Below are positions 1 through 38,215 of a stretch of DNA of 38,215 bases, in pieces; the first letter of the stretch is position 1; each line of letters begins with the position of its first letter. The position numbers and the translations under genes are program-made. The stretch lies in IMG/VR virus record IMGVR_UViG_3300036820_000045, positions 1 through 38,215 of that record; one strand, written 5' to 3'. The stretch comes from a virus. The notes under the pieces were generated by a model. It was not told the origin of the DNA, made no database searches, and saw nothing but the letters and a program-made list of their open reading frames with translations.

Positions 1-10
1 AACCCCCATA

Positions 11-16
11 TATAAT
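11..16 (+). promoter_or_regulatory. -10 element (TATAAT) of the leftmost operon
   Basis: A perfect TATAAT lies 35 bp upstream of the first gene. The matching -35 would fall outside the window. It sits inside an imperfect inverted repeat at 3-22 (CCCCC at the left, GGGGG at the right), which could be an operator. This is inference from sequence only. Confidence 0.4.
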
Positions 17-50
17 ACGGGGGGAAAGTTTAATCAAAGGAGTATAGAAA

Positions 51-311
51 ATGAAAGCATATCCACCAAAGAAAGGGCAAGTTAAGGAGCATGTAGTTAT
101 GAAAGAGCATAAAATGAAAGTCACCAGCAAAGAGCATGAAATGAAGAAAGAACACAGAATGCAAGACCCAAAAATGCGTCATATGGATTCAGCTTTTGAA
201 AGAGAGACCGAAAGGCGCGACCGTGAACGTAACCATACTGAATTAGATAAAAGCAGCATGGACAAAGCCTATTTAGGCCATTGCGGACGTAAGAAAGATT
301 GCAGAATGTAA
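51..311 (+). CDS. Small highly charged KEH-repeat protein, function unknown
   Basis: An 86-residue protein made almost entirely of Lys, Glu, His, Met and Arg, with almost no hydrophobic core. The first half contains four KEH tripeptides in a loose repeat (KEHVVMKEHKMK, then SKEHEMKKEHRM). The second half is Arg/Glu-rich and ends with a CGRKKDC segment. It is probably disordered or a single long helix that binds nucleic acid or metal, but I recognise no family. The start is well supported by an AAAGGAG ribosome-binding site at 36-42, 8 bp upstream. It is first in a rightward cluster ending in the lysozyme. Confidence 0.7.
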   Translation: MKAYPPKKGQVKEHVVMKEHKMKVTSKEHEMKKEHRMQDPKMRHMDSAFERETERRDRERNHTELDKSSMDKAYLGHCGRKKDCRM

Positions 312-335
312 AAACTAAGTGTATCATGTATCTAC

Positions 336-677
336 ATGAAGGACTTTAGTATTGACAATTTCTTAGAGCTTAGACGGAATATGCTTACCGCTGGTAGGCG
401 TTTTAATTCCCTATTGGCTAAAATAAACTTGAGTGTTGAGCAGTATCAAGTATTGAGAGCAGCCGACCAAAACTCGGCCGTATCTATCCCTTTTTTATGT
501 ACCAATACTGGGGCTGAGCGTACTACGGTGAGCCGTGGATTACGCTTGTTGCAGAGGTGCGGATTGATTAAAGAAGAGGATAGTTGTTCTCCTCGCACGC
601 GTTCACATAAAAAGTTTAGTTTAACTTCGGAAGGCTCTAAGAAAATCAAACAAGCTTCTAAATTACTCGCCCACTAA
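336..677 (+). CDS. MarR-type winged-helix transcriptional regulator
   Basis: A 113-residue protein with the MarR-family layout: an N-terminal helix, then SVEQYQVLRAA, then the recognition helix region TGAERTTVSRGLRLLQRCGLI, then a wing with the R-T-R-S-H-K turn leading into LTSEG. MarR proteins are dimeric repressors that bind palindromic operators. Which promoter it controls is not visible, although several palindromes in the window are candidates. The ribosome-binding site is weak, so translation may be coupled to the gene upstream, which ends 25 bp before. As a phage gene it may set the timing of the early or late switch; that role is inference. Confidence 0.75.
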   Translation: MKDFSIDNFLELRRNMLTAGRRFNSLLAKINLSVEQYQVLRAADQNSAVSIPFLCTNTGAERTTVSRGLRLLQRCGLIKEEDSCSPRTRSHKKFSLTSEGSKKIKQASKLLAH

Positions 678-684
678 AAAATAT

Positions 685-725
685 TTTACATTTCCCATGT
701 TTTTTTGTTTTATTTTATATATAAT
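685..725 (+). promoter_or_regulatory. Possible promoter for the 762 gene
   Basis: A TATAAT at 720-725 lies in the AT-rich gap after the MarR-type gene, with a poor -35 (TGTTTT at 698-703, 16 bp spacing). Transcription would start near 732. That argues that the next gene begins at 762 rather than at the in-frame ATG at 705. Confidence 0.35.
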
Positions 726-761
726 TGTGTAAATACACTTTTAACCATAGGAATTATCATC

Positions 762-995
762 ATGAGTTTAACATTAAGTTTTTTAGCAGACCGCATTAAA
801 GCATTAGAAGAAGCTTGGCCAGTTAGTTTAGGACAACACCAAACCTTGTGGGGTCGCATACAAGAAGCAAAAGACCTATATACCGCAGCACAAGCAGCAG
901 CCAGTGCGGTAGAGACTGTAGTTAGTGATGTTGAAAGTGCCGTTAATCCATCAGCGGCCAATGACGCTGCTGCCACCACTCAACCCGTGGCGTAG
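762..995 (+). CDS. Small Ala-rich helical protein, function unknown
   Basis: A 77-residue protein with an N-terminal amphipathic helix (FLADRIKALEEAW), a helical middle (LWGRIQEAKDLYTAAQAAASAVE) and a low-complexity Ala/Thr tail. I chose ATG 762 because TAGGA at 748-752 precedes it with normal spacing and a -10 element lies at 720-725. An in-frame ATG at 705 would add a hydrophobic 20-residue segment resembling a membrane helix, but it would read through the promoter and has no ribosome-binding site. If 705 were used, this would be a holin candidate because of the lysozyme nearby. I do not favour that. Confidence 0.6.
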   Translation: MSLTLSFLADRIKALEEAWPVSLGQHQTLWGRIQEAKDLYTAAQAAASAVETVVSDVESAVNPSAANDAAATTQPVA

Positions 996-1091
996 CGTCA
1001 AAACACGATGGGGATAGTGTATAAAGCTTTCGGGCATTCCCCTTTTTTTACAAAAATAATTATGGTCTCTATTGGTGTGTTATGGCTCAAT

Positions 1092-1451
1092 ATGAGTGTA
1101 GCATTAGTTTTGCACGTCTGGAATTATACAGGAAGTGATTTAAATGGCACGCAAAAAGCTATATTGGCTAGGATGGCTTTTTATGCGTCTAGTAGACATT
1201 CGGCTGTTTATCCAAGTGTACAAACTTTATGCGAGCAGACCAGCTTTAAACGCAGCACTGTAGAAAAAAGCTTATCGTATTTGAGGAAAAAAAAGTTTTT
1301 AATAGTGGCGCAAGATTTACCCGGTAAATCTTGTCATTATTTAATCTCAGTAGACAGATTGAAAAACCCTGAATTAATTGACGAACAAAGGAAGCTTACC
1401 AAAAATGATGAAAATAAGCGAAAACGGAAAAGACTTAATAAAACAATTTGA
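1092..1451 (+). CDS. Helix-turn-helix protein of the phage replication-initiator (HTH_36) type
   Basis: From ATG 1092 the protein has 119 residues and begins with the pattern usual for the N-terminal domain of phage replication proteins: VLHVWNYTGSDLNGTQKAIL, then YPSVQTLCEQTSFKRSTVEKSLSYLRKKKFL, a winged-helix DNA reader. The C-terminus is a basic tail (KRKRKRLNK) with no helicase-loader domain. It may therefore be a minimal origin-binding protein or a regulator. The frame stays open upstream to ATG 1008, but those extra residues are hydrophobic, do not resemble the family and have no good ribosome-binding site. It overlaps the lysozyme gene by 47 bp. Function is inferred from fold only. Confidence 0.6.
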   Translation: MSVALVLHVWNYTGSDLNGTQKAILARMAFYASSRHSAVYPSVQTLCEQTSFKRSTVEKSLSYLRKKKFLIVAQDLPGKSCHYLISVDRLKNPELIDEQRKLTKNDENKRKRKRLNKTI

Positions 1452-1857
1452 AGGCTGCCGTTTGATGGCATATAAAGATATGGGGAACGTCTACACTATT
1501 GGTTATGGACATACCGGTTATGATGTGTGGAGCGGTTTATCTATCACGCAAGATGACGCTAACACGCTTCTAAACAAAGACCTAGAAAAGTTTGAGGCTA
1601 CTATTAATGGCGCACTGCCAGACCTTAATCAAAATCAATTTGACGCTTGCGTATGTCTGGCCTACAACATTGGAGCGTTTGAGTTTACGCACTCCTCAGT
1701 AATGCAAGCTATATTAAATGACAGATGTGGCTGGTCTATAAAAAGAGAATGGCTAAAGTTTGCCCGTGTTAAAGGGCAAGTAGAGCCAGGTTTACTATTG
1801 AGGCGACAAAAAGAATATGAATTGTTTAGCACCGAGCCAGATAGCGAGGATGAATAA
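1405..1857 (+). CDS. Endolysin, GH24 (T4-type) lysozyme
   Basis: A 150-residue muramidase that would cut the MurNAc-GlcNAc bond of peptidoglycan at the end of infection. The catalytic triad spacing of T4 lysozyme is intact: Glu in QFEG (residue 16), Asp in YKDMG (25) and Thr in VYTIGYGHT (31), that is E-x8-D-x5-T. The conserved NQFDACVCLAYNIG segment follows. There is no signal peptide or membrane anchor, so it needs a holin. The start at 1405 is supported by AAAGGAAG at 1387-1394. The gene is convergent with the minus-strand operon, with only 3 bp between stop codons and no terminator visible. Confidence 0.93.
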   Translation: MMKISENGKDLIKQFEGCRLMAYKDMGNVYTIGYGHTGYDVWSGLSITQDDANTLLNKDLEKFEATINGALPDLNQNQFDACVCLAYNIGAFEFTHSSVMQAILNDRCGWSIKREWLKFARVKGQVEPGLLLRRQKEYELFSTEPDSEDE

Positions 1858-1860
1858 CCT

Positions 1861-2355
1861 TTAACATTCCGAAGGGCAGTTATATTTATCTGCCACTTCT
1901 TTTTTATAATTGCGTAATTTTACAGCTAAAGGGTTGGCTAATGCTTCTAGTGCCTCGTGGCCAATATCTCCTACCTTATAAATTTCATCTATCAAATCTA
2001 CCTGGATAAAAGAGGCGACCCCGTATAACTCTCTGGCTATCTGTTCATTTTCATTAAACTTATAGTAGACCCCCTGTTGTTTATGTTTTAAATTATATCT
2101 AAGCGACTCCACCGTTGACCAAAATATTTGTTTAATCATTGTTGCGTCATCGTAAAGGGTGCCCACTGGGGGGATGTCTATAGCCCTAAACTGTAAAATG
2201 GAGCGGCAACAGTCTAGACATTCATTTATTTTGTCCAGCAACACTAGCAAAAACTCTTTTTCGATTTGCTCTATATGCTCATTACAGATTAGAATAATAT
2301 TCAGCCCTTTCTGTAATTCGTTTATTATAATTTTTCTTTCCCATTCTTCCCACAT
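1861..2355 (-). CDS. Helical protein of unknown function, last gene of the leftward operon
   Basis: A 164-residue, mostly helical protein with many Ile/Leu/Glu and paired cysteines (ECLDCC near residue 47, NCPSEC at the C-terminus). No family is recognised. The start is supported by GAAGGTG upstream. It follows the 2358 gene closely, and the two resemble each other in length and in a helical-bundle type of composition. Being last in the leftward operon, it meets the rightward lysozyme gene head-on. It might be an early host-interaction protein, as small operon-distal phage genes often are, but nothing in the sequence shows this. Confidence 0.65.
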   Translation of the reverse strand: MWEEWERKIIINELQKGLNIILICNEHIEQIEKEFLLVLLDKINECLDCCRSILQFRAIDIPPVGTLYDDATMIKQIFWSTVESLRYNLKHKQQGVYYKFNENEQIARELYGVASFIQVDLIDEIYKVGDIGHEALEALANPLAVKLRNYKKEVADKYNCPSEC

Positions 2356-2357
2356 AG

Positions 2358-2780
2358 CTACACCTTCTCGATTAATTTTGCCATTTTATTTATTACAACG
2401 TCTTCCATAAAGTTTGCCATATAAAGTAAGGCGTCTAGGACTTCTCCCTTAGCTCCGTCATTCCAGTGGTCGCCTATCTCGTACCAAGAAAAGCGGCCAT
2501 TGGGGTCGTCTTTACTTTCCAGGTATGTACAAATGGCTACCACAATTTTTAGAAGGTCATTTAAATATTCTTCTAGCGGATTTTGTCTACCCTCGGTAAT
2601 TATCGCTTGCTGAATCGGGAATAACGCATATGTCTTTATCCATTCCCCCACCATTTCTATACCTTGGAATAATTGAAAAGGAGTGAGGTTGGCGCAGGAT
2701 ATGCCAGACGCGAAGGCTACGACAAAGTCTTTAGCTCCTTCCATTTGTGTAACCATAAATTTAATTTGTTCAGCTTCCAT
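2358..2780 (-). CDS. Helical protein of unknown function
   Basis: A 140-residue protein. The first half has a semi-hydrophobic segment (FVVAFASGISCANLTPFQLF) and the second half is acidic (ESKDDPNGRFSWYEIGDHW) before a final helix. No family is recognised. ATG 2780 was chosen; a TTG one codon upstream is the alternative, with AGGAA about 9-12 bp upstream. The gap to the downstream gene is 2 bp, indicating cotranscription. An antisense open frame across this gene has no start signals and is ignored. Confidence 0.6.
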   Translation of the reverse strand: MEAEQIKFMVTQMEGAKDFVVAFASGISCANLTPFQLFQGIEMVGEWIKTYALFPIQQAIITEGRQNPLEEYLNDLLKIVVAICTYLESKDDPNGRFSWYEIGDHWNDGAKGEVLDALLYMANFMEDVVINKMAKLIEKV

Positions 2781-2794
2781 CAATTTGTTTGTTC

Positions 2795-3118
2795 CTATTC
2801 TTCACAATCACAATGCCCCGTGGGGGATTCGTCTAGCAGTGATTCCAAATATTCTACTCGCTCGTATAGGTTTGTTAGCCGTTCTTCGTCTTTCAGCATA
2901 GATGAGACGGTAATTGGCAACAGAAGGAAAGGAAGGAGAACCAGTATCACAACCAACAACTCTACCCAATGTTCTTTTATAAAACTAAAAGCTGTTTTGA
3001 ATATATTATTCATAAATTTACCTATACTCTTAATCTCTTGGTGCGCACATATTAAAAGGCTAATCACCCATATAATAAAAATTATAAAATCATAATTATT
3101 CCGAATGAGGTTCATCAT
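2795..3118 (-). CDS. Small membrane protein, paralogue of the 3260 gene
   Basis: From ATG 3118 the protein has 107 residues with two hydrophobic segments: FIIFIIWVISLLIC near the N-terminus, and LLVVILVLLPFLLLPITV after residue 52. A charged coiled-coil tail follows (ERLTNLYERVEYLESLL), ending in CDCEE. The 3118 start overlaps the upstream stop as ATGATGA, which favours coupling. An internal start at 3013 would give a 72-residue protein beginning MNNIFKT, exactly like the start of the neighbouring paralogue, so that shorter form may also be made. One transmembrane helix followed by a coiled coil would suit a lysis protein, but a spanin or holin role is only inference. Confidence 0.6.
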   Translation of the reverse strand: MMNLIRNNYDFIIFIIWVISLLICAHQEIKSIGKFMNNIFKTAFSFIKEHWVELLVVILVLLPFLLLPITVSSMLKDEERLTNLYERVEYLESLLDESPTGHCDCEE

Positions 3119-3267
3119 TTTCTTGCAATTAAACCTATAGCCTTAAAAGCGGATTTTAATCCCAAATAAATAGGCAACACCGTTAAAAACGCTAACACTA
3201 CAAACCCTAAAATAAATATCGCCACACCAAAATCGCCTGACCATAAATACTCTAATATATTATTCAT
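3115..3267 (-). CDS. Small membrane protein (50 residues)
   Basis: From ATG 3267 it encodes 50 residues: MNNILEYLW, one long hydrophobic helix (VAIFILGFVVLAFLTVLPIYLG), then a basic tail ending IARK. It overlaps the end of the 3260 gene by 8 bp, and its stop codon overlaps the next start, so it is probably translationally coupled on both sides. The frame is open further upstream, but an earlier start would lie inside the preceding gene. It shares the MNNI- start with its two neighbours. Possible holin or antiholin by size, topology and proximity to the lysozyme; unproven. Confidence 0.55.
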   Translation of the reverse strand: MNNILEYLWSGDFGVAIFILGFVVLAFLTVLPIYLGLKSAFKAIGLIARK

Positions 3268-3454
3268 GCGGCACACACTGCTGTTGGCTTTCTTCCAAAC
3301 GCTCCATTCGCTCATATAGGCGTGTTAATCGGTCGGCTTTTTCTTGGCAGCACGCCACGATTGACCACATGAGCACGGCACAAGAAACCCCAAACCCTAT
3401 TGCTCCCCATTCGGTTTTTTCAAATTTAGAAATTGTTTTGAATATGTTATTCAT
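3260..3454 (-). CDS. Small membrane protein with coiled-coil tail
   Basis: A 64-residue protein: MNNIFKTISKFEKTEW, one transmembrane helix (GFGVSCAVLMWSIVACC), then a coiled coil (EKADRLTRLYERMERLEE). It aligns along its length with the 2795 gene product: MNNIFKT, a Trp just before the membrane helix, then RLT-LYER-E-LE. The two are therefore paralogues by local duplication. ATG 3454 was chosen; a GTG at 3466 is an alternative. It overlaps the end of the 3447 gene. The cysteine pair at the end of the membrane helix is unusual. Function unknown; a lysis role is possible. Confidence 0.55.
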   Translation of the reverse strand: MNNIFKTISKFEKTEWGAIGFGVSCAVLMWSIVACCQEKADRLTRLYERMERLEESQQQCVPHE

Positions 3455-3848
3455 GGCATTTATCACTTTTGGATTGTGGGGGTAAAGCTACACGCCATTT
3501 TTCTAAACCATTATCCAATTGTTCAAACATCTTCCAGGTTTTTCTGAGTATTATCTCTAGTTGCGCCTCAAGAATATCTACAGAATAAAAAAATGTCTGA
3601 ATAGATAAAGCTTTTTCATCATTATCTACAGGACGTGACGCGCTAAATTTTTCCATTTTGTCAAACAAAGTTGTTGTGTGTGAAATTAATTTGTTTATTC
3701 GCAAACATATATCTTTAAAATTTTCTCTCTCATTCTGAACATGAGAACGCAAGAACGCACCACTATATATAACGTTGTTTTCTTCTTGAGGTTCACATAA
3801 ATCACTAGATACCGAATAAACCATTTGGTCTTGATCACGATTTGACAT
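3447..3848 (-). CDS. Helical protein of unknown function, first gene after the origin-like gap
   Basis: A 133-residue protein with a polar N-terminus and helical remainder (DICLRINKLISHTTTLFDKMEKF, split by a PVDNDEKA linker). No family is recognised. The ribosome-binding site TAAGGAG, 8-9 bp upstream of the ATG, is nearly perfect. It is the first gene to the left of the 490-bp gene-free stretch and probably heads a small transcription unit together with the three membrane-protein genes. Confidence 0.65.
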   Translation of the reverse strand: MSNRDQDQMVYSVSSDLCEPQEENNVIYSGAFLRSHVQNERENFKDICLRINKLISHTTTLFDKMEKFSASRPVDNDEKALSIQTFFYSVDILEAQLEIILRKTWKMFEQLDNGLEKWRVALPPQSKSDKCHE

Positions 3849-4016
3849 AGCAATATCTCCTTACTGATTTGATTAATATAAGAATAGACAACAAGGCTGC
3901 CTACAACTAGAGCTAATCCCCCAAAGTTGTGTAAGTCTTTGACTACTCAAGTTGTAAGCATTTACACATAATACATATTTCAGCTAAAAACGCAATAGCT
4001 AAAAGAGTGGTATACC

Positions 4017-4079
4017 TGTGTATAAATCTGTGTATAAGTATGTGGATAAGTTGTTATAACTTGTAAATTATTATCCACA
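4017..4079. promoter_or_regulatory. Cluster of four DnaA boxes
   Basis: TGTGTATAA at 4017-4025, TGTGTATAA at 4029-4037, TGTGGATAA at 4041-4049, and the reverse-oriented TTATCCACA at 4071-4079. All four match the consensus TTATNCACA on one strand or the other. The first three are spaced exactly 12 bp apart. Four perfect matches within 63 bp are very unlikely by chance, so binding by host DnaA is a reasonable inference. Confidence 0.75.
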
Positions 4080-4080
4080 A

Positions 4081-4122
4081 CCCCCGTACCACGTACGGTA
4101 TACCCCCGTACCACGTACGGGG
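4081..4122. repeat. Tandem palindromic element, two copies
   Basis: The 18-bp unit CCCCCGTACCACGTACGG occurs at 4081-4098 and again at 4103-4120, a 22-bp period (about two helical turns). Each unit is an inverted repeat: GTAC arms around CAC, extended to an 8-bp stem (4104-4111 with 4115-4122) in the second copy. It lies directly beside the DnaA boxes. Candidate iterons or an operator for a phage-encoded protein such as the 1092 helix-turn-helix protein. Confidence 0.7.
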
Positions 4123-4317
4123 TAGAAAGAAAATTAAAAAATAATTTTTATTACTATAATAGGGGGCAAAAAACCATGAGGCATAAAAATAACTAACAAC
4201 AATAATTAAAAAAATTTATTATTTATTCGGAAAACGCACCCAGAAATACGGCTAGATAGTCTCCAGGAAGTCCGCCATTAAGACTTTTTTAAAAGATAGG
4301 CATTTGTATAGGGTAGG

Positions 4318-4356
4318 GAAATTAAAGGGCACAGAGGCTTATTCTATCAAGTGCCC
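4318..4356 (-). terminator. Intrinsic terminator after the 4339 gene
   Basis: On the minus strand GGGCAC (4356-4351), inside the last codons of the gene, pairs with GTGCCC (4332-4327). TTTAATTT follows. The stem is only 6 bp with an 18-nt loop, so it is a moderate terminator. Confidence 0.5.
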
Positions 4357-4569
4357 AATCTGACAATCGGCTATTTCATCACAAATGAATTTGTGTATCT
4401 CTTCCCATGCGCTATAAGCTTCAGGGTGAAGTTCGCATTCATCTATTTTGTAGAAGGCATGTTCTCGGAGACTGCTAATCAAACTTGCTAACTTATGACC
4501 ATCAAGGGCATGGCGTAAGCTTGTTTTGGCTTCAGCGTCATCTAAATCAAATTCGATAGTTGCTTTCAT
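4339..4569 (-). CDS. Small phage protein of the MKATIEF type, function unknown
   Basis: A 76-residue protein starting MKATIEFDLDDAEAKTSLRH, followed by a helical segment and an acidic C-terminal half. A similar opening (MKATIEF plus acidic residues, then a helix around a Lys/Ala-Leu motif) is common in small early proteins of many phages, with no known function; that comparison is from memory. ATG 4569 is chosen because a longer frame to 4602 would start within the terminator hairpin just upstream. The gene is bracketed by terminator-like hairpins on both sides, so its expression probably depends on read-through or an unrecognised promoter. Confidence 0.65.
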   Translation of the reverse strand: MKATIEFDLDDAEAKTSLRHALDGHKLASLISSLREHAFYKIDECELHPEAYSAWEEIHKFICDEIADCQIGHLIE

Positions 4570-4582
4570 AATTCTTAGATCC

Positions 4583-4617
4583 AAAAAAAAGGGTGGGGAC
4601 AAATTGACCCTACCCTT
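4583..4617 (-). terminator. Strong intrinsic terminator or attenuator upstream of the 4339 gene
   Basis: On the minus strand AAGGGTAGGG (4617-4608) pairs with CCCCACCCTT (4598-4589) as a 10-bp stem with one G-U pair and a 9-nt loop, followed immediately by eight T residues (4590-4583). This is a textbook intrinsic terminator. It ends only 13 bp before the ATG of the next gene, so it may act as an attenuator. Confidence 0.8.
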
Positions 4618-4671
4618 AGAATGTTAAACATGAACGACAGTCTTTGAGTATACTACATTTACAGAAAAAAT

Positions 4672-5202
4672 CTATATAGGTAAATCGTCTATACCTTGCA
4701 GTTTAAGTATAAATGCTTTCTTTTCCTCTTTGTCGAAAGAAAGATAATCTAAGTATATAGCGTCTAAATCGCTTTCCTCCAAATTAGGTGGGAAAGTTTC
4801 TATACAACTGCATGTTCTTACATAAAAAAACCTAGTTGCATTTTCTTTTACGTAATACCCAGATACAGCTTTACAGTGGTGACAACTAAACGTAGAGACA
4901 AATTGTACATCATACTGTATTAGCAAGCTCCTAAACTCTTCGTTGGTTGACGGGTAAGTGTCACCATCCACCAGTAGAGGAGTTTTATTTACTTTTTCTT
5001 TCTTTTCTTCGTCAGCTTCTATTTTTTTTGTTTCCGCATACAAGTTTATTAAACAATCATGCGACCAGTTATTTAAAATGCGATAGCTTTTTCTAAGCTC
5101 TGGGTCGTCTGTTTGCATTAACTTTTTAAACATACTATCGCCAAAACTTTCTAAACACACCTCTACAGTAGCTAAGTCATAACATTCAAATAAGTTTTTC
5201 AT
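4672..5202 (-). CDS. Protein with a putative zinc-binding cysteine cluster, function unknown
   Basis: A 176-residue protein. The first 75 residues are helical and charged (KKIEADEEKKEKVNK). The middle holds FSCHHCK and, some 20 residues later, RTCSC, so Cys-x2-Cys and Cys-x-Cys could form a zinc site. The C-terminus is acidic and helical. No family is recognised. The start has GGGGGAA just upstream and overlaps the stop of the preceding gene by 4 bp (ATGA type), indicating coupled translation. A strong terminator follows about 55 bp downstream, so this gene ends a transcription unit. Confidence 0.65.
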   Translation of the reverse strand: MKNLFECYDLATVEVCLESFGDSMFKKLMQTDDPELRKSYRILNNWSHDCLINLYAETKKIEADEEKKEKVNKTPLLVDGDTYPSTNEEFRSLLIQYDVQFVSTFSCHHCKAVSGYYVKENATRFFYVRTCSCIETFPPNLEESDLDAIYLDYLSFDKEEKKAFILKLQGIDDLPI

Positions 5203-5513
5203 ACGTTCCCCCTTTGTGATAACTCGTTCATAAATTCATTAATACAATTGTCAGCTATTAAGAAAAGCTTAATTGCTTGTGCGTCAATTCTTACCTCAAG
5301 GTCGGTTGGTCGTTCCGGATTCTGTACTAGATGGTCTCTCAGAAATTTAATTTCGTCTTTATACTCTGCTAATTGCTCCATATTCATTTTAACCAGCTTA
5401 TTGCATAACGCCCCTGTAGCTTCAAAGACTACTTTTGCCCACAATGCAATAGCTAATTTTTTGTTAGATTTGGCTTGTAACTGCTTTCTCATATTAATTA
5501 CATTATCTTTCAT
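5199..5513 (-). CDS. Small helical protein of unknown function
   Basis: A 104-residue protein, basic at the N-terminus (MRKQLQAKSNKK), then helical with a coiled-coil-like stretch (MEQLAEYKDEIKFLRDHL). No family is recognised. It is preceded by AAGGGGGA and by an approximately 100-bp gap that carries a control element shared with the 15.96-kb region. It may therefore head its own sub-operon with the 4672 gene. Confidence 0.6.
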   Translation of the reverse strand: MKDNVINMRKQLQAKSNKKLAIALWAKVVFEATGALCNKLVKMNMEQLAEYKDEIKFLRDHLVQNPERPTDLEVRIDAQAIKLFLIADNCINEFMNELSQRGNV

Positions 5514-5579
5514 ATAATCCCCCTTAAGTTATAATAGTATTATAATTCATTAGATTTCTATGTATGTAGGAAATTGTCC

Positions 5580-5601
5580 ATTCGTCGTGTAGGATAATCG
5601 C
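5580..5601 (-). promoter_or_regulatory. Control element shared with 15960-15981
   Basis: The 22-bp sequence ATTCGTCGTGTAGGATAATCGC in the gap between two early genes matches ATTCGTCGTGTGAGATATTCGC at 15960-15981 at all but a few positions. TATAAT-like sequences follow on the minus strand (about 5530-5545), so it may be an operator or activator site for a leftward promoter. No clear -35 is visible. Confidence 0.5.
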
Positions 5602-5613
5602 CATACAAGCTGT

Positions 5614-5922
5614 TTAGTTTCTTAAGGCTTGGACAACTTCTACACCTTTAACCGGAAGCGGTTTATTGGCTTCTGCTGCTGATATAGGCTTGCCTGTAAT
5701 ATATCCAATATCGGGTATAACTTCTTTTAATATATGGGCATAGTCCATAGACTTACGCGAAAACCAGATTAAATCTTGGATTGCGTGCTGTTGGCTTTGA
5801 TACGATGAAATGCTTTTCATGTGGTTATGTACATCTCCACTAGCCATGTATACAAGCATTTTCATTAAGGCATTAAGCACATCTTGGCTAAGAGAAAGTA
5901 GATTATTTTCGGTGTCAGACAT
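5614..5922 (-). CDS. Small helical protein of unknown function
   Basis: A 102-residue protein with three predicted helices (NLLSLSQDVLNALMKMLVYM, then the SQQHAIQDLIWFSRKSMDYAHILKEV region) and a Pro-rich C-terminal part (KPLPVKG). No family is recognised. AAGGAACGACTAAA precedes the ATG. It starts 1 bp after the end of the 5924 gene, so the two are cotranscribed. A gap with a control element follows it. Confidence 0.6.
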   Translation of the reverse strand: MSDTENNLLSLSQDVLNALMKMLVYMASGDVHNHMKSISSYQSQQHAIQDLIWFSRKSMDYAHILKEVIPDIGYITGKPISAAEANKPLPVKGVEVVQALRN

Positions 5923-5923
5923 T

Positions 5924-6277
5924 TTAGTCGTTCCTTAACAAATTAATACTACCAGAAAAAATGCTTATTAGATAATCAACCTTAGTCTGTGCGTCGTATT
6001 CGCTTTTACTAGGCTCACACGCCAAGTTTCTTAATTCAGCTATAAGCCTGTCATGCAAATAACGTATTATTTCTAGCTTCCTAAGTTCTTGTTTGATTTC
6101 TCTACTGCCGTTAAAGTAATAAATTTCATCCATTAAATTAATATAGATGTCTTCATCGTTTTCTACAGAAGTGGTAATGATTTCATTAGCTGCTTGTTGT
6201 AATGCTTTAATTTCTTTTTTAAGATTGGTAATCTCTTCCCTGATGGTTTTAAGTTCTTCTGAAGCTGTTAGCGACAT
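5924..6277 (-). CDS. Coiled-coil protein, paralogue of the 6292 gene
   Basis: A 117-residue protein. The N-terminal 35 residues are a clear coiled coil (ELKTIREEITNLKKEIKALQQ). The C-terminal half contains YLHDRLIAELRNL and then KVDYLISIF. The 6292 product has the same plan: EIKELKQELAHL, then FHDKLMQELRL, then KFEYLYTVF. They are tandem paralogues with diverged centres. Function unknown; such proteins probably oligomerise through the coiled coil. Confidence 0.65.
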   Translation of the reverse strand: MSLTASEELKTIREEITNLKKEIKALQQAANEIITTSVENDEDIYINLMDEIYYFNGSREIKQELRKLEIIRYLHDRLIAELRNLACEPSKSEYDAQTKVDYLISIFSGSINLLRND

Positions 6278-6291
6278 AGATTTATTCCTTA

Positions 6292-6609
6292 TTAGAAAAA
6301 AACGGTATAAAGATACTCAAATTTGTCTCGACAATCCTTGTCGCCTGCCCACCATCCAGTAAGCTGTAATCTTAATTCTTGCATAAGCTTGTCATGAAAG
6401 GTACATAAGGTATTTAAAGGTTTCATGTCTTCTTTGATGTAGGAAAACTCTACCTTAAAATCACTTACAGCTCTTAATAGATGGTACTGGTCTTTAGTCA
6501 AATCTTCGGCCACCCCTTCAGTAGTAAATGTACGCAAAGCTTTAACGTCTGCGGTAAGGTGTGCCAATTCTTGTTTAAGTTCTTTTATCTCACTATCTAT
6601 ATCTGTCAT
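6292..6609 (-). CDS. Coiled-coil protein, paralogue of the 5924 gene
   Basis: A 105-residue protein beginning MTDIDSEIKELKQELAHL, a coiled coil, and ending with FHDKLMQELRLQLTGWW and KFEYLYTVFF. Homology with the 5924 product is seen in both end regions. The leader GGAGCAATAAACATG belongs to the family of similar ribosome-binding leaders seen through this operon. Function unknown. Confidence 0.65.
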   Translation of the reverse strand: MTDIDSEIKELKQELAHLTADVKALRTFTTEGVAEDLTKDQYHLLRAVSDFKVEFSYIKEDMKPLNTLCTFHDKLMQELRLQLTGWWAGDKDCRDKFEYLYTVFF

Positions 6610-6630
6610 GTTTATTGCTCCGCGTTAAAA

Positions 6631-6843
6631 TTAATCCCACCATTTATTTACAAATTTATAAATCTCCTCGCATTTTGTTAATGCTTGTTGATAAACCATT
6701 TCCCGCGTTGCATATTTATTGCCCTCCTTCAAGTTCTGGTTATACACAAATTCATTGATAGGTTTAAGCATTTTTTTAATGGCCGTTAAATCAGCTTCTA
6801 AGCTTTGGATTTTTTCCAATATTGCTGGTGTGTGGTCGGTCAT
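6631..6843 (-). CDS. Small coiled-coil protein of unknown function
   Basis: A 70-residue protein: MTDHTPAILEKIQSLEADL followed by AIKKMLKPINEFVY, then a Lys/Glu-rich linker and an aromatic C-terminus (YKFVNKWWD). It is related in style to the neighbouring MTD- proteins (an N-terminal heptad repeat around LEADL-AIKKML). The leader is GGAACAACAAACATG. Function unknown. Confidence 0.6.
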   Translation of the reverse strand: MTDHTPAILEKIQSLEADLTAIKKMLKPINEFVYNQNLKEGNKYATREMVYQQALTKCEEIYKFVNKWWD

Positions 6844-6857
6844 GTTTGTTGTTCCTT

Positions 6858-7079
6858 TTATTCTAATAAATCTTTAATATTGTTAAATATTTTTTCCAAG
6901 GTTTCAGTCTTTCGTCGGGCTATCGCCCAATGATTACTTACAAAGCGGTCCACGTTCCTTATTTCTTTTCCTATTTCTTCCATTCTTTCATCTATAAAGT
7001 TTGACCTGCTTTGTAATGTTGCCATTTGCTCTTTAAGTGTTGCCATATCTTCTATTAAACTTTTTAAATCATCTATCAT
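6858..7079 (-). CDS. Small coiled-coil protein, paralogue of the 7804 gene
   Basis: A 73-residue protein starting MIDDLKSLIEDMATLKEQ. Its first 16 residues are nearly identical, in protein and DNA, to those of the 7804 gene (MTDDLKSLIEDMATLKDR), after which the two diverge completely. ATG 7079 is preferred to 7085 because the GGGGGA ribosome-binding site is then 6 bp upstream. It overlaps the 7069 gene by 11 bp. Function unknown. Confidence 0.65.
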   Translation of the reverse strand: MIDDLKSLIEDMATLKEQMATLQSRSNFIDERMEEIGKEIRNVDRFVSNHWAIARRKTETLEKIFNNIKDLLE

Positions 7080-7275
7080 AGCCATTCCCCCAATTATTTG
7101 CGCGTGTGCCCTGTTGCACGGCTTTAAAGAATTTCTGCTTATTCTTGTCTGACTCTATTTCTTGCCACGATTTATGAACGGTGTTCTTATCTCTTATCTC
7201 TGATATATAGCTTTCTATTGAAGCTAGACGGTTATCAATTCTCTGAAGATAGCTTTTAATGTCCCCTATTATCAT
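7069..7275 (-). CDS. Small coiled-coil protein, paralogue of the 7552 gene
   Basis: A 68-residue protein starting MIIGDIKSYLQRIDNRL and continuing ASIESYISEIRDKN. The first 30 residues are almost identical to the 7552 product. The C-terminal half is diverged (KAVQQGTRANNWGNGYDR). The leader GGAGCAACGAGCATG is identical in the two genes. Together with the 6858/7804 pair this shows a duplicated two-gene block. Function unknown. Confidence 0.65.
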   Translation of the reverse strand: MIIGDIKSYLQRIDNRLASIESYISEIRDKNTVHKSWQEIESDKNKQKFFKAVQQGTRANNWGNGYDR

Positions 7276-7289
7276 GCTCGTTGCTCCTT

Positions 7290-7565
7290 TTAAAATAACT
7301 GCGCTATAAGATTTTCGGATAAGTTTTCTTTGAGTATCTTAATTATATGATTTCTTTCATCCCATAATTGGCGCGTTAACTCCATGCTTTCTTTCATCTC
7401 TTTGGTTGCACGTATTAATTCGTTTGCGTGATAGTCAAATCCCGTAATCTTTTGTGATAGAGCTGCCACCTCTATAGTTAGGTTATCTACCGCTGCACGC
7501 GTGCCTATATTAGTACCTTCTATAATTGAGTTCATGTGGTTTATGTCATCGCTAATATCTATCAT
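7290..7565 (-). CDS. Small helical protein of unknown function
   Basis: A 91-residue helical protein (MIDISDDINHMNSIIEGT, then NLTIEVAALSQKITGFDYH and an amphipathic C-terminal helix ending SENLIAQLF). It lies between the two copies of the duplicated block and has no close copy itself, although the MID- start and GGGGGGAGCGAGCATG leader resemble its neighbours. Its start overlaps the end of the 7552 gene by 14 bp. Confidence 0.6.
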   Translation of the reverse strand: MIDISDDINHMNSIIEGTNIGTRAAVDNLTIEVAALSQKITGFDYHANELIRATKEMKESMELTRQLWDERNHIIKILKENLSENLIAQLF

Positions 7566-7782
7566 GCTCGCTCCCCCCGTTAGTTTTGGCTACGGCTTGT
7601 TGCGCCATTTCATAGAACTTCCGCTTAATTTCAAAGAACTTCCGCTTATTCTTTTCGGTCTCTCTTTCTTCCCACGGGCTGGAAGGCGCATTTTTATATC
7701 TTATCTCTGATATGTAGCTTTCTATTGAAGCTAGACGGTTCTCAATTCTCTGAAGATAGTTTTTAATGTCCCCTATTATCAT
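7552..7782 (-). CDS. Small coiled-coil protein, paralogue of the 7069 gene
   Basis: A 76-residue protein starting MIIGDIKNYLQRIENRL and continuing ASIESYISEIRYKN. DNA identity with the 7069 gene is very high over the leader and first 100 bp and then drops. The C-terminal half contains a short tandem repeat (KRKFFEI, then KRKFYEM), visible in the DNA as the repeated AGAACTTCCGCTTA at about 7615-7650; the 7069 gene has only one such unit. Function unknown. Confidence 0.65.
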   Translation of the reverse strand: MIIGDIKNYLQRIENRLASIESYISEIRYKNAPSSPWEERETEKNKRKFFEIKRKFYEMAQQAVAKTNGGSEHDRY

Positions 7783-7803
7783 GCTCGTTGCTCCTATGCA
7801 ATT

Positions 7804-8016
7804 TTAGTATATTATTTCACTAATTTTTTTGGATAAAGATTCGCTAATTTCTTGCGATATCTTAGACCTGTGTGATAAATAATTTCTAAAGTGTTTTATA
7901 TCATCTTTCATATAGGCGTTATCTTTTTGTATAGCCCTCAAGTCCACACAAATACTATTAATTCGGTCTTTAAGTGTTGCCATATCTTCTATTAAACTTT
8001 TTAAATCATCTGTCAT
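7804..8016 (-). CDS. Small coiled-coil protein, paralogue of the 6858 gene
   Basis: A 70-residue protein starting MTDDLKSLIEDMATLKDR. About 48 bp at the start of the gene are nearly identical to the 6858 gene, while the remainder (KDDIKHFRNYLSHRSKISQE) is unrelated in sequence though still helical. The leader is AAGGAGCAATTAGCATG. Function unknown. Confidence 0.65.
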   Translation of the reverse strand: MTDDLKSLIEDMATLKDRINSICVDLRAIQKDNAYMKDDIKHFRNYLSHRSKISQEISESLSKKISEIIY

Positions 8017-8028
8017 GCTAATTGCTCC

Positions 8029-8298
8029 TTAAATTAATTTATTCAAAATGCTACAAAATGTGCTTAACTTCTCTTGCGCTTTCTTGTGAAAAGAATTTAA
8101 TAGCTTTTCTTTTTCACGAAAATGTATATCTTCCCGTTCAATGTGGTCAAATACGAGGTTCATATTTGGAAGCTTCGTATTTTGAAGTTCAATTAAGCGT
8201 TCGGTATTGGTGTCTACGTCATACCTTAAACGAATTACTTCTTCTATCAAGTTTTGTATTGAAGCTGCCATGCTATTTATTTCGAAAATGTTTGACAT
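8029..8298 (-). CDS. Small coiled-coil protein of unknown function
   Basis: An 89-residue helical protein (IQNLIEEVIRLRYDVDTNTERLIELQN, split by a TKLPNMN linker, then a charged C-terminal helix). It fits the size and style of the neighbouring family but has its own N-terminus (MSNIFEINSMAA). The ribosome-binding site GGAGTATAAAACATG overlaps the end of an eight-codon open frame (8302-8328), so translation could be coupled. Confidence 0.6.
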   Translation of the reverse strand: MSNIFEINSMAASIQNLIEEVIRLRYDVDTNTERLIELQNTKLPNMNLVFDHIEREDIHFREKEKLLNSFHKKAQEKLSTFCSILNKLI

Positions 8299-8301
8299 GT
8301 T

Positions 8302-8328
8302 TTATACTCCTACTTTTACATCTGTCAT
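8302..8328 (-). CDS. Eight-codon mini-ORF, probable relic or leader peptide
   Basis: Encodes MTDVKVGV. It has a full family-type leader (AAAGGAATAATTAGCATG) and the MTD- start typical of the operon, but stops after eight codons, within the ribosome-binding site of the 8029 gene. It looks like the remnant of a deleted paralogue, or a leader peptide that couples translation. Expression is unproven. Confidence 0.35.
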   Translation of the reverse strand: MTDVKVGV

Positions 8329-8333
8329 GCTAA

Positions 8334-9170
8334 TTATTCCTTTGCGCTGCCTTTTTCTGTCTCTGCTAAGCTTTCCAATCTATCTTGCTCGCCATATAAT
8401 TGGGCTGCCGCTTCTTTTAGCAAGTTACCAAATTGAGGCATAAGCATTTTTAGTAATTTAATAGGATACTCTTCAATTCCGTATTGGTATGACCTCAGAT
8501 TAGCTACCAATTTTTTTACCATCTTGTCAATTTCAGATTTTCTAAGCCATATTGGTTTTTGATATGCGGATGGATGATTTTTGTGATAAAGAAATTGATT
8601 TATTGCCCCGCGCAGACATAGAACAAGTTTATGCAGTACCCCCAAAAGCAGTACCAGCAAAAGTTCGCCTCTATAACAAGCAAACTGGCCGATCAAATAA
8701 TAATTAATAAGTTTCTCGATATCGTATATTTTTCTTAGTCGGCTCAAATTGTCTTGCTCCCCTTCACATAATTCATTTATTAAGTGCGTAGGAGCTTCGC
8801 CCACTGAAGAATCGCAAAGAATTACTGTAGCTTCCATTGCTAAGCAACAGTAATTAATAATCAGCTCTAACTCATCGACTGCTTTTTCGTGATCAACTTC
8901 TTTTTTATTCAATGAATCCAAATAAGAATCACATATCTTTGTATATGTAGAAATGTCCCGTAGATTTTCTACTGCTAGAGCCTTTTTCGTTTCTGTATAT
9001 TCTTTTCCATCGGAAATATGCAGCGTAACTGGTCGCGCAGCTGGCCGTTCGGCCTTAGTAACTTCTACATATCTATCTAGTCGGTCGTTATAAGTTTTTC
9101 CGTTACTAATATATTTTTGTTCATCTGTGAGAAGTTTCTCGCATACATATTCTTTTATTGTATTGAACAT
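8334..9170 (-). CDS. Large early protein with a hydrophobic segment, function unknown
   Basis: At 278 residues this is one of the largest proteins of the minus-strand operon. N-terminal charged region (to about residue 75), helical middle with cysteines (ELIINYCCLAMEATVILC), then a hydrophobic segment near residue 168 (GELLLVLLLGVLHKLVLC) that could be membrane-associated, and a helical C-terminus with KLLKMLMPQFGNLLKEAAAQ. No family is recognised. The ribosome-binding site is AGGGG at normal spacing. Confidence 0.65.
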   Translation of the reverse strand: MFNTIKEYVCEKLLTDEQKYISNGKTYNDRLDRYVEVTKAERPAARPVTLHISDGKEYTETKKALAVENLRDISTYTKICDSYLDSLNKKEVDHEKAVDELELIINYCCLAMEATVILCDSSVGEAPTHLINELCEGEQDNLSRLRKIYDIEKLINYYLIGQFACYRGELLLVLLLGVLHKLVLCLRGAINQFLYHKNHPSAYQKPIWLRKSEIDKMVKKLVANLRSYQYGIEEYPIKLLKMLMPQFGNLLKEAAAQLYGEQDRLESLAETEKGSAKE

Positions 9171-9173
9171 ATT

Positions 9174-9584
9174 TTATACCCCTGCTTTTATACGTGCAGT
9201 AATCACAGGGAAAGTTACCCCGTGGTCGGTGACTTTCGTGAATGGATTAAAGCCAAGCTGATTAGTTTTGTATCGATACGATACCAGGCGTTCTTCTTGC
9301 TGCTTTAATACAATAGGCAATCTTGCACGCTTAGAAGGTGATACCGTCCGTTCTTCCATGGGAGCCTTTGGCAGAGGGTTAGAGCTGCGTTCTTGCATTC
9401 TATAGCCCGCTAATGAATTATTAGGCTGGAGTACAGGAAATCCTTTTTTTAATATTGATTTGCTCTCGGTCGGTGAGCCAGCAGAAAAAAGTAAGGTTTC
9501 GCGTATTTCGCTAGATGGTTGCATTTGTAAATCCTCTCTTAATGTAGATAATAATAGTTCGGTTACTTCATTTGGTGATTGCAT
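9174..9584 (-). CDS. Proline/serine-rich protein of unknown function
   Basis: A 136-residue protein, low in helix-forming sequence and rich in Pro, Ser and Arg (QERSSNPLPKAPMEERTVSP), with a C-terminal part ending PVITARIKAGV. Probably largely disordered. ATG 9584 is preferred over GTG 9590 because AAAGGAG is then 9 bp upstream. It overlaps the upstream gene by 17 bp. It shares a Pro-rich style with the 10930 product but has no clear homology. Function unknown. Confidence 0.6.
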   Translation of the reverse strand: MQSPNEVTELLLSTLREDLQMQPSSEIRETLLFSAGSPTESKSILKKGFPVLQPNNSLAGYRMQERSSNPLPKAPMEERTVSPSKRARLPIVLKQQEERLVSYRYKTNQLGFNPFTKVTDHGVTFPVITARIKAGV

Positions 9585-9930
9585 GTTCACGGTCTCCTTT
9601 AATTTTACTTTGAAAAAGGTCTAAATATTCCTCGGCGTCAAACAATGCTAGTGCTGCGTCACAGATTTTATTGTCTACGTCCGCTAATATTTTTGCTTGT
9701 TTTTTATCTAATTCAAACAAACCGCTTTCATTCTCTTCTATTGAAGTTATAATTGAGGATAATTTCACTACTTCAATAATAACCCTAAATACTTGCGCTA
9801 AAAAATAATCATGCTTTTTAACGCGTCGTGCCTTAGCCTTTTCTAAGTTTCTTACAACATCTATCTGCGATGTCTCGAGCTCTTCAAACTTTTTTGTCAG
9901 TTTTTTCATTGTCCGCCCTACTTTCATCAT
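9568..9930 (-). CDS. Helical coiled-coil protein of unknown function
   Basis: A 120-residue protein with a basic N-terminus (MKKLTKKFEELE) and two long helices (QVFRVIIEVVKLSSIITSIEENE and LFELDKKQAKILADVDNKI), ending DLFQSKIKGDREHAITK. ATG 9930 fits the AAAGGAG site 9 bp upstream. It overlaps the end of the 9884 gene by 47 bp, so the two are tightly coupled. No family is recognised. Confidence 0.6.
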   Translation of the reverse strand: MMKVGRTMKKLTKKFEELETSQIDVVRNLEKAKARRVKKHDYFLAQVFRVIIEVVKLSSIITSIEENESGLFELDKKQAKILADVDNKICDAALALFDAEEYLDLFQSKIKGDREHAITK

Positions 9931-10225
9931 TTCCAATTACTCCTTTGTTAATTGCTTCTTGAAACTCTTTTAAAGGTATGCGACCATCAATTAAGCTTTC
10001 ACCTAATAAAGTTGCTGAATCGCTCAAAACTCTGATTATTTCCTTTTCATCTTTGCTCCATTCTTTAATAGCCCAGCTCTCTTGTGCTATAATTCTCACC
10101 AGCTCTAATAATTCTTTAAGAACTATAGCGTTTTGTTTTAAAAGTTTATTCCCCTGCTGCGAGTGGTAAATGATTTCATGATTTAAACTTGCGCCTACTA
10201 CCTCTGTCATAATTTCCTGATTCAT
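9884..10225 (-). CDS. Helical protein of unknown function
   Basis: A 113-residue protein from ATG 10225, supported by AAAGGAGA at 8-9 bp. The frame is open upstream to 10300, but that extension would overlap the preceding gene and lacks signals. Contains NAIVLKELLELVRIIAQE and SDSATLLGESLIDGRIPLKE; mostly helical, ending in a polar tail. No family is recognised. Confidence 0.6.
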   Translation of the reverse strand: MNQEIMTEVVGASLNHEIIYHSQQGNKLLKQNAIVLKELLELVRIIAQESWAIKEWSKDEKEIIRVLSDSATLLGESLIDGRIPLKEFQEAINKGVIGNDESRADNEKTDKKV

Positions 10226-10265
10226 GTTAAATGTCTCCTTTATCTTTTCTATTAAATAAATAAAC

Positions 10266-10496
10266 TCACCCCAGCAGTCTACCGAGCCAATTAAAGGCAA
10301 TCCCCATAAGCACTAGATACAGTAGAAGCGCACAACATAAAACTGGAACAACAGCAAAAACAAGAAGAACTGTCATTACCCCTGTATGCCCAAGAATAAA
10401 TGCTTTAAAAACCCAAGCACAACCTCCCATTAAGATAGCAAATATAACCACTCCCCCTACAAACAATAATATGTTTTCGATATCCATTGTTCTCAT
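10266..10496 (-). CDS. Small membrane protein, two transmembrane helices
   Basis: A 76-residue, very hydrophobic protein with helix 1 around ILLFVGGVVIFAILMGGCAW and helix 2 around VMTVLLVFAVVPVLCCALLL, joined by a short loop (FKAFILGHTG), ending NWLGRLLG. It starts directly after the stop of the 10497 gene (TAA followed by ATG). Two short membrane proteins in a row in an early operon suggest a membrane activity. A holin pair is conceivable but the lysozyme lies 8 kb away. Unassigned. Confidence 0.65.
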   Translation of the reverse strand: MRTMDIENILLFVGGVVIFAILMGGCAWVFKAFILGHTGVMTVLLVFAVVPVLCCALLLYLVLMGIAFNWLGRLLG

Positions 10497-10664
10497 TTAT
10501 TCCCACCACATGCCAATAAAACCTAACATTATTAAAAATAAGGCTGTTGTTGTTAATCCTCCACTGTATGGCAGCTGGTGTATAAAATGTTCTATGCTCT
10601 CCTCTACAAGCAAACCTATACCTATACTGCTACTGCTAATACTAAATACCCGTTTCATTTTCAT
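10497..10664 (-). CDS. Very small membrane protein (55 residues)
   Basis: Encodes MKMKRVFSISSSSIGIGLLV, a short polar region (EESIEHFIHQLPYSGG) and a C-terminal hydrophobic helix (LTTTALFLIMLGFIGMWW). Its start overlaps the stop of the upstream gene by 4 bp (ATGA), with AAGGAA just upstream, and its stop abuts the next ATG. This tight packing on both sides supports a real gene. No family is recognised. Confidence 0.6.
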   Translation of the reverse strand: MKMKRVFSISSSSIGIGLLVEESIEHFIHQLPYSGGLTTTALFLIMLGFIGMWWE

Positions 10665-10930
10665 TGTATTTCCTTGTCCCTCTTTTCACAGCTAGCGAGC
10701 ATTGATTCATTTAAATATATGCACGATTCTATTAATCCATACAAAAAATAATGCACCTGTTTCCGCCTAACCCATTCGTTAGAAGTTAATGCTGAGTCTA
10801 CTAAATTTAAAGCTGCTGAGTGTATATTCTCAACAAGTTTTAAATATCCTTCGTCTGGAGTTACAACGGGCAGATTAACTGTTACAGTCACTTCTCCAGG
10901 ATTAGGCGAATTAAATTTTATCTTTCTCAT
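10661..10930 (-). CDS. Small protein of unknown function
   Basis: An 89-residue protein. The first 25 residues look like a beta segment (KIKFNSPNPGEVTVTVNLPVV), followed by helices (LKLVENIHSAALNLVDSALT, then YFLYGLIESCIYLNESML). Its start overlaps the preceding stop (TAATG), so it is translationally coupled. No family is recognised. Confidence 0.6.
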   Translation of the reverse strand: MRKIKFNSPNPGEVTVTVNLPVVTPDEGYLKLVENIHSAALNLVDSALTSNEWVRRKQVHYFLYGLIESCIYLNESMLASCEKRDKEIQ

Positions 10931-11190
10931 TAAGTAAACCTTAGCACTGCGTAAGATTCTTGGTCGGCAACTAATCTACTGGCACGAGGCGTAGGGCATG
11001 GTGTAGGCGGATAAGAACTACCTGGCGTTAATACCTGGCTCGGTAATGGATTTTGATTTACCGTATGCCATAATGTCCGATTTCCTATTTCTTCATCCGT
11101 AATAGTGTAATACTGTGACAACATGGGTATAGCTGACCCGCTATTTACATCGCTCTCACTTCTTCTATTCATAAAATGTGTTCTTAACAT
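10930..11190 (-). CDS. Proline-rich small protein of unknown function
   Basis: An 86-residue protein with a Pro-rich central part (LPSQVLTPGSSYPPTPCPTP) and no hydrophobic helix; probably unstructured. AAGGAAAAGGAT lies just upstream of the ATG. It overlaps the end of the 11184 gene by 7 bp. An internal start at residue 7 is possible. Function unknown. Confidence 0.55.
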   Translation of the reverse strand: MLRTHFMNRRSESDVNSGSAIPMLSQYYTITDEEIGNRTLWHTVNQNPLPSQVLTPGSSYPPTPCPTPRASRLVADQESYAVLRFT

Positions 11191-11540
11191 ATCCTTTTCC
11201 TTACTTTAAAACTTGCACACGAAAAATTGGGGTCGACTGCTTTTTGAGCAAACTTAATAAAATCCTCCTTTGGTTGAGCGCGTAAATATTCTACAAATGC
11301 CTGCCATATCTTATTGTGATTTAATGCCTTACATCCGCATTCCAAGCTATGTCCCCCTATATGATTTTTTAAATACTGGCATTCACTCTCACACTTGGGG
11401 CACTCTATGTCTATCCGCATTATACCTTTGGTGTCTAATAGCAGTTGCTCAACCTGTTCTAGCGTTAAATTTGCAACGTCTATGCCTTCACAATAGCTAT
11501 CAATGTCCTCTGGTGTTAATGGTCTATTTTCTGGTAACAT
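11184..11540 (-). CDS. Putative zinc-ribbon protein of unknown function
   Basis: A 118-residue protein. A helical N-terminus (LTPEDIDSYCEGIDVANLTLEQVEQLLL) is followed by a cysteine cluster CPKCESEC and, 20 residues on, HSLECGCK. Together these could bind one zinc ion. The C-terminal region is helical and basic (FKVRKRIC). Similar small Zn-ribbon proteins are common in phages without assigned function. Its first 25 bp overlap the end of the ribbon-helix-helix gene. The ribosome-binding site is AAGGAGATAGAAAA. Confidence 0.6.
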   Translation of the reverse strand: MLPENRPLTPEDIDSYCEGIDVANLTLEQVEQLLLDTKGIMRIDIECPKCESECQYLKNHIGGHSLECGCKALNHNKIWQAFVEYLRAQPKEDFIKFAQKAVDPNFSCASFKVRKRIC

Positions 11541-11680
11541 TTTTCTATCTCCTTCGTGATTAGTTGCCTTACAAGCTCCGCCATTGATATATGTTTCTCC
11601 TTAGCTTTTTCAGCGATAGCCTCATAAAGTGAAATACTAACTCTAATATTCAATTGCGTATCCATCTTTTTTTTAGCCAT
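11516..11680 (-). CDS. Ribbon-helix-helix (Arc/CopG-like) DNA-binding protein
   Basis: A 54-residue protein: MAKKKMDTQLNIRVS (the beta strand), SLYEAIAEKAKEKHIS (helix 1), MAELVRQLITKEIEK (helix 2). This is the classic ribbon-helix-helix plan of short dimeric repressors. It overlaps the end of recT by 8 bp and the start of the 11184 gene by 25 bp. The ribosome-binding site GGAGATGTTGAAAA precedes the ATG. It probably regulates one of the palindromic sites in the window (for example the one between 14.40 and 14.42 kb); which one is not known. Confidence 0.75.
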   Translation of the reverse strand: MAKKKMDTQLNIRVSISLYEAIAEKAKEKHISMAELVRQLITKEIEKCYQKIDH

Positions 11681-12476
11681 TTTTCAACATCTCCGCCAGT
11701 TCGTCTTCTTGTGTAGTTTCAGTTGGTTTGTCTTGTTCGAAGCTATCTCCTTCCTGATTAATAATTTTTAAATTGTTTTCTTCTAGTGCAGCGTCTAAGT
11801 TTTGAATGCCTAAATCGCTGTGTTCATCTAATATAGCTGCCGTCTTCATTTCTATAGTCAATGGAAGCCATTTATAGATACGACGTATAGCTGTTTTTAA
11901 TGCCATCGCTTCATAGTCCGTCACCCATGGCCCAGTTTGTGTTTTAGAACGTGCTTTTGCATTGTCGATATCTTGCTTATTTAATACAACATGCTGAGTT
12001 TCACCTCCTACCAGCTTAGCGATAGCATATACTCCTATTACCTTACCTCTATTATTAAGGGTAGGTTTATGTAATATTCTGCTGTCGGTTCCCTCGCAAT
12101 AGTCAAATTGATCATTCTCGTAAATAATCTTTGGAGATACAGAAATAATCCTGTCATTTCTGTAGCACAACTCCAGAAATCCCCGGTAACCAATGATTAA
12201 GTTACACACCCCTTTGTACGGAACTATAAAAGCCGAGTTTAATAAACCTATTTCTAAGCCTAGTTGGGAAGCCATCATCAAAGCACTTACAAAGCTAATC
12301 GGTGTACATTCTTGTAACTTTGGATTGCGTGAAAACTCGGTTAATGCAATCCTGCTTACTCTATCTACAGATAAAGGAGCTGGTAGAATTAACTTTAGCT
12401 GTGGTTTCATAGCCTCAAGTAAAGTTATTAATTGTTTTTTGTTGTCAGTACGTGATTTGCTTGTATCTACTATCAT
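11673..12476 (-). CDS. recT: RecT-family single-strand annealing recombinase
   Basis: A 267-residue protein with clear RecT features: ISFVSALMMASQLGLEIGLL around residues 60-79, the beta-rich core LIIGYRGFLELCYRND, and the signature GPWVTDYEAMALKTAIRRI (182-200) followed by YKWLP. RecT-type proteins anneal single strands made by a partner exonuclease. That partner is the YqaJ gene about 700 bp upstream, with two membrane-protein genes between. The acidic C-terminal tail is typical of annealing proteins. AGGAGTATACAAA precedes the ATG. In phages this pair supports recombination-dependent replication and repair. Confidence 0.93.
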   Translation of the reverse strand: MIVDTSKSRTDNKKQLITLLEAMKPQLKLILPAPLSVDRVSRIALTEFSRNPKLQECTPISFVSALMMASQLGLEIGLLNSAFIVPYKGVCNLIIGYRGFLELCYRNDRIISVSPKIIYENDQFDYCEGTDSRILHKPTLNNRGKVIGVYAIAKLVGGETQHVVLNKQDIDNAKARSKTQTGPWVTDYEAMALKTAIRRIYKWLPLTIEMKTAAILDEHSDLGIQNLDAALEENNLKIINQEGDSFEQDKPTETTQEDELAEMLKNG

Positions 12477-12844
12477 TTTGTATACTCCTGTATCAAGGTT
12501 TTCAAATTATTCAACGCAATCTGTAAATGTTCCGCTATCTGTTTGTTCTTTTCTTTCTTAACAACTACTTTTAGTTTTTTTAATGCGCCTAAGTATTCCT
12601 CTATTACTGCGACCGTATCCCCTCGGCTTACTTCATCAATTACAAAATCGGTGAGTAATAATTCATACATGACTACACCAATATAAGCCCGTATTTCTTT
12701 TTTTAATCCCTTCATCAATACGACGCGGGTTTTTTTCTTTCGATTTTCCCATAATTTAAACCCTATGTTCACAAATAATAGAGCTAGAGAATTAGTAACT
12801 AAGTTTAATGAAAAAATATAAAGTATAAGTGCGTGGTTTTCCAT
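12473..12844 (-). CDS. Membrane-anchored helical protein of unknown function
   Basis: A 123-residue protein with an N-terminal hydrophobic region (ALILYIFSLNLVTNSLALLFVNIGF), then a basic cytoplasmic part (ENRKKKTR) and long helices to the C-terminus. Its end overlaps the recT start (ATGA). It stands between recT and exo with the 12851 gene, another membrane-anchored protein, so the recombination genes are interleaved with two membrane proteins. Function unknown. Confidence 0.6.
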   Translation of the reverse strand: MENHALILYIFSLNLVTNSLALLFVNIGFKLWENRKKKTRVVLMKGLKKEIRAYIGVVMYELLLTDFVIDEVSRGDTVAVIEEYLGALKKLKVVVKKEKNKQIAEHLQIALNNLKTLIQEYTK

Positions 12845-12850
12845 TTTGTT

Positions 12851-13168
12851 TTATCCTTGTAATAAATTTTTAAATAAATCTAAAATGAGGTGTAGAGCAA
12901 ATCCTAATTCAATCGCAAGAATTATTACACTTACACTTATCAGACATAAGCATACATTAATTTTCTTGTTGACTTTGTAAATGTCAGCTTGTAATTGTGC
13001 TGAACGTTGTTGCCAATAATCGCTAACGCTAGTTTTAAAATCAAAAGCTTTAACAGATATTTCGTTAAGACGAGAAACCCAGAAATCATTCATATCATTT
13101 TGATTATTTACATGATTAACAATTACTTGGCTTTCTTCGCTTTCGACAGGTTTAATATCATCGCTCAT
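12851..13168 (-). CDS. C-terminally membrane-anchored protein of unknown function
   Basis: A 105-residue protein. A polar acidic N-terminus is followed by helices (DYWQQRSAQLQADIYKVNKK) and then one hydrophobic segment (VCLCLISVSVIILAIELGFA). This looks like a tail-anchored or single-span protein with a cytoplasmic coiled coil. The leader GGAGCATAAACCATG resembles the operon-wide leader type. Together with the 12473 protein it may form a membrane complex; this is inference. Confidence 0.6.
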   Translation of the reverse strand: MSDDIKPVESEESQVIVNHVNNQNDMNDFWVSRLNEISVKAFDFKTSVSDYWQQRSAQLQADIYKVNKKINVCLCLISVSVIILAIELGFALHLILDLFKNLLQG

Positions 13169-13180
13169 GGTTTATGCTCC

Positions 13181-14086
13181 TTATTTTAGTAAAAATCTAC
13201 GCTGTGGGCTACCTTCTTTCAGATACTTTACATACAAATCTTGATGATCATATGCAAAAGTTGCTGAATCAAACCTATGAACTGGTCTAGTCTTTTTCCA
13301 AGTTGCCAACACGTTCCCCATTGCGTCAACTAATGTGTCTTTGTCTTTCATTTCTGAAAACACTGATACTTTAAGTAATTCCGCGTCTTTCTCTAATCTT
13401 TTTATGTGCTCGTTAGCAGTTTTTAATAAATTTATTTTTTCTTCCAGGGTAGCTGTAGCAATTAATGGCTCTGGTGTTGTATCTGGGTATGCTTCTATAA
13501 AATCAGTAGTGCTGGTGGGTTCAGGGGGGATGTCTTTTTGTACATTCTCATTCCAAAATTTCTCAGCTCTCGCTAGTAATTGCTTTTCAGCTTCTGCATG
13601 TCTATTGTACTCGTAACATTGCATTGTTCTTGTGCTACAAAAAAATACCGCAACATAAACTTTGTCATATCCTCCAACCGCGCAGTAATGAGCTACTTGT
13701 ATTCGATAGTGAAGTGGAATCATGTTTTTATCACTTCCCCAGCCGTCATCATTATATGCAGTTTTGCATTCTAATATTGCGTTTTCTTTCGTGAGTTCAA
13801 AATCTAAGTTTCCTGCCAGGTAAGGTATATCTTTATGAAATATAGTTTCAGTAGATTTAATAATCTCTTTGCCAGTTTCGTCAGCAAACCATTTACCAAT
13901 ACATGGCTCTACGTAATTACCAAACTTTATATGTGGTAGGTCGCTAATGTCTGGTTGTACTTTCTTGCCGGTTTTGTAGTTCCAAACATTAAAGGCGGTT
14001 TCATAGGGTGACTTGTTACAGATTGCTGCCATGTCAGACCCACCGATGTAGTGTTTACGCTGCTCTAATTGTTCATTCGTTAACAT
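13181..14086 (-). CDS. YqaJ-type (lambda-exonuclease-like) recombination nuclease
   Basis: A 301-residue protein with the YqaJ/lambda exonuclease fold. Motifs: HYIGGSDMAAI (13-22), Glu60 in FGNYVEP, Asp95 in AGNLDFEL, Glu106 and Lys108 in LECKTAY, and Gln130 in YRIQVAHY. This is the E-D-ExK metal site of the PD-(D/E)xK nucleases. It would resect double-strand ends 5' to 3' to make single strands for RecT. The C-terminal 90 residues form a coiled-coil extension. GGAGG precedes the ATG. Catalytic residues appear intact. Confidence 0.92.
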   Translation of the reverse strand: MLTNEQLEQRKHYIGGSDMAAICNKSPYETAFNVWNYKTGKKVQPDISDLPHIKFGNYVEPCIGKWFADETGKEIIKSTETIFHKDIPYLAGNLDFELTKENAILECKTAYNDDGWGSDKNMIPLHYRIQVAHYCAVGGYDKVYVAVFFCSTRTMQCYEYNRHAEAEKQLLARAEKFWNENVQKDIPPEPTSTTDFIEAYPDTTPEPLIATATLEEKINLLKTANEHIKRLEKDAELLKVSVFSEMKDKDTLVDAMGNVLATWKKTRPVHRFDSATFAYDHQDLYVKYLKEGSPQRRFLLK

Positions 14087-14099
14087 AGCTCAACCTCCG

Positions 14100-14366
14100 T
14101 TAGTTCAATATAGATTTTTTAACTTCCCGCGCGTACTCTTCATATTTATCAACTACTTGTGGCCAGCTGTCGGCAAATCCCATCAATAGTTGCGCACCTC
14201 GGCTTGTTAATTCAGCAGCTGTATTTAAGTGGGGTATTTTTCTTTCCACCATTTCCGCCCCAATCATGAGTTCACTAAGCCGAACGATATTTTTACCTAA
14301 GTCTGTAGATGTCGCTAATATATTATCTAGCAGCAGATGTAAAAGTTTTTTATCTTCAAAACTCAT
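14100..14366 (-). CDS. Small helical protein of unknown function
   Basis: An 88-residue helical protein (LLHLLLDNILATSTDLGKNI, then RLSELMIGAEMVERKIPH and EEYAREVKKSILN). No family is recognised. A near-perfect ribosome-binding site (AAGGAGG) is followed by the ATG. It is the first gene after the promoter-like element at 14393-14419, so it heads the exo-recT transcription unit. Confidence 0.6.
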   Translation of the reverse strand: MSFEDKKLLHLLLDNILATSTDLGKNIVRLSELMIGAEMVERKIPHLNTAAELTSRGAQLLMGFADSWPQVVDKYEEYAREVKKSILN

Positions 14367-14390
14367 AGTTCCTCCTTACTCTATTTTTAC

Positions 14391-14429
14391 AATGTATAGC
14401 ATTTGTATATCAAATGCAACTACACACCA
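14391..14429 (-). promoter_or_regulatory. Promoter/operator copy 2 (early leftward promoter)
   Basis: Minus-strand -35 TTGCAT (14419-14414), a 15-bp spacer and -10 TATACA (14398-14393). Between and overlapping them is a palindrome GCATTTG-TATAT-CAAATGC (14399-14417). A 39-bp stretch matches 15993-16031 with only a few differences, so it is a repeated promoter/operator. A start near 14386 would transcribe the exo-recT unit. The spacer is slightly short, so the exact promoter elements are uncertain. Confidence 0.5.
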
Positions 14430-14465
14430 AAGTATTTTTTAAAATAGTTTGGTTAACTTATCTCT

Positions 14466-14732
14466 TCATTTATAAATCTTGTCCTTTTCTGCTTTAATCC
14501 AGCTCTTAAATTGTAAGTTAAGAAAGACGTTTACAAAATGTTGTCGTGTTTCTTTTAGAGAAGATAATTTATCTGATAAAAGTTTAGTATCATCAGTGTG
14601 TATATCTGCCTCCTTTAGCCAATCATGCTTATAATCTTTCCATTCGTCGCCCGCGTCCAGCGGTGCTGTTAATTCCTGTAGATTAGTAGCTACTTCTAAA
14701 ATTTCTTTTTTTAAAGTCTCTATGTCTGTCAT
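14466..14732 (-). CDS. Small helical protein of unknown function (MTD- family style)
   Basis: An 88-residue protein starting MTDIETLKKEILEVATNLQELT, a coiled coil like those of the MTD- proteins further down the operon, followed by a polar centre (DAGDEWKDYKHDWLKE) and a helical C-terminus. The leader is GGGGTATATAAACATG. It lies upstream of the 14.4-kb promoter element, so it belongs to the promoter-proximal unit. Function unknown. Confidence 0.6.
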   Translation of the reverse strand: MTDIETLKKEILEVATNLQELTAPLDAGDEWKDYKHDWLKEADIHTDDTKLLSDKLSSLKETRQHFVNVFLNLQFKSWIKAEKDKIYK

Positions 14733-14785
14733 GTTTATATACCCCTTTCTTGTTAATGTCGTTTAAATTCCAATTGTTCTCATAA

Positions 14786-15016
14786 TTAACATATATCATA
14801 ATTTGGTTTGTCTTTCATTTGGTTGCCCTTCTTGTGTATGTCAAATTCTTTAAATGCTTTATATATATCGCTCCATTGAGCAGTTTTTCCCGCGGCCAGC
14901 TCTTCCGCGCTTAACAATTCCCGGTCCAATTCTCTTTTGCTCTGACACCACACATCTATAAAACTAAAATCATATTCGACTTTTATTTGTTTTGGTCTCT
15001 TTTTTTGAATAGACAT
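14786..15016 (-). CDS. Small protein of unknown function
   Basis: A 76-residue protein with a basic start (MSIQKKRPKQIKVEYDFSFI), a helical centre (KRELDRELLSAEELAAGK) and a Lys-rich C-terminus. No family is recognised. It begins about 20 bp downstream of the structured RNA at 15036-15151, whose terminator-like hairpin would have to be read through for this gene to be expressed from further upstream. Confidence 0.6.
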   Translation of the reverse strand: MSIQKKRPKQIKVEYDFSFIDVWCQSKRELDRELLSAEELAAGKTAQWSDIYKAFKEFDIHKKGNQMKDKPNYDIC

Positions 15017-15035
15017 AATGATATCCTGCGTGTAA

Positions 15036-15151
15036 CAAAAATATTATTAAAAGTGTGACAATCTACGTGTGGAAGCAATAGACTGTCACAATGCTTGCGT
15101 AGGAAAGTACGGCAACTCTATGAGGGAAATTGCCAGTACTTGTCACAAGCA
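15036..15151 (-). ncRNA. Candidate small structured RNA with intrinsic terminator
   Basis: Transcribed leftward from the promoter at 15158-15186. Three stems: (1) AATGCTTGTG (15153-15144) with CGCAAGCATT (15099-15090); (2) inside it, AAGTAC + GGCAA (15141-15130, one bulged base) with TTGCC + GTACTT (15115-15105); (3) TGTGACAGTCTA (15090-15079) with TAGATTGTCACA (15065-15054), 12 bp with one G-U pair, followed by CTTTTAATAATATTTTTG. Stem 3 would be the terminator. The large loops (15129-15116 and 15078-15066) contain TTTCCCTC and TTGCTTCC, pyrimidine-rich and anti-Shine-Dalgarno-like. It could instead be an attenuator in the leader of the 14786 gene. No known RNA family is recognised. Confidence 0.6.
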
Positions 15152-15157
15152 TTCTGT

Positions 15158-15186
15158 AGTGTATTTACATTTTATAGTTCTGTCAA
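15158..15186 (-). promoter_or_regulatory. Strong sigma70-type promoter for the structured RNA
   Basis: A perfect -35 TTGACA (15186-15181), a 17-bp spacer and TACACT (15163-15158) on the minus strand. The -35 overlaps the stop codon of the 15183 gene. Transcription would start near 15151, immediately before the first stem of the RNA. This is the best promoter match seen in the early region. Confidence 0.75.
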
Positions 15187-15500
15187 TAAACAATAACCTT
15201 TAGGTTATCTTGCACGGTTTCTATTTTCTTTGCCACGTCGTCTAAAATACGATCATTAAGTAGTAATGCCTCCCCTGCAAACTCGTCTATATCAAGCGAA
15301 AGGCGCACAAATTCTTCTTCTACAATATAATGATTAATTAGTGCAATTTCTTTTGTTGGCGGTTCTTGCGCCCTTAGTTTTTGTTTCTTGTCTTCTAGTT
15401 TTTCATTAGCAAATTTAACTGTCTCCAACAAGTGGGCTACAATTTCCCTTGATTTGTCTAATTTATAAATCAATTCTTCTAATTGTTCAGTGTCTATCAT
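15183..15500 (-). CDS. Coiled-coil protein of unknown function
   Basis: A 105-residue protein with a strong coiled coil (EQLEELIYKLDKSREIVAHL, then FANEKLEDKKQKLRAQ), a linker (EPPTKE) and a second helical part (FVRLSLDIDEFAGEALLLND). The leader GGCGTAATAAACATG belongs to the operon-wide style. The stop codon overlaps the -35 of the downstream RNA promoter. Function unknown. Confidence 0.6.
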   Translation of the reverse strand: MIDTEQLEELIYKLDKSREIVAHLLETVKFANEKLEDKKQKLRAQEPPTKEIALINHYIVEEEFVRLSLDIDEFAGEALLLNDRILDDVAKKIETVQDNLKVIVY

Positions 15501-15505
15501 GTTTA

Positions 15506-15598
15506 TTACGCCTGTCCTTCGTTTAAAAAATATTGATTTATAATATCGATTGCATAAATATCTTTGATTGCGTTCTCTAAACGTGTTATCTCTGTCAT
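15506..15598 (-). CDS. Thirty-residue micro-protein
   Basis: Encodes a 30-residue peptide starting MTEITRLENAIKDIY and ending FLNEGQA. It has a strong ribosome-binding leader GAAGGAGTAATAAACATG, matching the other small genes of the operon, and lies in the short gap between two of them. The MTE- start and amphipathic helix resemble the beginnings of the MTD- proteins. It may be a real micro-protein or a truncated paralogue. Confidence 0.45.
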   Translation of the reverse strand: MTEITRLENAIKDIYAIDIINQYFLNEGQA

Positions 15599-15603
15599 GT
15601 TTA

Positions 15604-15834
15604 TTACTCCTTCTCTAATGTAAACCAGTCACTACCTAGCCGTTTATATAATTCTTCTTCAATGCTGGAAGCTGTGTTGCATAATTCAGCAGAGAAGCCT
15701 TTTAACTTGTAAAGCATATTTGTAACTTCAGCCCTATTGCTATCATCTACTTGTATTTTAAATAGCTTCTCTGCTATTCTTGTTGCGTATTTCAATTCAT
15801 CTATTAAATCACATGCGAATATAGTAGCTTTCAT
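15604..15834 (-). CDS. Small helical protein, first gene of the leftward operon
   Basis: A 76-residue protein (MKATIFACDLIDELKYATRI, then NMLYKLKGFSAELCNTASSI). It shares only the MKATI- opening with the 4339 gene. GAGGAGTAATAAATATG is its ribosome-binding leader. Being promoter-proximal to the control region, it should be among the first proteins made after infection. Function unknown. Confidence 0.6.
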   Translation of the reverse strand: MKATIFACDLIDELKYATRIAEKLFKIQVDDSNRAEVTNMLYKLKGFSAELCNTASSIEEELYKRLGSDWFTLEKE

Positions 15835-15865
15835 ATTTATTACTCCTCAACCTTTCAACTTAACC

Positions 15866-15882
15866 TGTGACACAATGTCACA
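15866..15882. promoter_or_regulatory. Perfect palindrome TGTGACA-CAA-TGTCACA (operator candidate)
   Basis: Seven-bp arms around a 3-bp centre, located in the 5' untranslated region of the first early gene. The same TGTGACA/TGTCACA heptamer occurs three times in the structured RNA region (15054-15060, 15084-15090, 15141-15147). It may be bound by the phage ribbon-helix-helix or MarR-type protein. Confidence 0.55.
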
Positions 15883-15992
15883 TCTTCATAATGCAATTAT
15901 AGAAATGTATAGCATTCTAAACTAGAGCTAATGCCTCAAAGACTTGTAAGCATTTAGCTATTCGTCGTGTGAGATATTCGCTATTCACTTGC

Positions 15993-16031
15993 AATGTATA
16001 TCATTTGTATATCAAATGCAACTACACATCA
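15993..16031 (-). promoter_or_regulatory. Promoter/operator copy 1 (main early leftward promoter)
   Basis: Minus-strand -35 TTGCAT (16021-16016), 15-bp spacer, -10 TATACA (16000-15995), with CATTTG-TATAT-CAAATG between them. It is the same element as 14391-14429, with few mismatches over 39 bp. Transcription would begin near 15988 and run leftward into the early operon. Confidence 0.5.
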
Positions 16032-16053
16032 TATATTCATTAATTAGTTTTGT

Positions 16054-16084
16054 ATTAAAAATTGGGCGCAAATTTTCCGCCCAA
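16054..16084 (-). terminator. Intrinsic terminator, possibly bidirectional
   Basis: TTGGGCG (16062-16068) pairs with CGCCCAA (16078-16084), a 7-bp GC-rich stem with a 9-nt loop. On the minus strand it is followed by TTTTTAAT, and on the plus strand by AATATTTTAT. It would insulate the early promoter from leftward antisense transcription. Confidence 0.6.
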
Positions 16085-16170
16085 AATATTTTATAAATAA
16101 GCAGGTGAGGAAAGGACGCAAGCAGAAGAAATAAGGCAGCAAATTGTAGATAGTTAATAACATAAGAATG

Positions 16171-16241
16171 TATACTCGCGAGCACCTTTGATTTACAAGT
16201 AACATAAGGAGGGAAGGAGGTAAAATTTAACTTGCGAGTAT
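16171..16241 (+). promoter_or_regulatory. Rightward (late) promoter region with paired operators and a double Shine-Dalgarno tract
   Basis: TATACT at 16171-16176 could be a -10; no good -35 at the right distance is seen, so an activator may be needed. Two near-copies of the palindrome ACTCGCGAGT lie at 16174-16183 and 16230-16239, about 56 bp centre to centre, extended as an 11-bp inverted repeat (16172-16182 with 16231-16241). Between them is the purine tract AAGGAGGGAAGGAGGT (16206-16221): two perfect Shine-Dalgarno sequences without an ATG downstream. Confidence 0.45.
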
Positions 16242-16299
16242 CTAGTCATTATAACATAGCTAGATTGTGTCTATCTACATTTTAAGTTACTATGCACAT

Positions 16300-16560
16300 A
16301 TGAGACCAAAGGACAATCGAACAGTAAGAAATTCTCCACATATGTATGTGCCTAACATCGAAAAAGATGGGTTGTGTACAGTTTGCAAAGGAATTGGCGA
16401 GACAATGGACATAGGAATGCTACTGGGCGACTGTAAATTGTGTCAGGGAACTGGTAAAGCTCCAGTTAAGTCAGATAGTGAGTTAAGAAAGCCACTACCG
16501 TTAGCTAAGAAACGTAAGAACGATGACTATACTCAAGTCGGACAGGAATCTGCTATTTAG
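16300..16560 (+). CDS. Small protein with a DnaJ-type zinc finger
   Basis: From ATG 16300 the protein has 86 residues. It contains CTVCKGIGETMDIGMLLGDC followed by KLCQGTGK, that is two CxxCxGxG-type motifs as in the cysteine-rich region of DnaJ, enough for one zinc site. A basic C-terminus follows (LAKKRKNDD). There is no J-domain, so it is not a co-chaperone by itself. The start is uncertain: GTG 16267 and ATG 16342 are in frame, none with a clear ribosome-binding site. It is the first gene of the packaging/structural run and overlaps the terminase gene by 38 bp. Confidence 0.65.
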   Translation: MRPKDNRTVRNSPHMYVPNIEKDGLCTVCKGIGETMDIGMLLGDCKLCQGTGKAPVKSDSELRKPLPLAKKRKNDDYTQVGQESAI

Positions 16561-16963
16561 TGAAGACCAAAAACAAATCCCGCGCACTGCAAAACAAGTA
16601 GAAACCCTCAAGAAACATGGTTTTAAACCTGGGAACCGCGCTAACCCCAAGGGCAGACCAACCAACGTAAAACGCATATCTGATAGAGAGCTTAAAGACT
16701 ACTTAGAAGAGTTCTTACAGATGATGACTAAAGTTAAAATGCCAAATAAGAGCACAGAGACCAGGACAGTCTTTGAAGGCATTCTAGCTAGTCTCTGCGC
16801 TAAAGCTTGCACAGGGGACATCAGAGCCATTGAACTTATATTAGACCGCCTCTTCGGTAGGTCAGAACAGAAGATGATTATCACTCACGAAGCAGCTTTA
16901 CAACAAATGCTAGCGAGTACAGATTACTTAGACAATTCAGCAGTTTCAACAATAGATGTATGA
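16523..16963 (+). CDS. Probable small terminase subunit
   Basis: A 146-residue protein with FKPGNRANPKGRPTNVKR near residue 35, the basic G-N-x-A-N-P-x-G-R-P motif typical of a family of phage proteins found next to large terminases (DUF5681-like, from memory), then a helical region ending LILDRLFGRSEQKM. Small terminases recognise viral DNA and feed it to the large subunit. The end overlaps the large terminase start by ATGA. The position directly upstream of terL supports the call, although no classical helix-turn-helix is obvious. Confidence 0.75.
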   Translation: MTILKSDRNLLFSEDQKQIPRTAKQVETLKKHGFKPGNRANPKGRPTNVKRISDRELKDYLEEFLQMMTKVKMPNKSTETRTVFEGILASLCAKACTGDIRAIELILDRLFGRSEQKMIITHEAALQQMLASTDYLDNSAVSTIDV

Positions 16964-18531
16964 GCGATAGAATATCAGAAGCAGAGAGAGCTATACGCCA
17001 TAAGTTAATGACTGACTTTCGATTTTACGCTTACAACTGCTTGAAGATTAGAACAAAGAACATGGGCTTAACTAAGTTTAGACTTAATAAAGCTCAGCTA
17101 TACATGCACGACTTATTGCAGAAGCAAAAGAAATCTTTAAACAAAGTACGCGCCATGTCACTCAAAGGTAGGCAGCTAGGTATCTCTACTTATGTTGCTG
17201 CTCGCTACTATGAGCTAGTTACAACGCACTTCGGACAGCAAGCCTTCATCTTGACGCACTCATTGTCAGCTACTAACAACTTGTTCAGAATCCCCCAGCG
17301 TTTCCATGAGAATGCCCCGCTTTTAGTTAAGCCACAGGTCAGCACTAACAATACTAAGTCGCTCATCTTCGGTGGGCTAGATTCGGGCTACTCGGTGGGA
17401 ACAGCAGAGACTAAGAATATCGGACGGTCAGCTACTATTCAGCTCTTTCATGGCAGCGAGGTAGCATTCTGGCGCAACGCAGCAGAGCATGTGACAGGTA
17501 TCATGCAGGCCATCCCTAGCGAAGGCAGCGAAGTTATTATTGAGTCCACTGCCAACGGCGTAGGCAACTACTTTCATGAGATGTGGCAGAAGTCCGTACG
17601 CGGTGAAACAGAGTTCTTGCCTATCTTCTTGCCATGGTTTTGGGAGACTGGCTACCAGCTGGTGCCACCGCAGGGCTTTACGCTCACAGGGCATGAAAAA
17701 AGGTTGCAATCAATGTATAATCTAACTGAGCAACAATTAGCATGGCGCAGGGGAAAGATAGCAGAGATGTCGATTGGTAATCACGATGGCGAAAAGATGT
17801 TCGCTCAAGAGTTCCCTTGTAACGCTGATGAAGCTTTTGTTGTTAGCACTGATGATGTATTCATTCGTTCAGATATTGTAATGCACGCTCGTAAGTTTAA
17901 AGCTGAAAAGTTTGGCGCGTTAGTTATGGGTGTAGACCCAGCACGCTTTGGGGATGACCGAACCTCAATCATATTCAGGCAAGGTCGCCATGCTTTTGAT
18001 TTAAAATCATATAGCAAAAAAGACACGATGGAAGTAACAGGTATTGTACATACTCTAATTCAAGAGCGTAGGCCATTCCGCGTGTTCGTAGACTTAGGGG
18101 GCTTAGGGGCGGGCATAGTAGATAGACTATATGAACTAGGGCACAGAGACACAGTCGTAGGCATTAACTCTGGAGCTGTTGCATTGAATCAAGAGAAGTA
18201 TTCAAACAAGCGTGCTGAGATGTGGGGAGTGGGCAAGGAATGGTTCGAGGAGTTCTTAGTACAAATTCCTGACAGTGATAGCTTGCACGCTGACCTATGT
18301 GGGATTAAATATACTTATGATTCAAACGGTCGTTTGGTCATGGAGAAAAAGTCAGACATGAAGAAGAGGGGGCTACGCAGTCCAGATGAAGCTGACGCAC
18401 TCTTGCTTACTTTCGCAATGCCGGTATCGCTGAACATGTTAAATGAAACCAGCTCACAACAAGTACTACAAGATTTAGCGCGAGACTTAGCGAATAAATC
18501 TAACGCAAGGAACAATTCTTACAGGATGTAA
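16960..18531 (+). CDS. terL: Large terminase subunit (DNA-packaging ATPase/nuclease)
   Basis: A 523-residue protein. ATPase: a P-loop-like KGRQLGIST (69-77), a Walker B-like LFHGSEVAFW (162-171) with catalytic Glu167, and motif III ESTANG (195-200). Nuclease (RNase H-like): Asp326 in GVDPARFGDD, Asp378 in FVDLGGLGAG, and Asp479 in DEADALLL. All key residues are present. It would pump DNA into the prohead through the portal and cut it. The gene is coupled to the small subunit, and the portal starts 2 bp after its stop. Confidence 0.95.
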   Translation: MSDRISEAERAIRHKLMTDFRFYAYNCLKIRTKNMGLTKFRLNKAQLYMHDLLQKQKKSLNKVRAMSLKGRQLGISTYVAARYYELVTTHFGQQAFILTHSLSATNNLFRIPQRFHENAPLLVKPQVSTNNTKSLIFGGLDSGYSVGTAETKNIGRSATIQLFHGSEVAFWRNAAEHVTGIMQAIPSEGSEVIIESTANGVGNYFHEMWQKSVRGETEFLPIFLPWFWETGYQLVPPQGFTLTGHEKRLQSMYNLTEQQLAWRRGKIAEMSIGNHDGEKMFAQEFPCNADEAFVVSTDDVFIRSDIVMHARKFKAEKFGALVMGVDPARFGDDRTSIIFRQGRHAFDLKSYSKKDTMEVTGIVHTLIQERRPFRVFVDLGGLGAGIVDRLYELGHRDTVVGINSGAVALNQEKYSNKRAEMWGVGKEWFEEFLVQIPDSDSLHADLCGIKYTYDSNGRLVMEKKSDMKKRGLRSPDEADALLLTFAMPVSLNMLNETSSQQVLQDLARDLANKSNARNNSYRM

Positions 18532-18533
18532 TC

Positions 18534-20696
18534 ATGGCAAACAATGAACTTTTAGATACTACACCTCTCAGCAAATTACGCTCAAATGAGCAAAGATTAA
18601 ACAAGCTCAAGCGAATGGTCAACGATTCAAAAAATTACTTTGATGACAACTTTAAACGTTATGATGACTTCATGCGCTTCACATTTGAGACTGCAATTAC
18701 TACTGAAGATAAGCAAAAGTTAAAGACACTTCAGAAGCCACCCGTTGAGTGCAATATTATAGAAGCCTTTATATCACGTCTTAAGGGTGAGTTCTCTAAG
18801 TATGAGCCGAGCATTGAGGTAAGAGCGTCTGACACAATCAAAGCTAACGCACTTACACCAGAACTATTAAAACAAATCGAAGTTATCAATGGTCATCTTA
18901 AAGCTGTATTCGATAATTCAGCTAATGACGCAATGGATAGTGGAGTCTACGCTGAAAGTATAGGTGGTGGCTTCTCAGCTGTCGAAGCATACACCGAATA
19001 TGAACACACCATGTCGTTCGACCAAGAGATTAAAGTTAAGAAAACATTTGAGCCTACACTCACAGGCTTTGACCCTCTCGCTCGCGAATCACACAAAGGC
19101 GATGGCAACTATTGTTTCACTCTATACCCATATACTCGTGATGAATTTGAATCAATTTACGGCAAAGAAGCTACGGCGAACATGAAGTTTACACGCAGCG
19201 GAGTAGCTGCCGAGTTTAATTGGAGCTATCAAAACGGTACGCAGCAAATAGTATTAATGGGTGACTTATACTTTAAAGTTAAGAAAGAAGAGAGAATATG
19301 CGAGCTATCTAACGGTCTAGTTATTCTGCAAAGACAATACGACAAGATAATGAAAGAATGGCAACTCTTTAATTCAGAAGATTTTGTAATGCAGCCTCCA
19401 ATTGTTGTGCGTAAACGTAAGACAATGATAGAGACTATAGAACGTTATACATTTTGTGAAGATAAGATTTTATCGCACGAGAAAACTATTTATAAATACT
19501 TACCAATTGTTTTTGTCGATGGCAACAGCGTTGTGTTAAAAGAGTTTGGCAGTACTAGCTCTAAACAAGTAACCCGTCCGATTGCATATCATGCCAGAGG
19601 CATTCAGCAGCTTCTAAACTTCTGTATCCAAACCATGGGTGCAGAGATTGAAAACATGGTACAGCACAAGATGATTGTTGCTGTTGAAGCTATCCCGCCA
19701 GCTTACGTTGACGCTTACAAGAATGTACAAACCCCATCGAACTATGTTTACAACTCATTCTATAAGGATGACCCAACCATACGCCTAGACCCACCGCGTG
19801 AAGTACAGCGCACCCAGATACCATCTGTAATTGAAAACATGATAATGAACAGCACAACTATATTTCAAAACGTAGTTGGTAGCTATGACGGTATTCTTGG
19901 TGTTAGCAGTAAAGAAATCTCAGGCGTGGCAATTCAACAGGGGGCGTTACAATCTAACGCCGCCGCCCTTCCTTATTTACTTAACTTTGTACGGGCGCAA
20001 ACTCGGATTGCTCAAATAATCATCGACTTGATACCAAAGGTTTATAAGGGAGAACGCAAACTACCTATTATTAACCAAGAAGGTAAGCGAGAGTATCAAG
20101 TTATTAATTCGCCAGATGACCCTAACTCTATCAGCATGGACTATGACAGTGAAATGTTACAGATTAAGATAGAATCTACAGTTAACAGCGCGATTCAAAA
20201 ACAAGTAGCTCTACAACAGTTGACTTCATTAGCTTCTGCTATTCCTCAGCTTGGCGAAGTAATCGTTGGCGCAGGATTAGAAAACATCTTAGACAACCTA
20301 GAGATTCGCAACATAGATAGCCTGAAGGCTGCATGTGTTCAATACGTACAGCAGAAACAACAAGAAGCAGCACAACAAGCCCAGCAAGGTGACCCAAGAA
20401 TGCAGCTTCAGCAGCAAGAGCTAGCTTTACAAGCTGAACAAACCGAAGCATTAAAACAAATCGAAGGTGCGAAGATTGAACAACAACGGGAGAAGGCCGA
20501 GGGTGACCTAGCCATCCAAGCAGCTAAAGTTGCAAATGAAAAACGCGCAACTGAAATTAAGTTCATGGAAATCATGGCTAAGCTACAAATGGAAGAAAAG
20601 CGAATCGATATGGAAGTTGATACCCAGGATTCAGAGAACGCAAGAGCTGCTGTACAAGACGCTATCAAGCTATCTGAGAAGCGTTCTAAACAGTAA
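18534..20696 (+). CDS. Portal protein, P22-like
   Basis: A 720-residue protein, similar in length to the P22 portal (725). The N-terminal part has the typical opening (KNYFDDNFKRYDDFMRFTF), then PPVECNIIEAFISRLKGEF. The central wing and stem include KQVTRPIAYHARGIQQLLNF and QTMGAEIENMVQHKM. The C-terminal 110 residues are Gln/Ala/Glu-rich coiled coil (QQKQQEAAQQAQQGDPRMQL onward), like the helical barrel of P22 portal. Twelve copies would form the vertex through which DNA moves. The location after terL fits. Confidence 0.9.
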   Translation: MANNELLDTTPLSKLRSNEQRLNKLKRMVNDSKNYFDDNFKRYDDFMRFTFETAITTEDKQKLKTLQKPPVECNIIEAFISRLKGEFSKYEPSIEVRASDTIKANALTPELLKQIEVINGHLKAVFDNSANDAMDSGVYAESIGGGFSAVEAYTEYEHTMSFDQEIKVKKTFEPTLTGFDPLARESHKGDGNYCFTLYPYTRDEFESIYGKEATANMKFTRSGVAAEFNWSYQNGTQQIVLMGDLYFKVKKEERICELSNGLVILQRQYDKIMKEWQLFNSEDFVMQPPIVVRKRKTMIETIERYTFCEDKILSHEKTIYKYLPIVFVDGNSVVLKEFGSTSSKQVTRPIAYHARGIQQLLNFCIQTMGAEIENMVQHKMIVAVEAIPPAYVDAYKNVQTPSNYVYNSFYKDDPTIRLDPPREVQRTQIPSVIENMIMNSTTIFQNVVGSYDGILGVSSKEISGVAIQQGALQSNAAALPYLLNFVRAQTRIAQIIIDLIPKVYKGERKLPIINQEGKREYQVINSPDDPNSISMDYDSEMLQIKIESTVNSAIQKQVALQQLTSLASAIPQLGEVIVGAGLENILDNLEIRNIDSLKAACVQYVQQKQQEAAQQAQQGDPRMQLQQQELALQAEQTEALKQIEGAKIEQQREKAEGDLAIQAAKVANEKRATEIKFMEIMAKLQMEEKRIDMEVDTQDSENARAAVQDAIKLSEKRSKQ

Positions 20697-20949
20697 TGCT
20701 AATTCGCAACAGCTTTATGCCAACTGCTATAGCTTTTAAACATTTATTACTTATTTCAAAGCAAAACCACTGTATATTAATTCATCAATTTTTTATGTAG
20801 TTGATTTATAAGGATTTTTTCCAAGCACCATACCCAACTTGATCTAATGGTTTTTAATGGTAAGGATTAGGATGGCTAAAAATAATATAATGTGGTTGCT
20901 TTACTGAGCGAATGTAGATACACTATTCTTATTTGCATGAGGGTAGAGC
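20697..20949. other. Gap with a possible promoter; no gene seen
   Basis: A 253-bp AT-rich gap after the portal gene. A weak promoter may lie at TTGCTT, a 17-bp spacer and TACACT (about 20896-20924). There is a GAGGG ribosome-binding-like sequence at 20939-20943, right before the broken gene at 20950. No terminator or other structure was recognised. Confidence 0.35.
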
Positions 20950-21135
20950 ATCGACATTATCCAATTCATAGACGAAATAGCAGTGTTGCCAGACGATATT
21001 CTATCAAAGTATGGTGACAACTTAATGAGTCAGGCAGTCGCAATTAATCGCATTTCGAAAAACCCTATCGACGTTGAAACTTTTGAGAAGCTTTTACGGG
21101 AGCGTAAGGCTGCTCAAAAATCCCTACAACCATAA
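20950..21135 (+). pseudogene. Paralogue of the 21156 gene with ATC in place of the start codon
   Basis: Sixty-one codons beginning ATC-GAC-ATT-ATC (IDIIQFIDEIAVLPDD), which align with ATG-GAC-ATT-ATC (MDIIEFIDEIIDTPSD) of the next gene, followed by a similar body (QAVAINRISKNPIDVETFEK against RAIAINHLSGKPITTTTFHK). A GAGGG ribosome-binding-like site precedes the ATC and the rest of the frame is open to TAA, with an in-frame TAG two codons upstream. The start codon therefore appears mutated. It may be a recently silenced gene, or it may start weakly at ATC or at the internal GTG, TTG or ATG. Confidence 0.6.
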
Positions 21136-21155
21136 CTTTTATTTAAGGAATAAAC

Positions 21156-21641
21156 ATGGACATTATCGAATTTATAGACGAAATAATAGATACTCCTTCC
21201 GATATCAGATCAACATGGGATATAGACGACATATTCCGTCGAGCAATCGCAATCAACCACCTTTCGGGAAAACCTATCACTACCACAACCTTTCATAAGA
21301 TTTTTTGGGAGCGTTACATTGGCAGGAACTCCCCACTTCCTCCGAAAGAAAAGCTACAACCTACAACCGACGCAGTCATTAACGAAACATCAAATTTACA
21401 GAAGAGGCAGAGCATGGACATTAACAAATTACTTAGCGCAATAGTAGAAAACACTGATATAAAGGCTGAAACCTTAAGAAGCTTTAGTTTACATACCTTT
21501 TACATGGATTCACTGGGGGATGGTTTCCCGCCACGACTTGAGGGCAAGTTACGCGTTCCAAATACTTACCGCTTGAATATTGAATGCGAAGGTCACGTGC
21601 CCCAATCAGCCTGGGGTGTCATTACCGAGGATACAAATTAA
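21156..21641 (+). CDS. Two-part protein of unknown function, probable fusion
   Basis: A 161-residue protein. Residues 1-65 are homologous to the whole product of the preceding broken gene. Where that gene ends (LQP, stop) this one continues (LQPTTDAVINET) into a second part that itself begins MDINKLLSAIVENTDI, so the two parts look like formerly separate genes joined by loss of a stop codon. The second part is helical and then beta-like (YRLNIECEGHVP). The start is supported by TAAGGAATAAACATG. No family is recognised. Confidence 0.65.
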   Translation: MDIIEFIDEIIDTPSDIRSTWDIDDIFRRAIAINHLSGKPITTTTFHKIFWERYIGRNSPLPPKEKLQPTTDAVINETSNLQKRQSMDINKLLSAIVENTDIKAETLRSFSLHTFYMDSLGDGFPPRLEGKLRVPNTYRLNIECEGHVPQSAWGVITEDTN

Positions 21642-21961
21642 TGGACGACAAAGACTTAAGGATAGGCGTTGTTTGTGATATTGCTAAGCGTTGGACAACC
21701 CTAACCCCCGAAGATTACACCAAAATTCAAGAGGGGTTTACACGCAAACTTGCGCCTGCATGTGGTATCGGCTGTTGTTGTACATGTAATCATGCTAAAG
21801 ATTGGAAAATAGCAGAGAAGCTTGTCAAAACTATTCCAGTTGCCGGGGAAGAGGTTAACGCTTGGGGTGAAACAGATGTCTATCCCCTGGTAATGATAAC
21901 CTGCACTAACTGCGGTGACACCAGATTTTACAATGCTCGCGTGTTAGGAATTAGGGGCTAG
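21641..21961 (+). CDS. Zinc-ribbon protein 1 of 3 (phage zinc-ribbon paralogue)
   Basis: A 106-residue protein with GCCCTC near residue 45 and a C-terminal CTNCGDTRFYNARVLGI. The motif C-x2-C plus (T/K)-F-Y-N-x(3)-(I/V)-GI is shared by the next two genes, and in small proteins of many prophages, to my knowledge without known function. Starts at 21641, where ATG overlaps the TAA of the previous gene; GAGGA lies upstream. The three genes form a tandem family of different lengths and diverged N-termini. Confidence 0.65.
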   Translation: MDDKDLRIGVVCDIAKRWTTLTPEDYTKIQEGFTRKLAPACGIGCCCTCNHAKDWKIAEKLVKTIPVAGEEVNAWGETDVYPLVMITCTNCGDTRFYNARVLGIRG

Positions 21962-21972
21962 AGCATATAAAG

Positions 21973-22236
21973 ATGACAGACAAAACAAACTTAAGTACTG
22001 AAGACTTTGAACGCTTCCAGCAATGGTTAAAGTCGAGAGTTCCTTATCCCCTGAAATGCCCAGCGTGTAACGCGAACGACTGGATAGCTGGCGGTATTGG
22101 TGTGAATCCTATTTTAAAGAAATGCGAAGGCGAATTAACACAAGTACCTGGTCACGGTTTCACCTCCATACCCCTCAGTTGTAAGAATTGCGCTGAAACT
22201 AAATTTTATAGCACTAAAATTATCGGGATAACCTAA
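21973..22236 (+). CDS. Zinc-ribbon protein 2 of 3
   Basis: An 87-residue protein with both cysteine pairs clear: CPACNANDW near residue 31 and CKNCAETKFYSTKIIGI at the end. Together these four cysteines make a complete zinc ribbon. The region between (LTQVPGHGFTSIPLS) corresponds to the beta hairpin of this ribbon type. It has a ribosome-binding site of only moderate quality. Function unknown; likely a nucleic-acid- or protein-binding accessory factor. Confidence 0.65.
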   Translation: MTDKTNLSTEDFERFQQWLKSRVPYPLKCPACNANDWIAGGIGVNPILKKCEGELTQVPGHGFTSIPLSCKNCAETKFYSTKIIGIT

Positions 22237-22255
22237 CTAGGAGAGAAACATAAGC

Positions 22256-22489
22256 ATGGACACCCGAACAGAACTGACTGACGAAGAGTTTAAAACCTTC
22301 ACAGATTGGATTGATTCATCTTTTCCTGAGGGTGTGAAATGTCCAGGCTGCCACAGCGAGGCATGGGCGATAAAACGTTCCTACGCCTTTCGTGACATCA
22401 TACAGATGTTGTGCTGCTCGTGTGGTCAATCTAAATTTTACAATTCTGAAAAGATAGGGATACCCTCAAGGAACACCCATGAAACTTAA
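22256..22489 (+). CDS. Zinc-ribbon protein 3 of 3
   Basis: A 77-residue protein: LTDEEFKTFTDWIDS, CPGCHSEAWAI, then CCSCGQSKFYNSEKIGI, ending with a short polar extension (PSRNTHET). The four ribbon cysteines are conserved, with one extra. The N-terminal helix aligns with that of the 21973 protein (LSTEDFERFQQWLKS), which shows direct tandem duplication. GGAGAG precedes the start. Overlaps the next gene by 11 bp. Confidence 0.65.
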   Translation: MDTRTELTDEEFKTFTDWIDSSFPEGVKCPGCHSEAWAIKRSYAFRDIIQMLCCSCGQSKFYNSEKIGIPSRNTHET

Positions 22490-22763
22490 AACCACACTTC
22501 TAATAAACTCTATTCGCCAGCTTGCGCAGGCTTGTAAAGATTATAAATGTACGAACTGTGGTAGCTCTAATCTCTACTGGGATTTTAGTACTGGTATGAT
22601 GATTCCTTTCTCAGTAAGTGAGGACGATGATAGCATGGATATGATTAAGGTATTCTTAGAGAGTTCAGAACCATATACGCATGTCGGTATAGGGTGCGCA
22701 GACTGTTTCACTGCTCAGGATATACCTTTAGAGGATTGGTTACCGGTGGAAATAGAACCTTAA
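22479..22763 (+). CDS. Zinc-ribbon-like protein of unknown function
   Basis: A 94-residue protein with CTNCGSSNLYW near residue 24 and CADCFTAQDIPLEDW near the end, a four-cysteine ribbon around an acidic insert (SEDDDSMD). It resembles the three preceding genes in layout but lacks the FYN..IGI tail. It may be a diverged relative. It overlaps the previous gene by 11 bp and the tRNA region follows. Confidence 0.6.
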   Translation: MKLKTTLLINSIRQLAQACKDYKCTNCGSSNLYWDFSTGMMIPFSVSEDDDSMDMIKVFLESSEPYTHVGIGCADCFTAQDIPLEDWLPVEIEP

Positions 22764-22877
22764 CCCGTTTTGCTATATACTGAAAAGTCCCGTAAAGCGT
22801 GGGCAAGTCGGAAAGTCTTAAGTGATATTCTAAGCGTTATGTAAGAACGTCGACCCCGCGGTGGGTTAATGGGCAAT
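22764..22877 (+). other. Unexplained segment upstream of the tRNA with hairpins
   Basis: Starts with an extended -10-like TGCTATATACT (about 22769-22779). It then has a short hairpin with a 7-nt loop (CGTT-ATGTAAG-AACG, about 22838-22852) and GCGTGG that can pair with CCCCGC some 60 nt on, with one mismatch. This might be a decayed tRNA-like element or merely the transcribed leader of the tRNA. No anticodon arm could be fitted. Confidence 0.3.
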
Positions 22878-22954
<77 letters not shown>

Positions 22955-23052
22955 CTTAAATAGGGTACTTCCTTGAGGGTATCAAGCTCAACTTTTGGAT
23001 ATTACTTATATAAAATAAGTATTACTAGAATTAAATAGGGTAAGATAGACTT

Positions 23053-23090
23053 AACGGGGTAATAACCTTGTCAGTTTTACCCCGTTTAAT
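23053..23090 (+). terminator. Hairpin terminator after the tRNA
   Basis: AACGGGGTAA (23053-23062) pairs perfectly with TTACCCCGTT (23077-23086), followed by TAATTATG. The stem is strong (10 bp) but the U tract is weak. It separates the zinc-ribbon and tRNA run from the minus-strand island. Confidence 0.6.
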
Positions 23091-23153
23091 TATGCTTCAA
23101 TAATTGATTCAGCGATAAAATTTGACGCAATTGAATCAAAATCTAAATCAGTT

Positions 23154-23354
23154 TTAATCTATCCCTATAATGTGTAGACACGATGCGAGCGGGTCATACT
23201 GCAAGAGTGGACGCACGCCAGTTTCGGGGGGAGCTGTAGGTTCAATGTTGTTAGCCATATTTTTCTTTTGAATCTGATAAAAGTAAGTGACCGCCAGCCC
23301 TAAAACTAACCCTACTGTTGCAATCCAAGCCATGTGATACAGAAATACATTCAT
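23154..23354 (-). CDS. Small single-span membrane protein
   Basis: A 66-residue protein from ATG 23354: a short N-terminus (MNVFLYHM), one membrane helix (AWIATVGLVLGLAVTYFYQI), then KKNMANN and a Pro-rich tail (EPTAPPETGVRPLL). An upstream TTG-initiated frame exists but would overlap the 23366 gene. GAAGGCC precedes the ATG. It is the last of three minus-strand genes in an otherwise rightward region. Small size, one helix and a Pro-rich tail are compatible with a spanin-like or holin-like role, but that is guesswork. Confidence 0.6.
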   Translation of the reverse strand: MNVFLYHMAWIATVGLVLGLAVTYFYQIQKKNMANNIEPTAPPETGVRPLLQYDPLASCLHIIGID

Positions 23355-23365
23355 TGATTGGCCTT

Positions 23366-23455
23366 CTATTTCCTGGGACGACAACCCCATGTAATCAGTA
23401 TAGAGAAAACTACTATTGCTGCCACGTAAGCCAAAACCATCCAAAATTCATTCAT
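23366..23455 (-). CDS. Very small membrane protein (29 residues)
   Basis: Encodes MNEFWMVLAYVAAIVVFSIL, then ITWGCRPRK: one membrane helix with a positively charged end. Its start overlaps the stop of the upstream gene by one base (TAATG), and it ends 11 bp before the next ATG. Tight packing and composition support expression. It may be a holin-like or regulatory micro-protein. Confidence 0.5.
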   Translation of the reverse strand: MNEFWMVLAYVAAIVVFSILITWGCRPRK

Positions 23456-23679
23456 TATTTAGCTGTTAATTTTCTGCCTTTGCCAAGTACTTTTCTAGCC
23501 TTAGCCCTTACTTTAGCAGCAGCTGAAGATGAAATGTTGCCTTTATTTTCTTGTTGAGCTACGCGGGCAAGTGCATTACGCGCATGGGCTTTGTCTGGCA
23601 CGGGATATTTACGGTCGCCTGGTTCAGCAAACTTAGATTTAGGGAGGTTTTTACGGGCACGGGTTGTTAGTTTTGTCAT
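23455..23679 (-). CDS. Small basic protein resembling DUF6582-type phage proteins
   Basis: A 74-residue protein with KNLPKSKFAEPGDRKYPVPD, then KAHARNALARVAQQ and a basic end (KVRAKARKVLGKGRKL). The pattern (L/I)P-x-S-x-FA-x-PG-x(3)-YP(V/I)-D-x-AHARNAL is common in small phage proteins found near capsid genes, from memory called DUF6582, function unknown. ATG 23679 was chosen over an upstream in-frame ATG because the family starts here. First gene of the minus-strand island, with its promoter at 23733-23761. Confidence 0.75.
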   Translation of the reverse strand: MTKLTTRARKNLPKSKFAEPGDRKYPVPDKAHARNALARVAQQENKGNISSSAAAKVRAKARKVLGKGRKLTAK

Positions 23680-24083
23680 TTGAAAGCCTAGAAAAGGGGA
23701 CAATCCATGTCCCAATGCTATATGTCCATTTCATAATGGCAAAGAATGAGGGTTATGTCAAATAATACTGGACGTATTAAGTATGTTCCAAAATGGAAAG
23801 AGCTGCTACAATAAGTTGGGGGTTAAAACGACTTCCTAAACGCGTTACGGGGAAGATGTAAGGTGATGAAAATCTCAGACCCGCCCCCCTTTAATGTTAA
23901 CCACCTAGCTACACTAAAAATAATAAAAATAACATTTGAAAGTTACCAATCACTATACTAAGATAAATATGCGTTGCTTGCGGTGGCTTAGGCTCTGCAA
24001 TGTGGCGCACCTCCACTGTGAGAGGGATATCACAGGCTAACACCTCCTCAAATAGGGTAAATTGAGACAAGCAGATAAGGTTT
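23680..24083. other. Divergent gap between the minus-strand island and the scaffold gene
   Basis: 404 bp. The left part carries the leftward promoter (23733-23761). The right part should hold signals for rightward transcription of head genes: TATACT at 23954-23959 is a -10 candidate but lacks a good -35. Three tiny open frames (19, 22 and 31 codons, between 23755 and 23961) have poor or badly spaced ribosome-binding sites and are not called. No other structure was recognised. Confidence 0.4.
23733..23761 (-). promoter_or_regulatory. Promoter of the minus-strand island
   Basis: Perfect -35 TTGACA (23761-23756), a 17-bp spacer and CATTAT (23738-23733) on the minus strand, with a start near 23726. 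The -10 matches TATAAT at four of six positions. It indicates that the three-gene island is expressed independently of the rightward late genes. Confidence 0.6.
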
Positions 24084-24788
24084 ATGGAAGAAGCAAGCGA
24101 CATCTTGATTGACCAAACGGTAACGCCTGAAAAGCAATTACCAGTAAGTCGTGTGACCGAGCTTATCAAGCGCGAGAAAGCAAGTGTAGAAGAAAAGGTG
24201 CGTAAACAGTTAGAAGCTGTTCACGCTGCCGAAATCGAAGCTTTACGCGGTGATAAAAAAGTTACCCCTACTGCCAAAGAACCCTCTGTAGACGCAGAAG
24301 CAATTAAACAACTTGTTTATGATGACATAGTGAAAGAACTTTCACTGCATAACGAGAAGATGGCGGAAGAAGCAGCCAAAAAGAAATGGTCAGACATCAG
24401 CGTTAAATATGTTGAAGGTATGAAACAAAAATCACAGATTTTTGATAACTTCGACGACGTTGTTAAAGACTTTGACCCTGCTGCTTACCCTGGTGTGTTA
24501 GAGATAGTTACGGAGATGCCCAACTCGTCAGAGATTATTTACGAATTAGCTAATAATCCTGAGAAGCTGGCCTACATTGAACTGCTAGCCGACCGTTCCC
24601 CAGCTCTCGCACGTAAAACATGTAAAAAACTCTCTGATTCTATAGATGGCAATATTGCAGCAAAGAAAAAAACAGCCAATGCTGTTGCTCCTTCTCCCTT
24701 ATATAGACCTCAGGCTGCTACAGGCGGTGCTGACGGTAAAGAGATGACAGTCGCGGACTACAAGAATGCCCCTTGGTTAAGAGGTTGA
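24084..24788 (+). CDS. Scaffold protein (head assembly)
   Basis: A 234-residue, highly charged and mostly helical protein (RVTELIKREKASVEEKVRKQ; later MAEEAAKKKWSDISVKY) with a low-complexity linker (AKKKTANAVAPSPLYRP) and a C-terminal VADYKNAPWLRG. Its composition, length, and position between portal and coat genes fit phage scaffolding proteins, which direct coat assembly and leave before DNA enters. TAAGG lies upstream of the ATG. No protease gene is seen, as in P22, where scaffold exits intact. Confidence 0.8.
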   Translation: MEEASDILIDQTVTPEKQLPVSRVTELIKREKASVEEKVRKQLEAVHAAEIEALRGDKKVTPTAKEPSVDAEAIKQLVYDDIVKELSLHNEKMAEEAAKKKWSDISVKYVEGMKQKSQIFDNFDDVVKDFDPAAYPGVLEIVTEMPNSSEIIYELANNPEKLAYIELLADRSPALARKTCKKLSDSIDGNIAAKKKTANAVAPSPLYRPQAATGGADGKEMTVADYKNAPWLRG

Positions 24789-24848
24789 TTTAGTCCCCCT
24801 TTCCTTCGATACGTTAGCTCCTAATCCACTCAAGCAGGAGTTTAAACG

Positions 24849-26108
24849 ATGTCAACTATTCCAACTAATGTGTTACAGGACGTCAAATCATACGTAATGG
24901 CTGATTTAGCGTTTCTTGAAAATATCAATTGTTTTATCGGCACAGCCAACACTAAATTTAAAAATTTCCAAAGATTCCCTGGTCAATTAGGCGGTATAGT
25001 AAACCTCGAATTGCCACCACGCTTTACCACTACTAACTCATTAGTAGTAAACTGGCAGCCAGTACAACAAAGGTTAGCAACTTTAACCTGTGACCAACAA
25101 GTAAGTGCTGCAATTGCAATTACTGCTGACCAGTTAGTATTCAACAACATGGAAGAATACAGCAAACGTTTAGGAATGGGTGCTATCAAAGAAATTAGCG
25201 CAAAAATCGAATCTAACGTTGCATTGAATGCTGTAACCAATACTTATAGATTCTACGGTAATGGTGTAACTCCAATTGACAGCTTCGTACAGCTGGCAAA
25301 TGCCGTAGCAATGTTTAGAAACTATGGCGCAGCAGAAGGTGAATTAAAATGTTATTTACCAGACGTTGCAACTCCAAATATTATCGGAACTGGCCAAAAC
25401 CAATTTACCCCAATGCGTGGTGATAGAACTGCGAAATCATGGGAATTAGGCGAGTTTAAACAATCTACATGGTATGAATCAAATAAATTACCAATCCATA
25501 TTGCAGGAACTGAAGGACTAACCGGAAACGTTAACCTAACCGTATCAAGCTGGACTAACAACGGCGTAAACGGCGCAATTGATACTATTACATTTAGTAA
25601 TACCACCAATGCTAGTGACGCTAACTCTGTTGCTCAATATGATAAGTTTCAATTTCAAGATAATGTAACAGGTCAGCCAAATTTACGGGCTTTAACATTT
25701 ATTGGTCATACTCCTTCTGCTAATCCGGTGCAATTTGCAGCCACACAGGCAGCAGGTAGTACGTCTGGCAGCTTAGTAACAGTGACTATTAACCCACAAT
25801 TACAATCCGCTGCTGCTAATAACCAAAATCTTAATGCCCCTATAGCTGTAGGCATGAAGGTTAAAGTTATGCCATCTCATAGGGCAGGTTTAATTACTGG
25901 TGGAGACCCATTGTTTATAGCAATGCCTGAATTGCCAGCTACAACACCGTTCCCAAGTGGTACTGCTACTGACCCAGAAACTCAAGTAAGTTTAAGGGCG
26001 TATTACGGTACTATTTTCGGTACACCAAATCAGGGCTTTGTGCATGACGCAATCTGGGGAAGTCTATTGATTCCTGAATATTCAATGTCTGTATTGTTCC
26101 CAGTATAA
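24849..26108 (+). CDS. Major capsid (coat) protein, probably P22-like
   Basis: A 419-residue protein, close in length to P22 coat (430). N-terminal helix (VLQDVKSYVMADLAFLENI), then beta-rich parts, ISAKIESNVALNAV, a helix over LANAVAMFRNYGAAEGE, and GEFKQSTWYESNKLPIHIAG before an inserted beta-rich region (about 225-330) where P22 coat has its I-domain. It ends with an HDAIWGSLLIPEYSMSVLF segment. It follows the scaffold gene and has the strong ribosome-binding site CAGGAG. Sequence similarity to P22 coat is distant; assignment rests on context and layout. Confidence 0.85.
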   Translation: MSTIPTNVLQDVKSYVMADLAFLENINCFIGTANTKFKNFQRFPGQLGGIVNLELPPRFTTTNSLVVNWQPVQQRLATLTCDQQVSAAIAITADQLVFNNMEEYSKRLGMGAIKEISAKIESNVALNAVTNTYRFYGNGVTPIDSFVQLANAVAMFRNYGAAEGELKCYLPDVATPNIIGTGQNQFTPMRGDRTAKSWELGEFKQSTWYESNKLPIHIAGTEGLTGNVNLTVSSWTNNGVNGAIDTITFSNTTNASDANSVAQYDKFQFQDNVTGQPNLRALTFIGHTPSANPVQFAATQAAGSTSGSLVTVTINPQLQSAAANNQNLNAPIAVGMKVKVMPSHRAGLITGGDPLFIAMPELPATTPFPSGTATDPETQVSLRAYYGTIFGTPNQGFVHDAIWGSLLIPEYSMSVLFPV

Positions 26109-26126
26109 TTTAAGGAGTAATTTATT

Positions 26127-26957
26127 ATGTCAACTTCTCCAGCTAATGTATCGCCAAATTATCCTTTATATACTTTAGGGGATTTATATTTACAGGGTGG
26201 CAGATTAACTTATGTAGATAATAGTACTTTTACAGTTGCTCCAGGGCAATTTAGAAGTTCTAACAATATTAACGATATTATACTTCCAGCAGCAGCGGGT
26301 ACGCCAACTATTGCCGTGACTGTAAATACTGCAATTAATGGCTTAAATGGTTTAGACACAGGAACAATTGCTGGTCCTAAAATATACTACGTATATGCAG
26401 TAAGTTCTTCATTATTCAGCAATAATCCTGCTAACTCGGACTACTTAGCTCCTGGCGTTATGCTTTCTCTTTCTCTCGTACAGCCTAACCTGCCAGCAGG
26501 ATATGATATGTGGCGTAGAATTGGAGCAATCAGAATTAAGGTTACACCTGCGCCTGTGATTGAGCCATTCATGCAAACTGGTTACGGCCAAAATAGAACT
26601 ATGCGCTATACAACATTTTTCGAGATGACCGAGGTAACCGGAAGCATGACAACACCAACTACTATTGGAGACCTAAGCGCACTTGTTCCAGCTCGCCAAG
26701 TGGATGTACTTTTTTATATGTATTTCACTCCAGGCGCAGCAGGCAGTTACGTTAGCTTCTCTCCTTACGGAGTGCCAGAGCCAGCCCAGACCACAGGAAT
26801 GACTGGTTTATCCACTACGTTACCACAGGGTATGCCTATTACTTGCCCATGTGGACTTAGCGGAACTAACCCAGTCGTGCCAGTAGTAAATTATATAACC
26901 GAAGACGCAACGGTCGCATTACTTCCGTTTTTAACAGGATATATTGACGCTCTATAG
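26127..26957 (+). CDS. Probable virion structural protein
   Basis: A 276-residue, beta-rich protein (LYTLGDLYLQGGRLTYVDNS, TIAVTVNTAINGL, then LPAGYDMWRRIGAIRI), with no hydrophobic segment. The G-Y-x(3)-RRIG motif is common in structural proteins of other phages, from memory, of unassigned function. It lies directly after the coat gene, with TAAGGAG 10 bp upstream, so it is probably a decoration or head/tail component. Function inferred from position. Confidence 0.6.
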   Translation: MSTSPANVSPNYPLYTLGDLYLQGGRLTYVDNSTFTVAPGQFRSSNNINDIILPAAAGTPTIAVTVNTAINGLNGLDTGTIAGPKIYYVYAVSSSLFSNNPANSDYLAPGVMLSLSLVQPNLPAGYDMWRRIGAIRIKVTPAPVIEPFMQTGYGQNRTMRYTTFFEMTEVTGSMTTPTTIGDLSALVPARQVDVLFYMYFTPGAAGSYVSFSPYGVPEPAQTTGMTGLSTTLPQGMPITCPCGLSGTNPVVPVVNYITEDATVALLPFLTGYIDAL

Positions 26958-26968
26958 GTAAAAAATTT

Positions 26969-27008
26969 CATATTGCCTTTAGAGAATTTATTTTTTGAAG
27001 GCAATATG
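26969..27008 (+). promoter_or_regulatory. Hairpin covering the ribosome-binding site of the 27010 gene
   Basis: CATATTGCCTT (26969-26979) is the exact reverse complement of AAGGCAATATG (26998-27008), an 11-bp stem with an 18-nt loop. The AAGG in the right arm is the only Shine-Dalgarno match for the ATG at 27010, so the stem would hide it. This suggests translational control, or possibly a partial transcription terminator. Confidence 0.6.
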
Positions 27009-27009
27009 T

Positions 27010-27132
27010 ATGAAAAATTGTTTTACGCTTAAAGACTGGCTGGCTGTATTGCTTATAACTTTAATTTCTGTAGGGATTGCAAAATATCCCCCAGGGATAA
27101 TCGACAATGCTCTACATAAAGTGGAGAAATAA
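27010..27132 (+). CDS. Very small membrane protein (40 residues)
   Basis: Encodes MKNCFTLKDWLAVLLITLIS, then VGIAKYPPGIIDNALHKVEK: one membrane helix followed by a short polar tail. It starts inside the gap between two structural genes, directly after a hairpin that hides its ribosome-binding site, and ends 2 bp before the next ATG. The position amid head genes is unusual for a membrane protein. A lysis timing role is possible but untested. Confidence 0.55.
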   Translation: MKNCFTLKDWLAVLLITLISVGIAKYPPGIIDNALHKVEK

Positions 27133-27134
27133 AA

Positions 27135-28151
27135 ATGTCATACTCTGTCACTAAATTAATTTCTGAAGCGTTCTATACTTCTGGTATAGTTTCGCGTGGA
27201 TTTCAGAATGTTCAGGGCGACCAAGTACAGACAGGTCTAATAAAGCTGAATGAAATTCTGAGCGATACTGAGATAGAGACGGACATGATACCGTACTTTA
27301 CGGCAAATTATGATTTCTTCGCAGTGCCAAGCAATGAAGTATACTTCATTCCAAATCTTGCCCAGCTAGAGACCTTAACCTTTTTCATTGGCAGTGTGCG
27401 CTATCAAATGCGAGATATTGCGCAAGACAAATATTATGGAAGCGCAAGAACACAAAACATAAACACGTTACCTTTTAATTGGCACTCGGAAAAATGCCCT
27501 AATGGTACTAACATTTGGATTTATTTTACCCCTGACCAAAAGTACCCAATGCAAGCAACGGGTCGCTTTACATTAGCTCAAGTAAATCTAATGCAAGACT
27601 TAAGCAGCCCTGTAGCGACTGCTAACTTGGGAGCTTTTACTACAACGGGTGCAGGCACAATTACCCAAGGAATGCTGGTTATTAACCGCATAGATTTAAT
27701 GGGCACTTATACTATGGTTTCGCAATTGATAACACAAATCAATGCGATAGTTCCCGGGGTTACAGCAGTATTACTTGACAACCAAGTTATATTAAGCTCC
27801 AGCACAGGAAACAATATAACGTTAAGTACAGTCGGTGGCGCAAGTGCGACCAACAATATTTCATTTATCAATTTTAGTTTGCTGGGTATTCCGTTATCGC
27901 AAACATTTATGAACTTACAATTAGGGCAGTATTACATAAACTATTTGCAATATAGATTAGCTGAACGTTTATGTGTTGCATATAATTTTGAAGTTACGCC
28001 ATCCCTCCAAGCGTCGCTTGCAAAATATCTACAAATGATATCTAAAAAGAGTAGCCCTATAGATATGAACATAAACAAGATTAGCACTTTAGATGACCGC
28101 AATTTCATTAACTACGCGCAAGTAAACATTGGGCAAGGATATACAATCTAA
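27135..28151 (+). CDS. P22 gp4-like head-completion/tail accessory protein with an inserted domain
   Basis: A 338-residue protein. The N-terminal (about 1-150: LISEAFYTSGIVSRGFQNVQ; QTGLIKLNEILSDTEIE) and C-terminal parts (about 255-338: LQLGQYYINYLQYRLAERLC) fit the gp4-type protein that seals the portal (P22 gp4 is about 166 residues). Between them sits a 100-residue insertion (GTITQGMLVINRIDLMG; LITQINAIVPGVTAVLLDNQ; VILSSSTGNNITLS), which resembles the IN motif repeats of flagellin/hook proteins. Located between the coat and gp10-like genes, as expected. Confidence 0.75.
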   Translation: MSYSVTKLISEAFYTSGIVSRGFQNVQGDQVQTGLIKLNEILSDTEIETDMIPYFTANYDFFAVPSNEVYFIPNLAQLETLTFFIGSVRYQMRDIAQDKYYGSARTQNINTLPFNWHSEKCPNGTNIWIYFTPDQKYPMQATGRFTLAQVNLMQDLSSPVATANLGAFTTTGAGTITQGMLVINRIDLMGTYTMVSQLITQINAIVPGVTAVLLDNQVILSSSTGNNITLSTVGGASATNNISFINFSLLGIPLSQTFMNLQLGQYYINYLQYRLAERLCVAYNFEVTPSLQASLAKYLQMISKKSSPIDMNINKISTLDDRNFINYAQVNIGQGYTI

Positions 28152-29675
28152 ATGAGAAAGACCGCCATATCCGAAAAATTGCCAGTTAAAGTGGTGGGAA
28201 GTTCCACCTTTGGTCGCTATGCCAAAATTTCTAGTGAGCTAACCATTAACATGTTTATATCTGATGATTGGTTAATTAGAACTGCGGGTTATCAAAAAGT
28301 ATTGGATTTACCAGGATTCCAGACAACTGGACGCGGTATTTTTTCATCTTATCGCGGTAATCTCTTGATAGTGGTAGCTGGGGCTAATGTATACCGGTTA
28401 AACGCTCCGGCAATGATTCCCGTGCTTGTGGGAACATTAGCGAGCGACACGGGCGATGTGTTTATGGATGAGAATCTTAACTCGCAAATATGTATCGTTG
28501 ATGGGATTCATGCCTATATTTACAATTACTCAAACCTAACCCCAGCAGTAGTAAAGCAAACCACCCCGGGATTTACTCCAAATTATGTAGCTTACCATAA
28601 TACATTTTTCTTATTTGGTAATGGTCAGACTACGCCTAATGGTTCAGCATGGTATGCATATCAATACGACACGCCAACTACTATTGTAGTGGCAACACCA
28701 GGCCAGTTCGCTCTGCAAACTAAGCCCGATTATGCAATAGCAGTAGTGCGAATACCTGGGCAAAGCTCTAACGTGATGGTATTTGGTACAACCGTGTGCG
28801 AGATATGGTCACAAGTCGGTGGATTACAAAACTATCGCAGGAATAGCACGCTTAGCATTGACTACGGCTGCTTGTCTCCATCTACGATTGCAACCTCTGA
28901 TAAATTAATCATGTGGTTAGCAGTTAACGAAAGCGACAGTACTGTATTGATGATATTTAGCGAGAATGGTAGTCAAGCTGTTTCAACTGATGGAATAGAT
29001 TATCAATTATCTAAAATTAAATATCCGCAGCAATCTACCGCAATGTTTTATCGGCAGGATGGTCATTTGTTTTATCAGCTAACATTTTACAATCCTGCTG
29101 ATAATTTAACTATTCTGTATGATTCTAGCACTACTAAGTTTTTTAATTTGAGCGATGCCTTTTTAAATTATCATCCAGCCAGAGAGTTTGCATTTTTTAA
29201 TTATAAACTTTATTTCGTATCAATTAATAATGCTGGGCTGTATCAATCATCAACTGATTTTACCACTTACAACGAAAATAATTTGGATATAGATACACCC
29301 GACCCAACTTTAGAATTTGAAATACCATCATTAAGAATATGCGATACAGTACGCGCGGATGATAGCAGCCAATTTAGAGCTAACACATTTTCTTTTACGC
29401 TAGAGCAAGGGCAAGACCCTAATGTAAGTGGCCCAGAACTTGCAGCAGCAACCGTCTATCAGCCAGCTTATCAACCACGCATTGATTTAACTGTGTCCCG
29501 TGATGGCGGTATTACCTGGAGTAATGCGGTAGGCAGAACGTTAAACCCTTTAGGCATAAGACAGAATATTTTGAACTGGGACAACATGGGAATGGCAAAC
29601 AGTTTAACTTTAAAGTTAAGGTTTTGGGGCTTAAGTAGTTTTGTAGTTTATAACGGCTTTGTTGAGGTGTTTTGA
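28152..29675 (+). CDS. P22 gp10-like tail hub protein (packaged-DNA stabilisation)
   Basis: A 507-residue, beta-rich protein. It has the opening of this family: ISSELTINMFISDDWLIRTAG, then YQKVLDLPGFQTTGRGIF; later DYGCLSPSTIATSDKLIMWL and, at the C-terminus, LTLKLRFWGLSSFVVYNG. P22 gp10 (472 residues) binds the gp4 ring and holds the tailspikes and needle. It starts immediately after the gp4-like gene. Order and motifs agree with the P22 neck module. Confidence 0.8.
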   Translation: MRKTAISEKLPVKVVGSSTFGRYAKISSELTINMFISDDWLIRTAGYQKVLDLPGFQTTGRGIFSSYRGNLLIVVAGANVYRLNAPAMIPVLVGTLASDTGDVFMDENLNSQICIVDGIHAYIYNYSNLTPAVVKQTTPGFTPNYVAYHNTFFLFGNGQTTPNGSAWYAYQYDTPTTIVVATPGQFALQTKPDYAIAVVRIPGQSSNVMVFGTTVCEIWSQVGGLQNYRRNSTLSIDYGCLSPSTIATSDKLIMWLAVNESDSTVLMIFSENGSQAVSTDGIDYQLSKIKYPQQSTAMFYRQDGHLFYQLTFYNPADNLTILYDSSTTKFFNLSDAFLNYHPAREFAFFNYKLYFVSINNAGLYQSSTDFTTYNENNLDIDTPDPTLEFEIPSLRICDTVRADDSSQFRANTFSFTLEQGQDPNVSGPELAAATVYQPAYQPRIDLTVSRDGGITWSNAVGRTLNPLGIRQNILNWDNMGMANSLTLKLRFWGLSSFVVYNGFVEVF

Positions 29676-29944
29676 TGGCAGTAACTCCTTTGAACTTGCC
29701 TACTTATTTAGAGCAGGCCAACCAAGAGAGATATAACGAGGAAATGAACCAGACGTTAAGGTATTGGCTTAACAGTAATGGTTTTACAGGAGTTCCGCAG
29801 TTGACCCAGGCGCAGATTTTAGCTGTCGCGCCAATGATGCAGGATTCAACTTTATTTTATTGCACGGATTACACCCCAAATCCTGTATATGTGGGGCGAA
29901 TAAACGGGAACTTAGTACAATTTACAACAACGGTGTTTCCATAG
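29675..29944 (+). CDS. Small structural protein of the neck/tail region
   Basis: An 89-residue protein beginning MAVTPLNLPTYLEQANQERY and ending YVGRINGNLVQFTTTVFP. ATG 29675 overlaps the TGA of the previous gene (TGATG) with GAGGTG upstream, so it is translationally coupled. The location after the gp10-like gene, and the small size, suggest a neck or needle-related accessory protein. I recognise no family. Confidence 0.6.
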   Translation: MAVTPLNLPTYLEQANQERYNEEMNQTLRYWLNSNGFTGVPQLTQAQILAVAPMMQDSTLFYCTDYTPNPVYVGRINGNLVQFTTTVFP

Positions 29945-29955
29945 GAGTATAAGAA

Positions 29956-30684
29956 ATGGGGTTTTTTGGTGGTTTAGGTGGGGTTTTGGGTGGTTTAGGT
30001 GGCCTTTTGGGTGGAGGCAGCTTATTTAAAAGCGTTTTTGGGGCTGACCGCAGCAAGAACCCTTACCAATCTGGCGTACCATATTTAAATCAAATTCCTG
30101 GCATTTTAGAGAATTACAACTCTGGTTTTGCAAATTTACCTAACACGTACGGTACGCTGGAAAGCCCGTACGGAAATTCTACTAACCCTAATGACGCTGG
30201 CGATTTGTTGAATAAGTTAATGTCGCAATACTCAACATCTCCAGGATATGACTTTAAAAAGCAAAGAATATTGGGAGCTGCAAGAAACTCAGCAGCCAGT
30301 GGAGGCTTTGCGGGAACCAAATACGACCAAGAGCAACAAGGTAGTTTGGCTAATAATTTGCTGAATGAAGATATGGGCGGTTATCTGGAGAATATTTTTA
30401 AAATCTTAGGCGGTAAAGAGAGATTCGGATTTGAGAAAGCTCAAGGAACGCAGCAATATAATTTAGCTAAAGCGGCGGCACGTGCAGGGCTTGGCGATTC
30501 ATTAGCCAATCTAATGAGCAGCAGAGCGTCATTAGCGAATAATGCCCAAAACTATGAGAATGAACAACGCAACGCGAAAAGAGAGCAACGGGCGCAACTC
30601 TTTGCCAGTCTTATTAGTGCATTTGGCGGAGGGTTTAACGGTGGGTCACCTTTGCGCCAAGATAGAATCAGGAATATAGGATAA
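29956..30684 (+). CDS. Probable DNA-ejection (internal virion) protein, P22 gp7-like position
   Basis: A 242-residue protein. Residues 1-24 are a Gly/Leu/Phe-rich amphipathic or membrane-active segment (GFFGGLGGVLGGLGGLLGGG). The rest is helical and rich in Ala, Asn and Gln (PGYDFKKQRILGAARNSAAS; SRASLANNAQNYENEQRNAK). Small ejection proteins of podoviruses have this layout; P22 gp7 has 229 residues and lies in the same place. It would be released into the host envelope before DNA. Assignment is by composition and position, not by catalytic motif. Confidence 0.6.
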   Translation: MGFFGGLGGVLGGLGGLLGGGSLFKSVFGADRSKNPYQSGVPYLNQIPGILENYNSGFANLPNTYGTLESPYGNSTNPNDAGDLLNKLMSQYSTSPGYDFKKQRILGAARNSAASGGFAGTKYDQEQQGSLANNLLNEDMGGYLENIFKILGGKERFGFEKAQGTQQYNLAKAAARAGLGDSLANLMSSRASLANNAQNYENEQRNAKREQRAQLFASLISAFGGGFNGGSPLRQDRIRNIG

Positions 30685-30688
30685 AGTT

Positions 30689-31600
30689 ATGCCATTTAAT
30701 CCAATTTACGACTGGGGACAATTGAGCTACAAACCGCCCCGCACCTTTATTGATTTTTTGCAAGAAGCGGAAAAGCACAGACTGGAGCAACGGCGCGGAA
30801 ATGTAGAGAGTGAGTTATTAGAAGCTAAAGCCCCTTACGCTTCTGACACCGCCCGCTATGGCTTAATGGAGCAGAAAGCCAAAGGCGAACACGCTGAGGA
30901 AAGCGAGTTGGCCAAGATTCAGGAAACTTTAGCGCACGCATTGTATTTAAAATCTCATCCTCATGGTGCAGGTGGCCGAGGATTTGCGCCACCCAACATA
31001 ATAAAATTGATAAACGCATACAAGGAGAGGGTCGCACAATATGGGGAAAATGACCCAGAGGCACGGATTTTGGCGGCAGCTATAGAAAAGTCAAAGCAGC
31101 CTGCTTGGCAAGGGCAGCGCGGACAGTTTGGCGAAGACTTGCTGACTACCTTAAACGAAATCGATACCGAAGCTTTAACGGACTATTCAGGAATCTTAGG
31201 GGGGCTACTCAAGTTATTTGATGAAGGCGTTGACTTGGCGACGGGCAACGCACCTGAAAGGCTCGTAAAGCATAAAACAGCCGTAGGTAAATCTCACTTA
31301 GCAGAAAAACAATTGGCTCAAGCTTCAAAGGGGTCTACATCTAAAAATGCTCAAGAAAGTAGAGAAGGAATTTTAAACCCGACGAGCTTATCGAGTTCAC
31401 CACAAACCGCGAAGCAGCAGACCGAAGCGAACTACGAGATACTAAGGCGGGAATATGGAAGAGGTAGCCAGAACACACCCCAGAGCCAATCGGGAGTGAA
31501 CCCAGAGAAAGTAAAGGCATTAGTTGCAATGAGCGACGCAGAGTGGGACAGGCTAGAAAGAGCAGCGGAAGAAGCAGCCCGCAAGAAAGGCAAGAAGTAA
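30689..31600 (+). CDS. Probable second ejection protein (helical, disordered C-terminus)
   Basis: A 303-residue protein with helical, charged N-terminal half (RTFIDFLQEAEKHRLEQRRG; YASDTARYGLMEQKAKGEHA), a central part and a low-complexity Ser/Gln/Gly-rich C-terminal region (STSKNAQESREG; GRGSQNTPQSQSG) ending in a basic helix (AAEEAARKKGKK). It lies between the gp7-like and the 500-residue gene, where P22 has gene 20. No enzyme domain is seen. Assigned by place and composition. Confidence 0.55.
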   Translation: MPFNPIYDWGQLSYKPPRTFIDFLQEAEKHRLEQRRGNVESELLEAKAPYASDTARYGLMEQKAKGEHAEESELAKIQETLAHALYLKSHPHGAGGRGFAPPNIIKLINAYKERVAQYGENDPEARILAAAIEKSKQPAWQGQRGQFGEDLLTTLNEIDTEALTDYSGILGGLLKLFDEGVDLATGNAPERLVKHKTAVGKSHLAEKQLAQASKGSTSKNAQESREGILNPTSLSSSPQTAKQQTEANYEILRREYGRGSQNTPQSQSGVNPEKVKALVAMSDAEWDRLERAAEEAARKKGKK

Positions 31601-31606
31601 AGTTAT

Positions 31607-33109
31607 ATGGAATATACGTTAGACGAAATAAGGGCAGCTAGAGCGCAACGCGAAGGAATGCAGCCATCCGCGGATGATTATTCGCTGGATGAAATAAGAG
31701 CAGCCAGAGCTGCACGCCAAGGAATGGCGCAACCACAGCGTCAAGGCAGCTCACGCCCTAAAACTTACAATCCTCTCTCTAAGATAGAGCCTTATTTAGC
31801 TAAAGCATTAGCAGGAATCGCTGAAAAAACAGCAGAGCACCCCAGGATTTCTCAAGGTTTGGAAACCGTGGCTAAATATGCGCGGCCATTTAATAATTTG
31901 TTATCACCTTTATCTGATATTGGGCGTGGAAGACTTCAAGGAGGCCATAACGCCTTAGCGTCTTTATACAATATCCCAGCAGGCATGGCTGATGAATATT
32001 TTGGCACTAACTTACGGCAACCACATTTAGATTTAGAAAAATACACCACCGGCAATAAAAGCGCGCCCTTAATGGAGTTGATAGGAGAACTATCTAGCGG
32101 TTATGGTGTAGGCAACACTGTCTATAACGTAGCAAGCAAAGCATTACCGGTCGTGAAAGGTGCAGGCTATTGGCCTAAGTTCGCCAATATATTACGCACT
32201 GGTACAATAGGTGGCGCAACAGGTGCTGCTGTAGGAGAGAATGCCGAAGGTAAAAGGGGGGTGTCAGCACTGCTTGGTACACTTTTTGGGCTGGGAAGTG
32301 GCGTTAATGCAGCAAGAAAAGCTTTGAACCCTGAAAAAATAGCAAAAGAAATATGGGGAGGCGGTCAAGCTGCAAAGAAAAAGGGCACCGAACTATACAA
32401 TCAATTTCTTGGAGAGGCAGAGAAGCACGGCTTTAAAGCGGACGTTCCTTTACAAAATGCAGTTACAGAAAGTAATCATAATTGGGTTTATAAAAATAAT
32501 CCTCACTTGCGCGAAGCTTTAGAAAAAGCGAAGAAGCCCGAAACGGCGACGCAGTTAGCCGAAAGAGTAAGCGACCCAGATTTAAAACATATATTGACCG
32601 ATAGCACGCCAACTTTACAAAGAACTGCTACCGAATGGTTGCATAACCCTAATATAAAAAACACGCATGAATTTACCAAAGAATTAGGCAGCGTAGGATG
32701 GGGAAATAGTTCAAAAGATAAGGATTTGGGCAAAGTCTCTAGGAGAGCGCGTGACAACATTATAAAGCAGATGAACAAAACATTTAAAAAGGAAGGCGTG
32801 CCAGAATTAACAGGAATGCTTAAGAAGGCAAACAAACATCATATCGAGAATGTGCTACCTCATCAAAACCCTTTAATTGAAGAATTTGGCGCAGGAGACA
32901 TTACCGCAAAAAGATTTATAAAAGAATTATATACAAACAAAGACTTTGAGGCGCACCTAGCAGACCGTTATCCAGAAGTTGCACAGCGTGCCCACTTAAA
33001 CAAGTTTATAGACTCTTACCTATTGCCAAGCTTAAAGATAGCAGGGGGTGGAACTCTGCTGGGTAAAGGTATCCACTTTGGGCTTAAATCATCAAGGGAG
33101 AATCGCTAA
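31607..33109 (+). CDS. Probable large ejection protein (P22 gp16-like position)
   Basis: A 500-residue protein. The N-terminus carries two copies of a 22-residue repeat (YTLDEIRAARAQREGM; YSLDEIRAARAARQGM), a motif seen in other phage internal proteins, from memory. Residues about 120-240 are Gly/Ala-rich and partly hydrophobic (ANILRTGTIGGATGAAVGEN; VSALLGTLFGLGSGVNAA), suitable for membrane insertion. The C-terminal 200 residues are helical and charged. P22 gp16 (609 residues) lies in the equivalent place and forms part of the ejection channel. Assignment is by position and composition. Confidence 0.6.
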   Translation: MEYTLDEIRAARAQREGMQPSADDYSLDEIRAARAARQGMAQPQRQGSSRPKTYNPLSKIEPYLAKALAGIAEKTAEHPRISQGLETVAKYARPFNNLLSPLSDIGRGRLQGGHNALASLYNIPAGMADEYFGTNLRQPHLDLEKYTTGNKSAPLMELIGELSSGYGVGNTVYNVASKALPVVKGAGYWPKFANILRTGTIGGATGAAVGENAEGKRGVSALLGTLFGLGSGVNAARKALNPEKIAKEIWGGGQAAKKKGTELYNQFLGEAEKHGFKADVPLQNAVTESNHNWVYKNNPHLREALEKAKKPETATQLAERVSDPDLKHILTDSTPTLQRTATEWLHNPNIKNTHEFTKELGSVGWGNSSKDKDLGKVSRRARDNIIKQMNKTFKKEGVPELTGMLKKANKHHIENVLPHQNPLIEEFGAGDITAKRFIKELYTNKDFEAHLADRYPEVAQRAHLNKFIDSYLLPSLKIAGGGTLLGKGIHFGLKSSRENR

Positions 33110-35221
33110 ATGGCATTAAATCCACTATACATAACAGCCGTAGATTTATGCGAATACTTTGTAGACAAATCTACAGGCTTGCCTTTAGCTGCTGGTAAAG
33201 TAACTTTTTATCAAGACGCACAGCGCAACTTAGCTAAGCCAGTTTATAAATTAACGGAATCGGGAAGTCCGCCAGTTTATACTTATACCGCATTGCCAAA
33301 TCCTATAACACTATCTAGCACTGGGACTTTTGATGATGGAGACGGTAACAATATTGCTGTGTATTATTATCCTTATGACGCTAACGGTGATATACAGCTT
33401 TACTATATAACTGTTACCAATAGTTTAGGCGTAGAACAATTTGTACGGGAAGCATGGCCTAATACTGTGGCCGCTGAAAGCCCTGAAACCGCTGTTGCAA
33501 ATATTAGCAACATGCTTACTAACCCTACATTCTCGCAAGTTTTATTTGTGCCAGCTAATGGCATGACGATAACGTTTACGGGAGCCGCTACTGAAACAAT
33601 ACCTATTGCGCCAGGTTGGAATTTAGAGGTAGTAACAGCGGGTGCGTCTTCAGTTACAGTTACGCGGACATCAATAGTAGGAAGTTTGGGCTATCCTTAT
33701 AATCCGCCTTACACTCTTACCATTACGCCCAGTGGTGTTACTTCCGTAGTCTTATGGCAACAGTTAAGCCATAATCCAAGCATTTGGGCACAGTCACGCT
33801 CTGGCGCAACTAACGGCTACGTTAATACAAATATTTTGCTCGCTCCGGAGAGCGCTGTTACGATTACACTTTCTTATTCTGATGGTAGCCCCATAACTAC
33901 GCTGCTAAGCAAAGATAACGCCGGTAGCCAATGGAACCAATTTACCAATACAGTGTTACTGCCAACAGCTGCAAATACCGACGATTCCGATGTAGGCTTT
34001 TCTACTATTAATCTAAATTTACTTAATAATGCTCCTACTACGTTCAGCAATCTCCAGGTCACCCCATTAAGTACCAATATTCCAGAGGTAGCATACGAAG
34101 AAACACCAGTAAATAGACAGTTAGACCAAATGTTTAACTACTACAATCCTTTGCTACAACAAATAAATACCAATAGCTTTTTAGTTGGGTGGGATTTTCC
34201 GCTTAACCCAGCGCAACCTTTGGGTACTGATATTGGAACGCAGGCCTTAGGCAATAACACATCTTACTATGCGTGGGATTCAACTATCATATTTCAAACT
34301 TTAACTAGCGGGGTAGCTATTACGCGCTCTTCATTTGGTGCAATGCGTGTAGAAACTGCCTTCGGACAATTTGCACTGATTCAATATCTGCCTATGCGTA
34401 CCGCGCTGCAAATAATAAATCAAACCGTGTCCGTAAATGTGTCTGCCTTTACTGATAATGGTACGGCAGTTACGGGTACAATTTCTTTATGGGGTACAAC
34501 TAATGGCAGCCTCCCTAGTACAGGCATGTCTAATGCGTCATTAGTTACAGGCTTAGACGCAAACGGCTATCCCACGGTTGTTACGGGATGGACAGAAATA
34601 CCGCGCAGCAATTTAGGCAACGCAGAATTTGTAATGCCAGCAAGCGGCACAAATTGGGCTAACTATGGGTTCACTGGCTGGAATGGGAGCGATACATCTT
34701 TGAGCAATACTGCTACGTATGCAGCCATTGTAGTAGGCTTTGGAGCAGTCACCACCCCAAACTATATTGATTTTAATTCCATCTCTTTAACTGCTGGATT
34801 CTTTCCTACAATTCCAGCTCCTAAAACTTTATCGCAAACTGTGCAAGACTGCGAAGAATATTTTTCTATGTCATTCCCAATTGGAACAATACCAGCGGAC
34901 TTCAAGCCACAAGCGGGGATGAGTGGCGGAACTCAGCTAAATGTGATGGGGTCTGCACAGATACCGCTTTTCATAACATACCCCGTACAAATGGCAGATG
35001 TTCCTGCCATCACGGTTTACACACCTACGAATTTTACTTCGTCAACAGGTCAAATACAAAACGTAACCCGTGAGGGTGCAGGTGCTTTTACGTCTACGGC
35101 AGCTGTCAATAACGGGAATAGCAAAAATGACTTTTATGTAAGTGGCATACCACCAACTGGGTCATTTCCAGGCGACCTGGTGGGGATACATTGGACAGCA
35201 GACGCAAGATTAGGAAAATAA
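33110..35221 (+). CDS. Tail fibre or tail spike protein
   Basis: A 703-residue, beta-rich protein. The N-terminal 120 residues (YFVDKSTGLPLAAGKVTFYQ; PNPITLSSTGTFDDGDGN) look like a head-binding domain that attaches to the tail hub. The middle is Thr/Ser/Asn-rich. The C-terminal region begins near DCEEYFSMSFPIGT and may be the receptor-binding or trimer-forming head. Starts 1 bp after the previous stop. Adhesin genes follow directly, so the receptor-binding apparatus consists of several separate proteins. Confidence 0.75.
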   Translation: MALNPLYITAVDLCEYFVDKSTGLPLAAGKVTFYQDAQRNLAKPVYKLTESGSPPVYTYTALPNPITLSSTGTFDDGDGNNIAVYYYPYDANGDIQLYYITVTNSLGVEQFVREAWPNTVAAESPETAVANISNMLTNPTFSQVLFVPANGMTITFTGAATETIPIAPGWNLEVVTAGASSVTVTRTSIVGSLGYPYNPPYTLTITPSGVTSVVLWQQLSHNPSIWAQSRSGATNGYVNTNILLAPESAVTITLSYSDGSPITTLLSKDNAGSQWNQFTNTVLLPTAANTDDSDVGFSTINLNLLNNAPTTFSNLQVTPLSTNIPEVAYEETPVNRQLDQMFNYYNPLLQQINTNSFLVGWDFPLNPAQPLGTDIGTQALGNNTSYYAWDSTIIFQTLTSGVAITRSSFGAMRVETAFGQFALIQYLPMRTALQIINQTVSVNVSAFTDNGTAVTGTISLWGTTNGSLPSTGMSNASLVTGLDANGYPTVVTGWTEIPRSNLGNAEFVMPASGTNWANYGFTGWNGSDTSLSNTATYAAIVVGFGAVTTPNYIDFNSISLTAGFFPTIPAPKTLSQTVQDCEEYFSMSFPIGTIPADFKPQAGMSGGTQLNVMGSAQIPLFITYPVQMADVPAITVYTPTNFTSSTGQIQNVTREGAGAFTSTAAVNNGNSKNDFYVSGIPPTGSFPGDLVGIHWTADARLGK

Positions 35222-35234
35222 AGGAGCAACTACG

Positions 35235-35642
35235 ATGAGCACTAACTATATAATTGATAAAAACAAAAACTTATTTAACGGGTGGGGCACACAATTTTGT
35301 GACCAGACATATTCGGCAAAGTTGGCAGCGAATACATCTACCGCAGTACCTGTGCCTAACGACGCAGCGGCAGGAGCATTAGCAGAAAGTCCGGTTGTGA
35401 TATCTGGCGTAACCCAAACCTATAATAAATTTTACGCCAAGATTCACGCAACCCCAGGGGTCGATGTGTTTTATTCATTAGGCACTGCGGCGGCTCCAGC
35501 TGGTGGAACTTTTGCGGCCACTACTTCGGCGTTACTGCCACCTGACGGTATCTGCAAATATGTAAAAGGTGGTGATTCAATTCATTTTATATCAAGCGGT
35601 ACACCCAATGTAACTGTGGAGTTTTACGCGAACCCGCAATAA
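35235..35642 (+). CDS. Small beta-rich virion protein
   Basis: A 135-residue, Ala/Thr-rich, probably all-beta protein (YSAKLAANTSTAVPVPNDAA; NVTVEFYANPQ) without membrane segments. AAGGAGCAACTACGATG is the leader, which resembles the GGAGCAA leaders of the early small genes. It lies between two adhesin genes and is probably a decoration, collar or fibre accessory protein. No family is recognised. Confidence 0.55.
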   Translation: MSTNYIIDKNKNLFNGWGTQFCDQTYSAKLAANTSTAVPVPNDAAAGALAESPVVISGVTQTYNKFYAKIHATPGVDVFYSLGTAAAPAGGTFAATTSALLPPDGICKYVKGGDSIHFISSGTPNVTVEFYANPQ

Positions 35643-35697
35643 GTTTTAGCAGAGTGAAATAGGGAATTAGAAGTTTAAATAAAGGGAGATAGCAAAA

Positions 35698-36339
35698 ATG
35701 GCAATATTACAAATCACAAACGCACCTACCGGACTGGTGGGGGTTACTCCATCATCTGCATGGATTAAAACTAACGATACACTGGCTACTATTACCGAGA
35801 CAGGATATTTAACAGAAGCTGTAACAAGTCGAATATTAGAGGTTGACGCTAGTAGCATAGTTTACATCAGCACTTTAACCGCAGGCGTAGAGAAGTCCTA
35901 CGTTGGTAATGTGATTATAACCGGAACCGTTCCTAATCTTCAGTACTCGTTTGAGAGGTTGGTAGGTGCAACATACCACGCGATTACCTCCGCGCCTATA
36001 ACTGTCGCTTCTCCGCCTGAATCAGTGCTTACGCTGAGCGTGCCCGCTGGAGTGTGGCTAATATGGGGGAATGTCACAATTACTAGTAGCGCGTCCGATA
36101 TAAGCGGATTTCAAGCGGCAATAACAACGGATGCCACATCAATAGGAGACCCAGGAACCTATAGTACTTTAACTACAGGCACAAGCACCACCGAGTTTGT
36201 AAGTTACGGATTTAATGTACCCATGTATCCAATCTTTGAAACTGCTCCTACCAATTATTATATGGTAGTGGGGTATCAGCATAGTGGCACGCCCACAGTG
36301 ACAGCGTTGGCGCAAATATTTGCACTGCAAATCGGTTAA
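35698..36339 (+). CDS. Short tail fibre protein with an N-terminal domain shared with the next gene
   Basis: A 213-residue protein. Its first 60 residues (MAILQITNAPTGLVGV; DTLATITETGYLTEAV) are homologous to those of the next gene (MALIQATNSVMGFVGI; DTLATITTPGYLDPYV). This suggests a common anchoring domain carrying different distal parts. The rest is beta-rich (GTVPNLQYSFERLVGATYHA; SAPITVASPPESVLTLSV; VWLIWGNVTITS). Likely a short adhesin. Confidence 0.65.
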   Translation: MAILQITNAPTGLVGVTPSSAWIKTNDTLATITETGYLTEAVTSRILEVDASSIVYISTLTAGVEKSYVGNVIITGTVPNLQYSFERLVGATYHAITSAPITVASPPESVLTLSVPAGVWLIWGNVTITSSASDISGFQAAITTDATSIGDPGTYSTLTTGTSTTEFVSYGFNVPMYPIFETAPTNYYMVVGYQHSGTPTVTALAQIFALQIG

Positions 36340-36365
36340 GGAATGGGCGGTAAGGATACAATAAA

Positions 36366-38215
36366 ATGGCTCTAATTCAAGCTACTAATTCCGTAATGGG
36401 CTTTGTGGGAATAATTCCCCGACTGGCTTATTACCTGACTGATGATACACTTGCCACTATTACTACCCCTGGTTACCTAGACCCATATGTGGCTAATGGT
36501 ACGGTGATAGTAGACGACACCACTATGGCTTTAGTGCAGACTACTACTGGCCCAGTTTGGTGCGCTGTCCATATTGACGGAACCACAGAAGCACCCACCT
36601 ATACCCTTAGCTTGCAAGTTAACCCCTCTGGTATTTTACCTTTGGCTGAAGGTGGAACAGGCGCAAGTTTAACTGCCAACGCTGGTGGTATTTTCTATAG
36701 CACTGGTTCGGCCGCCGGAATTTTAGCGGGAACCGCAACCGCAGGCCGACTACTCCAGTCTGGGGCTTCGACTATTCCTAACTGGACTACATCTACTTAT
36801 CCTTCCACTATTGCAGCCAACAGTATTTTATACGCTAGTTCTGCTAACACCGTGGCAGCCCTAAGCCCAATTGTTAATAATGCTTTGTTGGGTACAGGCA
36901 ATACTGGTATTCCGTCCTGGGTTACGCTGTTACCTTCTGCGGTTCAAGTTCCTATTAGTAATATTCACACTACAGCAGGCACGCCTAGCAGTGGGACATT
37001 TTTACGTGGAGACGCTACTTGGGCAGCTCCTAGTGGAAGCGGTACAGTTAACATAGGTACAGTCAATACCTTGGCATATTATCCCGCAGCTTCAACAGCG
37101 GTTAACCCACTCCCGGGTGGAACTGCTAATAATGCAGTGATAATTACCAGTGGTACAGGCGTGCCTAATGTTGCAACTACTTTGCCAACCCAGGTTCAAG
37201 GCAATATTACAGCCACTGGTGCTTTAGCGTCTGGCTCTTTGGCTACAGGCTTTACGATAGTAACCCCCGATTTAGGCGGTACTGGCGTTTCGAACGCTTC
37301 AGGCAGCACCATTACTCTTACAGGCTCTTTAGCTACAATAGGTAATCATAGCTTAGCTTTTACCTTATCTGGCACTACCAGCGTTACGTTACCTACTACT
37401 GGCAACCTTATAGCTTCTTCTAACACAGTACAGGGGGGTATTTTATATGGCACGTCTAGCAGTGTGCCTACTGTAACCATGCTTGCCGCTGGAACGTCTG
37501 GCCAATTGTTTACTTCTGGTGGCACGGGTGCGCCTTCGTGGATTAGCACGGTTCCATTAACAGCAGGTGGTACTAATGCAAGCCTAACCGCTTCATCTTC
37601 GGCTGTTGTTTATAGCACGGCTAGCGCGTTTGCTCTTTCAACTCCTAGTGGCTCAGGCCAGGTTATGCTTTCAGGCTCTTCAGGTACACCTGTTCCAACC
37701 TGGGTAAGCCAATTACCATTAACAGCAGGTGGTACTAATAATAGTATTACTCCTGCTGCTGGTGGGGTAATTTATAGCACTTCAACCGCGTTAAACGTTA
37801 CCGCCGCGGGTACTTCTGGGTATTTATTGCAATCCGCGGGAACTGGTGCGCCTACTTGGCTAGCGATGGTTGGACTTTCCCAGGGTGGAACGAATAACAG
37901 CATTACGGCAGCAGCTGGAGCCTTGGTATATAGCACCTCAACTACATTAGATGTTACAGCCGTTGGCACGAGTGGGCAGTTAGCACAGTCTGCGGGCGCG
38001 GGTGCGCCTGGGTGGACTACAGCGACTTATCCTTCTACTGTAGCTGCAAATAGTCTTTTGTATGCAAGTGCTACGAACACTTTGGCAGCTCTTACTCCAG
38101 CGGTTAACAATGGTTTATTAGGCACTAACGGTAGCGGGGTTCCAGTTTTTACTCTTACATTTCCGAGTGCCGTAGAAGTTCCTATTGTAAACATTGACGC
38201 TACAGGCACGCCTGA
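36366..38215 (+). CDS. Long repetitive tail fibre (partial, runs off the window)
   Basis: Open from ATG 36366 to the window end (616 codons, no stop). TAAGGA lies 9 bp upstream. The N-terminal 60 residues are shared with the preceding gene (DTLATITTPGYL). After LPLAEGGTGAS the protein consists of tandem repeats of about 45-50 residues built on LTAGGTNNSIT, then GGVIYSTSTAL, then AGTSGYLLQSAGTGAPTW; each copy differs. Such Gly/Thr/Ser repeats are common in phage fibres and form long beta shafts. The C-terminal receptor-binding end is outside the window. Minus-strand open frames across this region are shadows. Confidence 0.85.
   Translation, partial: MALIQATNSVMGFVGIIPRLAYYLTDDTLATITTPGYLDPYVANGTVIVDDTTMALVQTTTGPVWCAVHIDGTTEAPTYTLSLQVNPSGILPLAEGGTGASLTANAGGIFYSTGSAAGILAGTATAGRLLQSGASTIPNWTTSTYPSTIAANSILYASSANTVAALSPIVNNALLGTGNTGIPSWVTLLPSAVQVPISNIHTTAGTPSSGTFLRGDATWAAPSGSGTVNIGTVNTLAYYPAASTAVNPLPGGTANNAVIITSGTGVPNVATTLPTQVQGNITATGALASGSLATGFTIVTPDLGGTGVSNASGSTITLTGSLATIGNHSLAFTLSGTTSVTLPTTGNLIASSNTVQGGILYGTSSSVPTVTMLAAGTSGQLFTSGGTGAPSWISTVPLTAGGTNASLTASSSAVVYSTASAFALSTPSGSGQVMLSGSSGTPVPTWVSQLPLTAGGTNNSITPAAGGVIYSTSTALNVTAAGTSGYLLQSAGTGAPTWLAMVGLSQGGTNNSITAAAGALVYSTSTTLDVTAVGTSGQLAQSAGAGAPGWTTATYPSTVAANSLLYASATNTLAALTPAVNNGLLGTNGSGVPVFTLTFPSAVEVPIVNIDATGTP

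Follow-up and report, generated by a model that had tools for sequence, protein, structure and literature searches.

The 6S/PR'-tR' late leader of phage lambda is a short promoter-proximal RNA that precedes an operon. A second system is the put RNA of phage HK022, whose putL element is made up of two stem-loops that start at +3, directly after the early promoter (PMC9378689). The put RNAs, of about 70-73 nt, act in cis and without any protein: they bind the elongating polymerase and suppress pausing and termination, and putL carries a -10-like NANNAT motif at +23 to +28 (PMC9378689).

The window analysed here is a stretch of 38,215 bases that corresponds to the whole IMG/VR record of a podovirus-type phage. 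The terminase (16960-18531) and a P22-like portal (18534-20696) belong to its rightward late genes, and the early genes form a long leftward run that includes a YqaJ/RecE exonuclease as well as RecT. A structured RNA (Table 1), encoded on the minus strand in the gap between two small early ORFs, resembles HK022 put in having two adjacent stem-loops at the predicted 5' end of an early transcript. The resemblance has limits: put is about 73 nt long whereas the paired region here is about 99 nt, and the NANNAT motif found at +23 in putL is absent, since this RNA has it only at positions 58, 106 and 108. HK022 put forms an RNA triplex in stem I and suppresses terminators via the beta' zinc-binding domain; the likeness proposed here would be one of architecture. 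The lambda leader differs in another way, as it precedes late genes, whereas the RNA of the window precedes early genes and has no strong terminator. With 6S RNA, CsrB and the other Rfam families, the only likeness is that of being a structured RNA.

Predicted promoter and fold of the structured RNA

The first-pass annotation had proposed a promoter made of TTGACA, a 17-nt spacer and TACACT, and all three parts are indeed present on the minus strand. The preceding gene ends within the -35 box (stop codon 15183-15185) and, from this stop to the Shine-Dalgarno sequence and ATG of the downstream gene (15027/15016), there is no ORF of at least 60 aa. A 29-codon ORF does occur at 15152-15063, but it has no Shine-Dalgarno sequence and nothing supports its interpretation as the coding part of a type I toxin mRNA, which was rejected. 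Promoter-like sites are not enriched in the window (41 observed vs 47 expected, or 3 vs 2.0 for those with a perfect -35 box). The promoter alone is thus unremarkable in such an AT-rich sequence, and the unusual part is the coincidence of promoter and structure. The RNA structure starts at most 1-2 nt from the start site predicted from TTGACA-17-TACACT (~15152), and this is the sole structured downstream RNA among the 96 promoter-like sites of the window (z = -9.7, 40 shuffles); the runner-up (z = -2.7) lies on the opposite strand of the same DNA. Since further promoter-like sequences are found upstream (a site at 16277-16248 and a repeat at 15989), this promoter need not be the main one of the operon.

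The minus strand from 15153 to 15055 folds at -43.4 kcal/mol (z = -8.3 with 200 shuffles and -8.0 with 4000), a value that none of the 4000 dinucleotide shuffles reaches (mean -18.8 +/- 3.1 kcal/mol), and no other 120-nt window in the 38-kb record is as extreme after GC correction. The plus strand folds less stably (-35.9 kcal/mol, z = -4.25), 7.5 kcal/mol short of the minus strand, and its fold has 2 G-U pairs vs 5. Both the larger number of G-U pairs and the lower energy favour the minus strand. A CsrB-like reading of the plus strand, suggested by eye from GGA in its loops, was discarded given the weaker fold and a poor promoter.

The earlier description of a non-coding region with a stable fold is borne out, and that of three stems is only partly so. 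The pairing itself is confirmed, but the first two stems (10 bp and 6+5 bp) are not separate, as they make up a single nested hairpin 1: an outer stem of 10 bp (one G-U), a 2x5 internal loop, an inner stem that has one bulge as described but counts 6+8 instead of 6+5 bp, and an 8-nt loop. One unpaired nucleotide or none separates hairpin 1 from hairpin 2, whose 12 bp had been correctly counted but include two G-U pairs instead of one and are completed by 2 further pairs. In the minimum-energy fold, some bases of the loops that had been portrayed as big and C/U-rich are paired. There is good support for a structured RNA that is non-coding and has a plausible promoter of its own.

The first-pass annotation had not recognised this RNA as 6S, CsrB or a member of another known family, in agreement with a search of the Rfam 15 covariance models, which found nothing at gathering scores and one chance-level match at a relaxed E-value. 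No homologue was found with exact patterns of the RNA in IMG/VR, with blastn against phages and plasmids (one 32-base chance match) or with a single-sequence covariance model run on related loci (~1.5 Mb in total) and on the full length of 53 records and genomes. Likewise, no relatives were found when the 76-aa downstream protein and other neighbouring small proteins were used as bait.

Table 1 Features of the structured RNA and its surroundings (coordinates in the 38,215-base window)
Feature	Coordinates	Strand	Remark
Sigma70-type promoter	15158..15186	-	-35 TTGACA 15186-15181, 17-nt spacer, -10 TACACT 15163-15158
Predicted transcription start	15150..15153	-	base of outer stem; predicted 5-8 nt past the -10 hexamer
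Hairpin 1, nested	15090..15153	-	outer stem 15153-15144/15099-15090; inner stem 15141-15127/15118-15105; loop 15126-15119
Hairpin 2	15055..15089	-	12 bp plus 2; 6-nt loop 15075-15070
U-rich tail ACUUUUAAUAAUAUUUUUG	15036..15054	-	weak as terminator; several Rickettsiales leaders have the same first 11 nt after their hairpin 2
Shine-Dalgarno AGGA of downstream gene	15024..15027	-	ATG at 15016
Downstream gene, 76 aa	14786..15016	-	starts the run of genes toward yqaJ and recT
YqaJ/RecE-like exonuclease	13181..14086	-	operon starts of relatives bear a resembling leader
RecT-like annealing protein	11673..12476	-	

Several other features of the record were observed. A 43-nt repeat (93% identical copies at 14387-14429 and 15989-16031) lies upstream of early genes and contains the palindrome GCATTTGATATACAAATGC together with promoter-like hexamers, and is probably a shared operator/promoter. 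The region 16160-16250 is a divergent promoter region in which the inverted arms ATACTCGC and GCGAGTAT flank the double Shine-Dalgarno sequence AAGGAGGGAAGGAGG; read on the opposite strand, the complement of this double sequence looks like an anti-Shine-Dalgarno sequence. The second structured 120-nt window of the record (4041-4160) was considered as a similar RNA and rejected, as it holds DnaA boxes and iterons instead. Four DnaA-box-like 9-mers (TGTGGATAA, TTATCCACA and two TTATACACA) adjoin two CCGTACGTGGTACGG iterons at 4000-4130, a probable replication origin within a 490-bp non-coding gap; only the RNA described here is more structured in this record. A strong intrinsic terminator (GGGTAGGGTCAATTTGTCCCCACCC followed by T8) stands at 4591-4615, amid the leftward early genes, and a two-gene module for small coiled-coil-like proteins is apparently present as a tandem duplication at 6858-7782 (MIIGDIKSYLQRIDNRLASIESYISEIR and MIIGDIKNYLQRIENRLASIESYISEIR). 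Of the eight TGTGACA motifs in the record, five are gathered in a stretch of 830 bp that takes in both hairpins of the structured RNA, and a perfect 17-bp palindrome (TGTGACACAATGTCACA, 15866-15882) occurs in the leader of the gene at 15604-15834. Outside the window, a very strong fold of -54.5 kcal/mol at 42% GC was noticed at L003:1831-1950, inside the ORF of a terminase relative.

Leaders of recE operons in Rickettsiales mobile elements

The YqaJ protein of the window is ~34-37% identical to those of a Megaira (Rickettsiaceae) phage and plasmids and 30-46% identical to those of 80 IMG/VR loci. The DNA upstream of the yqaJ relatives was scanned for promoters with a structured RNA directly downstream; HK022 putL was not picked up by the promoter scan and is therefore unusable as its positive control. 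The RNA of the window ranked top, and nearly all the other matches with z <= -5 are leaders in which a strong promoter is directly followed by a nested hairpin 1, a hairpin 2 and a Shine-Dalgarno sequence. More than 30 plasmids and phages of the Megaira/Rickettsiales type carry such a leader ahead of a related recE (yqaJ) operon, at a distance of 0.8-2 kb (2.9 kb in one case). The members are L009, L011-L013, most of L099-L135, L149, L173, L174 and L177 (for example L009:18523-18700, L011:1880-2045 and L012:1877-2045), and a pattern search recovered the main group in ~30 IMG/VR and genome loci. Most records have one copy, and the copy number rises to two and three in two Megaira plasmids.

The promoter of the family is TTGACA-17-TATACT, or TAGACA-17-TATTAT/TATACT in the L009 group. 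The core of the main group reads A7-CGCC.TAAG...CTTAAGACGTTTT, of which the A-tract and the CG core are invariant. An alignment of 32 leaders was built, with L103 added from the promoter and structure scan. Changes on both sides are seen in 8 of the 27 pairs, a count that none of 500 shuffles equals, although related sequences can inflate such covariation counts. The RNAalifold consensus was too sparse and pairs were counted on the structure of one member, which favours that member in the percentage paired; sliding the pairing partners lowers this pairing from 95% to at most 55%. The outer stem and hairpin 2 differ strongly in sequence in L009, L113 and L114, but their pairing and layout are kept. 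This conserved and covarying leader family of Rickettsiales mobile elements, which is absent from Rfam, is the most solid new result of this analysis.

The RNA of the window shares with these leaders the promoter type, the nested hairpin 1, the hairpin 2, the Shine-Dalgarno sequence and the position upstream of yqaJ, with spacings that agree to within a few nt in the cases measured. Relative to the 3' end of the -10 box, hairpin 1, hairpin 2 and the start codon lie at 5-68, 69-103 and 141 nt in the window, at 2-67, 69-107 and 140 nt in L012, at 7-61, 69-108 and 139 nt in L011 and at 10-75, 78-112 and 151 nt in L009. The distance from promoter to yqaJ is 1101 bp in the window, compared with 1106 bp in L103, 1109 bp in L120, 1110 bp in L012 and 915 bp in L009. 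Hairpin 2 is directly followed by the 11-mer ACTTTTAATAA, which is found a single time in the record (0.15 expected) and is the same in several Rickettsiales leaders, but this AT-rich word was chosen after the fact and its sharing is only suggestive.

Nevertheless, the invariant A7-CGCC...AAG core of the Rickettsiales leaders is missing from the RNA of the window, the covariance model of the family (R2) gives no match at the RNA, its best scores in the region being at chance level, and there is no detectable sequence likeness between the two. No such leader is seen in L093-L098, the records whose YqaJ is nearest to that of the window (42-46% identity), L093 having only ~300 bp upstream; a candidate at 5312-5460 of L095 looked right by eye but was rejected, as it lacks a significant fold (z = -1.1). 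About 4% of shuffles, and a similar proportion of unrelated promoter-like sites, form the shape by itself. Of a further 567 promoter-like sites scanned ahead of yqaJ, 23 have the shape, 2 have z <= -5 and none has both. The RNA of the window is an architectural match to the Rickettsiales leaders, and common descent is not proven.

Possible roles of the RNA

Several interpretations have to be weighed. The best explanation, to which we give about an even chance, is a cis-acting, promoter-proximal, two-hairpin mRNA leader that may act on the polymerase. A cis leader of some kind, whatever its action, is at least as probable and perhaps slightly more so, and an action specifically like that of put is less likely than not. 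The mRNA would start at 15152 +/- 2 and run into the small early genes, yqaJ and recT, and its two-hairpin 5' leader would fold while emerging from the RNA polymerase. The most probable action of the folded leader would be on the transcribing polymerase or on a polymerase-bound factor, and it would, like HK022 put RNA, suppress pausing or termination in the downstream operon. A T8 intrinsic terminator stands further along the leftward genes, at 4615-4591. Protection of the mRNA 5' end is a possible added or alternative effect. We infer the transcription of the leader, the read-through into the operon and the polymerase-directed function.

The first alternative is that of the first-pass annotation: a discrete phage small RNA of ~115 nt that acts in trans, its loops base-pairing with mRNAs. 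An own promoter, a stable fold, a U-rich tail and a 5' end buried in a stem all agree with it. Yet the terminator, which had been called strong, turns out to be weak. Hairpin 2 is followed by the tail ACUUUUAAUAA (UUUUAAU) and then by AGGA and the ATG at 15016, and the element occupies the entire leader up to the Shine-Dalgarno sequence of the next gene. The terminator scan did not accept ACUUUUAAUAAUAUUUUU, and hairpin 2 takes rank 48 in a hairpin-plus-tail ranking, with a tail score of 1.24, whereas the clear terminators of the same phage (4615-4591 and 1871-1899) end in six to eight T. Pairing of the loops with the 59 translation-initiation regions of the phage is no better than that of shuffled loops (within 1 sd, on the phage's own starts). 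The same layout is, in the relatives, that of an mRNA leader. A discrete, terminated, base-pairing RNA that acts in trans accordingly seems unlikely, and the leader reading is better supported than the small-RNA reading.

An attenuator of the downstream gene had been named as the main alternative to a small RNA. What survives of that proposal is the leader element; the classical attenuator, in which hairpin 2 would be a conditionally overcome terminator that yields a short RNA by default, does not fare well. It can draw on the UUUU that comes after hairpin 2 both in the window and in the majority of family members, whose tail scores are mostly 2.5-4.2. The tail score of the window is nevertheless only 1.24, and no alternative antiterminator pairing appears in the minimum-energy or the centroid fold. 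L009, L113, L114 and L122 retain hairpin 2 without a U-run, and termination is therefore not the conserved role of this hairpin. The filled leader, the weak terminator and the conservation of hairpin 2 without a U-run thus disfavour both the discrete small RNA and the plain attenuator, the latter being decidedly improbable.

A slightly lower probability is given to a 5' UTR stabiliser or a ribonuclease-processing hairpin with no effect on the polymerase. The predicted start at the base of the long stem and the intergenic position between small early genes would suit such a role, but it would not by itself demand the two-hairpin spacing, the invariant A-tract and the CG core that the family conserves. 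Finally, an element that works as DNA (operator or recombination dyads) is very improbable: although the stretch from 15.05 to 15.88 kb holds five of the window's eight TGTGACA motifs and TGTGACA/TGTCACA half-sites recur as a perfect 17-bp palindrome at 15866-15882, the minus strand has 5 G-U pairs against 2 and a fold better by 7.5 kcal/mol, and the dyads of the family vary in sequence while their pairing persists.

These comparisons suggest that, when a structured RNA adjoins a promoter, the leader reading should be tested first, before the name small RNA is applied. A bolder and rather unlikely extension of the polymerase-directed leader is that phages and plasmids with recE/recT, including those of Rickettsiales, have widespread polymerase-modifying leaders set by geometry, of which the RNA of the window would be an extremely divergent member, so that protein-free antitermination would reach far beyond HK022-like phages. 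The Rickettsiales leader family supplies a defined group of sequences for such tests, from mobile elements in which gene control has been little studied. If the leader reading is true, the RNA-only control of early transcription that HK022 and a few relatives are known to use would have counterparts in very different elements.
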